From positions 1 through 64,000 of the forward strand of contig NZ_AOIM01000017.1 in NCBI RefSeq assembly GCF_000337575.1: DNA of 64,000 nucleotides, read 5' to 3'. This document shows positions 1 to 64,000 of the stretch, piece after piece. The first letter of the stretch is position 1; each line of letters starts with the position of its first letter. A program made the translations under genes and the position numbers. This DNA is from Natrialba hulunbeirensis JCM 10989. GTDB taxonomy: Archaea; Halobacteriota; Halobacteria; Halobacteriales; Natrialbaceae. The notes under the pieces were generated by a model. It saw only the letters and a program-made list of their open reading frames with translations, had not been told where the DNA came from and ran no database searches.

Positions 1-33
1 CCTCGCGCCATCAGAGATGTGTATAAGAGACAG
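1..33 (+). other. Sequencing adaptor left at contig end (454 A tail plus Tn5 mosaic end)
   Basis: Bases 15-33 are exactly the 19-bp Tn5/Nextera mosaic end (AGATGTGTATAAGAGACAG). Bases 1-14 match the 3' part of the Roche/454 A primer. Together they form the end of a 454-compatible Nextera transposon adaptor. This is library DNA, not chromosome. The genome starts at base 34, inside argS. Confidence 0.95.
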
Positions 34-807
34 GGGCAAACGGGCCAGACACTCCGTCATCCCGCCCAGAACTTGATCGACGACCTCGCTGACGCGGTCG
101 TAGGCCTCCTCGTCGCCCTCCTCGAGTCCCTGCATGATGGCCTCGATTTCCGCTTCGGCGTCTTCGACCTCGTCCTCGGGACCATCCTCGAGGAACGCAT
201 TGCCCTTGCGGTAGTAGCGCACCAGATCGTACTCGATGCGGTCGCGCTCGGGTTCGTCCTCGAGATCCTCCTCGTCAAAGGTCTCGTAGGCCCAGGTGAA
301 CGTCGCGATCTGGCGACCCGCGTCGTTAACGTAGTAGTGGCGCTCCACGTCGTAGCCCGCGGCGTCGAGCAAGTTCGCGACCGCGTCACCGATGATCGGG
401 TTGCGCGCGCGGCCGACGTGGACCGGCCCGGTCGGGTTCGCGCTCGTGTGCTCGACGACGACGGACTCCTCGCGGTCGTCGAGGTGGCCGTAGTCTGCCT
501 CGGTCGCGGTCTCGAGTGTCGTCGCGAGATAGGCGTCACTCGGCAGGAAGTTCAGATACGGTCCCTGTGTCTGCACCGCTGCGACGTAGGTCAGTTCATC
601 CGCGTCGATTTCCTCGGCGAGCTGGCCCGCGACCTGCGGTGGGGCCGCCCCCGCCTCGCCGGCGAGTCGGAACGCCACGCTCGATGCGAGCACGCTCTCG
701 ACGTCTTCCGGCGGTTCTTCGATCCCGAGGTCGTCCGTGGGGTACTCGAGTGCAGCGAGTGCGGACTCGAGTGCACCCTCGACCTCTTCGCGTAGGGCAA
801 GGAACAT
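34..807 (-). CDS. argS: Arginyl-tRNA synthetase, N-terminal part (truncated at contig end)
   Basis: Class I aminoacyl-tRNA synthetase that charges tRNA-Arg with arginine in the cytoplasm. The reverse strand reads from ATG at 807 and is open to the adaptor junction, about 258 residues. The N-terminal tRNA-recognition region comes first, followed by the class I HIGH signature in its archaeal form ([12 protein letters not shown]) near residue 127 and a conserved YYVNDAGRQ segment. The KMSKS loop and the C-terminal anticodon-binding domain are missing because the contig ends, not because the gene is broken. A 15-bp minisatellite lies just upstream, where the promoter should be. Confidence 0.93.
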
Positions 808-861
808 ACCCGCCCGTATTCAGGGCGCAAGTAAAGGAATGTCGGGTTTCGTTGCTGGCGG

Positions 862-1010
862 GTGCTGCGGTTGGGAGTGCTGTAGTTGGAGCGCCGTAGG
901 TGGGGTTGCTGTAGCTGGGGGTGCCGTGGTTGGGGCAGTGCTGTAGCTGGAGTGCTGTGGTTGGGGTACTGTAGCTGGGGGTGCCGTGGTAGGGAGTACC
1001 GTAATTGGGA
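862..1010. repeat. Degenerate 15-bp tandem repeat, about 10 units
   Basis: About ten copies of a 15-bp unit close to GTGCTGTAGCTGGGG run head to tail, with substitutions and one or two short indels. The array lies between argS and cspA, just upstream of argS. The reverse strand can be read as a Pro/Thr/Ala-rich peptide, but nothing else supports a gene there. Confidence 0.8.
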
Positions 1011-1162
1011 GTGAGAGCGAGAACGAGAGTGTAAGCACTGTGTCAGCGTAGCGCCCCTGTCTACACGGAGACGTATCTCTGCAGTGGTGTAGTGTGTTGG
1101 GAAAAGTAAACTTACACGCTATCGTCGGAAGACGACGTCGTGAAGTCGTACGTTAAACGTAC

Positions 1163-1357
1163 TTATGCGCGAACGACGTTCGTTGCGCGGGGACCCTTTG
1201 GGGCCTGTTCAATGTCGAATTCGATTTCGGTCCCTTCCGTCAGATCCTCGCCGCCAACGTCTTCCATGTGGAAGAACACGTCGTCGTCAGCATCCTCTGT
1301 CTCGATGAAACCGTAGCCGCCTGTGTCGTTGAAGAAATCAACAGTACCGTTTGCCAT
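1163..1357 (-). CDS. cspA: Cold-shock domain protein (CspA family)
   Basis: A 64-residue single cold-shock domain protein, expected to bind single-stranded nucleic acid and act as an RNA chaperone. The typical start MANGTVDFFNDTGGYGFIET carries RNP1 (GYGFI). RNP2-like DVFFHMEDV follows, and the chain ends in GPRATNVVRA. The start at 1357 gives the normal family length. Longer in-frame readings would add an atypical hydrophobic leader. A TATA-like box (GGTTTACCC, 1384-1392) sits about 30 bases before the ATG, consistent with a nearly leaderless transcript. It is a stand-alone gene. Confidence 0.95.
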   Translation of the reverse strand: MANGTVDFFNDTGGYGFIETEDADDDVFFHMEDVGGEDLTEGTEIEFDIEQAPKGPRATNVVRA

Positions 1358-1630
1358 TACGACTAAACAAATCCCCGGCACACGGGTAAACCTTCCGTAT
1401 TCGTTTTTAGATTTGAGAACCCAGTATACGAATGTCCACACCATCCCGTATTTGGGGAATGCTTGTCTATCTGTGGTGCTATTCGAGTCATTGTCGCTGT
1501 TCCAGCAGAACGTGGCCTGACTTCTGACGTACCATCGGTTTGCTCACTACGACTGCACCGCTCTGCAAACAATATCAGCCGCAAAATGCGCGAAATCAGC
1601 ACCCGATCGGCCGGCGGGTCGGCAACGTGA

Positions 1631-2341
1631 TTACTCGGTTGGGTCCAGCGGCGAAACGGTGGACTCGAGTTCGTCGCGTTCTGCACGGGCGCGTTCCCGT
1701 GGTGTGTCCACTGCGTCGCCGTGCTCACCGCCGAGTTCGGCCTGCACCTTCTCGACGAGCAGGTCGACCGCCATCCGGTTCGCTCCCTCCGGAATTATCA
1801 CGTCGGCGTCCTTCTTCGTGGGTTCGACGAAGCGCTCGTGCATCGGTTTCACCGTCTCGAGGTACTGATCGATGACGCCCTCGAGTTCCCGTCCGCGTTC
1901 GACCACGTCGCGTTCGATGCGCCGGAGGATGCGCACGTCCGCGTCGGTCATGACGTACACTCGCAGGTCGAGCAGCTCACGAATTTCGTCGTCGTGCAGC
2001 GCGAGGATCCCCTCGAGAACGATCACGTCGGTCGGCTCGACGCGGACGGAGTCGTCGGTGCGGGTGTGGCGCTCGAAGTCGTACTGAGGCATCTCGATGG
2101 GCTGGCCCATGAGCAACGACTCGAGGTGCTCTCGGAGGAGATCCCACTCGAAGGCGTCCGGGTGGTCGTAGTTGACGTCCGCGCGCTCCGCGCGGTCGAG
2201 ATGCGAGAGGTCCTCGTAGTAGTTGTCGATCGGAATGCGGGTGACGGCTTCGCCGACGGTGTCGGCGACCGTTCGGGCGACGGTGGTCTTGCCGGCACCC
2301 GTACCACCGGCGATACCAATAGCGAACGAGGGGATACTCAT
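1631..2341 (-). CDS. udk: Uridine kinase
   Basis: Phosphorylates uridine or cytidine to the monophosphate in pyrimidine salvage. The Walker A loop GGTGAGKTT lies near the N-terminus. It is followed by the DNYYEDLSHL nucleoside-binding region, DHPDAFEWDLL and the VIVLEGILAL Walker B-like strand, all as in the uridine kinase/phosphoribulokinase family. About 236 residues from ATG 2341. An in-frame ATG at 2368 adds nine residues and overlaps the upstream NUDIX stop (TAATG), so it is the alternative start. It is probably cotranscribed with the NUDIX and thrC genes upstream. Confidence 0.92.
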   Translation of the reverse strand: MSIPSFAIGIAGGTGAGKTTVARTVADTVGEAVTRIPIDNYYEDLSHLDRAERADVNYDHPDAFEWDLLREHLESLLMGQPIEMPQYDFERHTRTDDSVRVEPTDVIVLEGILALHDDEIRELLDLRVYVMTDADVRILRRIERDVVERGRELEGVIDQYLETVKPMHERFVEPTKKDADVIIPEGANRMAVDLLVEKVQAELGGEHGDAVDTPRERARAERDELESTVSPLDPTE

Positions 2342-2367
2342 CGTCCGTTGCTGGTCCGTGTTGGTCA

Positions 2368-2964
2368 TTAATCCCGTGATTCGGACTGACTGCCCTGTGT
2401 CGGCAGTTCGGCGGTCCGAGTGCGGGTCGTCGACTGATCAAAAACGGCCGCCGCAGCGCGAAAGCGCTCCTCGTGAACCGGGCGGAACGTTTCCGCTGCC
2501 GCGTCGAACTCGCTGGGCGACCAGAACGCCGCGTCGGTCGCGTCGCTTCCCGCAGTTACGTCGCCGGTGGCCGCCGCGCGCTCGACCACGTAGTACGTCG
2601 TCATCACGTGCTTGCCGTTTCGTGGCGGGAGCGAGACCGCATCGAGAATCTCGAGCGCCGAGGGGTCGACCTCGAGTCCGGTCTCCTCGGCGAGTTCCCG
2701 CGCCGCGGCAGCCTCAGGGGACTCACCAATCTCCATGTGGCCGCCGGGAAGCGTCCACTCGCCGACACCGGGCGGGACCCCGCGTTCGACGCAGAGCACC
2801 GCCGATTCGGCGGTGTCGACGACCGCGACGGTCGCACAGGGGACGGGGTTGTGCCAGACGACGCGCTCGCAGTCGGGACAGTACTTTCGCTCACGGTCCT
2901 CGATCGTGGTCGTCTCGAGTGCATCGCCACACTGGGGACAAAACGCCGGCGGTCGACTGACCAT
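2368..2964 (-). CDS. NUDIX hydrolase with N-terminal zinc ribbon
   Basis: A 198-residue protein that probably hydrolyses a nucleoside diphosphate derivative (NADH pyrophosphatase-like or ADP-ribose-like substrate). Residues 9-32 form a zinc ribbon (C9, C12, C29, C32). The Nudix box GX5EX7REUXEEXGU is intact at about residues 75-97, starting GGHMEIGE and ending RELAEETGL. The C-terminus is acidic. It sits 25 bases downstream of thrC, and its stop overlaps a possible udk start, so the three genes look like an operon. The exact substrate cannot be read from sequence. Confidence 0.9.
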   Translation of the reverse strand: MVSRPPAFCPQCGDALETTTIEDRERKYCPDCERVVWHNPVPCATVAVVDTAESAVLCVERGVPPGVGEWTLPGGHMEIGESPEAAAARELAEETGLEVDPSALEILDAVSLPPRNGKHVMTTYYVVERAAATGDVTAGSDATDAAFWSPSEFDAAAETFRPVHEERFRAAAAVFDQSTTRTRTAELPTQGSQSESRD

Positions 2965-2989
2965 CTACGCGGTCATCGGGGATGGGGGT

Positions 2990-4105
2990 TCAAAGCGTTT
3001 TCAGTCCGCTGCCGGTGAGCGGGACGACCACGTCGTCGTCTTCGGCGAGCGTGCCGTCCTCGCGGTACTGCTGGAGGGCCGCGGGGGCGACGGCGCTCGT
3101 CGGTTCGACGTAGAAGCCGTTTCGATGGAGGCGGTCGAGCGCGGCCTCGATCGGATCGTCGCCGAGCGCGATGGCGTCGCCGTCGGTCTCGCTGATGGCC
3201 TCGATAAGCTGATTCTGCCGCGCAGGGAGTTCGATCTGGATGCCGTCGGCGATGTTGGTTTCGCCGGCAGCATCGTCGTCCGCACCGCCCGTCGGATCGC
3301 CGCCCACAGCCTCGACGATGGGGGCGTGGCCAGCCGCCTGCGCGCCGAGCAGGCGTGGCATCTCGTCGACGATACCGGCCTCGTTCAACAGCGAGAAGCC
3401 GCGGTAGGCGCCGAGTAAGAGCGTTCCGTGGCCGACCGGAAGGACGACCGCGTCGGGGACGGTCCAACCTCGCTGGGCTGCGACTTCGAACGCGAACGTC
3501 ATCGTCCCCGCGTAGAACGCGGGGTTCCAGGCGTGGCTCGCGTACCAGCCGTCGCCCGATTCGACCGCCTCGATACAGGCGTCGGTCACGTCCTGTCTGC
3601 TCCCCTCGATCCGGACCGGGCGGGCGTCGGCGCGCTGGATCGTCATCAGCTTCGACTGCTTGACGTCCGCCGGCACGTAGATATCCGCCTCGAGGCCGGC
3701 GCGAGCCGCGTACGTTGCGATAGCCGCCCCCGCATTCCCCGAGGAGTCCTCGATAATCCGGTCGACACCGAGTTCGACCGCCCGCGAGAGCGTCGTCGTC
3801 GCGCCGCGGTCCTTGAACGACCCCGTTGGAAAGACGTACTCGAGTTTGAACTGTGCGTCCCACTCGTCGTCGTCGACCAGTGGAGTGAACCCCTCGTGGA
3901 AGGTGACGTGGGGTTCGATCGGGAGGAACTCGAAAAAGGTCCAGAGCCCGTCGCTCGTGTCGAGTTGGGAGAGCGGAAGCGGGTCGCCTTCGGGGTGGGG
4001 ACGCTCGCTGAACTCGAGTGCGCGGCCACAGTGGCAGCGCCACGGTTCGTCGGGACCGGCGTCGTACGTGGTTTCGCACGCGGGACAGATGAGGGTGGAT
4101 GTCAT
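2990..4105 (-). CDS. thrC: Threonine synthase (PLP-dependent)
   Basis: Converts O-phosphohomoserine to threonine, the last step of threonine synthesis. It is 371 residues from ATG 4105. A zinc-ribbon-like N-terminus (C7, C10, C24, C26) precedes the fold type II PLP domain. The Schiff-base lysine lies in PTGSFKDRGA (K98), and SSGNAGAAIA is the phosphate/asparagine loop. Longer in-frame upstream residues are Thr/His-rich and unlike the family, so the later ATG is preferred. It is the first gene of a probable thrC-NUDIX-udk operon. Related PLP lyases of this fold exist, but the motifs fit threonine synthase best. Confidence 0.92.
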   Translation of the reverse strand: MTSTLICPACETTYDAGPDEPWRCHCGRALEFSERPHPEGDPLPLSQLDTSDGLWTFFEFLPIEPHVTFHEGFTPLVDDDEWDAQFKLEYVFPTGSFKDRGATTTLSRAVELGVDRIIEDSSGNAGAAIATYAARAGLEADIYVPADVKQSKLMTIQRADARPVRIEGSRQDVTDACIEAVESGDGWYASHAWNPAFYAGTMTFAFEVAAQRGWTVPDAVVLPVGHGTLLLGAYRGFSLLNEAGIVDEMPRLLGAQAAGHAPIVEAVGGDPTGGADDDAAGETNIADGIQIELPARQNQLIEAISETDGDAIALGDDPIEAALDRLHRNGFYVEPTSAVAPAALQQYREDGTLAEDDDVVVPLTGSGLKTL

Positions 4106-4175
4106 GTGCGGTAGGTGGGGTAAGTGGGTTGGATGGACAGTAGCGAGTGTGAGTAGCTGTTGCCGACGCGAGTAA

Positions 4176-5135
4176 TTAGTAGGAATCGATATCGGTGCCG
4201 ACCGAGCAGACGTACTCACCGGTCGCGACCTGTGGGAGTCGGCGGGTGCGCCAGAGGATGCCCTCGTTGTCGGCGGTGACGGTCGCCTTGGTCTCGCCGA
4301 ATGGGGTCGTCACCTCGAAGAGCGTGTCGCCGCGGACGACGCGGTCACCCAGGTCCTTTGCGAAGCTGACGAGGCCGCCGTTCGGCGAGCCGTACTGGTC
4401 GAAGCCGTTGGCGCGAGTCTGGCGCTCGAGTTCGACCGTCCCCTCGAGAAAGTCGTAATGGGTGAGCACGTTGAAGACCCCCTCGACGCCCTTCCGGATG
4501 CTGGTCTCGTCCCAGCCGACGCAGCCGCCGAGTTCGGGGTCGATGGTCGGAATCCCCTCGTCGGGGGCGGCACGAGCGAGCTGGCCGTCGGGGCCCTTCT
4601 GGTCGAGGACGTAGCCACAGCCGAAGGCTTTCGCGAGTTCCAGACAGTCCTGGTGGAGGCGGTGGCGCTTGCCACAGCGAACGCGGACCTCGTTCAGCAT
4701 ACGGCTGGTCGAGCCCTGGTGGAGGTCGAGCACGAGATCAGCGCGTGAGGCCACCTCGAAGGTGGTGGCGGCGATGCGTTCGCTGGAGGTCCCGTTCCCG
4801 TTGCCGGGGTAGGCCCGGTTCATCTTCGTGTCGTCGATCGGGTTCCGATGCTCTGCGACCTGAAACGCGTGATAGTTAACGATGCCGACGATCAGGATCG
4901 TTCCCGAAATCTCCGCGGGATCGAGTTGTGGGACGACCCGTTGTACCACGCCGACGCCGTTGAGTTCGTCGCCGTCGCTTACCGCCTGCATGTACAGCGT
5001 CTTCCCCGAGTGTGCGCCGTTGATGACGGCGACCGGTAGACCGATCGGGCTCCCATCCCGGGTCTCGCCGACCTCGAGACGGCCCGTATCGATCTCTCCG
5101 GGCCCTGCACTCGCCGTTCCGAGCGTCGTCGTCAT
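4176..5135 (-). CDS. Succinylglutamate desuccinylase/aspartoacylase-family metallohydrolase
   Basis: A 319-residue zinc-dependent carboxypeptidase-fold protein of the AstE/AspA group. Visible family features are VINGAHSGKTLYMQAVSDGDELNG (a His plus acidic zinc ligand region, positions about 39-62), the NPIDDTKMNRAYPG stretch, the DLVLDLHQGS strand with a zinc-binding His, and a C-terminal beta domain. These proteins deacylate small amides. Haloarchaea keep several paralogs whose substrates are unknown, so no symbol is given. It is monocistronic between thrC and a divergent small membrane gene. Confidence 0.85.
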   Translation of the reverse strand: MTTTLGTASAGPGEIDTGRLEVGETRDGSPIGLPVAVINGAHSGKTLYMQAVSDGDELNGVGVVQRVVPQLDPAEISGTILIVGIVNYHAFQVAEHRNPIDDTKMNRAYPGNGNGTSSERIAATTFEVASRADLVLDLHQGSTSRMLNEVRVRCGKRHRLHQDCLELAKAFGCGYVLDQKGPDGQLARAAPDEGIPTIDPELGGCVGWDETSIRKGVEGVFNVLTHYDFLEGTVELERQTRANGFDQYGSPNGGLVSFAKDLGDRVVRGDTLFEVTTPFGETKATVTADNEGILWRTRRLPQVATGEYVCSVGTDIDSY

Positions 5136-5232
5136 GTCCCAGTCGACGGACCGGCCGGTCTTTATACTGTCCTTTGATGTCGACTGTCTGGGTGAGTCGA
5201 GTGAGAGACGGAGCGGCGGTTGGATGGCGAAA

Positions 5233-5242
5233 CATAATTATA
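5233..5242 (+). promoter_or_regulatory. TATA box of the 5266 gene
   Basis: The AT-rich box CATAATTATA is centred about 28 bases before ATG 5266. This is the spacing of a leaderless haloarchaeal transcript, and it favours 5266 over the in-frame ATG at 5224. Confidence 0.55.
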
Positions 5243-5265
5243 CAGCACCTACTGTTCGTATACCA

Positions 5266-5484
5266 ATGGGTTCTGGACAGGAATTGAGTGATCGTCTTGA
5301 GCTGGCAGGACCGATACTCGTCGGAATCCTGGCAGTCCTCTTCGTGTATCTGATACTGGCGTCGCGAACCGGCGGGATGCAGTGGGTGGTGAGCATCGCC
5401 TCGTTCGCGCTCACGCTCTTCGTCATCTATCTGTTCTACCGACTCGTAATCGCCGTCGAGGAAATCGCTGCGAAACTAGAGTAG
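5266..5484 (+). CDS. Small two-helix membrane protein
   Basis: A 72-residue protein of unknown function. Two hydrophobic helices (around residues 13-33 and 37-57) are joined by a short RTGG turn and followed by an acidic tail (VEEIAAKLE). The start at ATG 5266 is supported by a TATA box 28 bases upstream. The last nine bases overlap the 3' end of the convergent SpoIIM-type gene. I do not recognise a specific family. Confidence 0.75.
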   Translation: MGSGQELSDRLELAGPILVGILAVLFVYLILASRTGGMQWVVSIASFALTLFVIYLFYRLVIAVEEIAAKLE

Positions 5485-7011
5485 CAGGTCGTAGTAGTAT
5501 GGACTCACGAACCCCTCGATGATACCCGCGACCAGAAGCAGGAGTCCGACACCCACGAGTACCCAGAACGCCCGCTCGAGTTCGTCCGCAAACGCGACCC
5601 GCGTGGTCCGCCCGCGGAACGCCCGCCAGCCGGTGAGTCCCAGCGTGACCCCGACTGCGGTCGCGATGAAGATCGCCGGAATCTCGAAGATTCCGTGGGG
5701 AACGACGAAGGCCACGAGTTCCATCAGTTCGGCCTCTGTGCGGGCGATAACCCCCATGTAGACGCCGTTGAACACCAGCGAAACGATCGCCGGGATCACG
5801 AGTGCGAGGCCGCTGAACGCCGTCGTAATCGCGACCAGCCAGTTGTTCCCGAAGAACTCGAGTGCGGCCGCCGGCGCGATGTGGCCCTCGAGTCGGGCCG
5901 CGATCGAGGTCTCAATGCCGGCGTCGACCAGCGGCGCGCCAGCGCGCCAGCCGATCCAGAAGCTGGCGACCGCGAGAACGACGACTCCCGCGTGGAGCAG
6001 CGGGGTGTCGCGGACGTAGGCCACCATCTCGCGCCAGCCACGGCCGACGCCGCCGCGGAACTGGGTCCAGAGGGAGTGGTCGGGCATCTCGGGCGGCTCG
6101 AGTCGGCCACGGTAGTTGACGTACAGCGCCATTTTCAGCAGGTCGAGCGCCGGCAGGAGGACGATCATCGTCACGAGCGACGTGAACGCGACGACCTCGA
6201 CGAGCAACAGGATACTCGAGAGAACCCCGACGACGAGGAACGACCCAATCGAGAGCGCGTAGTAGAACACTGCGTCGACTGGCCGGGCGCGGATGAAGCC
6301 GGCGGTACTCGAGAGCGACCCCAGCACGCCCGTGTCGTCGGCGACGACGGCGACCGGTGCGAACGCGAACAGCGCGCGGACTGCGGCCAAGAGGACGGCG
6401 ACGACGAGGAGCGCGAGGAGCACGGCGGGGACGGCGACGACCGACGTGCCGGTGAGCGCCGAAACTGTGCCAACGGTGGCGACGAGACCGACGGTGGCCG
6501 CACCGAGGATGCCAATCCAGAGGACGAGTTCGAGCAGCACCAGCCCGAGCAGGCGCAGCCAGTAGCGACGAGCGCCTGCGAGGGCAGCAATCATCCCGCG
6601 GTCGTTGCGAGTGCGACCGTAGCAGGCACTGAGCTGTGCTGCCGTCGTGACCGCGTAAAGGACGAACGCGAGGACGACCGTGAGGATGATCGATCCGAAA
6701 ATCAGGAGGACAGTCGTCGGCGTGAGCAGCAACTCGATGAGCGGTTCGAACTGACTGACCCACTGTTCGACGGCTTCCTCGCTGGCCTCAGGCCCGGGCA
6801 TGGCTCCCGGGTCGGTTTCCTGGGCGAACGAGATGATGGACTCGAGTCGACCGCTGAGGCTGAGATACAGAATCCCGATCAGCGCGGCGATCATGGGTAC
6901 GACTCGGATGATCGCGGGGAGTGCGGCCCCGAGGAAGTACACGGGAAGCAGATCCCCTGGGCGACGCCGGAGCGCTGCGACGACGGCGGTGACGGAGTCG
7001 GACAGTGACAT
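5476..7011 (-). CDS. Stage II sporulation protein M-type (DUF95) multi-pass membrane protein
   Basis: A 511-residue polytopic membrane protein. The N-terminal half has several long hydrophobic helices, including a Leu/Val-rich pair around residues 95-215. The C-terminal half carries the SpoIIM/DUF95 hallmarks: a SLVFNGVYMGVI helix, the VPHGIFEIPAIFIA motif, and a last helix before PYYYDLLL. In bacteria SpoIIM works in engulfment. In archaea the family is common and its role unknown, although other members often sit near membrane-remodelling genes. No such neighbours are seen here. It converges with the preceding small gene, overlapping by nine bases. Confidence 0.85.
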   Translation of the reverse strand: MSLSDSVTAVVAALRRRPGDLLPVYFLGAALPAIIRVVPMIAALIGILYLSLSGRLESIISFAQETDPGAMPGPEASEEAVEQWVSQFEPLIELLLTPTTVLLIFGSIILTVVLAFVLYAVTTAAQLSACYGRTRNDRGMIAALAGARRYWLRLLGLVLLELVLWIGILGAATVGLVATVGTVSALTGTSVVAVPAVLLALLVVAVLLAAVRALFAFAPVAVVADDTGVLGSLSSTAGFIRARPVDAVFYYALSIGSFLVVGVLSSILLLVEVVAFTSLVTMIVLLPALDLLKMALYVNYRGRLEPPEMPDHSLWTQFRGGVGRGWREMVAYVRDTPLLHAGVVVLAVASFWIGWRAGAPLVDAGIETSIAARLEGHIAPAAALEFFGNNWLVAITTAFSGLALVIPAIVSLVFNGVYMGVIARTEAELMELVAFVVPHGIFEIPAIFIATAVGVTLGLTGWRAFRGRTTRVAFADELERAFWVLVGVGLLLLVAGIIEGFVSPYYYDLLL

Positions 7012-7080
7012 CGCTATGGGCGGCTTTCGGACCAGTATCAGTTAAGTGAACCTGTCGGAACCGAACAGCGTGTCCGACAA

Positions 7081-7359
7081 TCAGTTGAACGTGCGGTCCT
7101 CGAACCCGTCCTCGGACTCGGTGTCGTCGCGGTTGCCGGAGAGCCGCGGGGGGAACCCGCCCGTGAGGATAACAGCGACGACGATGAGCGCGGCCGCGAG
7201 AACGACGTAATCGGCGCTTGGCTCGTAGCCGGCGAGGCTAGCTCCGGTCGAAATGACGAACATTGTGACCGCGAAGACGACGGTTGCGATCAGACCGATG
7301 ACGAGGATTCCGATAACGCTCGCGAGGAGGCCCTTCGTGATGGACTGGATGGATGCCAT
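7081..7359 (-). CDS. Small membrane protein, two helices
   Basis: About 92 residues from ATG 7359. An N-terminal amphipathic start (MASIQSITKG) leads into two hydrophobic helices (roughly residues 10-35 and 47-67), then a polar acidic tail ending DRTFN. A longer reading to 7419 adds a polar stretch that looks non-coding. No function can be assigned. It lies just upstream of the SpoIIM-type gene on the same strand, so cotranscription is possible. Confidence 0.75.
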   Translation of the reverse strand: MASIQSITKGLLASVIGILVIGLIATVVFAVTMFVISTGASLAGYEPSADYVVLAAALIVVAVILTGGFPPRLSGNRDDTESEDGFEDRTFN

Positions 7360-7492
7360 TGTGGGCCGATTTGGAGCCACCGTACGTAGTGATTGTGACA
7401 TCCCGTGAGTTTCACGCAACGCAACAGTCGCCGAATCAGCGGCGAGCGTCTGCCACGGCGAGGTTTACAGGACTACTCCGCTTACCACCGCT

Positions 7493-8698
7493 ATGGTCAC
7501 CACACTCTCCGCCGAGCGTCTCGCGGAACTGCAAGACGCGGGCGAATCGTTCGCGCTCGTCGATACCCGCCCCGAAGATAGCTACGAGGCCTGGCGCGTG
7601 CCCGGTGCGCTCAACTTCCCGTTCGGCCCAGAGGAGGAACTCGACGAGAACGGCCAACTCGAGTCGTTCAAAGAAACAGTCGGCGACGCTGAGCGCGTAA
7701 TCACCATCTGTGGAAAGGGAATCTCGTCGGGGAATCTCGCGACCCAACTCGAGTCCGCTACGGACGAGTACGAGGTGCAGACGGTCGACGGCGGAATGGA
7801 AGGCTGGAGCGGCGTCTACGACTACGTCGATCTGAGCGACGAGATTGAAGCGGACGGCCTTACGGTCGTGCAACTCCAGCGCCGCGCGAAGGGCTGTCTC
7901 GGCTACCTCGTCGGCTGCGTTGAGACTAACGAGGCCGTCGTCGTCGATCCCACCGCCGACATCGACGAGTTCGAAATCGCGGCCGGCGACGCCGGCCTCT
8001 CCATCGTCGGCATCATCGACACGCACGTCCACGCCGACCACATCTCGGGCGGCCGGGACCTCGCAGACAGCCTCGACGTCCCCTACTACCTCGGCGCGCG
8101 TGCCGAAGAGCGCGGCGTCGAGGTCGAGTTCACGGCGCTCGAGCGAAACGAGGTCCTCGAGGTCGGCTCCCTCGAGATCAAGGCACTCGCCACACCCGGC
8201 CACACCAGCGAGATGCTCACCCTCCTCGTCGACGCCGCTGCACTCCTGACCGCCGACACGCTGCACGTCGACTCGACGGGACGGACCGAACTCGAGTTCA
8301 ACGAAGATAGCAAGGCGCAGCACGCTTCGGAGGATTCGAACGGTGAAACCGTGAGAGAGGGTGAGAAGGGCGCGCGGATGCTCTACGAGACGCTCCACCG
8401 AACGATCCTGGCGGAACCCGAGCGCCTCGCGGTCCTGCCGGGTCACGTGACCGTCACCGAGGAGGGCGAGTTCGAGCACGGCTCCCCTGGCGAGCCGATT
8501 ATGACCACTGTCCGTGCGGCGCGGACCGGGATCGACCTACTCGATCTGGACGAGGAGGCGTTCGTCGAGCGCATGGCCGACGCCGGCGAGAAGCCAGCGA
8601 ACTACGAGGAGATCATCGACCGCAACCGTGGAGAACTGGACCTGCCGCCCGAGGAGCGAGTCGAACTCGAGATGGGGCCGAACAACTGTTCGGCGTGA
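7493..8698 (+). CDS. Rhodanese - metallo-beta-lactamase fusion (persulfide dioxygenase/glyoxalase II-like)
   Basis: A 401-residue sulfur-metabolism enzyme. Residues 1-115 are a rhodanese domain with the CH2A-type entry LVDTRPEDSY and a catalytic cysteine in ITICGKGISSG (C73). The rest is a metallo-beta-lactamase hydrolase with THVHADH (metal ligands) and later ATPGHTSEM and LLTADTLHVD ligands. This order matches rhodanese/glyoxalase II-like proteins and persulfide dioxygenases, which handle glutathione persulfide or other low-molecular-weight persulfides. Haloarchaea use gamma-glutamylcysteine, so the real thiol substrate is inferred only. It is transcribed alone, diverging from the small membrane gene at 7359. 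Confidence 0.9.
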   Translation: MVTTLSAERLAELQDAGESFALVDTRPEDSYEAWRVPGALNFPFGPEEELDENGQLESFKETVGDAERVITICGKGISSGNLATQLESATDEYEVQTVDGGMEGWSGVYDYVDLSDEIEADGLTVVQLQRRAKGCLGYLVGCVETNEAVVVDPTADIDEFEIAAGDAGLSIVGIIDTHVHADHISGGRDLADSLDVPYYLGARAEERGVEVEFTALERNEVLEVGSLEIKALATPGHTSEMLTLLVDAAALLTADTLHVDSTGRTELEFNEDSKAQHASEDSNGETVREGEKGARMLYETLHRTILAEPERLAVLPGHVTVTEEGEFEHGSPGEPIMTTVRAARTGIDLLDLDEEAFVERMADAGEKPANYEEIIDRNRGELDLPPEERVELEMGPNNCSA

Positions 8699-8816
8699 GG
8701 GTGGTGTCCCACCGTTATGGAACCCAAAGCGAACGGTCTGCAACCGGCTTCGAAGGAGAGTCAGTGGGAGAACGGATGCAGGCGATTTCAGACAGTTTCA
8801 GATGGTTTCAGAGGGT

Positions 8817-9350
8817 TCAGGCACACGCACTGATGTCCTGGCGAACCTCGTCTGAAAAGGCCATGTCGTGGTCGTACTCCCGAAAGTCGCCGGTGAGAGA
8901 GCCACCGTTGTGGCCAATCTCCGCAAGAACATAATAGCAGTCCCCGTCGTACGCATCAGAATACGCGGTTTCACCGTCACCGATTGCCGTCTCGGTATCT
9001 AGTGAACGTTCAAGTCCGTGTTCTGGGGCAGTGAATTTGAACGTGTACTCGGCAAAATCACCCAGCCAGTCCGCAACGAGATGAACGGAGCCGGCTGCGG
9101 GATAGCCGTGATCGGTCTCCTCCCCTGTCTGGAGCCGTTCGACGGTATGCACTTCGTTGTAGACCTCCGTTCCGTCTTCTGTTACGACCACCTGCAGATC
9201 GACTGCATCGTCACTGCGATTACCCAGAACGATCGCTGCCGGTGCCGCGACCGGGTCGGCGTCACCTGTGAACGGGAGAGAATCAAGACACCCTGCAACA
9301 GTCGGGACGACCGCGCAGGACGCGAGGACCGCTCGTCTATTCATAGACAT
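8817..9350 (-). CDS. Tat-exported lipoprotein, function unknown
   Basis: A 177-residue secreted protein. The N-terminus has a twin-arginine motif (MSMNRRAVLAS) and a lipobox VAGC with the lipid cysteine at residue 21. The mature part is acidic and beta-rich (AAIVLGNRSDDAVDLQVVV), resembling small haloarchaeal cell-surface immunoglobulin-like lipoproteins. It has no catalytic motif. It is convergent with the rhodanese fusion. ATG 9350 gives MSMNRR, and ATG 9344 is the alternative start. Confidence 0.82.
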   Translation of the reverse strand: MSMNRRAVLASCAVVPTVAGCLDSLPFTGDADPVAAPAAIVLGNRSDDAVDLQVVVTEDGTEVYNEVHTVERLQTGEETDHGYPAAGSVHLVADWLGDFAEYTFKFTAPEHGLERSLDTETAIGDGETAYSDAYDGDCYYVLAEIGHNGGSLTGDFREYDHDMAFSDEVRQDISACA

Positions 9351-9499
9351 ATTGTAACCGCCCGTGGATCACATAGCTCTTTTGCTATTTCAGTTGTAGT
9401 AATGTGTCCTCTGTCGGTATCGAATCACACTGAGCTGGTTTCAAATCGCTATGGGGGTGCTATAGCGCGGACCAGCGGACTCTGGACAATAGTTCAACG

Positions 9500-9643
9500 C
9501 TACGACTCACCGATACTCGAGTCGCGCGAGTCGAGGTGGCGTGTGATCGCAGCGCTCGCCCCGATATAGGACGCGAGTCCGACGGCGACGAGAAACACCA
9601 GCGCGGCGAGCGTCGTATAACTGAAGACGAGTTCCGTTACCAT
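9500..9643 (-). CDS. Single-helix membrane microprotein (47 aa)
   Basis: A 47-residue protein with one long hydrophobic helix (about residues 7-31) and a polar C-terminus ending DSSIGES. The start ATG 9643 is about 27 bases from an AT-rich core shared with the divergent gene at 9703, as expected for a leaderless transcript. No known function. Its size and helix resemble other haloarchaeal small membrane proteins in this window. Confidence 0.65.
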   Translation of the reverse strand: MVTELVFSYTTLAALVFLVAVGLASYIGASAAITRHLDSRDSSIGES

Positions 9644-9665
9644 GGTGGAGACAGCATGTCCGCGA

Positions 9666-9679
9666 ACTAAAATTTTTGT
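9666..9679. promoter_or_regulatory. Shared bidirectional AT-rich promoter core
   Basis: The sequence ACTAAAATTTTTGT lies about midway between two divergent ATGs (9643 and 9703). Each start is about 27 bases from it. Both genes therefore appear leaderless and may share one or two overlapping TATA boxes. Confidence 0.5.
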
Positions 9680-9702
9680 ACCACAGGGTCGTCTGAAACG
9701 AC

Positions 9703-9951
9703 ATGATCTCCCAGACGTGGTCCGACCGCATCCACCGGGTCCGGCTGTTCCTCGACGAGCATCCCGCGTTGCGCTGGTTCGCGCTGCCACTCGTCTTTAT
9801 GGGCGCGGTGATCACCGCGCTCCTCTTGCTCGCGTCAGACGTTACGGCCGTCGAGGCCGGCCAGGTCACCGGCCTCTTTCTCCTCGGGTCTACCGGCGTC
9901 ATCGCGCTCGGGCTTGGTGCCGAGCGTGCGTTTAGAGCCGTGTTCGCCTGA
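9703..9951 (+). CDS. Small two-helix membrane protein (82 aa)
   Basis: An 82-residue protein. A polar N-terminus (MISQTWSDRIHRVRLFLDEH) is followed by two hydrophobic helices at about residues 28-45 and 54-72, and a short basic tail. It diverges from the 47-residue gene with a shared promoter core. A conserved haloarchaeal hypothetical is likely, but I do not recognise a family. Confidence 0.75.
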   Translation: MISQTWSDRIHRVRLFLDEHPALRWFALPLVFMGAVITALLLLASDVTAVEAGQVTGLFLLGSTGVIALGLGAERAFRAVFA

Positions 9952-9960
9952 ACGAACGCC

Positions 9961-10365
9961 CTAGCGAGAGTACGTCTCCAGACGCACCAGTCGCCCTTGC
10001 TCGCGGTCAACCGTGAAGAAATCCGCGAACTCGAACAACTCGCCGGACTCGTCGCACACTCGTCCGCGAGCCGCGACCGTGACCGGGGCCGTGAACTCGT
10101 CGGCACTCAAGTTCGAGTCCGCCTCCGACTCCAACTCACTTTCGTGCTCGCGCGCGTCGTGATCTGCGAGGACCAACTCGAGTTCGTGCGTCGTCTCCGG
10201 GTTCGGTCGCTCTTCCCGCATGAACTCGATGAACGCCGCGCGACCGTCGAAGGTGCGGTCGGGGCGGCGCTGGGTGAACGCCGGGGCGAGCACCGTCTCG
10301 AGGGCGTCGTAGTCGTGGGCGTCGAGCGCGTCGTAGTAGCGTCGAACGAGGCCGGTGGCGTCCAT
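9961..10365 (-). CDS. SnoaL/NTF2-like domain protein
   Basis: A 134-residue cystatin-NTF2 fold protein. The start MDATGLVRRYYDALDAHDYD and the pattern LAPAFTQRRPDRTFDGRAAFIEF are typical of SnoaL-like polyketide cyclase and nuclear transport factor 2-like families, followed by antiparallel strands ending VRLETYSR. The fold binds small hydrophobic ligands or forms dimers. No enzyme activity can be inferred. A second, distinct SnoaL-like gene lies at 26319-26687. Confidence 0.8.
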   Translation of the reverse strand: MDATGLVRRYYDALDAHDYDALETVLAPAFTQRRPDRTFDGRAAFIEFMREERPNPETTHELELVLADHDAREHESELESEADSNLSADEFTAPVTVAARGRVCDESGELFEFADFFTVDREQGRLVRLETYSR

Positions 10366-10441
10366 AGCGGGCTATTCTGGCTGGAGTGTGAAAAGGGTGC
10401 GCGCCTGCGGAGCGGGGTGGTGGGGCGGATTTCACTGGCCG

Positions 10442-10621
10442 TCAGGAGGTGTCTGAATCCCCCTGCAGAAACTGCTCGAGGAGCCAGAAGCAGACCGCCA
10501 CAACGGTGACGAGCAACCAGGCGAGTCCCTGCGCAGTGCTGTCCAGAACGCCGGTTCCGAAGAGAACGAATCCGAGTCCGACGAGGAGGGCAACGGTGTA
10601 GCCGAGCGACCAGCGACCCAT
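10442..10621 (-). CDS. Small two-helix membrane protein (59 aa)
   Basis: A 59-residue protein from ATG 10621 (MGRWSLGYTV). Helix one spans about residues 7-24 and helix two about 33-50, followed by the acidic tail QGDSDTS. It diverges from the Rieske gene at 10771. Function unknown. Confidence 0.7.
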   Translation of the reverse strand: MGRWSLGYTVALLVGLGFVLFGTGVLDSTAQGLAWLLVTVVAVCFWLLEQFLQGDSDTS

Positions 10622-10770
10622 GGCTGGTGTGGTGTTCGATGCCTGAGACGATAGGTGTTCGGAGCAACAGGTGTGCAGCATCGCAACGCGATCGAGTGTC
10701 GAACTATCAGACCGCCTACCAAAATGGTGTTCAGCGAACACTTACACACTCCCCCGTCGACACGTCCGCT

Positions 10771-12615
10771 ATGGCAACTGCTGACGAAGACCACTCAGAC
10801 ACCGAGTTCAGTCCGGCCGTCTCACTCGAGGCACTCGAGAAGGCCGGGCGCGAACTGATGAGCATCGACGGCACGCCGCTGGCGATCTTCGCCCACGACG
10901 GCGAGGTCAGGGCCGTGAACAACCGCTGTCCGCACATGGGGTTCCCACTGGTCGAGGGCACCGTCGACGACGGCATTCTCACCTGCCACTGGCACCACGC
11001 GCGGTTCGAACTCTCCTGTGGCGACACCTTCGACCCCTGGGCTGACGACGTCCAGACGTATCCCGTCGAGATCCGAGACGGGACGGTCTACGTAAACCCG
11101 AATCCAGAGCGAGACCTGCCACCCGCCGAGCACTGGGCGACCCGACTCGAGACCGGACTCGAGGAGAACCTGCGACTGGTCGCAGCGAAGTCCGCAATCG
11201 GGCTGCTGGATGCGGGCGTCGAACCCGAGGAACCGATCGGAACGACGCTCGCGTTCGGAACCCAGTATCGGGAGTCGGGCTGGGGGTCGGGACTCACGAT
11301 CCTCGGCTGTATGACGAACTTGTTGGACGATGTCGAGCCCGAGGACCGAAAGCGGGCGCTGTACACCGGCGTTCGCCACGTCGCGGACGACTGTGCGGGC
11401 GAGCCACCGAGTTTCGACCAGCCCGCCTTCGACACGACGGAGGTCACCTTCAGCCGGCTAAAGTCCTGGTTCCGCGACTGCGTCGAGGTTCGAGATGCCG
11501 ACGGCGCGGAACGCTGTCTACGAACCGCCGTCGCCGCGGACTACTCGGCGGCCGAGATCGCTGAACTCGTCGTCGCCGGCGCGACCGATCACCCCTACCT
11601 CTCGAACGGGCACGTTCTCGATTTCGCGAACAAGGCCTTCGAGAGCCTCGAGCGCACCGACTGGGAGCACGCCGAAACGACGCTCGCGGCACTCGTCGAA
11701 CCGCTCGTCACCGCCGCCCGCAGCGACGAGCGCTCCTCGTGGCGACAGCCGATCGATCTCGTTGCGCTCCTCGAGGACACCTACGGTGGGAGCGTCACAG
11801 AAACGAGTGGACTCGAGTCCCTTGCTGCTGCGGGAGGGAAGACGGATACCGACGAGCCGTGGACACCACCCACAGACCTCCAGGAAACCCTTCTCGGCGA
11901 CGATCCCGAAGCCATCGTCGACGCACTCGCCGAGGCGATTCGACAGGGAGCGACGACCGAGGACCTCGCGGGCGAGGTCGCTCACGCCGCTGCGACGCGC
12001 GTCGCCCAGTTCGGGACCGCGAACGAGTTCAGCGACTGGAATACCGTCCACCACACGTTCAGCTACGCGAACGCGGTCCACCAGTTCGCGCGCCGGACGG
12101 ACGCCGTCGAGACCTACCGCGGCGTCTTCGACGGCGCGCTCTCGGTCTATCTCGACCGGTTCCTGAATACACCGCCTGCACCGATTCCGGCCCCCGGCGA
12201 GAACGACACCGGCCGCGATCCGGACGCCGTTCGCCAGGCGGTACTCGAGACGTTCGACGCTGAGGGCGAGGTGAACGAAGCGGGTCGACTGGTCTCCGAG
12301 TTCTTCGACTGCGGCGGCGATACCGCTGACTTGCGGCGAACGCTCGGCCACGGGTTGCTGCGCGAGGACGCCGGGTTCCACACGCTCCAGAACGTCGAGG
12401 CGGCGTTCCGGCAGGCCGAACTCGCGGCCGACTCGTCGGCAGGTCAGGTGGGAGATGGCGACGCGCGCGAGCAGCGCCAGCGCGTGCCGCTCATCGCGAC
12501 GGCTCGCTATCTGGCGGCGCACTTCCCGACGCGCCGGGAGGCCGAACAGACGTTCACCATCGCTGCGCGGCTCAATCGGGGCGAAGCGATTCACGAGGCT
12601 GGGGACTCGAACTGA
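10771..12615 (+). CDS. Rieske [2Fe-2S] protein with long helical C-terminal domain
   Basis: A 614-residue soluble protein. Residues about 15-105 are a Rieske ferredoxin domain with C53-x-H55 and C72-x2-H75, which bind a [2Fe-2S] cluster. The remaining ~500 residues are mostly alpha-helical with conserved-looking His/Tyr patches (HTFSYANAVHQ, FGTQYRESGWG) and no transmembrane segment. Rieske domains of this soluble type usually feed electrons to an oxygenase or reductase partner. Here the partner may be the fused helical domain, which I cannot name. The start ATG 10771 is chosen because the preceding in-frame residues are basic and atypical. It is monocistronic. Confidence 0.85.
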   Translation: MATADEDHSDTEFSPAVSLEALEKAGRELMSIDGTPLAIFAHDGEVRAVNNRCPHMGFPLVEGTVDDGILTCHWHHARFELSCGDTFDPWADDVQTYPVEIRDGTVYVNPNPERDLPPAEHWATRLETGLEENLRLVAAKSAIGLLDAGVEPEEPIGTTLAFGTQYRESGWGSGLTILGCMTNLLDDVEPEDRKRALYTGVRHVADDCAGEPPSFDQPAFDTTEVTFSRLKSWFRDCVEVRDADGAERCLRTAVAADYSAAEIAELVVAGATDHPYLSNGHVLDFANKAFESLERTDWEHAETTLAALVEPLVTAARSDERSSWRQPIDLVALLEDTYGGSVTETSGLESLAAAGGKTDTDEPWTPPTDLQETLLGDDPEAIVDALAEAIRQGATTEDLAGEVAHAAATRVAQFGTANEFSDWNTVHHTFSYANAVHQFARRTDAVETYRGVFDGALSVYLDRFLNTPPAPIPAPGENDTGRDPDAVRQAVLETFDAEGEVNEAGRLVSEFFDCGGDTADLRRTLGHGLLREDAGFHTLQNVEAAFRQAELAADSSAGQVGDGDAREQRQRVPLIATARYLAAHFPTRREAEQTFTIAARLNRGEAIHEAGDSN

Positions 12616-12693
12616 GAACAGCGGAACCAGCGCACCGACAAAATAGATCGAAGTCGAACGCCGCGTGCAGGGACAAGACCCAGGCGCAACTCC

Positions 12694-14076
12694 TCAGTCG
12701 CCCTGGATCGTGCCGCCGCCCTCCGGACCGTACCGCTCGGCGTCGTCGTACCGGACACACTTCGCCGTCTGTTCCGGTGTCACCTGATACGTCGTGATCT
12801 CGCCGCGTTCACAGGGCGAGGCGAACTCGGACTCGATTCGGTCGCGAGCCTGTTCGCGGCCACCTTCGGTCGCCGTCGTGAGTACGTCCGAGAGGACGCG
12901 TTCGGCCTCCGAATCGGCGAGTGTGGACGGAATGTCGTAGGACTCGCGAATCGCAGCAGGTGTCTCTTCCGCTTCCTCGCTCGTGAGCGTGAGATCGTCA
13001 CGGAGCAGGTCCTGGCGGAAGTTCGCGACCGCGCGCCAATGATCCTGGTCCATGTCGTAGCCCTCGGGCTGGACAAGTTTCGGACAGCGCGGGTGGAACC
13101 GACAGCCGCTCGGCACGTCGACGGGGTCCGGTACCTCACCGACGAGTTCGATCCGCTCGCGCTCTTCGGTCGGGTCGATCCGCGGGACCGAGGAGACCAG
13201 CGCCTGCGTGTAGGGGTGCTTCGGATCGTTGATGATCTGGTCTGCTGGGCCGACTTCGACCAGTTCGCCCAGATACATAATCCCGATCCGGTCGCACATG
13301 TGCTTGAGCAGGGAGAGGTCGTGACTGATGTAGACCGCCGTCAGCCCGAGTTCCGTCTGGAGCTCCTTGAACAGGTCGAGGATGCTCGCCCGAATCGAAA
13401 CGTCGAGCATACTCGCCGGCTCGTCGGCCAGCAGGAACGACGGCTCGAGTGCAAGCGCGCGAGCGATCCCGACGCGCTGGCGTTCGCCGCCCGAGAGCTC
13501 GCTCGGGTACTCGTCGGCGTAGGCCTCGGCCGGCCGGAGTCCGGCCTGTTCGATGGTCTCGTAGACGCGCGCGTCGCGCTCCTCGCTGGTGCCGACGTCG
13601 TGCACATCGAGGGGCTCTTTGACCCACTCGTAGACCGTGAATCGTGGGTTGAGCGACTTGTATGGGTCCTGGTGGATGATCTGCGCCTCGCGGCGGAACT
13701 CGTTGAGTTCAGCGCCGCCGACGTCGGTGATCTCCTTCCCGTCGAAGTGGATCTCACCGCCCGTCGGCTCGAGGAGTCTGATCGCGCTCTTGCCAAGCGT
13801 CGTCTTTCCACAGCCGGACTCGCCGGCGAGACCGAACGCCTCGCCCTCGCGAACGCCGAGCGAGACGCCGTCGACGGCCTTGACCGCGTCGTTGCTCTCT
13901 CCGTGCAGAATACGCGAGACGAGCCCCGTGTTGACCGGGAAGTGCTTCTCGAGCCCTTCGATGCGGAGCTTGTACGCTTCGTCGCGTTCGTCGACTGTGC
14001 CTGCGTCGGTCGATTCGGAGTCGGTCGCAGTGGCGTCGGACTCGGAGTCGAATCCAACCGTGTTCGGATCAGTCAT
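12694..14076 (-). CDS. dppF: Oligopeptide/dipeptide ABC transporter ATP-binding protein (DppF/OppF type)
   Basis: A 460-residue cytoplasmic ATPase. Walker A GESGCGKTT, signature ELSGGERQRVG and Walker B FLLADEPAS are intact. The C-terminal oligopeptide-transporter extension (SGCRFHPRCPKL) contains the Cys residues that in this family can carry an Fe-S cluster. About 45 acidic residues precede the ABC domain. It is the last gene of a five-gene operon and overlaps dppD by eight bases. Substrate naming as dipeptide versus oligopeptide is by family only. Confidence 0.93.
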   Translation of the reverse strand: MTDPNTVGFDSESDATATDSESTDAGTVDERDEAYKLRIEGLEKHFPVNTGLVSRILHGESNDAVKAVDGVSLGVREGEAFGLAGESGCGKTTLGKSAIRLLEPTGGEIHFDGKEITDVGGAELNEFRREAQIIHQDPYKSLNPRFTVYEWVKEPLDVHDVGTSEERDARVYETIEQAGLRPAEAYADEYPSELSGGERQRVGIARALALEPSFLLADEPASMLDVSIRASILDLFKELQTELGLTAVYISHDLSLLKHMCDRIGIMYLGELVEVGPADQIINDPKHPYTQALVSSVPRIDPTEERERIELVGEVPDPVDVPSGCRFHPRCPKLVQPEGYDMDQDHWRAVANFRQDLLRDDLTLTSEEAEETPAAIRESYDIPSTLADSEAERVLSDVLTTATEGGREQARDRIESEFASPCERGEITTYQVTPEQTAKCVRYDDAERYGPEGGGTIQGD

Positions 14077-15154
14077 CGAGTTCCACCTCCGCTTCCGCAG
14101 CCTGTTCGTCGGCTGTCTCGACCGGTTTGCGTTCGCCGAGGTCTTGCTCGCGCCAGGTTTCTTTCTTGCCGGCTTCCGCCTGCAGGTGCTCGATTTCGTC
14201 GGCGCGGTGGCACTCGACCTGGTGGCCGTCGCCGTAGGACTCGGGCTGGGGCGTTACCTCCCAGCACTCCTCCTCGGCGAACGGACAGCGGGGTGCAAAG
14301 CGACAGCCCTCGCCGGGGTCGACCAGTTCCGGCGGCGTGCCGGGGATGGAGATGAGCTCCTGGTCGTCGTCGCTAATGTCGGGGAACGCGTTTCGCAGTC
14401 CGAGCGTGTAGGGGTGGCGCGGGTTCGTGATGATCGTCTCGGCGTCCGCGAGTTCGACGATTCGGCCGCCGTAGACCACGGCGATGCGGTCGCAGGTTTC
14501 GCTGACGACCGACATGTCGTGGGTGATCATGATCATCGCGCTGTTCAGTTCCTCCTGCATCTCTTTGATCGTCTCCAGGATACGGTCCTGAATGACCACG
14601 TCGAGCGCCGTCGTCGGCTCGTCTGCGAGCACGAGCGACGGCGAGAGCGCGAGTGCAAGCGCGATCATCGCACGCTGGGCCATCCCGCCGGAGAACTGGT
14701 GGGGATAGTCGTCGATGCGGTCAGGATCGATCCCGAGGTCGTCGAACAGTTCGCGACCGCGCTCGCGGGCTTCTGCCTTCGAGGTGTCGTCCTCGTGGTG
14801 TCTGATCACTTCGACGATCTGGTCGCCGACGGTGTAGACGGGATCGAAGCCGTTCATCGCGTTCTGCGGAATCATCGAGATTTCCGACCAGCGGATCTGG
14901 CGTCTGAGCTCCCTATCGGAGAGTTCGGTAATCTCGGTTCCGTCGAACTCGATCGAGCCGTCGACAATTTCAGCATTGTCGGGCAGCAGCCGGATGATCG
15001 ACTTCGCGAGTGTCGTCTTTCCGCTCCCACTCTCGCCGACCAGACCGACGGTCTCGCCGCGCTCGATCGACAGCGAGGCGTCGTCCGTCGCACGAACCCA
15101 GCCGTCGTCGGAACCGTAGTACGTCTTCAGTCCGTCAATATCGAGTAGCGTCAT
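14069..15154 (-). CDS. dppD: Oligopeptide/dipeptide ABC transporter ATP-binding protein (DppD/OppD type)
   Basis: A 361-residue ATPase with Walker A GESGSGKTT, the DppD-type Q-loop sequence ISMIPQNAMNGFDP, signature QFSGGMAQRAM and Walker B LVLADEPTT. The C-terminus has the extension GCRFAPRCPFAEEECWEV followed by a Lys/Glu-rich tail. It pairs with DppF to power the DppB/DppC permease. Its start overlaps the dppC stop (TAATG at 15152-15156), implying translational coupling. Confidence 0.93.
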   Translation of the reverse strand: MTLLDIDGLKTYYGSDDGWVRATDDASLSIERGETVGLVGESGSGKTTLAKSIIRLLPDNAEIVDGSIEFDGTEITELSDRELRRQIRWSEISMIPQNAMNGFDPVYTVGDQIVEVIRHHEDDTSKAEARERGRELFDDLGIDPDRIDDYPHQFSGGMAQRAMIALALALSPSLVLADEPTTALDVVIQDRILETIKEMQEELNSAMIMITHDMSVVSETCDRIAVVYGGRIVELADAETIITNPRHPYTLGLRNAFPDISDDDQELISIPGTPPELVDPGEGCRFAPRCPFAEEECWEVTPQPESYGDGHQVECHRADEIEHLQAEAGKKETWREQDLGERKPVETADEQAAEAEVELDD

Positions 15155-16098
15155 TATTGGTGGTTGAGTTCAGGGTTGACCTCTTTCTCGAGCGTGCGGC
15201 CGATGAAGAACACCGACATCACGAACAGCATGATGCAGATGCCCGGTGGGAAGACCCACCACCACGCCTCGCGGATCGCGTTCGCGGTGTAGACGTTGTA
15301 GATCATCTCACCCCACGAGAGCATGTTCGGGTCACCGAAGCCGAGGAACGAGAGGCTGGCCTCGGCGATCACTGCCCACGCAACTGCGAACGCCGCGTAC
15401 AGGAACGTCAGCGGCAACACGTTCGGCAGGATGTGGCGGTACATGATCCGCACGTGGCCGGCACCGATGGCCTGTGCACTCTCGACGTACGGCCGTTGCT
15501 TGTGGCTCAACACCTGCGCTCGGATCACCCGCGCTGTCGAACGCCACAGAATCAACACGATCGCCGCAATGATGTTGACGATACTGCTGCCCAGGATCGC
15601 CACGAGAACGATCGCGAACGGCAGGAACGGCACACCGTAGACGATGTCGGTGATCCGCATCAGCACGTCGTCGACCCAGCCGCCGAAGTAGGCGCTGATG
15701 AGGCCGACGTTCGTGCCGATAAAGACGGCCATGAACGCCGCGAGACTGCCGACGATCAACGTCACGCGCGTCCCTGCAATAAGCTGGGAGAGCACGTCCC
15801 GGCCCATGTCAGTCGTTCCGAGCGGGTGCGCTGCCGAGGGGGACTCGAGTCGGTCGCCGACTGCGCGCTCACCTGGATCGTACGGTGCGAGTCCGGGTGT
15901 CGAGAACGTGAAGTCGAAGAGTTCGATCGTGTACGGCCGAGCGAAGATCCCGATGAAGATGAACAGCGCGAGGATCGCCAGCCCGATCTGACCGAGCCGG
16001 TCGCCTTCGAATACCTCGAATCGCTGTCGGAGAGATGCAAGTCGCTCGCCGGCGCTGGTCGTCGTGCTGTCGGTCGGTGACGGTTGTTCGGTGCTCAT
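15154..16098 (-). CDS. dppC: Oligopeptide/dipeptide ABC transporter permease (DppC type)
   Basis: A 314-residue inner-membrane permease. It has an N-terminal helix after a polar Ser/Thr leader, the extracytoplasmic PGLAPYDPGERAVGDRL and HPLGTTDMGRDVLSQLIAGT segments diagnostic of DppC/OppC, and the cytoplasmic EAA loop (QAIGAGHVRIMYRHILPN). About six membrane helices. It overlaps dppB by four bases (ATGA at 16095-16098). Confidence 0.92.
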   Translation of the reverse strand: MSTEQPSPTDSTTTSAGERLASLRQRFEVFEGDRLGQIGLAILALFIFIGIFARPYTIELFDFTFSTPGLAPYDPGERAVGDRLESPSAAHPLGTTDMGRDVLSQLIAGTRVTLIVGSLAAFMAVFIGTNVGLISAYFGGWVDDVLMRITDIVYGVPFLPFAIVLVAILGSSIVNIIAAIVLILWRSTARVIRAQVLSHKQRPYVESAQAIGAGHVRIMYRHILPNVLPLTFLYAAFAVAWAVIAEASLSFLGFGDPNMLSWGEMIYNVYTANAIREAWWWVFPPGICIMLFVMSVFFIGRTLEKEVNPELNHQ

Positions 16099-17075
16099 TC
16101 GTACTCCACCCTCGGATCGAGGTAGACGTAGGCGAGGTCAGCGACGAAGTTCATGATGATCACGACCGATCCCATGAGGAAGAACGCCGCCATCGCCAGC
16201 GGATAGTCGTTGTTGTTTACCGCACTCACCATCTCACGACCCATTCCGGGCCAGTTGAAGACGGTCTCGATGACGACCGAGCCACCCATCGCAGTGCCGG
16301 TCGCGATCGCTGCAACCGTCACGATCGGCAGGATCGAGTTGCGAGCGGCGTGCTTGTACAGCACCGTCCGCTCTGGCAGCCCCTCTGCCTTCTTGATCTC
16401 GATGAAGTCGGCGTTCAGGACGTCGAGCATCGTCGAGCGCATGAGCAGCGTCGGCGTCGCCAGATAGGCAATCGCGCCGGTCAGCGCCGGCAGGAACAGG
16501 TGACGCAGGAAGTCGAGCGAGCCGTATCGGGCGACGAAGCCGCCGCCGAGCTCACCACCCGTCGTGCGCATCCCACTCGAGGGGAACCAGCCGAGCCAGA
16601 AGACGAACACGGACAGCAAGACGATGCCGACCCAGAACTCCGGCGAGGAGCGGGCGACGAGCGTCACGACGATGCCGCCGCGTTCGAATCGCGAGTCGCG
16701 CCACCAGCCCATGAGGGCACCGAACGTGATGCCGATGATGTAGGCGAAGATGAGCGCCGTCGCCATCAGAACGATCGTGTTCATGAACCGGACGGCGATG
16801 ATACTGGTCACCGGATCGTTATAAATGAACGACTGGCCGAAGTCGCCGGTCAGCAGCTGGCGAACGTATTCGATGTACTGTACGTGGAGGGGTTCGTTTA
16901 AGCCGAGCTCTGCGATCCGCTGTTCGCGCTGTTCGGGCGTCATGCCGTCCATGATGAACATCGACGTCGGATCGCCCGGCATCATCCGAAAGAGAACGAA
17001 CAGGAGCGTAAAGAACGCCCAGAACGTGACGACGAGCTGGAGACATCGTCTCACGACGTAGGCTCTCAGTCCCAT
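16095..17075 (-). CDS. dppB: Oligopeptide/dipeptide ABC transporter permease (DppB type)
   Basis: A 326-residue inner-membrane permease. The start RAYVVRRCLQLVVTFWAF and the loop MMPGDPTSMFI are diagnostic of DppB/OppB. The EAA loop (KKAEGLPERTVLYKHAARN) and the closing segment PLAMAAFFLMGSVVIIMNF follow. About six helices. It is separated from the upstream binding-protein gene by 87 bases that include an AT-rich stretch (17126-17139), perhaps a second promoter or processing site. Confidence 0.92.
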   Translation of the reverse strand: MGLRAYVVRRCLQLVVTFWAFFTLLFVLFRMMPGDPTSMFIMDGMTPEQREQRIAELGLNEPLHVQYIEYVRQLLTGDFGQSFIYNDPVTSIIAVRFMNTIVLMATALIFAYIIGITFGALMGWWRDSRFERGGIVVTLVARSSPEFWVGIVLLSVFVFWLGWFPSSGMRTTGGELGGGFVARYGSLDFLRHLFLPALTGAIAYLATPTLLMRSTMLDVLNADFIEIKKAEGLPERTVLYKHAARNSILPIVTVAAIATGTAMGGSVVIETVFNWPGMGREMVSAVNNNDYPLAMAAFFLMGSVVIIMNFVADLAYVYLDPRVEYE

Positions 17076-17162
17076 CGGTCACCACACCCAGTGTCGCTAA
17101 TGAATATCATGTATCGTATCGTATAGTCGTTAAATACCGTAGTGGAGGGTCGCGCCGGTCGG

Positions 17163-18827
17163 TTACTGGTCTTCGCCGTAGTGGAGTTGGCCGTCGTCGT
17201 CCCAGCCATAGCCACCGTCTGCGAGCTCCTGACGTGCGGCGTCGAGATCCTCGTAGAACTCCTCGACGTCGGGGTTGTGCCAGAACTCGTTGTGCTCGGA
17301 GATGGTCGAGTGAGTCACCGTGCCCATACCGTCACGGATGAACTCGACGTACTCCTCCTTCGGGACACCGTAAGACAGTGCCCGGCGGACGTGGCGGTCA
17401 CCGAACGGTTCGCGACGCGTGTTGTACTCGATCATCGCGTACCCGATGGCCTCGAACTCGGAGAGATCGAGGTCGTCGTCGTCTCTGACGCGGTTGACAG
17501 CCGTCGGCTGTGGCACCGCACCGACCATATCGAGCTGGCCGGCCTCGAGGTCGTTGACGAGCTGTGCGGTGTCTGCACCGGGGACGCGGATGAGGTTGTC
17601 CGCGTTCGGTGCCTCGAAATGGTCGTCGAACGCCGACAGCTGCAGTTCGGCCTGGCGCTCCCAGTCGACGAACTCGAACGGACCGCTGCCGATCCAGTCC
17701 TCGTCTTCGAAGTCGACGAGTTCTTCCGGAGCGACGTCGCCCCAGATGTGTTCGGGGAAGATGTACACCTGACCGAGGACGTTCGCGACGAACGGTGCGT
17801 ACTCCTCTGCGAGGTGGAACGTGATCTCGTTTCCAGAAGTTTCGATCTCCTCGATGTCCTCGACGAGCGAACTGTAGGTCGGCGAGTCGGCGTACAGATT
17901 GTACGTAAACTCCACGTCGTCGACCGTCACTGGCTCACCGTCGTGGAAGGTGTGGCCGTCCCGAATCTCGACGGTGTAGGTCATCCCGTCGTCTTCGATC
18001 ACCGGATCGTCCGTCGCCAGCCATGGCGTCGGCATCCCGTCCTCGCCGATCCGGTAGAGCTGATCGTAGAGGAGGCGGACGAACTGCCGGTCAGGCGTCG
18101 CCAGGTCCTGCATCGGGTTCAGCGAGATAATCTCGGATGGGTAGCCAAAGCGGACCGTGTCGTCGTCCGTCGGCGTCACCGACGTCAGGTTCCAGAACGA
18201 GTTCAGTCCTTCACCGAGCGTCGGGTTGATGTCCGTAACACGGGAACTCGCGTACGGCTCGTAGCCACCTTCGTTCGCGATGTACGTTCGCGGCTGCGCT
18301 TCCGCGATCATCTCTTGGGCCTCGTAGACAGTCTGCTGGCGCTCGTCTTCGTCGACCTGCGTCACCTGCAACTCCGCCAGTTCGTCGTACTCGTCGCTCT
18401 CCCAACCAGGCGTGTTTCGACCGCCCTCTCCCGTCGTCGAGGAGTGGTGCATGTCGAAGATGAACGTGTGCGGGTCGATCCGCTCCGGCGTGCCGCCCCA
18501 ACCGAGCAGCGACGCGTCGTAGTCCTGCTGGACGACCACCTGATCGACGTGCGCGTTGAACTCGAGTTCCTCGAGATCCACGTCGAAGCCGATCTCTTCC
18601 CAGTTGTCAGCAACGATGTCCGCGAGTTCGTTGCGGAACGGGTTCGCACCGGCCGTCGGTGCGACGAGGTGAATCTCGGGCACTTCGTCACCGAGATTTT
18701 CCGCACCGTCGACATCCGATTCTCCATTCTGACTCACACAACCTGCGAGACTGGTCGTCAGTCCCGCTGCACTTGCAGCCCCAACACCCTTCAGCACAGT
18801 ACGCCGCGATTTGCTATCGTCTCCCAT
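17163..18827 (-). CDS. dppA: Peptide ABC transporter substrate-binding lipoprotein (SBP family 5)
   Basis: A 554-residue secreted binding protein. The Tat motif SRRTVLKG and the lipobox LAGC (lipid Cys at residue 30) give an anchored extracellular lipoprotein. The mature chain is a family 5 solute-binding protein, visible in EIISLNPMQDLATPDRQFVR, the DGHTFHDGEPVTVDDVEFTY strand and YNTRREPFGDRHVRRALSYG. It delivers peptides, or another family 5 ligand such as nickel or a glycoside, to DppBCDF. It is the first gene of the operon, with a strong TATA box about 30 bases upstream. The start at 18827 places the Tat signal at the N-terminus. Confidence 0.92.
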   Translation of the reverse strand: MGDDSKSRRTVLKGVGAASAAGLTTSLAGCVSQNGESDVDGAENLGDEVPEIHLVAPTAGANPFRNELADIVADNWEEIGFDVDLEELEFNAHVDQVVVQQDYDASLLGWGGTPERIDPHTFIFDMHHSSTTGEGGRNTPGWESDEYDELAELQVTQVDEDERQQTVYEAQEMIAEAQPRTYIANEGGYEPYASSRVTDINPTLGEGLNSFWNLTSVTPTDDDTVRFGYPSEIISLNPMQDLATPDRQFVRLLYDQLYRIGEDGMPTPWLATDDPVIEDDGMTYTVEIRDGHTFHDGEPVTVDDVEFTYNLYADSPTYSSLVEDIEEIETSGNEITFHLAEEYAPFVANVLGQVYIFPEHIWGDVAPEELVDFEDEDWIGSGPFEFVDWERQAELQLSAFDDHFEAPNADNLIRVPGADTAQLVNDLEAGQLDMVGAVPQPTAVNRVRDDDDLDLSEFEAIGYAMIEYNTRREPFGDRHVRRALSYGVPKEEYVEFIRDGMGTVTHSTISEHNEFWHNPDVEEFYEDLDAARQELADGGYGWDDDGQLHYGEDQ

Positions 18828-18851
18828 TCTACAGCAGTACCTCTGATCAGA

Positions 18852-18864
18852 GATATATAAATAT
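18852..18864 (-). promoter_or_regulatory. TATA box of the dpp operon
   Basis: The reverse strand reads ATATTTATATATC, centred about 30 bases before the dppA ATG at 18827. It is one of the strongest TATA boxes in the window and implies a very short leader. Confidence 0.65.
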
Positions 18865-19005
18865 GTGTGATTCAAAAACAACAGAACAAGTAGCATACCA
18901 TTTGCAAACGTTTCACTCTTTGTTGGATAGTCACATATTCACAAATAGGAGAACGTGGTAATTAGCAACTCTTACAGATTCTGGCACCCGCCATACGAGG
19001 AAGCT

Positions 19006-19014
19006 TCTTATATA
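19006..19014 (+). promoter_or_regulatory. TATA box of tsr3
   Basis: The box TCTTATATAG-like sequence lies about 25 bases before the GTG at 19035, supporting a leaderless GTG start. Confidence 0.55.
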
Positions 19015-19034
19015 GTGGGCGGCAGGTGTGACCT

Positions 19035-19559
19035 GTGGAGTGTCACGTCTACTACGAGGGTGATGACGACCCCAAAAAGTGCACCGCGCGCCGACTCGAG
19101 AAGTTCGACGAGGCGACGCTCTACCGGACAATGCGACAGGTGCCCTACGGCGTCGTGCTCAACCCCCACGCCGAGCAGGCGCTCTCACCGGCCGACGTCG
19201 ACGACGGATTGGGCACACTTGTGGCCCTCGACTGTTCATGGGAGTCAGCAGAGGAAGCGGCGTTCAAGATGAACGGTGTTCACCGGGCACTCCCCTTTCT
19301 CGTTGCCGCGAACCCGGTCAACTACGGCCGGCCGTTCCAACTCACGACTGTCGAAGCGCTCGCCGCCGCCTGCTGCATCTTCGACGACTGGGACCGCGCC
19401 GAGGAACTGCTCGCTCACTTTCGCTGGGGCGAGACGTTCCTGACGCTCAACGAGGAGCCACTGCGCCGGTACAGCAACTGTGCCGACTCGACCGAGGTCG
19501 TCGCCGTACAGGAGGAGTATCTGGCCGACGAGGACGACGACGGCACAACAACCGAGTAG
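19035..19559 (+). CDS. tsr3: Tsr3-type rRNA aminocarboxypropyltransferase (DUF367)
   Basis: A 174-residue homolog of Tsr3, the SPOUT-like enzyme that transfers the 3-amino-3-carboxypropyl group of S-adenosylmethionine to a hypermodified uridine in small-subunit rRNA helix 31. Family signatures seen are [14 protein letters not shown] near the N-terminus, [28 protein letters not shown] and the [10 protein letters not shown] helix. The start is GTG, with a TATA box about 25 bases upstream. It is followed at 55 bases by rpl40e, a ribosome context that supports the assignment. Confidence 0.92.
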
Positions 19560-19614
19560 CCCGCCAGCGCACAGGACCACAGCGGTTATATGCACCACGG
19601 GCCAACGGAGCGAC

Positions 19615-19764
19615 ATGCCAAGTTTCGACGCCGCCGAAGACCGGATGCTCAACAAGATGATCTGCATGCGCTGTAACGCACGCAACTCCGCCGAGGCCAA
19701 GCGCTGCCGCAAGTGCGGCTACAAGAACCTCCGTCCGAAGGCGAAAGAGCCCCGCGCCGCATAA
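19615..19764 (+). CDS. rpl40e: 50S ribosomal protein L40e
   Basis: A 49-residue zinc-ribbon ribosomal protein. [11 protein letters not shown] and [14 protein letters not shown] give the CxxC...CxxC zinc site typical of L40e. A TATA box (GGTTATATG, 19584-19592) centred 27 bases before the ATG suggests its own leaderless transcript in addition to readthrough from tsr3. Confidence 0.95.
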
Positions 19765-19859
19765 GACGACATTCGTCCGATTTGGCCACGCCAGCTCGTG
19801 GCCGGTGGACGACCCGTTTCTACTTCGCTTTCGATGTCGCTTAGTTGCATTTTTCTGGA

Positions 19860-20053
19860 CCGGCACTGGCACCGTCCTCAGAACCGAAGGTTCTGATGGG
19901 GCACACGAGAACTTCGTTCTCGTAGACGCTGCGGGGCCTCGCTCTAGCTCGTCTAGAGACGTGGTTCCTGCAAGTGCCGTCGTTGACACAGGAAGCCCCA
20001 CCCTCAAGGAGCGAACCGCGAACGCGGTGAGCGAGTAGGGTAGGGTAGTTCAC
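19860..20053 (+). mobile_element. 3' relic of an IS200/IS605 (tnpB-type) element with hairpins
   Basis: Only the right end survives. A reading frame closing at TAG 20036-20038 spells HENFVLVDAAGP and then VVDTGSPTLKE, like the degenerate C-terminus of haloarchaeal TnpB. Hairpins are present at 19879-19895 (7-bp stem, GAA loop), 19905-19923 (8-bp stem, TTC loop) and 19942-19958 (6-bp stem). The right end runs to GGTAGTTCAC at 20053 after a CCCACCCTC/GAGTAGGGT complementary pair. The tnpB body and left end are absent. The region corresponds to where omega-RNA is made in intact elements; its expression is unknown. Confidence 0.7.
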
Positions 20054-20226
20054 TCTGGGACTTGTTGGCTACCTTTCCTACGCATCAGCGGGCCCTACGG
20101 CGATTCACCGAGACCTGCTACGAATCAAAGGGACTAATTAGATCGATTATCATTCACAACTATGGATAGGTCAATTTCCATGAGTGTACAGCTCGATAAC
20201 TGGTCCAGACGACGGAGGGCAAACTG

Positions 20227-20943
20227 ATGCACCCGCTGCTCGTCGACGCGCTTCGACTCGAGTTCGAATCGAGTGCCTACAGTGTGATCGAACTGCTCCC
20301 CTCGTTGCTTGCGGCAGTCCTGTTCGTCGCAGTTGGTATCTACGCGGGTCGGAAGATTCAGCCGGTCGTGAACGACGCTTCACAGCAGGCCGGTCTCGAC
20401 GACCACGTCCGGGAAACACCGTTTGGAACACTGGTTCCAGACGACACAGCGGCAGTCTCGCGGGTAGTTGCCGTCCTCGGAAAGTACTACGTCGTCCTAC
20501 TCGCCGTGTTCGGCGCCGGGTCGCAACTCGAGTTGCAGTTTGTCACAACCTGGAGCGAGTATCTCCTCATCACCGTTCCATCAGTCCTCATCGGAATCAC
20601 CATCCTCGTCGTGGGTGTCTTCGTTGCCGACGCCGTCGGCGATATCGTCCACCAGTCAGGGCCGGTCCAGTCGTCCGGATACGCCTCTCTCATCGCTGGG
20701 GCGACGACGGCGCTCGTCTACTTTGTCGCTGCAGTCATCGGCCTCGACATGATGGGACTCAACGTCGCTATTCTCTACACGTTCGGGCAGGCGTTCGCCT
20801 TCGGTGCCGGCCTCGCCGTCGCCCTCGCCATCGGTATCGCGTTCGGGCTGGGTGGAAAGGAGTACGTCGAAGCGAACGCCGACGACTGGTTCGACGGGGC
20901 CGAGAAATCCACTGCCGATCCGACGCCTGCAGCCGACGACTGA
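20227..20943 (+). CDS. Conserved TM-helix (MscS-related) membrane protein
   Basis: A 238-residue protein with four to five transmembrane helices. Helices such as LLPSLLAAVLFVAVGIYAG and the closing FAFGAGLAVALAIGIAFGLGGKE match the conserved TM-helix repeat found in small MscS-like proteins. There is no cytosolic MscS beta domain, so a conductance role is inferred only weakly. The C-terminus is short and acidic. It lies just after the IS200/IS605 relic and is transcribed alone. Confidence 0.82.
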   Translation: MHPLLVDALRLEFESSAYSVIELLPSLLAAVLFVAVGIYAGRKIQPVVNDASQQAGLDDHVRETPFGTLVPDDTAAVSRVVAVLGKYYVVLLAVFGAGSQLELQFVTTWSEYLLITVPSVLIGITILVVGVFVADAVGDIVHQSGPVQSSGYASLIAGATTALVYFVAAVIGLDMMGLNVAILYTFGQAFAFGAGLAVALAIGIAFGLGGKEYVEANADDWFDGAEKSTADPTPAADD

Positions 20944-21129
20944 ACCGGTTCTAAGAACCACAACTCACCCATTCTTACCACCAGATCGTGACCGGATCAA
21001 AATGCGAGGAAGGGCACTGCGATTGTACCGGAAACGATGGACAGAAGGTTCGTATGCGCGTGTTGAGAACAGACTCGGCGCTGAGACGGAAACAGAAACG
21101 AAAGCGGCCGACGCGAAGAAATCGTGCGG

Positions 21130-21741
21130 TCAGTTGTCTGAATACTTCGGCTCGCGCTTCTCGGCGCGCCCGAGTGCCGTCTCGACGACGTCGCGAACGT
21201 CACCGTGGAAGACATCGCCGTGGCCCGCATACATGTGCTCGACGGTATCCGGGAACTGCTCGAGCAGGCGCTCGATACTCTCGATAAGCTGTTCGCGGGA
21301 CTGGCCAGCCATGTCGGTGCGTCCGAAACTGCCGTAGTCGAACGCGCCGTCGTCGTGGACGACCACGTCACCCGAGAACAGCGTCGTCTCCGAGACGAAC
21401 GAAACGTGATCGTCCGCGTGTCCCGGCGTGTAGACGATGTCGAACGTCTCGTCGCCAATCTGGACCGTGTCGCCGCCGTCGATCGAATGATCCCGCTGTG
21501 GGTGGTGGTCGTAGGCGTACACCGTCGGATCGAACGCCTCACAGACTGCGTCGAGTTGACTCACGTGGTCGCCGTGCTGATGTGTCAGAACGACAGCGTC
21601 GAGGTCGTCCGTCTGCTCGCGGATCGCATCGACGACGCCGTCCCACGCGCCCGCGTCGACCAGGGTCGTCTCCTCGCCGACCACGAGAAATGCGTTACAG
21701 GTGAACGTCTCCGCGTCTTCGGTGACGTGGTGTACCTCCAT
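21130..21741 (-). CDS. Metallo-beta-lactamase fold hydrolase
   Basis: About 203 residues from ATG 21741 (MEVHHVTED). The metal-binding motif HQHGDH, the later PGHADDH and a SGDVVVHDDG ligand strand are all present, and the C-terminal YAGHGDVFHGDV supplies the last histidine. It belongs to the general glyoxalase II-like MBL group. The substrate cannot be determined. The short form removes an odd nine-residue N-terminal extension. Confidence 0.9.
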   Translation of the reverse strand: MEVHHVTEDAETFTCNAFLVVGEETTLVDAGAWDGVVDAIREQTDDLDAVVLTHQHGDHVSQLDAVCEAFDPTVYAYDHHPQRDHSIDGGDTVQIGDETFDIVYTPGHADDHVSFVSETTLFSGDVVVHDDGAFDYGSFGRTDMAGQSREQLIESIERLLEQFPDTVEHMYAGHGDVFHGDVRDVVETALGRAEKREPKYSDN

Positions 21742-21940
21742 AGGAGTGTACTCGAGTGCCGGGATCAAAATCGTCCCGTCTGATTTCGTAGACCACCAGC
21801 CGGGAAACTGATCACGTGGCTGGCCAAAATCAGAATATCGTGCCGCAGAGACACTGTAAGTCCACTCTCACACAATTCATAAACGAATATAAACGAGTGA
21901 CCACGGAATTTTTGAACGCCGGGGTCCAAGGAGATACTGT

Positions 21941-22129
21941 ATGGGATTCGGAAGCTACGACGAATCCGAGCAGCAGGAAGTGGACGCTGATTTTGATGAG
22001 GATGACGCCGTAAAATCAGGGGAGAACAGCCACAATGGAACGATCGAGTTCGAAAACGGGGCGTCGAGCGACGAACTCCTCGACCGTCTCAAGGATATCA
22101 AGGACGAAGACGAAGCCGACAACGGCTAA
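21941..22129 (+). CDS. Small acidic haloarchaeal protein (DUF5786-like)
   Basis: A 62-residue highly acidic protein starting MGFGSYDESEQQEVDADFD and ending in an Asp/Glu-rich helix (DELLDRLKDIKDEDE). This pattern is a common conserved haloarchaeal hypothetical that I recall as DUF5786. No catalytic motif and no membrane segment. Function unknown. Confidence 0.82.
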   Translation: MGFGSYDESEQQEVDADFDEDDAVKSGENSHNGTIEFENGASSDELLDRLKDIKDEDEADNG

Positions 22130-22162
22130 CACCGAACTCGATTTCGATCGCGGGCAGCGTCG

Positions 22163-22888
22163 ATGAAATCCGGGGTACGGGCGCTGGGCATCGCCGAATC
22201 GTACCGCGGCCGGCGTGAGCACGAGCGACGAGGACAGTGCCGACATGGTCGGTGTGCGTGTACTCGAGACGCAGCCAGTGACGACGCTGCCCGAAGCACC
22301 GACAGCAGTGAAAGCGATGACAGGAGCAGTGCCGACGACAGCGAGGATGCTGTCCACCGGAACAGGAGCACCCTGGCTGGTGCCGTCGTCCGCGCCGATC
22401 GAGTCGTCGATGACCTCACCTACGGCCAGTGTACGGTCGGCGGAACCGACGCGACCGACGCCGTCATCTCGCTCCTGACAGACCTAGAGCGGCCGGACGT
22501 GCGGTACGTTCTGCTCGGTGCCATCGCCCCAGCCTGGTACAATATGCTCGACCTCGCGCGGATACACGAGGCCGCCGAGCGGCCGGTTCTCGCAGTTACC
22601 TTCGAAGCGAGTCCTGGACTCGAAGACGACCTTCGAGAGGCCTTTTCGGGTGAGGCGCTGCAGCGCCGACTCGCGGTCTATCGGAGTCTGGCGCCGCGAA
22701 CGGAGGTGACGGTCAACGACGAAGCGGTCTACGCCCGGTGGCTCGGCTGTGCCCGCGAAGAGGCCGTCTCAGTGATTCGGGCGTTCACGCCGGTTGGCGG
22801 GCGACCGGAGCCGATTCGCGTCGCACGGCTCGCGGCTCGGGCTGGTGATGCCTACGAGCGGGCTTCGGGAAACGATCACGACGACTAA
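22163..22888 (+). CDS. DUF99 / endonuclease dU-like protein with N-terminal insertion
   Basis: A 241-residue protein of the DUF99 (UPF0215) family, an endonuclease V-like fold reported to act on deoxyuridine in DNA. It starts with the family N-terminus MKSGVRALGIAESYRG and resumes with STLAGAVVRADRVVDDL, TVGGTDATDAV and RYVLLGAIAPAWYNMLDL. Between them, residues about 17-73 are a polar Arg- then Asp/Ser-rich segment without family character, apparently an in-frame insertion. It starts 33 bases after the DUF5786-like gene. Confidence 0.82.
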   Translation: MKSGVRALGIAESYRGRREHERRGQCRHGRCACTRDAASDDAARSTDSSESDDRSSADDSEDAVHRNRSTLAGAVVRADRVVDDLTYGQCTVGGTDATDAVISLLTDLERPDVRYVLLGAIAPAWYNMLDLARIHEAAERPVLAVTFEASPGLEDDLREAFSGEALQRRLAVYRSLAPRTEVTVNDEAVYARWLGCAREEAVSVIRAFTPVGGRPEPIRVARLAARAGDAYERASGNDHDD

Positions 22889-22891
22889 GAC

Positions 22892-23533
22892 TTACGAAGA
22901 CGCTGGCACCGTCTCCTCGAGATCGAACGCCAACACGTCGCCCTCGCTCACGTCGTGTTCTTCCGTCCACTCGTAGACTACCTCGAGGACGTACTGTCCG
23001 CGTCCGGGATACTCGTGGTCGGCACCGTCCTCGTCCGGGCCGGGTTCTGGCGCGTGGTGAATCTCGGTGATCGTGCCCTCGTCGTCGGCGTAGATGATGT
23101 CGATGCCGTAGTTCATCTCCGGCATGTAGAAGACGTGGTCGTCCACCTCGTCGAAGACGAACAGCATACCGTACGTCGGCGGCAGTGTTTCGGTGCCGCT
23201 GAGTCCCTGCGAGGCCTTCTCCGGTGTATCGGCGATGAGTGCGGTGACGGCCGCGAGTTCCGTGCCATCCGGGTCCTCCGCGCGGACCTCGGTCAGCTCG
23301 TAGTCGCCGTGGACCGTCACCCCGTCATCGGTGGTCGTCGTGTTGTCGTCGCCACTCGAGTCGGCAGTGTCGTCGCCATCGGAATCACCATTGCCACCGT
23401 CACCCTCGGACTGCTCCGTCTCAGAATCGTCAGTCGACTCGGGTTGCTCTTCGACGTCCGCGTCGAGACAGCCAGCGACTGCACACACGCCGGCGACGCC
23501 GAGCAGGTGTCGTCGGGACCACTCGCGAGACAT
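22892..23533 (-). CDS. DUF192 lipoprotein
   Basis: A 213-residue Tat-exported lipoprotein. RRHLLGVAG and AVAGC (lipid Cys 22) form the signal. About 60 residues of Ser/Asp/Thr-rich linker follow, then a DUF192 domain: ALIADTPEKASQGLSG, LPPTYGMLFVFDEVDDHVFYM, NYGIDIIYADDEGTI and YVLEVVYEWTEEHDV. DUF192 proteins are small beta-barrel extracellular proteins of unknown role. It converges with the DUF99 gene, with a three-base gap. Confidence 0.88.
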   Translation of the reverse strand: MSREWSRRHLLGVAGVCAVAGCLDADVEEQPESTDDSETEQSEGDGGNGDSDGDDTADSSGDDNTTTTDDGVTVHGDYELTEVRAEDPDGTELAAVTALIADTPEKASQGLSGTETLPPTYGMLFVFDEVDDHVFYMPEMNYGIDIIYADDEGTITEIHHAPEPGPDEDGADHEYPGRGQYVLEVVYEWTEEHDVSEGDVLAFDLEETVPASS

Positions 23534-23790
23534 ACGGTGGGAGTCATCGGACCGGAGTAAGTGAGTTCTGTTCGTTCTCCTGAGAGTTTTTGAATGAACG
23601 TGTGATGGTCCGATCCGAAATCAAGTGGCAACGACCTCGTGTCATGCCCATTGCCAACATCAATCATACCGGGCGAAGAGTTACGTGTTCGCCGTCGAAT
23701 CACACGGTAGCCAGTGAGTGACGGATGACCCAGTAATTCGCCTCGTTTTCCGGCCCTGCACCGCTTGCACACCGCTCCGTCACAACATAC

Positions 23791-25623
23791 ATGACAGATT
23801 ATCCGACACGCGACGAACTGGACGACCAGTACACCTGGGACCTGACTCGTCTCTACGAGACGCCGGCCGACTGGGCACGCGCCGCAGACGAACTCGAGTC
23901 CCAGCTCGAAACGCTACACGACCACCAGCAGCCGACCGACTCACCCGCCGCGCTGGCAGCCGCACTCGAGTCCATCGAGTCTGTGCTGGTTGCCAAGAGC
24001 CGGCTGACCCTCTACGCGCAGTTACATCGAAACGAGCAGCCAGCAGATGAAGCGCGGCGCGACCGCCACAGTCGCGGACAGCGGCTCGCCGCCAGCGTCG
24101 ACGAGGCCGTTCGCGGGCTACAGCGACGGATTCAGCGCGATGCGGCGAGCGTGCGCACCGTCCGCGAGGAGGGGGATGACGCACTGGACGGCTGGCACGC
24201 CTATCTCGACGACCTCCTCGCGCAAGCGCCCCACACCCGCGACGCCGACACCGAATCGGTCGTCGGCGCGTTTGCGCCAGTCGTCGAGGCCCAGACGGAC
24301 ACGATCGCCGCGATCAAGACTGGCGATTTCGACCCGCCGACCGTCGAGGGACCGAACGGCGATCCGGTCGCCATCGACCACGGCACGTATCGAGAAGTAC
24401 TCGAGAACCCCGATCGGTCGGTCCGCCGACGAGCACACACGGCGTACATCGACGCGCTGGCCGACCACGATCACGCGCTCGCGGCGGCGCTCACCGAGAA
24501 GGTGCGCGCTCACGCGGCCCTTGCAGCGGTTCGAAACTACGACTCAGTCCGCGAGCTCGCGCTCTCGGAGCCCAGCTATCCCGACACCGGGATGCACACC
24601 TCGTTCACCGACGCCGCTCACGACGCGGTCCTCGAGAACGTCCGCGATCACCTCGAGGCGTATCACGGGCTACTCGAGAGCCGCCGCGACCTGCTCGGCG
24701 TCGAGACGTTGCGTCGGTGGGACGAACGGCTGCCGGTGGGTCCCGACGACGCGGACGCTCCCGAAATCACGTTCGAGGAGCTGTGCGACCACCTCCTGGC
24801 CGCGGTCGAGCCACTCGGTGACGAGTATCGGAACCGACTCGAGTCGGTGCTCGACGAGCGTCGGATCGATGTCTATCCAACGGCCCGCAAGCGGACGGAC
24901 ATTCCGGCCTACTGTCCCTCGAGTCCGGACGCCGGCCCGTTCGTGCTCGCGAACTTCCGCGAGGACGTGCGGACGGCGTTCTATCTCGCGCACGAACTCG
25001 GCCACGCGATGCATATCGAGTGTATGCGCGCAACCCAGCCGCCGCGGTACGTGAACAGCCCACGGCCGATCAGCGAGGTACCGAGTCTGGTTCACGAACT
25101 GCTGTTGGCCGACCATCTCCGTGAGGAGGGACGACCGGAACTCGTCCCGTTCGTCCGCGAGCGCCGAGCGCAGTTCCTCGCCGGCAACGTCTACGGCGCT
25201 GGCGAGAGCGCGACGTTCCTCCACGAGGTGTACCAAACAGCCGAGTCGGAGACCGACCTGACGCCGGATCGGCTCTCGGAACTGTACGCGGACGTCGCCG
25301 CCGAGTTTCGCTCGCCGGTTACGCCACCGGAGGGTGACACAGCTGCAGCGACGCGCGGCGCGTCCTGGCGACAGCAGGCCTTCACCCGCGATCCGTACCA
25401 CAACTACCAGTACGTCACCGGCACCGTCGCGGCCGTCTCAGTCGTCAGGCGGCTTCAGTCGGGTGCGCTCTCGGCCGAGGCGTATCTCGAGTTCCTCCGG
25501 CACACGGGCCGGCGTGAGTCGAGTACGTCGTTCGACGCGCTCGGCGTCGACGTGACGGCGGCCGCGCCGTACGAGCGCGTGGCGAACGCACTCGAGTCGG
25601 TCCAAGCTGCTCGGCTGGGCTAA
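23791..25623 (+). CDS. pepF: Oligoendopeptidase F (M3B metallopeptidase)
   Basis: A 610-residue cytoplasmic zinc peptidase that cuts short peptides. The zinc motif is HELGHAMH at residues 401-408, followed by the third-ligand region (ISEVPSLVHELLLADHL). The N-terminal helical part begins PTRDELDDQYTWDLTRLY, as in PepF. The C-terminus has ASWRQQAFTRDPYHNYQYVTGTV, typical of the family's active-site cleft. The length matches the family norm. Monocistronic. Confidence 0.94.
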   Translation: MTDYPTRDELDDQYTWDLTRLYETPADWARAADELESQLETLHDHQQPTDSPAALAAALESIESVLVAKSRLTLYAQLHRNEQPADEARRDRHSRGQRLAASVDEAVRGLQRRIQRDAASVRTVREEGDDALDGWHAYLDDLLAQAPHTRDADTESVVGAFAPVVEAQTDTIAAIKTGDFDPPTVEGPNGDPVAIDHGTYREVLENPDRSVRRRAHTAYIDALADHDHALAAALTEKVRAHAALAAVRNYDSVRELALSEPSYPDTGMHTSFTDAAHDAVLENVRDHLEAYHGLLESRRDLLGVETLRRWDERLPVGPDDADAPEITFEELCDHLLAAVEPLGDEYRNRLESVLDERRIDVYPTARKRTDIPAYCPSSPDAGPFVLANFREDVRTAFYLAHELGHAMHIECMRATQPPRYVNSPRPISEVPSLVHELLLADHLREEGRPELVPFVRERRAQFLAGNVYGAGESATFLHEVYQTAESETDLTPDRLSELYADVAAEFRSPVTPPEGDTAAATRGASWRQQAFTRDPYHNYQYVTGTVAAVSVVRRLQSGALSAEAYLEFLRHTGRRESSTSFDALGVDVTAAAPYERVANALESVQAARLG

Positions 25624-25709
25624 CCCGGCTCCAGCCCTATCGCAGGGAGCGCCAACGGCGTGCACCTGCGACCCGAAAGACGTAGTAGGCGGCCGTCTGA
25701 GCCACACCT

Positions 25710-26312
25710 ATGGGAGAGATGGAGGACCTCTGTGTCAGCGAGTGTACGCGCTGTCCCGCACTCGTCGACTCTCGTAGCCAGATCGTCAACGGCACCGGCC
25801 CCGAAGACGCCGACATCCTGTTCGTCGGTGAAGGCCCCGGCGCACAGGAAGACAGCCAGGGCGAGCCGTTCGTCGGCCGTAGCGGCTCCGTGCTCGACGA
25901 CCAACTGCGAATCGTCGGGCTGGATCGCGACACCGTCCGTATCACCAACTGCGTGCGCTGTCGCCCGCCGGAGAACCGCGACCCGACGGCGGACGAACTC
26001 GAGAACTGCCGTGGCTACCTCGAACAGGAGATCGAACTGCTCGACCCCGACGTGATCGTCACGCTCGGGAAGGTTCCCACCGAACACCTGCTCGACCGTG
26101 ACGTCGCGGTGACCAAGGAAGCCGGCTCCGTCGAGGACGTCCGTATCAACGGCACGCCCCGACGGCTTCTGATCTGTGTCCACCCCGCGGCGACGCTGTA
26201 CGATCGAAGCCAGGAAGAGACGTTCGCGTCGGCACTCGAGCGCGCCGCCGAACTGGCGGGGGTCGACGGCAGCGAGAACGCGAGCGGGCAGACGCGACTC
26301 GACGGCTTCTGA
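25710..26312 (+). CDS. udg: Uracil-DNA glycosylase, family 4-type (Fe-S)
   Basis: A 200-residue DNA-repair enzyme that removes uracil from DNA. Motif A is GEGPGAQEDSQGEPFVG. The family 4 [4Fe-4S] cysteines appear in CTRCPAL near the N-terminus and in ITNCVRCRPPENRDP with a later ELENC. Motif B is ICVHPAATLYDR. The fold and order are canonical. The start ATG 25710 (MGEMEDL) is used, and an internal ATG three codons on is equally possible. Confidence 0.9.
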   Translation: MGEMEDLCVSECTRCPALVDSRSQIVNGTGPEDADILFVGEGPGAQEDSQGEPFVGRSGSVLDDQLRIVGLDRDTVRITNCVRCRPPENRDPTADELENCRGYLEQEIELLDPDVIVTLGKVPTEHLLDRDVAVTKEAGSVEDVRINGTPRRLLICVHPAATLYDRSQEETFASALERAAELAGVDGSENASGQTRLDGF

Positions 26313-26318
26313 ACCCCT

Positions 26319-26687
26319 TCAGACTTCGTCTCGGTCCGTGAACGTATACCGCCGCGCAATCCGGCCGTCCTCGAGTTCGTGGAAATCTGCGAAGCCGAAT
26401 TCGACGGACTCGCCGTGCTGGACGCCCGAGAAACTGCCGCGGACTGCTGCCGTGTTCGTCTGTTCGTTGACGACGACGTCGTGGACCTCGTGGCTGCCGT
26501 CCTCGAGAGGGCGGCCCTCGAGGTAGAACTCGCGGAGGGCCTCGCGACCGGTAATCGCGCCCTGTCCGGGGCGCTCGTAGCGGACGTCCTCGGTAAACAG
26601 TTCGACGAGGTCGTCGTAGCGTTCGTCGTCGACGGTGTCGTAGTACTCGCGAACGATGGACTCGGGGTCGTGATCGGGTGCTGTCAT
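26319..26687 (-). CDS. SnoaL/NTF2-like domain protein
   Basis: A 122-residue protein from ATG 26687 with the SnoaL-like pattern: PESIVREYYDTVDDERYDD, LFTEDVRYERPGQGAITG and REALREFYLEGRP, followed by strands VRGSFSGVQHGESVEFGFAD. It is probably a ligand-binding or cyclase-like small domain. It is convergent with udg (six-base gap) and divergent from hisH. Confidence 0.8.
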   Translation of the reverse strand: MTAPDHDPESIVREYYDTVDDERYDDLVELFTEDVRYERPGQGAITGREALREFYLEGRPLEDGSHEVHDVVVNEQTNTAAVRGSFSGVQHGESVEFGFADFHELEDGRIARRYTFTDRDEV

Positions 26688-26835
26688 AGGTGGACGTACA
26701 CGTGCGAGGCGTATATGCCTCCGTTCGCAGGCGAGATCTGCAGTCGGCGTTGGAACTTGCGTGTACGCCAGACCGAACACCGCGCGCAATTGCGCGAATG
26801 GCAATACACTTCAACGCGCCACCCCCAGAACCGGT

Positions 26836-27498
26836 ATGAGCACCCTTGCTGCTGACGCGGAGCAATCTCTCGCCTCCGTCGTCGTCGTCGACTACGGGCT
26901 GGGGAACCTCCGAAGCGTGACGCGCGGACTGGAACGAGCGGGTGCCGACGTCGAGATCACCGACGATCCGGACGCGTTCGCCGACGCCGACGGTGTCGTT
27001 CTCCCCGGCGTCGGCGCGTTCCGCGAGGGCGTCGAGAACGCCGATCCGATCCGCGAGGACCTCCTCGCCGTCGCCGAGCGCGGCCAGCCGCTGTTCGGCA
27101 TCTGTCTCGGGATGCAGATGCTGCTGACCGCGAGTGAGGAAGGGACGACCGACGGCGAATCGGCCGTCGAAGGACTCGACCTCATCCCCGGCACGAACGT
27201 TCGGTTCGACGACGGGCAAAAGGTCCCGCACATGGGCTGGAACGAACTCTCCGTCGAGCGCGATCACCCGTTAGTCGAGGGAGTCGACGGAGAGTACGCC
27301 TACTTCGTCCACTCCTACTACGCCGTGCCCGACGACGAAGCGAGTACAGTCGCGAACACCGACTACGAGCGCGAGTTCCCCTCGATCGTCGCCAACGAGG
27401 CAGGAAACGTCTTCGGCACCCAGTTCCACCCCGAAAAGAGCGGTGAGACGGGACTGCAGATTCTGCGGAATTTCGTCGAACTCTGTGCAGACCGCTGA
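26836..27498 (+). CDS. hisH: Imidazole glycerol phosphate synthase, glutamine amidotransferase subunit
   Basis: A 220-residue class I glutaminase that supplies ammonia to HisF in histidine biosynthesis. Catalytic cysteine C90 lies in FGICLGMQM, with His198 and Glu200 in TQFHPEKS. The N-terminal VVDYGLGNLRSVTRGLERAG is typical of HisH. The start ATG 26836 is chosen because the in-frame upstream region is non-coding in character. No other his gene is in the window, as expected for scattered haloarchaeal his genes. Confidence 0.93.
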   Translation: MSTLAADAEQSLASVVVVDYGLGNLRSVTRGLERAGADVEITDDPDAFADADGVVLPGVGAFREGVENADPIREDLLAVAERGQPLFGICLGMQMLLTASEEGTTDGESAVEGLDLIPGTNVRFDDGQKVPHMGWNELSVERDHPLVEGVDGEYAYFVHSYYAVPDDEASTVANTDYEREFPSIVANEAGNVFGTQFHPEKSGETGLQILRNFVELCADR

Positions 27499-27616
27499 GC
27501 CGTAGTCGTCGACCGACAGTCATCTGAGCAGTCCTTGCTCCGTTCTCGCTACTTCCGAGGCCACGACTACGACCACCATTTAGACGCTCCACGCCGTACC
27601 GTCCTACGAACACACC

Positions 27617-28168
27617 ATGAGCCATCTCCAGCGCCAGATCAGTCTCGTTCTCGGCGCCGTCTTCTGTACAGTCTTCGGGCTCACCGTCGTCGGCGAACTG
27701 CTGGCACTCGAGTCCGGCGTCTGGACGGGTACCGGGACGGAGATGGAGACCGAGGACGGGACGCCACCCGAGACGACGGAACTTTCGCCGGTTTCGGTCG
27801 GTGGGACCGTGCTCGTGTTGCTTGGCTCGGCAGCGTTCGTGCTCGCAGGCGTTCGCGAGTCCGTCACGGTAGGAGGACGCGAAGTGAGCTGGTGGCAGCT
27901 GATGAATCTCGGGTTCTGTGTGATGGCCGTTGGCTGGATTGGACCGCTGGTGTCGACGATTCAGACAGCGCTCATGCCGGCGCTGATTCCGCTCGCTGTC
28001 GCCGTCGCCACACTCGGATTCGGACTCGTCCGACTCGGGCGCGAACAGCCGTCTGCGATCGACGACAGCGATCCGTTCCCGCTCGAAGTCGCGATGACGG
28101 TGCTCGTCGGCGGCATTCTGGTGATTTTCTCGATTATGTACGTGCAGTTGTTTTTCAGTTTGTACTAA
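27617..28168 (+). CDS. Membrane protein of unknown function
   Basis: A 183-residue protein with about five hydrophobic segments: residues 8-30, 55-76, 86-103, 115-135 and a last helix near 158-178. A Thr/Glu-rich loop (about residues 38-58) is probably extracytoplasmic. No cofactor motif is visible. It lies between hisH and the SWIM-motif gene and is transcribed alone. Confidence 0.78.
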   Translation: MSHLQRQISLVLGAVFCTVFGLTVVGELLALESGVWTGTGTEMETEDGTPPETTELSPVSVGGTVLVLLGSAAFVLAGVRESVTVGGREVSWWQLMNLGFCVMAVGWIGPLVSTIQTALMPALIPLAVAVATLGFGLVRLGREQPSAIDDSDPFPLEVAMTVLVGGILVIFSIMYVQLFFSLY

Positions 28169-28201
28169 CGATCGAGCGACCACTCTCCGTGTCACAACCC
28201 A

Positions 28202-28558
28202 CTACAGAAACTCGCGAACCTCGGAATACCACATATCGTGGTAATCGACGTGTCCCACGCGTCGTGCGATGGCAACCGCGAGGACGTGCCAGCAGAGTTC
28301 CGTCGGATCGTCCGCGTCGAGGTTGTACTCGCTGTCCTTGCAGGTACAGCCCTCGTTCTCGATGATGTACTCGTCGTCGTAGCCGACGACGATCGTAAAG
28401 TCTCGATAGGATTTGACGCGATTCTCCCCAACGGCCTCGATGGCCTGGACGCCGCGGTCACCGTGGAGGCGCGAGATCTGTTGAACCACATCGGGGGTCA
28501 ACTCACCCGCCTCCTCGAGTTGGGCCTGCCAGCGCTCGACGGGAGTCACGTCCGGCAC
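28202..28558 (-). CDS. SWIM zinc-finger-like protein
   Basis: A 118-residue protein with a C-terminal SWIM-like zinc motif [21 protein letters not shown] (CxC...CxH). The preceding strand [17 protein letters not shown] is typical of the SWIM domain. The N-terminal part ([18 protein letters not shown]) is helical. A GTG start at 28558 is favoured because a TATA box (28579-28590, reverse) is centred 27 bases upstream. The farther ATG codons would overlap the divergent trm1 start. SWIM domains bind DNA or protein; the role here is unknown. Confidence 0.8.
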
Positions 28559-28578
28559 AGTCGTGACTGTGTCCCCGA

Positions 28579-28590
28579 CTGTAAAATCGG
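28579..28590 (-). promoter_or_regulatory. TATA box of the SWIM-domain gene
   Basis: The reverse strand CCGATTTTACAG is centred 27 bases upstream of the GTG at 28558, matching a leaderless start. Confidence 0.5.
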
Positions 28591-28667
28591 TTTGGTTGTG
28601 GTCGGCGCAGGCGGGCGCTCTATACCACGGCGCTTTTCGTCCGCTACCGACGAGAGATGAGATAGAC

Positions 28668-29789
28668 ATGCGCATCACCGAGGGCGGGGTCGAACTCGAG
28701 GTCCCGGGTGAGCAGACGGATGGGGTCGAGGAATCTGTCTTCTACAACCCGCGCCAGGAACTGAACCGGGATCTGACGATCGCGACGCTGCGAGCCTACC
28801 GCGAGCGCGAGGAGCGCGCCGAGTCCTACCTGGATGCGATGACCGCGAGCGGTATCCGCGGCGTTCGGGCCGCCGCCGACGGCTGGGATGTCACCTGCAG
28901 CGACGTCAACGAGGACGCGATCGACCTCGCCCGGTCGAACCTCGCACGCAACGACTGTGCGGGAACTGTCGAACACCGCAACGTTAACGCGCTCATGCAC
29001 GAGCAGGTGTTCGACGTAATCGATCTCGACCCCTACGGAACGCCGATGCCCTTCGCCGACGCGGCGTTCGCGAACTGCCGCGACCTGGTCTGTGTCACCG
29101 CGACCGACACGGCCCCGCTCTGTGGCGCCCACTTCAACAGCGGCGTCCGCTCCTACTCCGCGGTGCCGCGAAACACCGACTACCACGCCGAGATGGGCGT
29201 TCGCATCCTCCTCTCCGCGCTCGCCCGCAGCGCCGCCCGCTTCGATGTCGGCGTCGAACCGATCCTCACCCACGCGACCAGCCACTACGTCCGAACCTAC
29301 CTCGAACTCGAGCATAAGGCCACCACAGCCGACGCGGCCATCGACGAACTGGGCCACATCCACCACTGCGAGGACTGTCTCTACCGCGAGCACGAGGGCG
29401 GCCTCCTTGCGGACCCGGTCGAGACGTGCCCCCACTGCGACGGAAACCGAATGCTCACAGCGGGACCGGTCTGGCTCGGCACGATTCGCGACACCGAGTT
29501 CGTCGCCGCGGTTCGCGAGGAAGTCTCCGCACCCGATGAGTTCGGAACAGCCGAGAAGGCCCGCGAGCTATGCGACGAACTCGAGTCCGAACTCGACGAG
29601 CCGACCCACTACGATCAGCACAAACTCTGTCGCAACTGGGGGCTGCCGGCGAACGCGATGGACGACTTTCTCGCCGACCTGCGCGAGGCCGGCTACGAGG
29701 CCTCGCGGGCACACTACGGCGGCACGACGTTCAAAACGGACGCGAGTGTCGGCGAGATCCGCGCGGCAACGGAAGAAAATCTCGTCTGA
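28668..29789 (+). CDS. trm1: tRNA (guanine26-N2)-dimethyltransferase
   Basis: A 373-residue Rossmann-fold methyltransferase that makes m2,2G26 in tRNA. Signatures are [10 protein letters not shown] near the start, [12 protein letters not shown] (SAM-binding loop), CSDVNEDAI, and [15 protein letters not shown], the catalytic Asp-Pro-Tyr-type motif of Trm1. A later zinc-ribbon-like [12 protein letters not shown]...CPHCDG stretch is typical of archaeal Trm1. The start ATG 28668 gives MRITEGGVE. Confidence 0.94.
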
Positions 29790-29834
29790 GAGACGGGCCG
29801 CCCGTATTTGGTTCCGCCCCGCGTCTAGTCACCC

Positions 29835-31268
29835 GTGCTCGAACGTAGGGACGACCACATCGAAACCGGCAAGCGGATCGTTCGCCTCGCGCGCACCGAA
29901 CAGCTGACGCTGCTGTCGGCCGGCGTCGCCTTCTACGGCTTTATCTCGCTCGTCCCTCTCATGTTGTTGGCGCTCGGGATCGCCGCCTCCATCGGTGGCG
30001 AATCGCTCGCGGCCCGGCTCACCGCCGGAGCCGGCGACGTCCTCACACCGGCGGCACAGGAAGTACTCGCCGAGACCATCGTCGACGACACCGGTCGACA
30101 GAGCGCGACCGTCGTCGGCGCGCTGGGGCTCCTCTGGGGATCGAGCCGCGTCCTGCGCGGGCTCGACCGCGCGTTCTCCGAGATCTACGGCACCGCTGGC
30201 TCGAAATCCCTGCTCGACACCTTCTGGGACGCGACGATCGTCTTTCTCGCAATTTCGGCTGGCCTCGCGCTGGTCGGGGGACTCGAGTTGGTGATCCAGT
30301 TCGTCCCGATCGTGAGAGCGATCGGGCCGCTGTTCATCCTGCTCGCACTGTTCGTGACGTTTCTGCCGCTCTACGTCATCTTTCCTGGGAAGGACGTGAG
30401 TGTTCGAGAGGCGATTCCGGGGGTACTTATCGCTGCTGTGGGCTGGCTTGCACTCAGTCGTGCCTTTTCGCTGTATGCGAACGTCGCGACCGGCTACGCG
30501 CTGTATGGCGCGCTTGGTGCGGTCTTTCTGGTGTTAATCTGGCTCTACGCCGGCGCGATCATCCTCGTCTTCGGCGCGGTGTGTAACGCCGTTCTCGCCG
30601 ACCGTGAAGTGGATCGGCAGCTACAAAGTCCCGGCGCTCGACAGGTTCAGACAGAAGCGATGACCGACGACGCCACGGGGGCCGACGAGGGGACGCCGAC
30701 GGAGCACTCGGAGTCGTCTGGACCGTCCGATCCATCCGCATCATCAGACCCATCCGAACCATCCGAACCGTCCGAATCGACTACCTCGGACACACCGGAT
30801 GCGTCAGGGACGGTGGACGAGCCAGGTGAGTCGACCGAGACGGATCGCGCGAGGAGTACCGGTCAGCGCCGAGCCAGCGCCCGCACTCGAGATCGATCCG
30901 ACGACCCCGAGGTGCTCCGCGAGGAGATCGAGCGCCTGCGCGACCGCGTCGAGACCTTCGAGAAGAACGTCGAGCGCCGGACGGTCGAGAAGGAGTCACT
31001 CGAGAGCGAACTCAAACGTTACGTCCGCCGGCGCGTCCGCCATAGCCACGCTCACGGCTGGGGACCGTACCTCGTGTTGCTCTACGGGACGGCAATGGCG
31101 ATCGCGGCGTTTTACTTCCTCAGCGGCGGCTGGGCAATTCTGGCGATGTTCGTCGTCTGGACGTCGACGCTCGGCGTCTACCTGCTGATGGTGCTGTTCG
31201 GAGCCGGCATGTCAGTGCTCGGCATTCCGGGGCGACTCCGTGATCGGATCGGCGACTGGCGGTCCTGA
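29835..31268 (+). CDS. YihY/BrkB-family membrane protein with C-terminal coiled coil
   Basis: A 477-residue protein read from GTG 29835. Residues 1-265 are the YihY/BrkB membrane domain (LLSAGVAFYGFISLVPLML, WGSSRVLRGLDRAFSEIYG, then five more helices ending YAGAIILVFGAVCNAV). Next come about 70 low-complexity residues with repeated Ser-Glu/Asp-Pro, then a coiled coil (LREEIERLRDRVETFEKNVE), a His/Arg patch and two further membrane helices ending GRLRDRIGDWRS. The second helical part is unlike standard YihY. Once considered an RNase BN, the family is not now thought to be one; its role is unknown. Confidence 0.85.
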   Translation: MLERRDDHIETGKRIVRLARTEQLTLLSAGVAFYGFISLVPLMLLALGIAASIGGESLAARLTAGAGDVLTPAAQEVLAETIVDDTGRQSATVVGALGLLWGSSRVLRGLDRAFSEIYGTAGSKSLLDTFWDATIVFLAISAGLALVGGLELVIQFVPIVRAIGPLFILLALFVTFLPLYVIFPGKDVSVREAIPGVLIAAVGWLALSRAFSLYANVATGYALYGALGAVFLVLIWLYAGAIILVFGAVCNAVLADREVDRQLQSPGARQVQTEAMTDDATGADEGTPTEHSESSGPSDPSASSDPSEPSEPSESTTSDTPDASGTVDEPGESTETDRARSTGQRRASARTRDRSDDPEVLREEIERLRDRVETFEKNVERRTVEKESLESELKRYVRRRVRHSHAHGWGPYLVLLYGTAMAIAAFYFLSGGWAILAMFVVWTSTLGVYLLMVLFGAGMSVLGIPGRLRDRIGDWRS

Positions 31269-31324
31269 GCCTGTAGTCGGTGTCGTTCCACACTGTTTTG
31301 TTCCTGTTTTGGTATCGGTCTATT

Positions 31325-31403
31325 GTGCAGTTCCAAGCCGACAGTCCAGTTCCCAGTCGATAGTCCAGCTCCCAGCTCGGAGTCCAGTTCCCAGCAGATA
31401 GTC
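31325..31403. repeat. 19-bp tandem repeat, about four units
   Basis: Three clear copies of a 19-bp unit (AGTCCAGTTCCCAGTCGAT and variants) start at 31343, 31362 and 31381. A partial, more degenerate copy precedes them. It lies in the gap between yihY and the PAP2 gene. Confidence 0.8.
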
Positions 31404-31523
31404 CTGTCCTCACACCAATTCAGACATCACACGGACAACACATCACAGCACGCGTGGCCAACATGGTGTATTCAATCTAACCAATCGGTGCTTATAACAA
31501 CGCGTTGGGTGTAACGAGAGCCG

Positions 31524-32435
31524 ATGTGGTTCGACCCCACCACCGTCGAAGCCGTCAGTGAGCTGTTCCCCGAGTGGACCGCCCTCCTCTTCGCGCTCCT
31601 CTCACACCTCGGGAGCGTCTGGTTCGTCGCCCCAGTCATCGTGCTCGCCTACTGGTTCGGCGACCGTGAGCGATTCGCACCCTGGCTCGCCATCGTGATG
31701 GGGGGTTACGCCGTCATGGTCGGACTCAAGGGACTGTTCGCGACACCACGGCCGGACGTCGCCCCGCCACTCTCCCCTGCGGCCCTTCCGATCGGTCTCG
31801 AGCAATTCTACGCCCCCGCCGTCGAGGTCGCCACCACCAGCTTCCCCAGCGGCCACGCCATCGCCGGCACCGTCATCTGGACCATGCTCGCACTCGAGTC
31901 CCCCGTCGGGACGCGCCGCCAGCGAGCCCTCGTCGCGGTGGTGATGATCACGCTCGTCTCGCTCTCGCGGGTCGTGCTCGGCGTCCATTTTCCGATCGAT
32001 GTCATTGTGGGTGTTGCCGTCGCGCTCGGGTATCTCGCAGTCGCACTCGCCGTTCGATCCCGGGTCGGTACCCACAACCCACACGGCGCGGCGAGCGCGC
32101 TGTTCGTCCTCGCCGGCACAATCGCGTTGCTCGCGCTCGTGACCGGCAACCGACTCGACGGCGCGGCGCTACTCGGTGGCTCTGTGGGTGCACTTGTCGT
32201 CTGGCAGTACGCCCCGCCGCCGCGGACGCCGTGGCCAGTCACTGCAGGCGTGCTCGTGCGTGCCGCGGCGGGTGTTGGGGCGCTGGCACTCGCCGCGCTC
32301 GTGCTGGTGGTACTCGAGTCCCTGCTGGTCTGGTTCGCGGTCGGCGTCGCGGGTGGCGTGACGGTTGTCGGGTTGCCGGGACTCGTAACGGACGAGTCGT
32401 CGCCGCGGTCACAGGTCGGTGCTATTGAGCAGTAG
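31524..32435 (+). CDS. PAP2-family membrane phosphatase
   Basis: A 303-residue multi-pass membrane protein with all three acid-phosphatase motifs: KGLFATPRP, FPSGH and SRVVLGVHFPID. These give the Lys/Arg, His and His/Asp active site of lipid phosphate phosphatases. About eight helices, with the active-site loops outside. The C-terminal helices are Ala/Val/Leu-rich. The probable substrate is a polyprenyl or phospholipid phosphate. Monocistronic. Confidence 0.9.
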   Translation: MWFDPTTVEAVSELFPEWTALLFALLSHLGSVWFVAPVIVLAYWFGDRERFAPWLAIVMGGYAVMVGLKGLFATPRPDVAPPLSPAALPIGLEQFYAPAVEVATTSFPSGHAIAGTVIWTMLALESPVGTRRQRALVAVVMITLVSLSRVVLGVHFPIDVIVGVAVALGYLAVALAVRSRVGTHNPHGAASALFVLAGTIALLALVTGNRLDGAALLGGSVGALVVWQYAPPPRTPWPVTAGVLVRAAAGVGALALAALVLVVLESLLVWFAVGVAGGVTVVGLPGLVTDESSPRSQVGAIEQ

Positions 32436-32470
32436 CCCACGGCTCGTCCACGCTCAGTCCATACTCGGTT

Positions 32471-32527
32471 CACACTCAGGCAAATCGGGTCACATCCAAG
32501 CCCACACTCGGGCAAATCAGGCCACAC
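32471..32527. repeat. 25-bp direct repeat, two copies
   Basis: The segments 32471-32495 and 32503-32527 share CACACTC and GGCAAATC with 22 of 25 positions matching by eye, at a 32-bp spacing. Intergenic, between the PAP2 gene and glnA. Confidence 0.6.
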
Positions 32528-32563
32528 GCAGGGCTGAAAAACACTAGACGTACGTTCGCGGTC

Positions 32564-33919
32564 TCAGAACGTCTCGAGATACCGGTCGAGTTCCCACTGG
32601 GAGACGTCGATCAGGTACTCCTCGAACTCCTGGCGCTTTGCCGTGACGAACTTCGAGCCGACGTGCTCACCGAGCGCATCGTAGACGACGTCGTCCTCCT
32701 CGAGTGCATCGATGGCGTCGCCGAGGTTCGACGGCAGCGTCTCGATACCGTGCTCCTCGCGCTTCTGTTCGTCGAACTCGTAGATGTTGTCACGCACTGG
32801 GTCAGGACAGTCGAGATCGTTCTCGATGCCGTTCAGTCCGGCGTGGATCATGACGGCGATGGCGAGGTACGGGTTACAGGACGGGTCGGGCGAGCGCAGT
32901 TCGACGCGTGAGGCGGCCGGGACGCGGGCGGCCGGCTTGCGGATCAGCGACGAGCGGTTGCGGTCCGACCAGGCGATGTACACTGGTGCTTCGTAGCCCG
33001 GCACGAGGCGCTTGTAGCTGTTGACCGTGGGGTTTGCGACCGCCGTGATGGCGGGTGCGTGCTCGAGAATACCAGCGGTGAAGGCTCGAGCCTCGTCCGA
33101 GAGGTCGAACTCGTCGCTCTCGTCGTGGAAGGCGTTCTCGCCGTCCTCGGTAAACAGCGAGAGGTGCGTGTGCATACCCGAACCGGCGATTTTCGCGATC
33201 GGCTTGGGCATAAATGTCGCGTGGTAGCCGTGTTCGGCGGCAATCGCGCGGACGACGGTACGGAACGTTGCAACGTTGTCCGCGGTCGCGAGGGCGTCGT
33301 CGTAGGTGAAGTTGATCTCGTGCTGGCCCTCTGCGACCTCGTGGTGGCTGGCCTCGATCTCGAAGCCCATGTCCTCGAGTCCGTAGATGATGTCGCGGCG
33401 AACGTCGCTCGCGAGGTCCTTCGGTGCGAGGTCGAAGTAGCCGCCGGCGTCGTTCGTTTTCGTCGTCGCACGTCCCTTCTCGTCCTCCTCGAAGAGGAAG
33501 AACTCGGGTTCCGGCGCGGCGTTGACCGTGTAGCCCATCTCCTCGGCGCGCTCGAGTGCACGTTTCAGCACGTAGCGTGGGTCGCCCTCGAACGGTTCAC
33601 CCGTCGAGGTGTTCACGACGTCACAGATGAGGCGGGCGGACGCGCCCTCCTCGCGGTCGCGCCACGGGAGGATTGCGAACGTATCTGGATCGGGAGTAAG
33701 ACGCATGTCCGACTCCTGAATTCGAACGAAACCCTCGATAGAAGAGCCGTCGAAGTAGATACCCTCAGCGAACGCCTTCTCGGCCTGTCGTGCCGGGATC
33801 GAGACGTTCTTGACGGTTCCGAGAATGTCAGTAAACTGGAGACGAAGGAAATCGATATCGTGCTCCTCGATCTCGTCGAGGACATCTTGTTCGGCAGCCG
33901 TGATGTTTCCGCTTGTCAT
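32564..33919 (-). CDS. glnA: Glutamine synthetase, type I
   Basis: A 451-residue enzyme that makes glutamine from glutamate and ammonia. GS-I features are [11 protein letters not shown], the DGSSIEGF motif, [13 protein letters not shown] (metal-binding glutamates), [28 protein letters not shown] and the [16 protein letters not shown] region. The start ATG 33919 fits an upstream TATA-like box (33952-33960). A TTG codon at 33940 extends the frame only by alternative start use. It diverges from an Lrp-type gene, its likely regulator. Confidence 0.95.
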
Positions 33920-33951
33920 CTTTCTCGTCGTGGTAGCCAAGTAACTCCCCG

Positions 33952-34021
33952 ACTAAAACCCTACTGCTCCGAGCAATTCTCCGCTCACCGGAGTGGAATT
34001 GAATATTCGTAAATTTCTAAA
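33952..34021. promoter_or_regulatory. Divergent glnA / Lrp promoter region
   Basis: For glnA the reverse strand has GGTTTTAGT at 33952-33960. For the Lrp gene there is an AT-rich box at 34012-34021, 25-34 bases before ATG 34046. Between them lies the palindrome GAATATTC at 34001-34008, a candidate operator for the Lrp-type regulator. Confidence 0.5.
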
Positions 34022-34045
34022 GGCCTGGATGAGTGGGTGAACGTG

Positions 34046-34510
34046 ATGACGTACGAAAATCTCGACGCAAAACTAGTGAATGCCCTCCTCGGGGACGGGC
34101 GCGCGAGCCTCCGCAGCCTCGCTGAAGAACTCGACGTGTCGGTCACGACGGTCTCAAACCACCTCTCGGACCTCGAAGACGAAGGCGTCATCGAGGGCTA
34201 CACACCACGGGTCGACTACGATGCCGTCGGCTACGACGTGACCGCCGTTATCCAGCTCCAGGTCGAGGGGAACGCCCTGCCCGACATCACGGACACCCTG
34301 CGTGACCACCGCCAGATGATCAGCGTCTACGAGGTCACCGGCGACTACGACGTGATCGCCATCGGCAAGTTCAAAGACACCGACGGCATGAACGACCAGA
34401 TCAAAGAGCTCCTGACCGACCCCGACATCAAGGCCTCGAACACCAGCGTCGTGCTCAACGCCGTCTCCGAGAACGAACAGTTCGAACTCGACATCGGCGA
34501 CGACGCCTGA
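34046..34510 (+). CDS. lrp: Lrp/AsnC-family transcription regulator
   Basis: A 154-residue DNA-binding regulator. The N-terminal winged helix has [30 protein letters not shown], and the C-terminal RAM/ACT-like domain has [20 protein letters not shown], the ligand-binding GD-type motif. ATG 34046 is preferred over the upstream GTG at 34037. Its divergent position next to glnA matches the known haloarchaeal arrangement in which an Lrp protein regulates glutamine synthetase. The effector is unknown. Confidence 0.9.
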
Positions 34511-34737
34511 TCGGGCCGCGAGACTGCCCGACAACGCAGATCGGCTCACGAGCACAACCGCAACTACAGCTCCAACGACAACGACAACGACAATCAGTTG
34601 GCTTGCGGCAACCCGAGACCACACTGTCTCCGCTCGCTTTCGATCCCCACTCGAGTACGTTCGACTCCATCCGACTGTACTGGACAGCACTCGAGAGAAC
34701 GACCCGGCGTGACTGCGTGACGCCCAACGCAGCCGAC

Positions 34738-36663
34738 TTACTCGAGTTCCTCCGCCACTGGCATCGATTCAAGATGACCAGCTTGTGCCTTCCAGAGGGC
34801 CGCGTAACGACCGTCAGCCTCCAGGAGGTCGTCGTGGGTGCCGCGTTCGACGACCTGTCCGTCGGACATGACCAGAATCGTATCGGCGTCCTTCACGGTC
34901 GAGAGCCGGTGGGCGATGGCGAGCGTCGTCCGGTCTTCGGTGAGCCGGTCGATCGACTCCTGAATCAGCCGCTCGGTTTTCGTGTCGACGGCGCTCGTCG
35001 CTTCGTCCAGAATCAGGACCGGCGGATCGGCGAGGACAGCCCGTGCGAGCGCGATCCGCTGGCGCTGGCCGCCCGATAGTTTCACGCCGCGCTCGCCGAC
35101 CCGCGTCTCGTAGCCGGACTCGAGTTCGGCGACGAACTCGTGGGCCTGGGCGGCTTTCGCGGCCTCGCGAACGGCGTCGTCGCTGGCCTCGAAGTGGCCA
35201 TAGCGGATGTTGTCGGCGATGGTGCCGTCGAAGAGGAAGGTGTCCTGACCGACGTATCCGACGGCGGATCGCAGGTCCGCGAGCGTGAGGTCGCGGATGT
35301 CGTGGCCGTCGAGCCGAATCGAGCCCTCCTGTACGTCGTAGAGCCGGAGGAGGAGTTTGAGCAGCGTCGATTTACCGGCACCCGTCGCGCCGACGAGCGC
35401 GACCGTGTCGCCGGAATCGGCCTCGAAGGAGACGTCCTCGACGACGGTTTCGGGATCCGTATCGTCGCCGAGTCGGGCGTTGGTTTCCCCGTAGCTGAAC
35501 GAGACGTGATCGTACGTGACGCAGCCGTCGACGGCTTCAGGTTCGATGTCGACCGGGTCTTCGGGATCGTCGACGTAGACGGGGATATCCATCAGTCCGA
35601 AGACGCGCTCGCTCGAGGCCTTGGCGTTCTCGTACTGGTCGACGATGTTCGAGACCTCCGCGAGCGGGTCGACGATGCGCTGGGTGAGCATCAGGAAGAC
35701 GACGAAGTCGCCCACGGAGAGGGAGCCGGTCAGCGGTCCCGGTGCGGTGCCGGTTGCGAGCCAGAGGCCGCCGACGAGGAAGGTCGCGGCGAAGGCGAGC
35801 CCCGCGAGCAGTTCCATTCCCGGCCGGTAGACGTAGGTGAGTTTGAGCACGTCCATCGTCCGGTCGAAGAGGTTCTTCGATGAGTCACTGACGCGGCTGA
35901 CCTCGTAGGGTTCACTCGAGGAGGTCTTGGTAAGCCCCATCCCCGCGATGGCGTTCTCGAGGCGGGTGTTGAGTCGCCCGACGGCGGAGCGCTGGCGGAC
36001 GTACCGGGGTTCGACGACGCGCATGAACCAGAGGGTAAAGAGCACCATCGCGGGCACCGCGAACAGGGTGACGAACGCGAGTTGCCAGTTCAGGTAGAAC
36101 AGGACCCCGGCGATGCCGGCGACCATCACGATGAGGCGTGCCGAGTTCATCAGCGCGTTGTCGAGGAAGAGTTCGAGGTTCTGGGTATCGTTGTTGAGGA
36201 CGGCCATGACCTCACCGGTCTGCTTGTCGTCGAAGAAGGCCATGTCCAGCCGTTGCATCTTCTCGAAACAGTCGACCCGGACGGTGTGCATCACGCTGTG
36301 AGCGAACAGATTTGCCGTGACGCCGTAGATCCAGGTGAAGACGGCGACCACGACGAACGAGACGGCGATGGCGATGATCGTGAACCAGAACTGGGCCATC
36401 GGTTCCGCCGGCAGCCAGGCGTCGGGGACGAGCGGCAGTTCGAACGCGCCGTCCGCGTCGGTGAAGATTGCATCGATGGCGACGCCGAGCAGGAGTGGTG
36501 GAACGAGACTCGCCATCCGCGCGACGAAGTTCGCGACCATCCCCGCGGAGAACCAGCCTAATCGACCCGGTGCGTACGACAGAAAGAGTCTCGAAATCGG
36601 CCGGTCGACGTCCTCGCGGTAGACGTCGAACGGCGTCTCGTCAGTCTCGGTAGTCACTGACAC
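34738..36663 (-). CDS. ABC transporter, fused permease and ATPase (exporter type)
   Basis: A 641-residue half-transporter of the ABCB/MsbA-like exporter class. Six transmembrane helices fill the first ~350 residues. The C-terminal ATPase has Walker A GATGAGKST, Q-loop, signature VKLSGGQRQRIALARA, Walker B VLILDEATSAVD and the H-loop IAHRLST. Such proteins work as dimers and export lipids, peptides or drugs; the substrate here is unknown. The start is GTG (36663 or 36657). It diverges from the Fe-type uptake operon. Confidence 0.88.
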   Translation of the reverse strand: MSVTTETDETPFDVYREDVDRPISRLFLSYAPGRLGWFSAGMVANFVARMASLVPPLLLGVAIDAIFTDADGAFELPLVPDAWLPAEPMAQFWFTIIAIAVSFVVVAVFTWIYGVTANLFAHSVMHTVRVDCFEKMQRLDMAFFDDKQTGEVMAVLNNDTQNLELFLDNALMNSARLIVMVAGIAGVLFYLNWQLAFVTLFAVPAMVLFTLWFMRVVEPRYVRQRSAVGRLNTRLENAIAGMGLTKTSSSEPYEVSRVSDSSKNLFDRTMDVLKLTYVYRPGMELLAGLAFAATFLVGGLWLATGTAPGPLTGSLSVGDFVVFLMLTQRIVDPLAEVSNIVDQYENAKASSERVFGLMDIPVYVDDPEDPVDIEPEAVDGCVTYDHVSFSYGETNARLGDDTDPETVVEDVSFEADSGDTVALVGATGAGKSTLLKLLLRLYDVQEGSIRLDGHDIRDLTLADLRSAVGYVGQDTFLFDGTIADNIRYGHFEASDDAVREAAKAAQAHEFVAELESGYETRVGERGVKLSGGQRQRIALARAVLADPPVLILDEATSAVDTKTERLIQESIDRLTEDRTTLAIAHRLSTVKDADTILVMSDGQVVERGTHDDLLEADGRYAALWKAQAGHLESMPVAEELE

Positions 36664-36816
36664 CCGCTATTGTTTCGAATCGTAAATTCACATCGATCGA
36701 ATGCGCCGACGTGGCGCATCTCTCACGACACCCCACGACGCGTGTATACTTTTCCAACGGACGACTATACCCGACTCTCGGGCTTTATGCGGGCGCTTAT
36801 CGTGATATTGTCCGTC

Positions 36817-38019
36817 ATGCACGGATCGAGTGGGACTCGAGTACCCGAGCGGTGTGAACCCGAACGGGATACTGGGGGTGGACGGACCGACCGGAGCAAA
36901 CGAGACCACGGGAGCGGGCGGGACAGGTGGAGCGGGAGCCGTCGAGGATATCTTGCCACGGTCGGGCTCGTCTCGGCGGGCGTGGTGAGTGGCTGTCTCG
37001 GGCTCGGAGACGACGAATCAGACGTGCTCGGAGATCCCACGTATCGGGAGGGACGACCGGATCCGGGTGGCGTCTCCATGGAGGAGATGCCGGACCTGAA
37101 CGGGGACCTGACGATCTACTCGGGACGCAGCCAGCCGCGGATCGGCGAACTGATCGAGTACGTCGAGGCGCAGTACGACGACCTGACCATCGAGGTTCGG
37201 TACGACGATACGGCGGATCTGATCAGCACGATCGAGACGGAATCCGAGACGCCAGCGGACGTCTTCTACGGCAGCGAGACGCAGTCGATGACCCACCTCA
37301 AGGACGAGGGCTACACCGTCGAGTTGCCCGACGAGGTCGTCGAGCTGGTTGATACGGGTTCGGTCGATCCGGACGGTCACTGGACCGGTTTCACCCGCCG
37401 ATTCCGCGCGGTGGCGTACAACAGGGACGCGTACGACGCGGACGAGCTACCGGACGATATCTTCGCCTATGCGGAGGACGAACGATTCCGGGGCGATATC
37501 ATGTGGCCGCCGGACCAGGGCTCGTTCCAGGCGTTCATCACCTCGATGCGGCTGCTCCACGGCGAGGATGAGACCCGCTCGTGGATTCGGTCGATGATCG
37601 ACGACCAGGACATCGAGGCCTCGCCGGGCGGCGACAGCGCGCTGGCACAGGCCGTCGGCGACGGCGAGGTCAGCGTCGGGCTGACGAACCACTACGTCGT
37701 CCGCGACCACGGCGGCGACTCCGTCGGCCTGGCGTTTACCAGCGACGACGCAGGGGCCATGTACAACGTCACCGGCGGCACGGTGATGGCCGACAGCGAC
37801 GACACCGAGACCGCCGCGAACTTCGTCCGGCACATGCTCTCGGCGGAAGCACAGGAGTACTTCGCGACGACAACCTGGGAGTATCCCGTCATCGACGGCG
37901 TCGCCCCACTCGAGGAGCTTCCCGGCACGGACGAGTTCGAGCCACCCGAGTTCGATCTGAACGAACTCGACGACCCCGATCCGACGCTCGAACTCCTGCG
38001 CGAGGAGAACGTTCTCTGA
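36817..38019 (+). CDS. Iron(III)-type ABC transporter substrate-binding lipoprotein
   Basis: About 400 residues. After a long Arg-rich n-region come a twin-arginine motif (SRRGYLATVG) and the lipobox VSGC. The mature chain is a family 1/Fbp-like ferric-binding protein: LTIYSGRSQPRIGELIEYVE, TPADVFYGSET, FRAVAYNRDAYDADELP, and AQEYFATTTWEYPVI. The ATG 36817 start fits a TTTATG-type box at 36781-36790. It lies 38 bases upstream of a permease/ATPase, forming an uptake operon. Ferric iron is the family default; thiamine or another substrate is possible. Confidence 0.87.
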   Translation: MHGSSGTRVPERCEPERDTGGGRTDRSKRDHGSGRDRWSGSRRGYLATVGLVSAGVVSGCLGLGDDESDVLGDPTYREGRPDPGGVSMEEMPDLNGDLTIYSGRSQPRIGELIEYVEAQYDDLTIEVRYDDTADLISTIETESETPADVFYGSETQSMTHLKDEGYTVELPDEVVELVDTGSVDPDGHWTGFTRRFRAVAYNRDAYDADELPDDIFAYAEDERFRGDIMWPPDQGSFQAFITSMRLLHGEDETRSWIRSMIDDQDIEASPGGDSALAQAVGDGEVSVGLTNHYVVRDHGGDSVGLAFTSDDAGAMYNVTGGTVMADSDDTETAANFVRHMLSAEAQEYFATTTWEYPVIDGVAPLEELPGTDEFEPPEFDLNELDDPDPTLELLREENVL

Positions 38020-38057
38020 GGTGGCGGGAAACAACATCCGACGTTCCGAGTGACGAC

Positions 38058-41000
38058 ATGAGACCAGATCCATTCCGGGCGGACGACACCGTAACAGCGC
38101 CGGCGAGCGCCGAGAAAGCGCACGCGGTAGCCTCCGAGGACGGGGCCGCTGCGGGCGAGGAGTCCGGAGACGACCAGCGCTCCCGACCGTGGGGACTCAC
38201 CCTGCTGGCAGCCGCCGTCGCCGCCGTGATCGTCGTCCCCGTCGCCTGGATCGGCGTGATGGCGCTCACCGTCGATCTCGAGCGGGCGCTGTCGATCGTC
38301 TTCCGGCCGATGACGTTCGAGATCCTCACGAACACGCTCGTCCTGATCACGCTCGTCACCACCTTCTCGGTGCTCATCGGGGTGCCGCTCGCGATACTGA
38401 CGGTGCTGACGGATCTCCCATTCAGGCGGTTCTGGCTGGCCGCACTCGCGCTCCCGCTCGTGATCCCGAGTTACACCAGCGCGTACGCCTTCATCTCCAT
38501 CTGGGGACCGCACGGACTGGCCCAGTCGCTCGTCGAACCGCTCGGCATCACCTCGCTACCCGAACTCTACGGCATGCCCGGCACCGTCGCCATCCTCACG
38601 CTGTACAACTACCCATTCGTCTTCATCACCACCGTCGCGGCGCTGCGCGCGTTCGACAAGACGTACATCGACGCCGCTCGCACCCTCGAAAACAACCTAT
38701 TCGGCGTCTTTCGGGAGGTCGTCCTCCCGATGACGAAACCCGCCATCGCCGCCGGCGCGCTGCTTGCCGCCCTCGAGACGGCCGGCGACTTCGGCGTCCC
38801 CGCGATGTTGCGACTCAACGTCTTCACGCGCCAGATCTACGTCGAACACAACGCCCTCTCTCACGACTACGCCGCGATGCTCTCCCTGCACCTCGTCGCG
38901 ATCACGCTCGTCATCCTCGTCCTCGAGTACGCCGTGCGCGAGCACCGGACGATCCACGGCGGGAGTCGCGGCGGCTCGCGCTCGTACACGTTCCACCTCG
39001 GTGCCTGGAAGTGGCCGGCGCTGGCCGTCTGCGCCGCCATCGTCGGCCTCGCCGTCGTCCTCCCGGTGTCGGTGCTCCTGTGGTGGCTCGTCCGTGGTCC
39101 TGAGACCTACGTCGGCGCGTTCGGCTTCCGACTCGAGTACGCGCTGAACTCGGTGTCGGTCTCGCTGCTGGCCGCGCTCGCGGCGGTCGTGCTCGCGCTG
39201 CCGGTCGCGTACCTCTCTGCCAGATACCGCTCGCTCGCGTCGACGGTACTCGAGCGCGCGACGTACGTCGGCTTCGCCGTGCCCGGTGTCGTCATCGGAC
39301 TAAGCCTGGTCTACTTCGGATCGGCCTACGCACCGACGCTGTACCAGACGATCCCGTTGCTCGTCTTCGCGTACGTCGTGCTCTACCTGCCGCTCGCGGT
39401 CGGTGCGGCCAGGACGGCCTTTCTCTACGTCAACCCGCGATTCGTCGAGGCCGCCCGGTCGCTCGGCTGTCCGCCGCGCACGGCCTTCCGCCGGGTGACG
39501 CTCCCGCTGGTCGTCCCCGGACTCGTCGCCGGTGGTGCGCTGGTCTTCCTCCACGGGATGAAGGAGTTGCCCGCGACGCTCCTCCTCCGGCCCGCCGGGT
39601 TCGACTCGCTCGCGACGTTCATCTGGATGGCCGAGCGCAACGCCTACTACGGCTACGCGGCGGTCCCCGCGCTCGTCCTCGTCTGCGTCTCGGCGCTGGC
39701 GATCGTCGGCGTGTTGCCGGGTGACGGCACCTCACTCTGGCGGCGCGTGCGTCGCCGTATCGGGACCAAACGTATGAATCCGACAAATCAGAACGAAGAG
39801 ACGACCGAACGCGACGACACAGACCCGTTCAGCCGATCCGGTGGCCAACCCACACGGACACGGAGCGCGACCGACGGCGGAAACCCCGTTCGAGCCGACA
39901 CACCCAATCGTTCGCGATCGGACAGTGAAGGGGCGCCCGTGCTCGAACTCGAGTGCGTCACGAAATCCTACGGCGCGCGACCCGCCGTCTCGGACCTCTC
40001 GCTTTCAGTTCAGGAGGGAGAACTACTCACGTTACTCGGCCCTTCCGGCTGTGGAAAGACGACGACGCTGCGACTGATTGCCGGCCTGGTGCGACCCGAC
40101 AGCGGCACCGTTCGGATCCGTGAGAAGTCAGTCGCAGACGCCGCCGACGAGACGTTCGTCCCCTCCGAGGACCGCGACGTCGGCATCGTCTTCCAGGATT
40201 TCGCACTCTTCCCCCACAAGACGGTCGCGGAGAACGTCGCCTTCGGCCTCGGTGATCGTGATGGGGCCGGCGAGGATGGACAGCCTGCCGACGAAACCGT
40301 CGACGACCTACTCGAGTTAGTCGGGCTCAGCGACTACCGCGACCGGTTCCCGGACGAACTCTCCGGCGGGCAGAAACAGCGCATCGCGCTGGCGCGGTCA
40401 CTGGCTCCGGAACCGGACGTGTTATTGCTCGACGAACCGCTGTCGAACCTCGACGCCGGCCTCCGCGTTCGGATGCGCGAAACCGTTTCGGAGATACTCG
40501 ATCGGGTCGACGTGACGGCGGTCTGGGTGACCCACGACCAGACCGAGGCGCTCTCGGTCGGTGATCGGACTGCCGTGATGATCGACGGGGAGATTGCTCA
40601 GGCAGATTCCCCGCGAGCGCTGTTTATGCGCCCCGAATCGCGGGCTGTCGCCGACTTTCTGGGACAGGCGAGCTACCTCCCCGGACGCCAGAACGGCACC
40701 GGGGTCGTCGAAACGCCGATCGGAACGCTCGACGGAGACCGAATAGCACTGCAGTCCGGCGCTGAACGGGGCGGATATACGGATCGAGAGCAGCCACAGG
40801 AGCACAACGACAGTGGCAACGGTAGTGACAACGACGCCAGCAACAACAACGTTGCCAACGAAAGCACCTCCCTCGACCTCGACCTCCTCCTCCGCCCCGA
40901 CGACATCTCCATCACCGACAGCACATCGGACAGCGCATCCGACAGCACACCCGACATCGCTGACGGCCGAATCGTCCACCGCCAGTTCACCGGCTCGACG

Positions 41001-41195
41001 GTCCGCTACCGGGTGGTACTCGAGTCCACGTCCGGGCTGGAAAATACACAGTCAGTTGGCCAAAGTGACGAGGATAACGCAGGTGGTGCGCCGGTACTCG
41101 AGTGTCGCTGCTCACACGAGACGTGGTACGAGGTCGGAACGCCGGTGTCGGTGTCGATTACGGCGAGTCATGCGGTGCCGGCGTTTCCACTGTAG
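38058..41195 (+). CDS. Fe(III)-type ABC permease fused in frame to its ATPase
   Basis: A 1045-residue protein. Residues 1-572 form an FbpB/SfuB-type double permease (two EAA-loop modules: DKTYIDAARTLENNLFGVF and NPRFVEAARSLGCPPRTAF; about 12 helices). Residues 573-1045 form an FbpC/PotA-type ATPase: GPSGCGKTTTL, Q-loop FQDFALFPHKT, ELSGGQKQRIALARSL, VLLLDEPLSNLD. Normally these are two genes. The junction reads on through an in-frame ATG at 39774 (MNPTNQ), the likely ancestral ATPase start, and no stop separates them. The ATPase C-terminal regulatory part has Asn/Ser/Asp-rich inserts. A 1-base assembly error at the junction is possible. Confidence 0.85.
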   Translation: MRPDPFRADDTVTAPASAEKAHAVASEDGAAAGEESGDDQRSRPWGLTLLAAAVAAVIVVPVAWIGVMALTVDLERALSIVFRPMTFEILTNTLVLITLVTTFSVLIGVPLAILTVLTDLPFRRFWLAALALPLVIPSYTSAYAFISIWGPHGLAQSLVEPLGITSLPELYGMPGTVAILTLYNYPFVFITTVAALRAFDKTYIDAARTLENNLFGVFREVVLPMTKPAIAAGALLAALETAGDFGVPAMLRLNVFTRQIYVEHNALSHDYAAMLSLHLVAITLVILVLEYAVREHRTIHGGSRGGSRSYTFHLGAWKWPALAVCAAIVGLAVVLPVSVLLWWLVRGPETYVGAFGFRLEYALNSVSVSLLAALAAVVLALPVAYLSARYRSLASTVLERATYVGFAVPGVVIGLSLVYFGSAYAPTLYQTIPLLVFAYVVLYLPLAVGAARTAFLYVNPRFVEAARSLGCPPRTAFRRVTLPLVVPGLVAGGALVFLHGMKELPATLLLRPAGFDSLATFIWMAERNAYYGYAAVPALVLVCVSALAIVGVLPGDGTSLWRRVRRRIGTKRMNPTNQNEETTERDDTDPFSRSGGQPTRTRSATDGGNPVRADTPNRSRSDSEGAPVLELECVTKSYGARPAVSDLSLSVQEGELLTLLGPSGCGKTTTLRLIAGLVRPDSGTVRIREKSVADAADETFVPSEDRDVGIVFQDFALFPHKTVAENVAFGLGDRDGAGEDGQPADETVDDLLELVGLSDYRDRFPDELSGGQKQRIALARSLAPEPDVLLLDEPLSNLDAGLRVRMRETVSEILDRVDVTAVWVTHDQTEALSVGDRTAVMIDGEIAQADSPRALFMRPESRAVADFLGQASYLPGRQNGTGVVETPIGTLDGDRIALQSGAERGGYTDREQPQEHNDSGNGSDNDASNNNVANESTSLDLDLLLRPDDISITDSTSDSASDSTPDIADGRIVHRQFTGSTVRYRVVLESTSGLENTQSVGQSDEDNAGGAPVLECRCSHETWYEVGTPVSVSITASHAVPAFPL

Positions 41196-41264
41196 AGTGC
41201 TGCGGACGTGGACGTGGACGTGGGCGTGGTGAGATAGCTGTCGCGCACCGAGCGGAAAATAGCC

Positions 41265-41558
41265 TCAGTCGGTCTCCGAGACCTCCGGCTCGGTCTGGTC
41301 CGCCTGCAACACGAACGTCCGCTCGGGCGGCGGCGCGAGGCGTAGCTCCACGGCCGCCGTCAACCGGTAGTACTTCCGATTCCCACGCATGTACCAGTCG
41401 ACCAGGCCGGCCTCCTCGAGCGTCGAGAGGTGATGAACTGCCGTCTTGCCGTCCATTCCGACCGCCTCCGTCAGTTCCGAGACGTACTTCGGCTCACGGG
41501 ACAGTTCGCGCAGGATCTCGAGTCTGGTCCCGTTGCCCAGCGCCTCGATGAGTGACAT
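41265..41558 (-). CDS. ArsR-type winged-helix regulator
   Basis: A 97-residue DNA-binding protein from ATG 41558: SLIEALGNGTRLEILRELSREPKYVSELTEAVG, then KTAVHHLSTLEEAGLVDWYM (recognition helix and wing) and a short C-terminal strand. No clear metal-binding cysteines, so the signal is unknown. It converges on the end of the Fe-type operon, 70 bases away, and diverges from the amphi-Trp gene. Confidence 0.88.
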   Translation of the reverse strand: MSLIEALGNGTRLEILRELSREPKYVSELTEAVGMDGKTAVHHLSTLEEAGLVDWYMRGNRKYYRLTAAVELRLAPPPERTFVLQADQTEPEVSETD

Positions 41559-41685
41559 AGGAGGGGTGTCCACGGCCGCACACAGAAGCGTTGTGTAGGT
41601 ACGAACACCTGACGTACCAGATTTCGTGGCTGTCGGCTCAGAATCAGGTCCAGGTTTATGGCCGTCCTCGTCGTAGTTCGAGGGC

Positions 41686-41994
41686 ATGAGTGACCGGGTC
41701 AACGTACCGGACGACAGCGAGCGAACACAGCGGACGATCACGGACGGCTTCTTCGAACGCGAGGTCTACCTCTCCCGCCAGGAAACCGCCACCTTCCTCC
41801 GGGACCTCGCAGATCAGCTCGAAGCCGACACGAACGTCACCGTCGCCGGCTCAGAGTGGGAGATTCCCTTCGAGTACCGCGAACCGATCGAGGTGGAGAT
41901 CGAGTTCACGAAACAGCGCGAGCGCGAACTCGAAATCGAACTCGAGTTCAGCGAGGCAACCGACGGCGGCGGGTCGGGACTGTCGGTGCGGTGA
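41686..41994 (+). CDS. Amphi-Trp domain protein
   Basis: A 102-residue protein with the haloarchaeal amphi-Trp domain: FEREVYLSRQETATFLRDLADQL followed by SEWEIPFEYREPIEVEIEF, a Trp- and Glu-rich beta region that ends in an ELEIELEF strand. Function unknown. The family is common and conserved in haloarchaea. Confidence 0.88.
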   Translation: MSDRVNVPDDSERTQRTITDGFFEREVYLSRQETATFLRDLADQLEADTNVTVAGSEWEIPFEYREPIEVEIEFTKQRERELEIELEFSEATDGGGSGLSVR

Positions 41995-42012
41995 GCCAAG
42001 CGTGCAACAGCC

Positions 42013-43449
42013 TCAGGCACGCCGGCTCTCGAGTACACCGCCCTGAACGAGCGCCGCGCGGAGCCGTTGCCAGTCGTCGGGTGTGTGCCACCCCCAGCCG
42101 TGTTTCCGGACACCGTCGCTCCGGGTGAACCGATCGGTCGCGAGTCGAAGCGTTCGTTCGATTCGATCACGGGATTGCGCTTCAGCGACGCCGTCTCCGG
42201 CTTTCGTCGCCTGGTCAGCAATCACCGTCGCAACCGACGACGGCGAGCGCTGCACCCGCCCCCAACTGGCCGTCACCGCCGCAAGAAACGCCCGAACCTG
42301 AGCCTGGGTCGTGGGATCAGCGAGTCCCGCACGGCTGGCAACCAGCGCCGGCCCGTACACCGGATACTGTTCCGCGATCGAAATCACGTCGACGGCCGCG
42401 CCGTCGCGCTCGAGTCGCGACGCATCCGCCGCCACACCCGTAACCGCGTCAACGTCACCGGACTCGAGTGCAGTGCGTTCCTCGCCAGCCAGTTCGACGA
42501 CGTCGACCGCATCCCGGACTCCCGCCTGGGAAAGCAAGAGCTGGCCGAGAAGGCCGGTCTCTGAGGCAGGCGGCATGCCAAGTCGACGGTCACGAAGCTG
42601 GTCGAGACGCTCGAACGGCTCGCCGAACGCGGACCGGGTCGTGTAGAGGACGACGGGTGAGCGTGGGAGAAGGACTGCAACTGGCACGACATCGCGGCCA
42701 GCGGCGCGCTCGCACAGCACCGTTGCTGCGCCTGCGACAGCGAGGTCCGTTTTCTCGTCCTCGGCGACCGTTCGGACGGCCGCACTCGAGCCGGCGCAGG
42801 CGTGGAACTCGAACTCGAGTTCGAGTCCAGGTTCAGATTCGGATCCGGTCGGACGACCGGGTGTATCTGGCTCGCCGTCAGCAGCCGCAACCGGACCGAA
42901 CAACGCCCCGTGGAACCCGTTCGGATGCCAGTTGAGTGCGACACGCACCTGATCTGGGGGTTTGTCCCGGCGGCCCTGGTCGGAACAAGTGGAAGGATCA
43001 GGGAGGAGTGATAGCTGGGGTCGGTCCCGGCTCGAGTCCGAGCCGATCGGCGCCCCGTCCCCGTTCCTGTACCCGTCGTCGTCGAACCGCGCTACCTGCC
43101 GGAGCAATCGGTGGGCGTGCTCGTCGGCAACCTGCCGAGCGGTAGTCGTGAGTGAATCCACCGCGTACCACGCGTTCGGCGGCCGTCCCGGCGAGGAGGT
43201 CTGGACAGTCGTTTGCTCGACGAAGCCGCGCTTCTCGAGTCGGTCGAGACTCGTCCGGGCGGCGTTCTGGCTCAGACTCGTTCCGATGTGGATCGCGGTT
43301 AACGTCGCCGTGCGGTCGAGGTCGGTCTCCCGAATCCGACACAGCAGGTACGCGAGAACGCGGCCGGCGTCCTCGCCAAGGCCCGCCGCGAGCCGTGTGA
43401 TGAGCGGCTCGTCCGCGTCCGTGAGCACCGGGAACGTTCGCCTGTCCAT
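42013..43449 (-). CDS. Helix-turn-helix regulator fused to a THI5/SsuA-like ligand-binding domain
   Basis: A 478-residue cytoplasmic protein from ATG 43449. Residues about 10-100 are a winged helix (LAYLLCRIRETDLDRTATLTAI, SQNAARTSLDRLEKRGFVEQ). A variable acidic linker leads into a periplasmic-binding-protein-like domain: VRVALNWHPNGFHGALF, VLCERAAGRDVVPVAVLLPR, VDVISIAEQYPVYGPALVASR, which resembles NMT1/THI5 thiamine-precursor binding proteins. There is no signal peptide, so the domain faces the cytoplasm and probably senses a small ligand, perhaps a thiamine precursor. That ligand is inference. There is no operon partner, and its targets are unknown. Confidence 0.8.
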   Translation of the reverse strand: MDRRTFPVLTDADEPLITRLAAGLGEDAGRVLAYLLCRIRETDLDRTATLTAIHIGTSLSQNAARTSLDRLEKRGFVEQTTVQTSSPGRPPNAWYAVDSLTTTARQVADEHAHRLLRQVARFDDDGYRNGDGAPIGSDSSRDRPQLSLLPDPSTCSDQGRRDKPPDQVRVALNWHPNGFHGALFGPVAAADGEPDTPGRPTGSESEPGLELEFEFHACAGSSAAVRTVAEDEKTDLAVAGAATVLCERAAGRDVVPVAVLLPRSPVVLYTTRSAFGEPFERLDQLRDRRLGMPPASETGLLGQLLLSQAGVRDAVDVVELAGEERTALESGDVDAVTGVAADASRLERDGAAVDVISIAEQYPVYGPALVASRAGLADPTTQAQVRAFLAAVTASWGRVQRSPSSVATVIADQATKAGDGVAEAQSRDRIERTLRLATDRFTRSDGVRKHGWGWHTPDDWQRLRAALVQGGVLESRRA

Positions 43450-43543
43450 GATGTGGGAAGATGAGTGCCGAACTACCACGGCGGGGCGCACACAGTCGGA
43501 GCCGCCGATTCCGTCAGATCGCCGTGAGTCCGACCTGAGTCGC

Positions 43544-43684
43544 TCAACGGATGTACAGGACGAATATCCCCAGTGCGAGCAGGAGCAGCCCCCACCAGAG
43601 CGAGTCGCCAGGGAGCACTTTCAGGATGAGCGTGACGACACCCGAGGAGAACAGCGACCAGCCGATTGTCGTTTGATATGCCAT
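43544..43684 (-). CDS. Membrane microprotein (46 aa)
   Basis: A 46-residue protein found in a stretch without larger genes. It reads MAYQTTIGWSLFSSGVV..., has one hydrophobic helix and a second Trp/Leu-rich helix (about residues 28-44), and ends VLYIR. Start ATG 43684, stop TGA 43546-43544. It is divergent in style from noise, with haloarchaeal codon use. No function known. Confidence 0.6.
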   Translation of the reverse strand: MAYQTTIGWSLFSSGVVTLILKVLPGDSLWWGLLLLALGIFVLYIR

Positions 43685-43881
43685 ACGGAACGAACGTGAT
43701 CGAGACGCATAATTCACCAGCCTGCTGGGGGGCCGGCACTGACTCTCGGTACCGATACCGATCGCGAGAGCACTGCTGGCGAAACAGGCGATGCGTGGTG
43801 AACGAAAAATGAACGGCGGTACTCGAGTCCACTCTGTACTCGAGTACGACGGTGAGCGGACGATTCGTGTGGGGCTGTACC

Positions 43882-43923
43882 GGTGTACGGTGTACGGTGT
43901 ACAGTGTACGAGGTACGGTGTCC
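43882..43923. repeat. 7-bp tandem repeat GGTGTAC, about six units
   Basis: Six head-to-tail copies of GGTGTAC, the later ones degenerate, in the 300-base gap before the thermosome gene (43685-43986). Apart from this repeat, I see no gene or promoter in that gap. Confidence 0.75.
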
Positions 43924-43986
43924 GGGAGTTCGGATGTCCGGGAGCGCGGTTGAACGAGGGATGAGGGGTGTGTAACCTGAGCCGAG

Positions 43987-45651
43987 TTACATCATGCCGC
44001 CCATGCCGCCGCCCATACCGCCCATGCCGCCGGCACCTGGGGCACCGCCTTCGTCGTCGCCCTTATCGGTGGAGAGGTCACCGGCGGAGATGATGTCGTC
44101 AATCTTGAGCACGAGGTTCGCGGCCTCGGCAGCGGAGGTCACGGCCTGCTCCTTGGCGTGGGCTGGCTCGACGACACCGGCGTCGTAGGTGTCCTCGATG
44201 TCGCCCGTGAAGACGTTCAGGCCGGCCTCGACGTCGCCGTCGTCGTGTGCGGCGCGGAGGTCGACGAGCGTGTCGATGGAGTCGAGTCCAGCGTTCTCGG
44301 CGAGCACGCGTGGGACGAGCTCGAGCGAGTCGGCGAAGGCCTCGACGGCGAGCTGTTCGCGGCCCGAGACGGAGTCGGCGTAGTCACGCAGACGCGAGGC
44401 GAGTTCGACCTCGATGGCACCGCCGCCGGCGAGGGCGCGGCCGTCGGAGACAGTCTGAGCGACGACGTCGAGTGCGTCGTTGACGCCGCGCTCGAGTTCG
44501 TCGACGACGTGGTCGGTGGAGCCACGGAGCAGGAGGGTGACGCCGTGGGCGTCCTCGCCCTCGACGTAGAACAGTTCGTCCTCCTCGTCGCGAAGAACGT
44601 CGCCGTGGCCGAGGTCTGCGGCGGACGCGCTGCCGAGATCGGAGACGATAGCGGCGTTGACGACCTCCGAGAGGAACTCGAGGTCGGACTTCTTCGCGCG
44701 GCGGACGGCAAGGATGCCTTCCTTGGCGAGGTAGTGCTGTGCGAGGTCGTCGATGCCTTTCTGGCAGAAGACGACGTCAGCGTCGAGGTCAGCGATCTGC
44801 TGGACCTTCTCTTTGAGTTGTTCTTCCTCGCGGTCGAGGAACTGCTGGAGCTGGTCTGGGTCCGTGACGGAAACCTCGGTGTCGATGTCGGTCTCCTCGA
44901 CCTCGATCGGCTCGTTCAGCAGCAGAATGTCGGCGTCCTCGGCCGACGTTGGCATGTTGTCGTGGACCGGGTCCTTGTCGATGATGCCGCCCTCGAGAAG
45001 GTCAGACTCGGAGACGCCGCGGCCGGTCTGGGTCTCGATGTTGAGGAACTCGAGGTCGACGACGTTGTTGCCCTCGGCGTCCTCGACGGTGACCTGGCGG
45101 ACGGCCTCGACGATGAGGTTTGCGAGGTGTTCCTTGTTGACCTCGGTGCCCTTGCCGGTCATCGAGGTTTCGGCGACCGAGCGCAGGAGGTCTTCGTCCT
45201 CGGTGTCGACGTCGACGGCGATGTCGTTGATCTCTTCGCGAGCCTGCTCGCTCGCCATATGGAAGCCCTTGATGATCGCCGTCGGGTGGATGTCCTGCTC
45301 GAGGAGGTCCTCGGCGTTCTTGAGGAGTTCACCGGCGATGGAGACGGCGGTCGTGGTGCCGTCGCCAGCCTCGTCCTCCTGGGTCTCGGCGACCTCGATG
45401 ATCATCTCGGCCGTCGGGTTGTCGATGTCCATCTCCTGGAGGATGGTGACGCCGTCGTTGGTGATCGTTACCGATCCCATCGAGTCGACGAGCATTTTGT
45501 CCATCCCTTTCGGGCCGAGTGTGGACTTGACGGACTCAGCGACCGCACGGGCGGCGCTGATGTTGTAGTCCTGCGCGTCCTTGTCCTTGACGCGCTGGGA
45601 ATCCTCGCTCATCACGATCATCGGCTGTCCCTGCTGCATTCGCTGGCTCAT
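43987..45651 (-). CDS. ths: Thermosome subunit (group II chaperonin)
   Basis: A 554-residue ATP-dependent chaperonin subunit. Group II motifs: NISAARAVAESVKSTLGPKGMDKML, VTITNDGVTIL, EDEAGDGTTTAVSIAGELL and VVEPAHAKEQ. The C-terminus is the Gly-Met repeat GGMGGMGGGMGGMM, usual for haloarchaeal subunits. The start ATG 45651 is chosen over a longer reading because a TATA box (45680-45691) lies about 34 bases upstream. Halobacteria often keep two or three ths paralogs; which one this is cannot be told. Confidence 0.94.
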   Translation of the reverse strand: MSQRMQQGQPMIVMSEDSQRVKDKDAQDYNISAARAVAESVKSTLGPKGMDKMLVDSMGSVTITNDGVTILQEMDIDNPTAEMIIEVAETQEDEAGDGTTTAVSIAGELLKNAEDLLEQDIHPTAIIKGFHMASEQAREEINDIAVDVDTEDEDLLRSVAETSMTGKGTEVNKEHLANLIVEAVRQVTVEDAEGNNVVDLEFLNIETQTGRGVSESDLLEGGIIDKDPVHDNMPTSAEDADILLLNEPIEVEETDIDTEVSVTDPDQLQQFLDREEEQLKEKVQQIADLDADVVFCQKGIDDLAQHYLAKEGILAVRRAKKSDLEFLSEVVNAAIVSDLGSASAADLGHGDVLRDEEDELFYVEGEDAHGVTLLLRGSTDHVVDELERGVNDALDVVAQTVSDGRALAGGGAIEVELASRLRDYADSVSGREQLAVEAFADSLELVPRVLAENAGLDSIDTLVDLRAAHDDGDVEAGLNVFTGDIEDTYDAGVVEPAHAKEQAVTSAAEAANLVLKIDDIISAGDLSTDKGDDEGGAPGAGGMGGMGGGMGGMM

Positions 45652-45679
45652 AGTCAGCCGAATCATTGATTGTGATTCT

Positions 45680-45691
45680 ACATAAAAGTAT
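45680..45691 (-). promoter_or_regulatory. TATA box of the thermosome gene
   Basis: The reverse strand ATACTTTTATGT is centred about 34 bases before ATG 45651, giving a short leader of about eight bases. Heat-shock use of a TFB variant would be typical but is not shown here. Confidence 0.5.
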
Positions 45692-45850
45692 CGATTCGAA
45701 GAAAGCAGAGGATGGGACAGACCATCGGTAACAACGCAGGAAAACCACCGTAGTGCACCCCGATCCACTCAGAACGGGCGCGCACCGTCGCATTCACGAG
45801 AAGCCCTCACAGGACGCGACATCCCACCATCTTTAAGTATAGATTTTCGA

Positions 45851-46639
45851 TTACGGCGACACCGGTTCGACCAGCGAAGCGGAGTCCACGCTCGGATCGT
45901 TGACCGCGGTCGAAACCGGATACGCACGCATCTCCGCGGCAGGATAGGGTGCGAGCAGATCCGCTGGATCCTCCCCTGAGAGCCACCGCTGCTCGTCGGC
46001 GGGGTCCAGAATAACCGCCATTCGGTGGTGGAGGTCCGCAACGAGGTCGTTCGGCTCCGTCGTGATGATCGTGAACGTCTCGAGTGGCCCCGGATCTGTC
46101 CCAGCACTATCGGCGGTCCCGCCGCCGAACGCGTCGAGGCCGGTCTGGGTCGTCTCGTCCTGTGGCCGCTCGCGGCGGACCCAGAGTCCCGCCAGCGCAA
46201 ACGGCCGGTCGTCCTCGAAGGCGACCCGATAGGGCTGTTTGCCGTCGCCCGTCTCGACCCACTCGTAGAAGCCATCGGCGGGGACGAGACAGCGCCCGGC
46301 CGCGGGCGTCTTGCGACCGGTTACGTCCTGATCCATCTCTGCACTCTCTGCATCCGCAACCGTTGCCTGCCGATATGCGTCCCGAAAACTCGGCTTCTCG
46401 CCGACCGTCTCCGCACGCGCGTTGATGATTCCTCCGCTCGCATCGTCCGCCCACGCCGGCACCAGTCCCCACTCGAGTTCCTGGATCGTCGTGGGCGTCT
46501 CATCAGTGATCACGGGGAGGTCCTGGCCGGGAGTCATGTTGTATCGCGGGGAGAACTGCTCGCCATCCGATGCAAACCGCGCACCGAACCGGTCTTCGAG
46601 CTCATCCTGCGCGAGCATGAGTGTGTAACGACCGCACAT
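45851..46639 (-). CDS. HMCES/YedK-family abasic-site processing protein
   Basis: A 262-residue protein of the SRAP family that crosslinks to abasic sites in single-stranded DNA. The catalytic cysteine is C2 in MCGRYTLM, exposed after Met removal. Conserved downstream elements are WGLVPAW, INARAET, GRCLVPADGFYEW and the TTEPNDLVADLHHRMAVIL active-site strand with catalytic His. The start ATG 46639 is fixed by the need for Cys2. Residues 165-215 hold a family-variable polar insert. Confidence 0.93.
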   Translation of the reverse strand: MCGRYTLMLAQDELEDRFGARFASDGEQFSPRYNMTPGQDLPVITDETPTTIQELEWGLVPAWADDASGGIINARAETVGEKPSFRDAYRQATVADAESAEMDQDVTGRKTPAAGRCLVPADGFYEWVETGDGKQPYRVAFEDDRPFALAGLWVRRERPQDETTQTGLDAFGGGTADSAGTDPGPLETFTIITTEPNDLVADLHHRMAVILDPADEQRWLSGEDPADLLAPYPAAEMRAYPVSTAVNDPSVDSASLVEPVSP

Positions 46640-46794
46640 ACTGTCTTTCTCGCCCGGCGCGGGTAAAGCGTTGTCCGCTCGGGGGTCGACACGACAGGTG
46701 CGGATATGCGAATAACAGGAGGGAATCGAGAGCCACGGGGGCGATCGTTTCGATGTGTGAAACGACAGGCACGTACGTAACAGGTGGCTACCCA

Positions 46795-46815
46795 CCAGTA
46801 CGCAGCGCGTACTGG
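46795..46815. other. Perfect 9-bp inverted repeat with 3-base loop
   Basis: CCAGTACGC (46795-46803) pairs with GCGTACTGG (46807-46815) around an AGC loop, between the YedK-type gene and the DUF7331-like gene. It may act as a transcript hairpin or operator, but function is unproven. Confidence 0.5.
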
Positions 46816-46882
46816 CCTGGCAGCCGGCCGTAGGCCCATCGTTACGATAGCGGTTCTCTTCGGAGTATGGCCTGGGCCACCA

Positions 46883-47008
46883 ATGACGACAACCGGGTCA
46901 GACCGCTACGAAATGGTCGTGTGTCAGGACGGGAAACTCGAGATTCGAGACCGCGAGAAAGCGAACTGCTGGATTGCGACGGATTCACCGATCGAACTCG
47001 AGCGGTGA
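46883..47008 (+). CDS. Small haloarchaeal protein (DUF7331-like)
   Basis: A 41-residue protein from ATG 46883. The core DRYEMVVCQDGKLEIRDREK and ANCWIATDSPIEL resembles small conserved haloarchaeal proteins of the DUF7331 type. No catalytic motif. A longer in-frame reading to 46784 looks non-coding. Recognition of the family is from memory. Confidence 0.6.
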   Translation: MTTTGSDRYEMVVCQDGKLEIRDREKANCWIATDSPIELER

Positions 47009-47210
47009 GGGTGCTGCGCTTCCAGTAGGCTGTGTCCGTCTATCGAGCCACGGATACTAGTGCTACTCGAATACGGGTAGGACTGACTGAACTCACCGTA
47101 TTCTATCAATACGTGAGCCTGCAGACCCGAAACATCCTGGACAAGGTGTATCGACCCATTAGAAGCAGATCGCTCTCGAAGGTATTGCTTGTCGTGTGAA
47201 CTGTAAGAAA

Positions 47211-47291
47211 CGCCAGGACAGGGATTTGAACCCTGAATCCCAAAGGGAACACGCTTTCCAGGCGTGCGCCTTACCGTTCGGCCATCCTGGC
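47211..47291 (-). tRNA. tRNA-Ser (anticodon GGA)
   Basis: The reverse strand folds as a type II tRNA of 81 bases. The acceptor GCCAGGA pairs with TCCTGGC, the anticodon stem CACGC/GCGTG encloses CTGGAAA with anticodon GGA (Ser, UCC codon), and a long variable arm is present. The T-arm is CAGGGTTCAAATCCCTG. The discriminator base is G, as required for Ser. No intron, and CCA is not encoded. Confidence 0.94.
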
Positions 47292-47315
47292 TCACCTTAT
47301 CGTAACCACGTCCCT

Positions 47316-47325
47316 CGTTTAACTC
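47316..47325 (-). promoter_or_regulatory. TATA box of tRNA-Ser
   Basis: The reverse strand GAGTTAAACG is centred about 29 bases upstream of the tRNA 5' end, a usual haloarchaeal tRNA promoter position. Confidence 0.45.
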
Positions 47326-47419
47326 TTACTTTTAGTCGTCGCCAGCGTCAGTGTCAGCCGTCGCCAGTGCCAGTACGACGACCCGTGTCCGTCTCAGCGC
47401 CGTCCAACGACGCGCGAAG

Positions 47420-47647
47420 TCAGTCCTGCGTCCGCTCCGCCGCCCGCTTCGCCGACCAGGCCGCCACCCGGTACTCGAGTACGTACGCGCTCACAGCAGT
47501 CCCCACACCGACGAGGACTGCCACGACGAAACCCTGCACGATCGAGACCAGCGGCTCGACGGCCAGCGCGTAGCCCTGGACGAGGACCAGAAACGCCATG
47601 AAGCCGACCGCACCCCATAGCAGGGCGGATTTCGTTCGTGGATTCAT
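47420..47647 (-). CDS. Small two-helix membrane protein (75 aa)
   Basis: A 75-residue protein from ATG 47647: MNPRTKSALLWGAVGFMAFL opens the first helix, and the second spans about residues 36-57. The polar tail RVAAWSAKRAAERTQD is basic. It lies between tRNA-Ser and ridA. Conserved in style, function unknown. Confidence 0.78.
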   Translation of the reverse strand: MNPRTKSALLWGAVGFMAFLVLVQGYALAVEPLVSIVQGFVVAVLVGVGTAVSAYVLEYRVAAWSAKRAAERTQD

Positions 47648-47680
47648 TCGTCGTTCACTCAGGAGCGTGCAAAACGGCGC

Positions 47681-48061
47681 TTACTCGAGTGAGGCGATCG
47701 CTTCGATTTCGATGCCGACTCCCTTTGGGAGGGCGGCGACCTCGATAGCGCTGCGGGCCGGTGGCTCGTCGTCGAAGTAGCTGGCGTAGGTGTCGTTCAT
47801 CGCGTCGAAGTCCTCGATGTCGTCGAGGAAGACGGTGACCTTGAGGATGTCCGCGGGGGTTGCGCCGGCTTCGTCGACGACGGCGACGAGGTTGTCGAGG
47901 GCCTGTTCGGCCTGGATGTCGATCGGTTCGTCGTCGAGGAGATCACCGTCGGGCGTCAGGGGGATCTGGCCGGCGGTAAACAGCAGGTCGTCGTTGGTTG
48001 CCGCCTGGCTGTACGCGCCGACTGCGGATGGCGCCTCGTCGGTGTCGATGATTCGCTTCAT
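47681..48061 (-). CDS. ridA: RidA family enamine/imine deaminase
   Basis: A 126-residue trimeric enzyme that hydrolyses reactive enamine/imine intermediates from PLP enzymes, such as 2-aminoacrylate or the threonine dehydratase product. The start MKRIIDTDEAPSAVGAYSQA, the middle LLFTAGQIPLTPDG and the end PPARSAIEVAALPKGVGIEIEAIA (active-site Arg in PPAR) are canonical. It lies 89 bases downstream of ilvA on the same strand; IlvA generates such intermediates, so they may act together. Confidence 0.93.
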   Translation of the reverse strand: MKRIIDTDEAPSAVGAYSQAATNDDLLFTAGQIPLTPDGDLLDDEPIDIQAEQALDNLVAVVDEAGATPADILKVTVFLDDIEDFDAMNDTYASYFDDEPPARSAIEVAALPKGVGIEIEAIASLE

Positions 48062-48150
48062 ACCCGCTACTGCTTCCCGATTGGTCTTAAATGCAGGCGA
48101 AACACGATCGATTGTCGAGAATCAGAGTGCGGGTATGCCTCGTGGGCCGG

Positions 48151-49362
48151 TCAGGCCAGAATATCGACTACGTACCCCTCTTCACGGAGTGACTCCAGAA
48201 ACGCATCGACGTGGTCAGGGCCGCGCATCTCGAGTTCGATCTCGACTTCCGTATCGCTCATCTCGACCTCGCGCGAGGTGCGGTCGTGGTGAATCGCATA
48301 GATGTTGACCTGATACTCGGTGAAGATCTCGAGCAGTTTCTCGAGTGCCCCCGGGCGATCCTTGAGCACGGTTCTGATCTTCAGATAGCGGCCGGTCTCG
48401 ACGAGACCGCGGACGATGATGTTGGTGAGCGTGTTGAGGTCGACGTTACCCCCAGAGAGGATCGGCACGATCGTCTCGCCCGCGTCATACTCGAAGTGCT
48501 CGAACAGGAGTGCAGCGAGTGGCACCGCACCAGCACCCTCGACCAGCGTCTTCGAGCGCTCGAGCAGGTAGACGATCGCGACCGCGATTTCGGAGTCCGA
48601 GACCGTGACGACCTCGTCGACGTACTCCTGGATGTGGGCGAACGGCTTCTGCCCGACGCTCCGCGTCGCGATTCCGTCCGCGATGGTGTCGACGCCGTCG
48701 AGCGAAATTCGCTCGCCCTTCTCGAGTGAGGTCGCCGCGCTCGAGGCACCCTCGGCCTGGACACCGATCACGCGCGTCTCGGGTCGCTTCTCCTTGATCG
48801 CCGCGGCAACGCCGCTGATGAGGCCGCCGCCGCCAATCGGGACGACGACGGTGTCGACGTCGGGGCAGTCCTCGAGGATTTCGAGGCCGATCGTCCCCTG
48901 GCCGGCCATCACGTACTCGTCGTCGAAGGCGTGGACATACGTGCGGTCTTCCGTCTCCTCGAGTTCGTGTGCGCGCTGGGCGGCCTCGTTGTAGTCCGTC
49001 CCGTCGAGGACGACCTCCGCGCCGTAGTTGCGGGTCGCCTTGACCTTCGAGATGGGCGCGTGTTCGGGCATGACGATCGTCGAGTCGACGCCCGAGCGCG
49101 TGGCTGCGAGGGCGACGCCCTGGGCGTGGTTCCCCGCGCTTGCGGTGACGACTCCTGCGTCTTTTTCCGCTTCAGAGAGCGTCGCAACGCGGTTCGTCGC
49201 ACCGCGAATCTTGAACGAACCCGTCCGCTGGAAGGTCTCGAGTTTGAGGTGGACATCGGCGTCGGTCATCGACGAATAGGTGTGTGAATATTCGAGCGGG
49301 GTGTGTCTGGATGTTGCGCGTACCCGGTCTTGGGCTTCGAGAACGTCAGCAAGTTCGATCAT
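48151..49362 (-). CDS. ilvA: Threonine ammonia-lyase (threonine dehydratase), biosynthetic type
   Basis: A 403-residue PLP enzyme that deaminates threonine to 2-oxobutyrate, the first step toward isoleucine. PLP-Lys lies in FQRTGSFKIRGATNR, ASAGNHAQGVA is the glycine-rich loop and VPIGGGGLISG the phosphate-binding loop. The C-terminal ~80 residues form an ACT-like regulatory domain (RPGALEKLLEIFTEYQVNIYAIHHDR). ATG 49362 matches a TATA box (reverse TTACAATATC, 49381-49390) about 25 bases away, supporting a leaderless start. It is followed by ridA. Confidence 0.93.
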   Translation of the reverse strand: MIELADVLEAQDRVRATSRHTPLEYSHTYSSMTDADVHLKLETFQRTGSFKIRGATNRVATLSEAEKDAGVVTASAGNHAQGVALAATRSGVDSTIVMPEHAPISKVKATRNYGAEVVLDGTDYNEAAQRAHELEETEDRTYVHAFDDEYVMAGQGTIGLEILEDCPDVDTVVVPIGGGGLISGVAAAIKEKRPETRVIGVQAEGASSAATSLEKGERISLDGVDTIADGIATRSVGQKPFAHIQEYVDEVVTVSDSEIAVAIVYLLERSKTLVEGAGAVPLAALLFEHFEYDAGETIVPILSGGNVDLNTLTNIIVRGLVETGRYLKIRTVLKDRPGALEKLLEIFTEYQVNIYAIHHDRTSREVEMSDTEVEIELEMRGPDHVDAFLESLREEGYVVDILA

Positions 49363-50009
49363 ATGCGTGCCTATTCGGCAGATATTGTAAGACTGTCGGG
49401 GACGATCGAGCGGGCGGCGCCCCCCCCCCACTACCCCGACAGGAACAGGAACGTGCTGCCAGCGGCAACACGACAGGGATACAGGGAATGCACGGCGTGT
49501 GACGTGCGAGTGTAGACGGGCACGCAGACACCATAAAACCCACCCCTCCAGAGTGAAAGTGAAATCGCAAGCAGGCACCGGGTTCGAACCGTCGTCAGAC
49601 GCCCGGCGGACGGCTGTCATTCGTCAGTCGAACGCCGACATCGTGTGCCTCGATATAGTCATGAATACTGCCCTGGAAGGGTGGCGCTCGGGGCCACTCG
49701 AGTGCCGACCCGATGCCAGGTTGATCGGGGTTGCCGATGTCGGTCTGGGCCGGCGGTTGCCTGCCCGCGTCTACTGGACGGTTGTGGCTGTCCGTGCCCG
49801 AGCACACGGTCCCGCCGTTCCCATATCCGACTCCGCGTTTACATTCGAATCCACGTTCACATCCATACTCGTGAGCCACGGAACACGGACACGAACGGAA
49901 AGTCCGTGCTCAACGTCTTCGTGCCGGTCGAGTCGTTCGGAACTCGAGTCATCCACACGGACCGTCAAAACGAAAAAAGCGACGAAGCTGTTCGCACTAC
50001 GGCGTGGCG
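49363..50009. other. Intergenic region without a convincing gene (ilvA to citrate synthase)
   Basis: A 647-base gap. Besides the ilvA promoter at its left edge, I see a run of ten C residues (49420-49429), a GGTTCGAACC palindrome (49581-49590) that resembles a tRNA T-loop without a tRNA around it, and short open frames lacking haloarchaeal protein character. Short AC-rich repeats occur near 49830-49890. Confidence 0.6.
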
Positions 50010-51158
50010 TTATCGCTCCGCAATCGGCACAAACTCCTGATCCTCCGGACCCGTATACCGGGCGCGCGGTCGAATCAGGCGATTATCATCCTGGTACTCG
50101 AGTACGTGTGCGATCCAGCCACCGGCGCGACTCATGGCGAAGATTGGGGTGTACATATCGATCGGGATGCCGAGCTGGTAGTAGACCGAGCCGGAGTAGA
50201 AGTCGACGTTCGGGGCGATGCCCTTCTCGACGAGACCCTTCTCCTCGGAGAGGTACTGTTCGATAGTGGTGGTGTAGTTGTACCACTTGTCGTCGCCGTT
50301 TTCGGCGAGTTCCTTGCTCCGTTCTTCGAGAATCTTCGCGCGGGGGTCTTTGACGTTGTAGACGCGGTGGCCGAAGCCGGGGATGCGCCGGCCTTCGTCG
50401 GTGGCCTGTTCGACCCACTCGCGGTGGTCGAGGTCACTCTCGTCGATTTCGATCAGGACTTCCATGACGTCCTGATTGGCGCCGCCGTGGAGCGGGCCGG
50501 AGAGTGCGCTAATGCCGCCGGTAACGGCGCTGTAGATGTCTGCCATCGTGGATCCGATGACCATCGAGGTGAACGTGGAGGCGTTCAGGCCGTGGTCGGC
50601 GTGGAGGATGAGCGCCTGGTCGAACGTTTCGGCGGCGATGTCGTCTGGTTGCTCGCCGGTGAGCATGTAGAGGAAGTTCGCGGCAAGCCCCAGATCGGGA
50701 TCGGGATCGACCGGCTCCTCATCGAGTCGGTAGCGCTCGAAGGCGGCGAGTGCGGTCGGTATCTTGGCGGTGATTCGCCGGCCCTTGCGAAGCGTCGCAT
50801 CGAGGTTTTCGGGGTCAGCGTCGGTCTCGGGTTCGGTTGCCGAGAACATCGAGACAGCGGTCCGAAGGGCAGCCATGGGCTGCTCGTCGGCGTCGGCGAG
50901 ACGCTCCATCGTCGCGAGCACGTCGTCGCTGACGGTGCGTTCCTCGGTGAGTGCCTCGGTAAACGACGCGAGTTCGTCTTCGGAAGGAAGGTGGCCGTTC
51001 CAGAGGAGATAGAGGACTTCCTCGTAGCTCGCGCCACGGGCGAGGTCCTCGATCGCGTAGCCACGGTAGATCAACCGTCCCGCGTCACCATCGATCGAGC
51101 TGAGGTCTGACTCTGCGACCAGGACGCCCTCAAGCCCTTTTTTAAGGTCGTCTGCCAT
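50010..51158 (-). CDS. citZ: Citrate synthase
   Basis: A 382-residue enzyme that condenses oxaloacetate and acetyl-CoA in the TCA cycle. The catalytic histidines lie in LILHADHGLNASTF (substrate-binding) and GPLHGGANQDV, with the third motif PGFGHRVY and the Asp-bearing region near KWYNYTTTIEQ. The N-terminus KKGLEGVLVAESDLSSIDGD is typical of the type found in archaea. ATG 51158 is preferred, with a TATA-like box (reverse, 51183-51193) about 29 bases upstream. Methylcitrate synthase is the alternative name for close paralogs. Confidence 0.92.
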   Translation of the reverse strand: MADDLKKGLEGVLVAESDLSSIDGDAGRLIYRGYAIEDLARGASYEEVLYLLWNGHLPSEDELASFTEALTEERTVSDDVLATMERLADADEQPMAALRTAVSMFSATEPETDADPENLDATLRKGRRITAKIPTALAAFERYRLDEEPVDPDPDLGLAANFLYMLTGEQPDDIAAETFDQALILHADHGLNASTFTSMVIGSTMADIYSAVTGGISALSGPLHGGANQDVMEVLIEIDESDLDHREWVEQATDEGRRIPGFGHRVYNVKDPRAKILEERSKELAENGDDKWYNYTTTIEQYLSEEKGLVEKGIAPNVDFYSGSVYYQLGIPIDMYTPIFAMSRAGGWIAHVLEYQDDNRLIRPRARYTGPEDQEFVPIAER

Positions 51159-51279
51159 ACCGTGGAATTTCAGTCGCCGATGGAAAAGTATTGTCGTTTT
51201 CTCGCCGTGATCTGTCAACAGACGGGAGTCGGTTCCTGGCCGCAGATTTCTGGCAGTGAAACGTGCTCACAAAGCGCAC

Positions 51280-51657
51280 TTAGGAATCTATCTGTTCGAC
51301 GAGTTCGACAACGTAGCCGTCGGGATCCTCGACGAACGCAACCCGGCAGCCGATATCCGCCATCGTCGTCGGCTCCATCTCGACGGGTGGGTCTACCTGA
51401 GCTACCAGTCGGTCGAAGACCTCGTCGGTACTCTCGATGCCGACGGCAACGTGAGCCATCGTGCCGGGATCAATCTCGGGACCGCCAGCCGAATCGTACT
51501 TGAACTGGAACTCCGCGTTCTCGCCGCCGATGTAGACGTTTTCGACGCCGTCGTCCGTCTCGAACGACCAGTTCTCCGTCAGTCCGAGCGCGTCGACGTA
51601 GAAGGCTCGCGTCTGCTCGAGATCCGATACCCAGAGTGCCGTGTGAATAACGTCCAT
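51280..51657 (-). CDS. VOC/glyoxalase I-like protein
   Basis: A 125-residue single-unit VOC protein: MDVIHTALWVSDLEQTRAFY at the start and a second beta-alpha-beta repeat ending RVAFVEDPDGYVVELVEQ. His and Glu metal-ligand positions (IHTAL, AHVAVGIES, YVVELVE) are present. It resembles lactoylglutathione lyase, but haloarchaea lack glutathione, so the substrate is uncertain. Monocistronic. Confidence 0.87.
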   Translation of the reverse strand: MDVIHTALWVSDLEQTRAFYVDALGLTENWSFETDDGVENVYIGGENAEFQFKYDSAGGPEIDPGTMAHVAVGIESTDEVFDRLVAQVDPPVEMEPTTMADIGCRVAFVEDPDGYVVELVEQIDS

Positions 51658-51878
51658 GCTACCAGTGAGACGGACTGTTGTAAGTCAGTTCCGGCGCGAG
51701 GGCAGACAGACGCGGCCGTATCGGTCGAGGAGGAGAATATCGTTCGGTCGCCGTCTGGGGTCTCATCGAGGCGGGCCACACATTCGAACCCGTTCGCTCG
51801 TTCACATGAGCATCGGCGATTCTCGCGACGATGGAATGAGCCTGCGGCTTACCAGCACAGCCACCCGAATCACAGACG

Positions 51879-51998
51879 ATGGAAATCAGTGAATTCCTCG
51901 ACGGAGAGGTGTTAACTGGAACGCACGCAGCAATCATCTTCGCGCTGTGGCTCGGTCTTGTGACAGTCAGCGCATTCGTCCTCACGTTCGTCGTGTGA
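51879..51998 (+). CDS. Membrane microprotein (39 aa)
   Basis: A 39-residue frame from ATG 51879 to TGA 51996-51998: MEISEFLDGEVLTGTHAAI, then one hydrophobic helix (about residues 18-38) ending TFVV. The frame and hydrophobic ending look protein-like, and it lies alone between two convergent/divergent genes. There is no database support, so it is only plausible. Confidence 0.45.
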   Translation: MEISEFLDGEVLTGTHAAIIFALWLGLVTVSAFVLTFVV

Positions 51999-52085
51999 CT
52001 CCCGCGGACTCCACCGACGTGCCACGGATCAGCGATCCAGGTGACAGTTTGGTAGTAAAACAACCACAGCGACCGAGACCCTGGC

Positions 52086-52117
52086 CCAGGAACAAGAACC
52101 GGAACCGGAACAGGAAC
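52086..52117. repeat. Short GGAACC-type hexamer repeat
   Basis: The stretch AGGAACAAGAACCGGAACC and beyond contains five to six imperfect GGAACC/GGAACA units. It lies just beyond the sepF stop codon, on the 3' side of sepF. Confidence 0.5.
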
Positions 52118-52139
52118 ACAGCGATACTGCCGGCGACCG

Positions 52140-52505
52140 CTACAACTGCTGGCCGAGTTTCTCGCGACTGATGTGCACACCAGTCGGCGTGATAATCATC
52201 TGATCCTCGCCCTTGCGGACGATGTCGCCGTCGACCTCCTGGGCGACCTGCCGGAGTTCGTCGACGATATGCTCGACAGTGCTATCTTCGGTTCGGAGCC
52301 GAGTGATATCCGCGATGACGATGTCGCCATCGTAGACGGCGTCTTTGATGTCGATCGCGTCCGCCTGACTGCCGACTTCCGCGATGTGTACCTGCATCGC
52401 CGCCGCGTCGGCCGAACTCGCCGAAACGTCGTCGAGATTCAGTTCGACGTAGTCCTCGGCAGTCCGCGACTGGTTGCCGCCGAGAATCTTACTCATCAGT
52501 CCCAT
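52140..52505 (-). CDS. sepF: SepF cell-division protein
   Basis: A 121-residue archaeal SepF, the membrane anchor of FtsZ1/FtsZ2 in haloarchaeal division. It has a short N-terminal amphipathic segment (MGLMSKILGG) for membrane binding, an acidic linker (YVELNLDDVSASS), and the SepF core AAMQVHIAEVGSQADAIDIK, DGDIVIADITRL, GDIVRKGEDQMIITPTGV. Length and order match the family. It is essential in studied haloarchaea. Monocistronic. Confidence 0.93.
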   Translation of the reverse strand: MGLMSKILGGNQSRTAEDYVELNLDDVSASSADAAAMQVHIAEVGSQADAIDIKDAVYDGDIVIADITRLRTEDSTVEHIVDELRQVAQEVDGDIVRKGEDQMIITPTGVHISREKLGQQL

Positions 52506-52710
52506 TGCCGTTACCCCCCGGGGCCGCCAGTATAGTTCTTACGTCAGACGGACACTCCATCGATCGAGACTGTCGGACAACTGTCTCGTCTGCTGGTGTC
52601 GTTACACTACGCGATGACACCGGAGTTCCCTGCCTAAACTCCCACACCAGTCGCCCACGCATTGGCCGCTACCTCCATATTTTTTGACTCTCAGTCCGTC
52701 ACCTCAGCCG

Positions 52711-53472
52711 ATGACCTTCAGCATCTGCGTCCACGAATCCTACACCACCCCCGATGGCGAAGCACACGAGCGCTTCGGCGTCGCCGTCACAACCCGCCTC
52801 CCCGGCGTCGGCACTCTCTGTCCGTTCGTCAGCGAAAACGGTGCCGTCGCCACCCAGAGCCTCGTCAATATCGACCTCGGCCGCACCGGAATCGAATATA
52901 TCGACGACGGTCTCGGCGTCGGCGACGCACTCGAGTCCCTCCTCAACGCGGACGAGGGGGCACCCCAGCGCCAACTCCACGGCGTCGACGCCGAGGAGAC
53001 GTTCGCCTTCTCGGGCGCGGAGTGTGGCGACTGGTTCGGCCATCAGGAGGGAGCGCACTTCACGGTCGCTGGGAATCTGCTCACCGGCGAAGCAGTGATC
53101 GAAGAGACGGCCGCAATGTATGCGGATGCAGCGGTACACGAGACGACGGACGAGACGGACGGAAGTCCGCGCGAGGGCGACGGCCCCGCTCCGCTCGCGG
53201 AGCGACTGATCGACGCGCTGGCGGCGGGTCACGAGCAGGGCGGCGACAAGCGCGAGGGGCTGACGGTCCAGAGCGCGGCTGTGGTCGTCGAATCGACGGA
53301 GTCCCACGATGTGACGAAGCCGTACAACGACTTGCGCGTGGACGCGACCGAGACACCGATCGCGGACTTGCAGGAGACCTACGAGCTCGCGGTGGACGGC
53401 TACGAAGCCACACTCGAGCGGTATGCGGAGGCGTACGAACAGGATTCGCTCGACGAAGCCGCGGAGAGCTGA
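52711..53472 (+). CDS. DUF1028 family protein
   Basis: A 253-residue protein of the DUF1028 (Ntn-hydrolase-like) family: MTFSICVHES, GVAVTTRLPGVGTLCPFV, GAVATQSLVNIDLG, RQLHGVDAEETFAFSG, GAHFTVAGNLLTG. The family resembles proteasome/Ntn hydrolases but has no assigned activity. The start ATG 52711 follows a T-rich AT box (52675-52688). Monocistronic. Confidence 0.86.
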   Translation: MTFSICVHESYTTPDGEAHERFGVAVTTRLPGVGTLCPFVSENGAVATQSLVNIDLGRTGIEYIDDGLGVGDALESLLNADEGAPQRQLHGVDAEETFAFSGAECGDWFGHQEGAHFTVAGNLLTGEAVIEETAAMYADAAVHETTDETDGSPREGDGPAPLAERLIDALAAGHEQGGDKREGLTVQSAAVVVESTESHDVTKPYNDLRVDATETPIADLQETYELAVDGYEATLERYAEAYEQDSLDEAAES

Positions 53473-53516
53473 ATGAGAGCCGGACAGAGACCTCAGTAGT
53501 TGAAAGTGATTATATT

Positions 53517-53759
53517 GTGACCTCCTCCTCGCCGTAAACGGAGAGGGATCGACGATTCCTCAGGCAGTCGGGCTGTGCCCGACGACGGCAAGGCTTCCCA
53601 CGAGCCGAGGCCCGCTGCGGTGGGAACTTACGTTTGCATACCGACGGGGTGCTGGCGTTCACGAGAACGAAGTTCTCGTGCAGCCTCTTGGAGAGCAACG
53701 CTCTCCAATGGTCGGCGAATCGAAGATTCGCCTCGACATCAGAAATCACTGATTTCTGA
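53517..53759 (-). mobile_element. 3' relic of an IS200/IS605-type element with four consecutive hairpins
   Basis: On the reverse strand, the right end closes with a hairpin (53527-53546, one mismatch) and GGTCAC at 53517. Upstream are four near-perfect hairpins: 53660-53680 (9-bp stem), 53688-53708 (9-bp), 53714-53732 (8-bp) and 53739-53759 (10-bp), mostly with three-base loops. A partial frame spells HENFVLVNASTP, similar to the relic at 19860. There is no tnpB or tnpA body. The hairpin train is the part that makes omega-RNA in whole elements. Confidence 0.7.
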
Positions 53760-53860
53760 GGATGTTGTGAACGACGGGATTCTCTCGCCTCAAGAAGATA
53801 GATGACGGTACTGATGAATCACAACAAGTGGAAGATCCAGTACCTTATCCCGACCCATGC

Positions 53861-53870
53861 CATATAATAC
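53861..53870 (+). promoter_or_regulatory. TATA box of the Hsp20-like gene
   Basis: CATATAATAC is centred 26 bases before ATG 53892, consistent with a leaderless transcript. It sits between two copies of CACAACAAGTGG (53820-53831, 53871-53882). Confidence 0.6.
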
Positions 53871-53891
53871 CACAACAAGTGGTGGACATTC

Positions 53892-54443
53892 ATGGGAAAT
53901 GAAGACAAAAACGACCGAGAAACCAGCAAATCATCGAAGTCTGATAGTCCACGAGAGGAAAACTCGCTTGGAGCCGCTCTTGAAGCCACTCTGCAATCTG
54001 GGTTGCGGTCGGTGGCCGATGGATTACGGAAGGCAGTTAAAGGGGACACAAGTGGGACAACGCCCTCCAGAACACCGTCTCAACCACATCCGTCCGCTGA
54101 TAGAAGGCAAACGAAGCAGAATCGGCGTGCAGACACCGTGAAGCGCAAGCGGAAGAAGCGGACGCACGAATCGAAATCTGAAGAGTGCTTACTCGACACT
54201 CGCTTCACCGACGACCAGTTCATCGTCACTGCAGATCTGTTTGGTGCCAGTTTAGACGACATTACGGTTGGTGTCAACCCGAGAACAAACGAACTCGTCA
54301 TCGAGAAGACTGGAACTGTTGTTGGACGAGTTGACATTCCGTGGGCCTCGCCCGAAATGCAGAACGCGTGGTTCAAGAACGGCATCCTTGAAGTTCACAT
54401 GAAATCGGACGATTCCGAACCGCTCACCAACTCACCATCCTAA
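53892..54443 (+). CDS. Hsp20/alpha-crystallin-like protein (GvpH-like)
   Basis: A 183-residue protein. The N-terminal 90 residues are polar and basic in the second half (VKRKRKKRTHES). A helix (SLGAALEATLQSGLRSVADGL) recalls gas-vesicle GvpH-type starts. The C-terminal ~85 residues form a small alpha-crystallin-like domain: DDQFIVTADLFGASLDDITVGVNPRTNELVIEK, then a closing GILEVHMK strand. No other gvp gene is nearby. Lower GC than its neighbours and the adjacent IS relic suggest recent arrival. The Hsp20 fold is fairly clear; GvpH is inference. Confidence 0.7.
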   Translation: MGNEDKNDRETSKSSKSDSPREENSLGAALEATLQSGLRSVADGLRKAVKGDTSGTTPSRTPSQPHPSADRRQTKQNRRADTVKRKRKKRTHESKSEECLLDTRFTDDQFIVTADLFGASLDDITVGVNPRTNELVIEKTGTVVGRVDIPWASPEMQNAWFKNGILEVHMKSDDSEPLTNSPS

Positions 54444-54446
54444 ATG

Positions 54447-54458
54447 ATCAATTTTTAA
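54447..54458 (+). terminator. T-rich stop site after the Hsp20-like gene
   Basis: The sequence ATCAATTTTTAA follows the stop codon directly, a poly-T tract like those where archaeal RNA polymerase ends transcripts. No hairpin is needed or seen. Confidence 0.4.
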
Positions 54459-54658
54459 ATCACGTTATTGATTCGGGTAATAGTCTGTGAGTTGCTGGTT
54501 AACCGTCTTCCCTCCATCTGAACTGAGCGGGCGACGCCCTTCGTTAATTGACTCCGGCCGAGTCCGAGTGTCACATTCGTGCGCTGTATGCAGCACAATT
54601 TCGAAAGCCGACTACCGTTTGAGAATTTCAACAAGTCCGTCTGAGAGTGTGAACTACG

Positions 54659-55138
54659 TTACGCCGTAAATTCGTACAATTCGTCGCCGACGTGGTGCAA
54701 CGAATCGACGACCTTCCCCTCGTTTCCGGCCATCTCCGAGCCCTCGACGCGAGCGCGGCCGATCGCCAGCACCTTGCCGTGGGACTCCTCCGCGATAACG
54801 ACCAGATCGTCCGGCGAAATGTCCCCAGTTGCCTCGGTGATCCCCGGCCGCATCACGTCCGCCCCATCGCTGACGAACGAAATCGCACCGGCGTCGACCG
54901 TCACCAGTCGCTGTTCGGGTTCGTAGGCGTTCGCACCACGAACCGTCAGAAACGGCACCTCGTCGAAGAACGCAACCTGTGGCTCGCCATCGATCAGAAT
55001 AACCTCGCGGTCCGCGTCCTCGAACTCGACGCGCTCGTACGTATCGCCGTCCGGCGTCACACCGAGCTTCTCTGAGAGATCGGACTCGAGTGCCGAGACG
55101 TCGTCGCTGCGAAGGTGGTGGCGAGATTTGACTTCCAT
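54659..55138 (-). CDS. PUA-domain RNA-binding protein (MCT-1/Tma20-like)
   Basis: A 159-residue protein from ATG 55138 (MEVKSRHHLRSDDVSAL). An N-terminal pre-PUA-like alpha-beta region is followed by a PUA domain: EVPFLTVRGANAYEPEQRLVTVDAGAISFVSDGADVMRPGI, then DLVVIAEESHGKVLAIGRARVEG. Archaeal MCT-1-like proteins bind tRNA or initiation complexes. A TATA box (55161-55170, reverse TCTATTAAAT) centred 27 bases upstream fixes the leaderless start. Confidence 0.88.
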   Translation of the reverse strand: MEVKSRHHLRSDDVSALESDLSEKLGVTPDGDTYERVEFEDADREVILIDGEPQVAFFDEVPFLTVRGANAYEPEQRLVTVDAGAISFVSDGADVMRPGITEATGDISPDDLVVIAEESHGKVLAIGRARVEGSEMAGNEGKVVDSLHHVGDELYEFTA

Positions 55139-55160
55139 ACCGGTGCTACCGCACGAACCC

Positions 55161-55170
55161 ATTTAATAGA
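55161..55170 (-). promoter_or_regulatory. TATA box of the PUA-domain gene
   Basis: The reverse strand TCTATTAAAT is centred 27 bases before ATG 55138. Confidence 0.55.
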
Positions 55171-55272
55171 ATAGATTTCTCGTGGCCTGCGGACGACGAG
55201 AGACAGTGCCCGAACACAGATCCCTGCGAGTTGGCGATGCATAATCATGGTCTCGTCCGGTGTACGGCAGCT

Positions 55273-55881
55273 ATGATCGACTCGCTCGGCGGCGAGGGGA
55301 CGGACCGAATGGAGGGGTTGAGCGACGGGTTGTTCGCGATCGTGTTGACGTTGCTGGTGTTGCAGTTCGAGGTACCGGACGTCTCCGCGGGGGAATTGCC
55401 GGGAGCGATCGCGGATCAGGAGACACTGCTGTTCAGTTACCTGCTGAGCTACCTGGTAGTCGGCGTTTACTGGATCGTACACCACAATCTCTTTCGGAAT
55501 ATCGTCGACCACGATCGGATACTGCTGTGGCTGAACCTCCTGTTCTTGCTCTCGATTTCGTTTCTGCCGTATCCGACGGAGATCATGGGACTGTACGGAA
55601 CGCAGTTCGCCTGGGTGCTGTATGCGACCAACATTATTCTGGTCGGGACGTTTCTGACGCTCGTCTGGAGCTACGCCGCACGGTCTGGCTTCGTTGCGGA
55701 CGAGATCGACGACTGGACAGCCCGGTTGGTGACGGTTCGCGGACTGATCGCCCCCGCCGTCTTCGTGCTCTCGATTGGCGTGTCGCTTGTCAACATTTCG
55801 ATCGCGTTCTTCGTTCCGATACTGATTGCGCCGTTGCAGTGGCTCTGGGTGTGGTACTATCGAGCCAACCGGTCCGATTGA
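55273..55881 (+). CDS. TMEM175-family (DUF1211) potassium channel-like protein
   Basis: A 202-residue protein with six membrane helices. The family signature Arg-x3-Phe-Ser-Asp occurs in slightly changed form (RMEGLSDGLFAIVLTLLV), with Leu in place of Phe. The helix VGVYWIVHHNLFRNIVDHDR, with conserved His residues, is typical. Prokaryotic TMEM175 forms tetrameric K+ channels. The start ATG 55273 places the signature near the N-terminus. Confidence 0.85.
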   Translation: MIDSLGGEGTDRMEGLSDGLFAIVLTLLVLQFEVPDVSAGELPGAIADQETLLFSYLLSYLVVGVYWIVHHNLFRNIVDHDRILLWLNLLFLLSISFLPYPTEIMGLYGTQFAWVLYATNIILVGTFLTLVWSYAARSGFVADEIDDWTARLVTVRGLIAPAVFVLSIGVSLVNISIAFFVPILIAPLQWLWVWYYRANRSD

Positions 55882-55994
55882 GCGACCATTTCGAGCGTCG
55901 ACTAGTTCGTCCGCCAACCGATTCTCTGCGTAGACACTCCCGCTAAAACGAACGTGTGACAATTGCTAAGTAACCACATAGCCTTGGGGTAGCT

Positions 55995-56294
55995 ATGTGG
56001 CCATGGTCCTCCCGATCCCCGTCGGCGACGGTCACGTGTCTCGCCTGTGGCGATGGCATCTCACGGTCTGCTGCTCGAGAGTACGACAAGTACGGCAACC
56101 AGTGGGATCGCCGCGATAAGGAGTTCGAGCACCTCTGTCCGACCTGTCACAACGAACTCTGCCATCAGCCACGCGACGAACTCGAGGACATCCTCGTCGA
56201 ACTGCAAGCCGGTGAGGAAGAGACCGAGACATTTCTGGCGAGCTATCTCGCGACAGTCGAGGACCGGTACGGACGCGTCGAGGAAGAATCCTAA
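55995..56294 (+). CDS. Zinc-ribbon haloarchaeal protein (DUF7562-like)
   Basis: A 99-residue protein. CLACGDGISRSAAREYDKYGNQWDRR and then HLCPTCHNELCHQ give two CxxC pairs that should bind zinc. The C-terminal half is helical and acidic. It is a small conserved haloarchaeal protein that I recall as DUF7562. The role is probably protein or nucleic-acid binding, but this is not shown. Confidence 0.75.
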   Translation: MWPWSSRSPSATVTCLACGDGISRSAAREYDKYGNQWDRRDKEFEHLCPTCHNELCHQPRDELEDILVELQAGEEETETFLASYLATVEDRYGRVEEES

Positions 56295-56317
56295 CTGCTG
56301 TGTTGCGGTCCCCGAAC

Positions 56318-57334
56318 TCACCGGAACTGATCCAGCCCAGACTGCTGGCGGCGATGTCCCCTGGGTGACGCGCGCCAGGCCGTCTGTCGATCCCGTTCTG
56401 CATCGAGATCGACCTCGGGAGCGGCCGCTGACTCGTAGCCCGGGCAGTCAGGGCTGCAGTCTGCGTTTGCATCGACGAAATCGCCCGCCCACGTACAGTG
56501 GGGCAGCGTCGCACCTGCCCCGTTGGTCGCGACGCAGGACGCACAGTCGGGGAAGCCGTACGTCCGCCAGCCCTTGCCGTAGGCTCGTTCGGCGAGCCGA
56601 CGGCGCGCTCGGGCCTTCGCAGCGGGTGAAACGGGCTCGATTTCGGTTCGGCCGGGTTCGAACGCGAGCGGTTCGATGCCTGGTTCAGTAGTCGGTAACG
56701 GCGTCGGCTCGCGGACGACTTCGATCTCGAGTGCCAGTGCCGACGGATCGTCACGATCCCGGGTTCGATGCACTCGCCAGACCCCAACCGGATCGGGGAG
56801 TCGGTGCAGGTGCGCCCGTGTGACGTAGCTCTCGGTCGCCAGAATGACCTCGTCGACCAGCGCCAGGCTCACGTCGGTCCGGAGTTGCATCTCGAGGTCG
56901 CCGGGTCGGCCGAGGTCGGGTTTGTTCTCGATGGCGACGATGCGGTCGTACCAGTCGGGGTAGCGCGCGACCTGTCGCACGTACTCGCGGCCGTTACACC
57001 GCTCGGATTCGAAGAAGCCGATCTCGCAGGCCCGCTCCATCGCTCGTCGTGCGCGGTTCGGATGACAATCGAAGGCGTCCTTCCAGTAGCGCGCTCGGCC
57101 AGGACCGACGGTAGATTCGATAGCAGCGTCCGGAATCTCCGCGTCCGTAATCGCGGTTCGCTCCCCGAACTCGGAGCCCGGTTCGACACAGACGACATCC
57201 AGAATTCGGCCGCCCGGGTCAGCGACGCTCCCGCCGAGCTGACGGGCGATAAGCGGGTCAGCGCCCGCTACCGGCGGCCTGCTGGACTGCTCGAGGTGCG
57301 CACAGAGCGCGAGTTCGAACGCGAACTCGGACAC
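56318..57334 (-). CDS. PD-(D/E)XK-like protein with C-terminal Cys cluster (DUF5787-like)
   Basis: A 338-residue soluble protein from GTG 57334 (read MSEFAFELALCAHLEQ). Residues near 140-165 have WYDRIVAIENKPDLG, an ExK-type catalytic motif preceded by Asp, followed by MQLRTDVSLALVDEVILAT as in restriction-endonuclease-like folds. The C-terminus has cysteines in CASCVATNG, LPHCTWAG and ADCSPDCPGY, which could bind an Fe-S cluster or zinc, as in Cas4/AddB-type nucleases. I recall a DUF5787 family, but activity is inferred, not known. Confidence 0.7.
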   Translation of the reverse strand: MSEFAFELALCAHLEQSSRPPVAGADPLIARQLGGSVADPGGRILDVVCVEPGSEFGERTAITDAEIPDAAIESTVGPGRARYWKDAFDCHPNRARRAMERACEIGFFESERCNGREYVRQVARYPDWYDRIVAIENKPDLGRPGDLEMQLRTDVSLALVDEVILATESYVTRAHLHRLPDPVGVWRVHRTRDRDDPSALALEIEVVREPTPLPTTEPGIEPLAFEPGRTEIEPVSPAAKARARRRLAERAYGKGWRTYGFPDCASCVATNGAGATLPHCTWAGDFVDANADCSPDCPGYESAAAPEVDLDAERDRQTAWRASPRGHRRQQSGLDQFR

Positions 57335-57428
57335 AGTCAAGCAAGGCACGCGACCGAGAAAAGCGGTTGGGTTCGCAGGTGTTGCGGCTGGTTGGCGATT
57401 CGCGTCTCTTGGTCTGGCAAGAGTACGT

Positions 57429-57686
57429 TCAGACCGCCCTCGCGTCGAACTGCCGCCTGACCCGTCTCACGGCGAGCAGGCCCGAAACGAACAGGAGGAG
57501 ACTACCGAAAAATACGCCGGCAACGATCACAACGGGATGGTTCCCGACAGCGGTAGCGATCGTCAGCGCGACGAGCGCCGATGCTACGATCAGGAACGCT
57601 AGTCCGAATGCAATGATCGCGGCCGTGAGGAGCCCGTATTCGGAGAGTGGGTCGATCGGACGTGGAGCGATTGGTGTGTAGGTCAT
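57429..57686 (-). CDS. Small two-helix membrane protein (85 aa)
   Basis: An 85-residue protein from ATG 57686 (MTYTPIAPRPIDPLSEYG). Two hydrophobic helices lie at about residues 20-44 and 51-72, with a basic tail RRVRRQFDARAV. A TATA-like stretch (57717-57730, reverse) suggests a start near 57697, so ATG 57686 is favoured over 57707. Function unknown. Confidence 0.75.
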   Translation of the reverse strand: MTYTPIAPRPIDPLSEYGLLTAAIIAFGLAFLIVASALVALTIATAVGNHPVVIVAGVFFGSLLLFVSGLLAVRRVRRQFDARAV

Positions 57687-57767
57687 TGGTCGTCCGAGTA
57701 GAGGCATCGCTCCGTGGTAAGTATAATCTGAAAATCATTTCAGTAGGGGTGCTTACTGAAGCTCGTT

Positions 57768-58679
57768 TCAGTCGCTGACGGTACTGGTCTCGAGTACCGC
57801 GAGTTCGTCGTCCATCGTTACACGAAGTTCGTCACCTGCGAGCGGAAGCCGGACTTCGAACCGGTACGGGTCACGGTCGACGACGCGCGTGAACTCGTCG
57901 GAGACACACCATGGCAGCGTCCAGTAGGGTCGCTCGTCGAGCGAGACGCCGCGCTCGCGATGAAACGTGACCACCTCGGAGTGGTCGAGCAGGCGCAAGC
58001 CGGCGGCCGAGCAGAGCGTGTGGGCACACTGGCGACACTCGTGGTCGACGCGCAGACTGACGCCGAGACAGCAGTCGTCTTCCTCGACGAACCGAGTCTC
58101 CATCCGGCCGCTACACTCCGGACAGACACCGTCGGCGGCCAGACAGTGGAGGTGCCGAACGCGCTGGTCGAACGCGTCGGCGATTTCCGCTCGCGTCCGG
58201 TCGGCCAGGCCGCCAGGTGGAAACGCGTACTCGCCGTGGCCCTGACCGCAAGCCTGACAGTCGATGGCGAGTCGTTCGTCCTCGTATATCGCCGCCAGCG
58301 CCCCGTCACAGGCGAAACACGTGCCCTCGACTGAGAACGGGTCGATCGACGGGTGTTCGTTGAACGAGCCCGAGATCACCGAACGGACGACCTTCTCGCC
58401 GGCGTGTTTGAACGCGTAGCCCCCTTCCCGCTGGGTGACGAAGTGGCCCGTCAGCTTCTGCAGGTGATAGTTGAACTGCGCCGAATCGCGCATGCCGACC
58501 TCGCGACGCAGCGCCGAGAACGAAACCGGCAACTCGTCGGCGGCCCACAGGGCCTCGAGAATCGAGAGTCGAACCTCGTTGCCGACCAGCGCGAACGCCT
58601 CGGCAGGGTCGAGACAGTCGGTGCACTCGAGTATCCCCTCGGCGTCCGGTGGCTCACTCGCGGTGTTTGACTTGCTCAT
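57768..58679 (-). CDS. Zinc-rich winged-helix regulator (ArsR-like HTH)
   Basis: A 303-residue protein from ATG 58679. The N-terminal HTH has ALVGNEVRLSILEALWAADELPVSFSALRREVGM and QFNYHLQKLTGHFV. Five cysteine pairs or knots follow: CTDCLDP, CFACDG, CQACGQG, CPECSG and CRQCAHTLC, suggesting several zinc sites. It is probably a transcription regulator of the haloarchaeal multi-zinc HTH type. It has no adjacent partner, and ligand and targets are unknown. Confidence 0.82.
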   Translation of the reverse strand: MSKSNTASEPPDAEGILECTDCLDPAEAFALVGNEVRLSILEALWAADELPVSFSALRREVGMRDSAQFNYHLQKLTGHFVTQREGGYAFKHAGEKVVRSVISGSFNEHPSIDPFSVEGTCFACDGALAAIYEDERLAIDCQACGQGHGEYAFPPGGLADRTRAEIADAFDQRVRHLHCLAADGVCPECSGRMETRFVEEDDCCLGVSLRVDHECRQCAHTLCSAAGLRLLDHSEVVTFHRERGVSLDERPYWTLPWCVSDEFTRVVDRDPYRFEVRLPLAGDELRVTMDDELAVLETSTVSD

Positions 58680-58706
58680 GGCGTGGTGTACGCGAGTACA
58701 TACCAA

Positions 58707-59023
58707 AATCGTTCGCTCAAGTCAGATTCTGTAATCCAAATTGCATTTCGGGAGGGTCAGTTGATCAGTTGACCAGTTGGGCGGTCAGATGAGGAGGTCA
58801 CCACTCGGGAGTCGTCGAGAACGGAAGCCGTCGCGCTCAGATAGAGATCATTGAAAGAGGTGCTCACCCCGGCAGTGACTGTTGCTACCTGCGAAATCGA
58901 GTGGATAAATCGCACGCCGAGACTACCAGACTGACGGAACGGTCACGGCGACGCAGACGCCTGCAGAACAGTAGGTTTATCAATCGCACGAGGGAAGGCC
59001 TACCTAAGATTACTCATCGTCTT
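58707..59023. other. Promoter region of the aIF2-gamma cluster
   Basis: A 317-base gap. A probable TATA box GTAGGTTTATCAATC lies at about 58971-58985, giving a leader of about 24 bases for aIF2-gamma. The rest contains short CAGTT/GGTCAG-like repeats near 58757-58790 and no coding character. Confidence 0.5.
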
Positions 59024-60253
59024 ATGGCAGGAACTCAACAACCGGAGGTGAACATCGGACTCGTCGGCCACGTCGACCACGGCAAGACGACGCTGGTGCA
59101 GGCGCTCAGTGGGTCGTGGACGGACCAGCACTCGGAGGAGATGAAGCGCGGAATCTCCATCCGACTGGGCTATGCGGACGCGACGTTCCGCGAGTGTCCC
59201 GATCTGGAGGAACCCGAGCGCTACACGGTCAAAACGGAGTGTGAAGACGGCTCGGAGAGCGAACCGCTTCGAACCGTTTCGTTCGTCGACGCACCGGGTC
59301 ACGAGACCCTGATGGCGACGATGCTCTCGGGCGCATCGCTGATGGACGGCGCCGTACTGGTCGTCAGCGCGAACGAACCCGTCCCACAGCCCCAGACCGA
59401 AGAGCACCTGATGGCGCTCGACATTATCGGGATCGAGAACATCGTCATCGCCCAGAACAAGGTCGACCTCGTCGACGGTGACCAGGCACGACGAAACTAC
59501 GAGGAGATTCAGGAGTTCGTCGAGGGTACCGTTGCCGAAGACGCACCCGTCGTCCCCGTCTCGGCCGGCCAGGAGGTCAACCTCGACCTGCTGATCCAGG
59601 CGATTGAAGAGGAGATTCCGACGCCCGAGCGCGATCCCGACGTCGACGCACGGATGCACGTCGCCCGCAGTTTCGACATCAACAAGCCGGGAACCAGCGC
59701 TGCTGACCTCACCGGCGGCGTCCTCGGCGGCAGTCTCGTCGCGGGTGAACTCGAGTCCGGTGACGAAATCGAGATCAAACCGGGCCGGGAGATCGAAGAG
59801 GGCGGCCAGACAGAGTACGTCCCGATCGAGACGACGATCCGCTCGCTGCAGGCGGGTGGCGAGACGGTCGACACCGTCACGCCGGGCGGACTGCTCGGCG
59901 TCGGAACGGGGCTCGATCCGGCACTGACGAAGGGTGACGCGCTGGCGGGACGGATGGCCGGCCCGCCGGGGTCGCTGCCGCCGACCTGGCAGCAGTTCAC
60001 GATGGACGTCGACCTGCTAGAGCGCGTCGTCGGTACCGACGGCGGCGAGGTCGACGATATCAGCACCGGTGAACCGCTGATGATGACCGTCGGCACGGCC
60101 ACCACCGTTGGTGCAGTGACGAGTGCCCGCGAAGGCGAGTGTGAGGTCAACCTCAAGCGACCCGTCACCGCCGAACCAGGCGCAAAGATCGCGATCAACC
60201 GCCGCATCGGCGCTCGCTGGCGGCTGATCGGTCTCGGAACGCTACAGGAGTAG
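59024..60253 (+). CDS. eif2g: Translation initiation factor aIF2 subunit gamma
   Basis: A 409-residue GTPase that brings initiator tRNA to the ribosome. G1 is GHVDHGKT (residues 15-22), the switch region has [11 protein letters not shown]3 is DAPGHE, and G4 is AQNKVDLV. Domains II and III follow ([31 protein letters not shown]). The zinc knuckle between switches keeps only one Cys of each pair (C58, C73) where many archaea have CxxC. ATG 59024 is the family start. It is the first gene of a conserved five-gene cluster. Confidence 0.95.
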
Positions 60254-60277
60254 CCGATACGAGAGAGACGAGACACG

Positions 60278-60664
60278 ATGAGCACCCGGGTCGCCCTCGA
60301 TACGAGCGCGCTAATGATGCCAGTCGAACTCGACGTGCGGTTGTTCGACGAACTCGATCGACTACTCGACTCGTTCGAACCGACGGCACCGCAGGCCGTC
60401 ATCGAAGAACTGCGCCGCCTCTCCGAGAAGGGGGGACGCGAAGGCACTGCCGCAAACGTCGGTCATGATCTGGCAACCGAACGCTGTCTCGTCGTCGACA
60501 CCGAGGCATCCTACGCCGACGACGCACTCGTCGAACTCGCCCGCGAGGGCACCGTCGACTACGTCGTCACCAACGACCGGCCGCTGCGCGACCGGGTACT
60601 CGAGGAGCACAGACCGGTAATTGCATTACGCGGGAGAAACAAGTTAGCGATCACTCAACCATAG
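60278..60664 (+). CDS. PIN-domain protein (Fcf1/VapC9-like)
   Basis: A 128-residue single PIN domain: VALDTSALMMPVELDV at the start (first catalytic Asp), IEELRRLSEK in the middle, ASYADDALVELAREG and DYVVTNDRPLRDRVLE (the last acidic residues). PIN domains cut single-stranded RNA. This small type is conserved beside aIF2-gamma in archaea, and a role in RNA processing is likely but not shown. It starts 24 bases after aIF2-gamma and abuts rpoE'. Confidence 0.88.
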   Translation: MSTRVALDTSALMMPVELDVRLFDELDRLLDSFEPTAPQAVIEELRRLSEKGGREGTAANVGHDLATERCLVVDTEASYADDALVELAREGTVDYVVTNDRPLRDRVLEEHRPVIALRGRNKLAITQP

Positions 60665-61234
60665 ATGTACAAACGGGTTAGATTGAAGGATACAGTGGAG
60701 GTACCGCCGGAGGAGCTCGGCGACGTGTCGCCGACGCTCGTCAAGCGACTGCTACAGGACAAACTCGAGGGACGCATGGACGAGGAGGTCGGAAGCATCG
60801 TCTCCGTCACCAAGGTGCGCGATATCGGTGATGGAACGGTGTTGCCGAATCGGCCAGGCGTCTACTACGAGGCCGATTTCGACGCTGTCACGTTCGACCC
60901 GCAGATGCAGGAGGTCGTCGACGGCACCGTCGTCGAGGTCGTCGAGTTCGGCGCGTTCGTCGGCATCGGCCCCGTCGACGGACTGCTCCACGTCTCCCAG
61001 ATCAGCAACGAGTATCTGGCGTTCGACGCCGAGAACCAGCAACTCGCCTCGAACGAGTCCAACCGCACGCTAGGTGTCGGCGATTCGATCCGCGCCCGCA
61101 TCGTCACCAAGAGCATCGACGAGCGCAACCCGCGCGACTCGAAGATCGGACTGACGGCGAAACAGCCCGGTCTTGGTAAGCACGACTGGCTCAAGAACGA
61201 ACACGAGCAACAAGAAGCAACCGCAGGTGAATAA
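60665..61234 (+). CDS. rpoE1: DNA-directed RNA polymerase subunit E' (Rpo7)
   Basis: A 189-residue stalk subunit of RNA polymerase. The N-terminal tip region MYKRVRLKDTVEVPPEELGD is typical, and the C-terminal S1 domain has DGTVVEVVEFGAFVGIGPVDGLLHVSQIS. It partners Rpo4 (RpoF), encoded elsewhere. It starts immediately after the PIN stop and is followed by spt4 two bases later. Confidence 0.95.
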   Translation: MYKRVRLKDTVEVPPEELGDVSPTLVKRLLQDKLEGRMDEEVGSIVSVTKVRDIGDGTVLPNRPGVYYEADFDAVTFDPQMQEVVDGTVVEVVEFGAFVGIGPVDGLLHVSQISNEYLAFDAENQQLASNESNRTLGVGDSIRARIVTKSIDERNPRDSKIGLTAKQPGLGKHDWLKNEHEQQEATAGE

Positions 61235-61236
61235 CG

Positions 61237-61434
61237 ATGGCAGCCGACCGTCTCGTCTGTCGCGAGTGTCACCGGGTCAACGACCCGGATAGCGAAACCT
61301 GTGATGCCTGTAACTCCTCGTCGCTGACCGAGGACTGGGCGGGCTACGTCGTCATCGCCCACCCCGAAGACAGCGAGATTGCAAGCGAGATGCAGGTCAC
61401 CGAACCGGGCGCGTACGCGCTCAAGGTCCGGTAA
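61237..61434 (+). CDS. spt4: Transcription elongation factor Spt4 (RpoE'')
   Basis: A 65-residue zinc protein that joins Spt5 to raise polymerase processivity. Four cysteines in LVCRECHRV and ETCDACNSS form the zinc site, followed by LTEDWAGYVVIAHPEDSEIA and ending GAYALKVR. Length and motif are canonical. It is cotranscribed with rpoE'. Confidence 0.94.
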   Translation: MAADRLVCRECHRVNDPDSETCDACNSSSLTEDWAGYVVIAHPEDSEIASEMQVTEPGAYALKVR

Positions 61435-61447
61435 TCAGTCGATCGCT

Positions 61448-62041
61448 GTGACACTTGACGACACCAGTACGGGCGACGCGGACCGTGAGCGCAATCAGGA
61501 GTACGACCAGCTACTGGTTCTCCCCGACGACCTCCGCCACGAACTCAAAGAGCCGATGGGCCCGATCGAAACGGACGCCGAGCAGCTACTCGAGTCCGTC
61601 GACGGCCCGCTCATCGCCGTCGGCGATGTCGTCACCTACCACCTGCTGCAGGCCGGGCGCGTCCCCGACGTGGCGTTCGTCGACGAGCGAACCAAGCGTG
61701 ACGCCGTCGACGAGGAGATCCGCGACGCCGTCGCGACGGAGCCGACCCACGAGGCCGTCAACCCGCCGGCCGAACTCTCCGGCGACGTGATCCGCGCGCT
61801 CCGCGAGGGACTCGACGACGAGGAACCGGCGACAGTGCTGGTCGATGGCGAGGAGGACCTCGTCGCCGTCCCCGCAATCGCCGCCGCACCCGCGGGCGCG
61901 AGCGTGGTTTACGGCCAGCCCGACGAGGGGATGGTCCACGTGCGCGTGACGAGCGAGCACCGGACGGAGATGCGAGAGCTACTCGAGCGCTTCGACGGCG
62001 ATGTTGAGCGACTCTGGGCGTTGCTCGACCCAGATAGCTAA
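61448..62041 (+). CDS. GTP-dependent dephospho-CoA kinase (DUF359)
   Basis: A 197-residue protein of the DUF359 family, the archaeal GTP-dependent dephospho-CoA kinase that performs the last step of CoA synthesis. Visible family parts are LVLPDDLRHELKEPMGPI, IAVGDVVTYHLLQAGRVPDVAFVDERTKRD and ATVLVDGEEDLVAVPAIAAA, followed by VVYGQPDEGMV. It starts with GTG 61448, 13 bases after the spt4 stop. Its place in the rpoE'-spt4 cluster is conserved in many archaea. Confidence 0.9.
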   Translation: MTLDDTSTGDADRERNQEYDQLLVLPDDLRHELKEPMGPIETDAEQLLESVDGPLIAVGDVVTYHLLQAGRVPDVAFVDERTKRDAVDEEIRDAVATEPTHEAVNPPAELSGDVIRALREGLDDEEPATVLVDGEEDLVAVPAIAAAPAGASVVYGQPDEGMVHVRVTSEHRTEMRELLERFDGDVERLWALLDPDS

Positions 62042-62077
62042 CCGGATTTCCCCGACAAACGAAGTCTTGCGAACTGC

Positions 62078-63079
62078 CTATTCTGCTTCGACAACGGTGT
62101 GTTCGAGCACTCCAATGCCCTCGATCTCGAGTGCCACCGTATCGTCATCCTCGAGCCACTGGCGGAGTTCGAGGCCACAACCCTCGCCGACGGTGCCACT
62201 GCCGATGACGTCGCCGGGGTGGAGCGTCTCGGACTGGGAGACGTGTTCGATAATGTCGGCGAAGGAGTGGTACATCTCGTCGACGGTGCCCTCCGACCAG
62301 ACCTCGCCGTTGACGCGGGCGGTCATCGGGGCCTCGAGTACGTCGATATCCTCGGCGGGGACGAGGTAGGGACCGAGCCCGTTCGCGAAGTCTTTCCCCT
62401 TCGCGGGGCCGAGTCGGGCCTCCATCTCCTCGCCTTGCGTGTCGCGGGCGCTGAAGTCGTTGAAAACCGTGTAGCCCGCGATGTACGCCTCGGCTTCCTC
62501 GGCGGGAATGTTGCGCCCGCGCCTGCCGATCACGGCGGCGATCTCGAGTTCGTAGTCCATAATCCGCGAGTAGTTGGGCCACCGGACGGTCTCGCCGGGT
62601 CGAACGACGCTGTCCGGATTGCCCTTGTAATAGACCGGCAGCTCGTACCAGACGTCGGCGATGTCGCCGTCCATGCTATTTTCGACGTGCTCTTCGATCG
62701 CCATGAAGTCGCGCAGCGAGTTCGGCCGCGGCAGCGGTGCGAGCAGGTCGTACTCGCCAGGTTCGTACTCAATTTTCGCACCGGCGGGGCCGCGTTCGGC
62801 GCGGGTCTCGGCGGCGTACTCGAGTGCCTCCCGGGCGTCCGCAATCGCGCGCTCGCCGCGTTCGAGAAAGGCGATCATCTCGGGTGGGACGTGGGCGTGT
62901 GCGAGGTCCGCGGGCGCGGGTTCGCCCTCGGACTCGAGTGCCGCGCCGTAGGCGGCGGTGAGGTCGACGAGAGTGGCCTCCCCGGCCCCATTGCTGTCTG
63001 GGTTGCTCGCCTCGGCGACGGCACCGATGCGCTCGACGGGGCCGACGGGGGTGTCGACTTCGAAGGTGGCCAGTTTCAT
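62078..63079 (-). CDS. Fumarylacetoacetate hydrolase-family protein
   Basis: A 333-residue FAH-domain hydrolase. Metal ligands lie in FMAIEEHVENSM, DYELEIAAVIGRRGRNI and NDFSARDTQGEEMEARLG (Asp/Glu cluster), then the substrate-side PGDVIGSGTVGEGCG. The N-terminal ~100 residues form the FAH N-terminal domain. Such enzymes hydrolyse or decarboxylate 2,4-diketo acids, often in aromatic-compound breakdown. It overlaps the preceding cyclase gene (ATGA, 63076-63079). Confidence 0.9.
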   Translation of the reverse strand: MKLATFEVDTPVGPVERIGAVAEASNPDSNGAGEATLVDLTAAYGAALESEGEPAPADLAHAHVPPEMIAFLERGERAIADAREALEYAAETRAERGPAGAKIEYEPGEYDLLAPLPRPNSLRDFMAIEEHVENSMDGDIADVWYELPVYYKGNPDSVVRPGETVRWPNYSRIMDYELEIAAVIGRRGRNIPAEEAEAYIAGYTVFNDFSARDTQGEEMEARLGPAKGKDFANGLGPYLVPAEDIDVLEAPMTARVNGEVWSEGTVDEMYHSFADIIEHVSQSETLHPGDVIGSGTVGEGCGLELRQWLEDDDTVALEIEGIGVLEHTVVEAE

Positions 63080-63927
63080 GCATCCCTCCCATCGGGGTCG
63101 TCCTCGAAAAGCGCAACGGGGCGCACCCAGCCCGCGCTCCCGTTCTCGATTGTGATGGGGAACGCGACGAGCGGAATCTCCGTCCGCCGCGGGAGCGCGT
63201 CGAGGTTCGCCATCTTCTCGATCTGGCAGTACTCGACCTCCCGGCCCGCGAGGTGGGCCGGCCAGAGTTCGGCCTCGTCGCCGGTCTCCGCGTAGCGCTC
63301 GGCCATCGTCGAGAACGGCTTGTCGAAGCCGTAGGCGTCCGTCCCGATCACGCGCACGCCCTGCTCGACGAGGAATTTCGTCCCCTCGGCACTCATACCA
63401 GGAAATTCTGTGAGATACTCGGGGCTCCCCCAGTACTCGTCCGCACCGGTCTGGATGAGGACAATCTCGCCCGGCGAGAGGTCGTGATCCAGATCCGCGA
63501 GTTCGCTCTCAATTTCCGCGGCGGAAATCTCGCTGCCCGCCTCCTTCCACCGGAAGTCGAGAACGACTGCGTGACCACGACACCACTCGAGTGGTACCTC
63601 CTCGATGGTCTTCGCTGGCTCCCCGTCGACGTCGGGGCCGTAGTGTGAGGGTGCGTCGAGATGCGTGCCGGCGTGGGGGATCACCGCGAGTTCCTCCCAG
63701 GCCAGCCCCTGCCCGTCCGGAAAGTCCTCCGCCCCGATGTCGTAGCCCTGTTCCTGCAGCGTGGCGGCGAGTCGCTCGGCACCCGCCTCGTGATCGAAGG
63801 CGTCGATCTGGGGCGGCGTCGGTTCGCTCGGAACGCCGTCCTCGAGTCCGATACTGAGGTCGATCAGCGTCCCGTCGGTGGCCGTGATCGCGTCGTGCAT
63901 ACGATGGGAGACTGCGTCGGGGAACAT
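63076..63927 (-). CDS. Cyclase-family metal hydrolase (kynurenine formamidase-like)
   Basis: About 283 residues. The metal motif HAGTHLDAPSHYGPD (HxGTHxDxPxH) identifies the cyclase/formamidase family, with later VVLDFRWKEAG and VIGTDAYGFDKPF. It probably hydrolyses an amide or ring ester, feeding the overlapping FAH gene. ATG 63927 is preferred over the first in-frame ATG (63948) because a TATA box (63947-63957) is centred about 26 bases upstream of 63927 and would overlap the longer start. The promoter is near the window edge. Confidence 0.87.
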   Translation of the reverse strand: MFPDAVSHRMHDAITATDGTLIDLSIGLEDGVPSEPTPPQIDAFDHEAGAERLAATLQEQGYDIGAEDFPDGQGLAWEELAVIPHAGTHLDAPSHYGPDVDGEPAKTIEEVPLEWCRGHAVVLDFRWKEAGSEISAAEIESELADLDHDLSPGEIVLIQTGADEYWGSPEYLTEFPGMSAEGTKFLVEQGVRVIGTDAYGFDKPFSTMAERYAETGDEAELWPAHLAGREVEYCQIEKMANLDALPRRTEIPLVAFPITIENGSAGWVRPVALFEDDPDGRDA

Positions 63928-63946
63928 AGTAGCCGGTGGTGTCTTC

Positions 63947-63957
63947 ATATATCTTTT
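63947..63957 (-). promoter_or_regulatory. TATA box of the cyclase-FAH operon
   Basis: The reverse strand AAAAGATATAT is centred about 26 bases before ATG 63927. It argues against using the in-frame ATG at 63948, which would lie inside it. Confidence 0.55.
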
Positions 63958-64000
63958 CAGAATGGTTCCACCGAGATACTACTATGTGCAAAGGGCTGAG

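Follow-up and report, generated by a model that had tools for sequence, protein, structure and literature searches.

Public records label as an "ABC transporter substrate-binding protein" a haloarchaeal protein that carries a winged helix and has no signal peptide. One such gene lies in the window—the whole stretch of 64,000 nucleotides of Natrialba hulunbeirensis JCM 10989 analyzed here—and it raises the question of what a binding protein joined to a DNA-binding head would sense, and what it would control. The reading put forward in this article, with a probability of about 0.6 for the whole explanation, is that the protein acts as a one-component regulator on a quinoprotein-dehydrogenase/importer module and detects, in the cytoplasm, what the importer brings in. 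As a design, the union of a DNA-binding head with a cytoplasmic binding fold is already known; no description of a MarR-type winged helix combined with a ThiY/THI5-family domain was found in the open-access literature.

Architecture of the fusion protein

The ORF of this putative HTH–ThiY/THI5-like fusion regulator is located at 42013–43449 on the minus strand and encodes 478 residues plus the stop. It starts with an ATG at 43449, and its stop codon ends at 42013; a longer start is possible at a GTG 14 codons upstream of the ATG. Residues 1–120 (43090–43449, minus strand) form a MarR-type winged helix followed by a long linker helix, residues 121–167 (42949–43089, minus strand) a variable linker under weak constraint as judged by alignment and dN/dS, and residues 168–478 (42016–42948, minus strand) a cytoplasmic type-II binding-protein domain of the ThiY/THI5 family. 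The latter contains the LNWHPNGFHGALF motif (residues 172–184; 42898–42936, minus strand), which aligns with the DWYPNAVH stretch of ThiY, so that a WxPNxxH stretch is common to both proteins. An acidic low-complexity stretch specific to Natrialba (residues 188–212; 42814–42888, minus strand) replaces in the alignment the helix that follows this motif.

PF09084 (NMT1/THI5-like) matches residues 208–403 with 61.9 bits against a gathering score of 20.5 (E 1.1e-16), and all 13 aligned fusion members match it as well. Taken alone, the HTH of the window copy gives weak matches (Lrs14/MreA, about 15 bits), and MarR_2 or MarR is matched in seven of 13 orthologues (E ≤ 0.1, best 7e-5). MarR_2 scores 19.2 in the first orthologue versus a gathering score of 27 bits, with the winged helix being visible in the model. 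In an orthologue modeled with AlphaFold (pLDDT 89, pTM 0.89), a winged helix (residues 26–94) is followed by a long helix (98–121) and a complete type-II binding-protein fold (139–423). The long helix is probably the dimer-forming element.

Neither a hydrophobic nor a Tat signal is present at the N terminus of the fusion, where MDRRTFPVLTDADEPL runs into the soluble winged helix. The protein thus lacks the export signal or lipobox of a periplasmic ABC solute-binding protein; its importer partners have RR- or lipobox-like signals. An earlier note made from the DNA alone had described a winged helix joined to a periplasmic-binding-type domain without a signal peptide, and ORF, PF09084 match, orthologue model, and N terminus all confirm this description.

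The solved structures nearest to the binding domain are ThiY (FAMP-binding, 3ix1; 1.6e-14 with the orthologue profile), a thiamin-bound solute-binding protein (4nmy), and THI5 (4h65), and the fold comparison of the orthologue reaches a Z score of 29.6. Herein, SsuA, PqqT, and TauA rank behind these three. Because profile and model agree on this order, the THI5-type resemblance seen earlier was right at the family level. Sulfonate sensing, which had also been considered, is not supported: SsuA and TauA are more distant than ThiY, and the fusion scores 40.4 bits with SsuA_fam, below the NCBIfam cut-off of 163.5.

Conservation and distribution

Full-length orthologues are found in three Natrialba congeners with 84–88% identity and in other genera with about 42–55%. 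Within Natrialba, dN/dS amounts to 0.18–0.27 overall, 0.09–0.18 in the winged helix, and 0.14–0.21 in the binding core, and it is high in the linker. Full-length orthologues under such constraint mean that the ORF is not a chance reading. In the tree, all fusions fall into one clade (100/100), the sister group of which is a cytoplasmic NMT1-like family, herein type c, rather than the importer lipoproteins (99/93). Hence, single clade, conserved orthologues, and low dN/dS point to one old fusion under purifying selection. A contig scan, which for spread outside the haloarchaea relied on two peptide patterns only, returned 22 fusion loci, all haloarchaeal, and two solute-binding proteins without HTH from bacteria; within what was searched, the fusion is restricted to haloarchaea.

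Gene neighborhood

The same fusion, sought in other haloarchaea, is present there, and it is consistently linked to genes for a quinoprotein alcohol dehydrogenase and for an ABC importer. The gene order common to many haloarchaeal loci is fusion–ATPase–permease, facing a permease and a solute-binding lipoprotein, and in many loci the stop of the fusion overlaps the ATPase start of the importer by 4 bp. Further neighbors are c9 (described below), often a cupredoxin, a CDC48-type ATPase, a sodium:calcium antiporter, an amphi-Trp protein, and an ArsR-type HTH, as called with a home-made gene caller that over-extends some starts. On plasmids of Halomarina, Halococcus, and Natrinema, public annotation lists a PQQ-binding-like protein, plastocyanin, and a dehydrogenase as neighbors and names the fusion itself a "substrate-binding" or "hypothetical" protein. 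In none of the loci read was a thi gene recognized close to the fusion.

The overlap with the ATPase gene would also suit a protein that is no transcription factor. In that case, a cytoplasmic binding protein would gate the importer post-translationally, as do the NrtC/CmpC regulatory domains, which have the same fold, and the winged helix would serve as a dimerization element. However, the winged helix is among the most constrained parts of the protein, and the fusion is kept in 15 genomes without the importer lipoprotein, which makes gating the least probable of the alternatives.

In Natrialba, no importer stands beside the fusion. An amphi-Trp domain gene (41686–41994, plus strand; PF20068, 1.8e-11) comes about 20 bases after it, followed by a gene for an ArsR-type HTH of 97 residues (41265–41558, minus strand; PF01022, 1.2e-13). 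Both are recurrent neighbors—Halococcus dombrowskii and Natrinema thermotolerans also have the pair next to their fusion genes. An iron(III)-type ABC importer, consisting of a solute-binding protein and then one long permease-plus-ATPase ORF, occupies 36670–41195 (plus strand) of the window; this type is found close to the fusion in Natrialba and in genomes G007 and G027. In the latter two, genes of the other, fusion-associated importer separate the fusion from the ArsR/iron-transporter genes. The genome of the window lacks the importer that accompanies the fusion elsewhere, and its dehydrogenase is on a different contig from the fusion.

The Natrialba gene might accordingly be taken for a relic, left behind when an importer operon was lost, all the more as three of the seven genus members examined have no fusion, an acidic stretch comes after the LNWHPNGFHGALF motif, and the window strain has CTGTGTGC (43488–43495, minus strand) in place of the TATA-like CTTTATGC that precedes the fusion in congeners, with a promoter that may be weaker. 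Against this stand the low dN/dS, overall as well as in the binding core, and the continued presence of the dehydrogenase and of a trio of type-c proteins. A relic is therefore improbable.

Co-occurrence with quinoprotein dehydrogenases

The association was counted in 293 Halobacteriales genomes that are at least 90% complete. The fusion is present in 44 of them and the dehydrogenase in 57; both occur in 43, the fusion only in one, and the dehydrogenase only in 14 (Fisher p 4e-38, shared ancestry ignored). Put differently, the dehydrogenase is found in 43/44 genomes with the fusion versus 14/249 without it. The pattern spans five families, and the two genes lie less than 20 kb apart in 32 of the 43 genomes. 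In the sole fusion genome without dehydrogenase, G020, part of the fusion is deleted internally. A ThiY-like protein, either of type b (importer) or of type c (cytoplasmic), is present in all 57 dehydrogenase genomes, and two genomes without dehydrogenase have one (p 6e-59, shared ancestry ignored). In three genomes without the fusion (G139, G107, and G171), the same importer is paired with a dehydrogenase that is only about 35% identical.

Thiamine, the natural guess from domain resemblance alone and the one made in the earlier note, is corrected by this context. A sensor of HMP, FAMP, or thiamin would bind the aminopyrimidine through its ThiY-like domain and regulate uptake; ThiY, 4nmy, and THI5 are indeed the solved structures closest to the fusion domain as well as to the importer lipoprotein, and the WxPNxxH stretch is in common with ThiY. 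However, the presence of thiC does not depend on that of the fusion (33 of 44 genomes with it, 157 of 249 without it; p = 0.17), so that a thiamine link is not supported, the partners are quinoprotein dehydrogenases instead of thi genes, and haloarchaea are reported to use ThiR as their thiamine regulator (PMC12029414). A thiamine-precursor sensor is thus quite improbable, more so than a relic.

The dehydrogenase and its accompanying proteins

The dehydrogenase is a quinoprotein relative (PF01011, 1e-55; quinoprotein ethanol dehydrogenase of the PDB, 1.5e-70). Most copies contain HDxWDYD, and the vicinal cysteines of a CCD motif characterize the main subfamily and are absent from the Natrialba-type subfamily. 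According to a published motif rule, the extra aspartate marks lanthanide-type enzymes (PMC11996626); haloarchaeal copies with this DxD and without a Tat motif are located, among others, at L029:2961-4679 and L063:6769-8694. As no Tat motif was seen in the dehydrogenases, their sequences suggest cytoplasmic enzymes. An apparent frameshift in the copy of the window's own genome (L062 near 7690, contig C12) was rejected, being an assembly gap with duplicated flanks and not a mutation.

In nearly every locus read, a conserved protein of 300 residues, c9, directly precedes the dehydrogenase (L029:4686-5588, minus strand; in the genome of the window, L062:8235-9203, minus strand). It has no Pfam match, an all-helical model, and no match found among solved structures; a PqqC-like identity was hence not borne out. 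The type-c trio of this genome, i.e., three consecutive cytoplasmic NMT1-like proteins with a protein of the glyoxalase/dioxygenase family, is encoded at L022:5718-9422 (contig C39), and no ABC subunits were recognized between these genes. Tested in 60 genomes, one trio member turned up in 38, and 37 of these have the dehydrogenase as well. Instead of acting in transport, the trio could have enzymatic functions.

Proposed role and ligand

Architecture, fold model, operon position, and selection support the one-component sensor design suggested earlier, with DNA binding being predicted. Together with co-occurrence and linkage, they make it likely that the fusion regulates the quinoprotein-dehydrogenase/importer module. 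This module comprises c9 and the dehydrogenase, often a cupredoxin, and the ABC importer with its ThiY-like lipoprotein and/or the cytoplasmic NMT1-like trio. The MarR-type winged helix would bind DNA, probably as a dimer via the long helix that follows it, and the fused ThiY/THI5-family domain would most likely bind, in the cytoplasm, the compound delivered by the importer. Ligand binding would then shift the affinity for DNA and thereby set the expression of importer and dehydrogenase. In Natrialba, the importer beside the fusion would have been lost, with sensor and dehydrogenase being kept. Several observations count against this explanation: fusion domain and importer lipoprotein resemble ThiY, 4nmy, and THI5 most in sequence, the operator search found none specific to the fusion, the fusion domain groups with cytoplasmic type-c proteins and not with the importer lipoprotein, 14 dehydrogenase genomes lack the fusion, and the genome of the window lacks the importer and has its dehydrogenase on a different contig.

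The ligand is somewhat more probably the substrate of the importer than anything else. Because the fusion travels with the importer and with PQQ-type dehydrogenases and not with thiamine genes, it probably senses something that the dehydrogenases need. One importer type is paired with very divergent dehydrogenase subfamilies, which argues for a shared factor such as a cofactor rather than for one alcohol, and dehydrogenases without export signals would need PQQ in the cytoplasm. For these two reasons PQQ is the leading candidate, tentative as it is. Many PQQ-using bacteria import PQQ (PMC12124388), and the PqqE model exceeded its cut-off in none of 45 genomes. A search for PqqC gave no match, but as its positive control likewise matched nowhere, this absence carries no weight. 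The sequence similarity of both fusion domain and lipoprotein favors ThiY over PqqT; hence, regulation of the module is considered likely and PQQ as its signal only a tentative assignment. Spelled out in full, the proposal is an archaeal PQQ-sensing one-component regulator: PQQ would be imported by the ThiY-like ABC importer for dehydrogenases with a lanthanide-type DxD site and without export signals, and the winged-helix–NMT1 protein would read its cytoplasmic level. This complete scheme is slightly more doubtful than PQQ as such.

The module might instead be catabolic. An imported aromatic or heterocyclic alcohol would be oxidized by the quinoprotein dehydrogenase and an aldehyde:ferredoxin oxidoreductase, and the fusion would sense the substrate, not the cofactor. 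MarR regulators often sense catabolic substrates, and AOR, VOC, and cupin genes recur close to the dehydrogenase and NMT1-like genes. However, the same importer accompanies dehydrogenases down to 35% identity, which are expected to differ in substrate, and the accessory enzymes differ from locus to locus; a catabolic module is thus unlikely, albeit the most credible of the alternatives.

Should the regulator reading be true, it accounts for a family that recurs in haloarchaea and is publicly recorded as a transport protein, and it provides archaeal quinoprotein dehydrogenases with a regulator as well as a candidate route of cofactor uptake.

Candidate operator signals

A palindrome, TATAAACGTTTCCTAGAAACGTTTTAT (two mismatches), precedes the NMT1-like trio in the genome of the window (L022:5898) and is conserved in several genera. 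It is a possible operator of some regulator; as it is also present in G002, which has no fusion, it was not assigned to the fusion. A weaker TTAA...TTTAT dyad at the promoters of the importer solute-binding proteins may merely represent promoter elements, and the operator search found none specific to the fusion.

Comparison with known systems

With the ThiY/THI5/NMT1 family (PF09084; 3ix1, 4nmy, and 4h65), the fusion shares the fold (Z 22–30 for the orthologue) and a sequence match at the family level. Unlike these proteins, it has no signal peptide, is joined to a winged helix, and has no visible link to thi genes. NrtC and CmpC likewise place a cytoplasmic domain of the solute-binding fold beside an importer, but theirs is fused to the ATPase and not to a winged helix. 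PqqT (PDB 9b1u), with which a bacterium captures PQQ (PMC12124388), has the solute-binding fold in common (Z 21 in the orthologue comparison) and was not reached by sequence profiles of either the fusion domain or the importer lipoprotein. ThiR (PMC12029414) is also an archaeal one-component regulator; it combines an HTH with ThiN and accompanies thiamine genes, whereas the fusion has an NMT1 domain and a quinoprotein-dehydrogenase context.

The N-terminal winged helix is shared with MarR/Lrs14-type regulators, the MarR_2/MarR and Lrs14 matches being below threshold. Typical members of these groups are not known to carry a large binding-protein sensor domain. LysR-type regulators consist of a winged HTH and a cytoplasmic type-II binding-protein domain, and their overall logic is alike. 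The fusion differs from them in its ThiY/THI5-family sensor and its MarR-group head and therefore looks invented independently; if so, a winged-helix sensor was built from an ABC binding domain separately from LysR.
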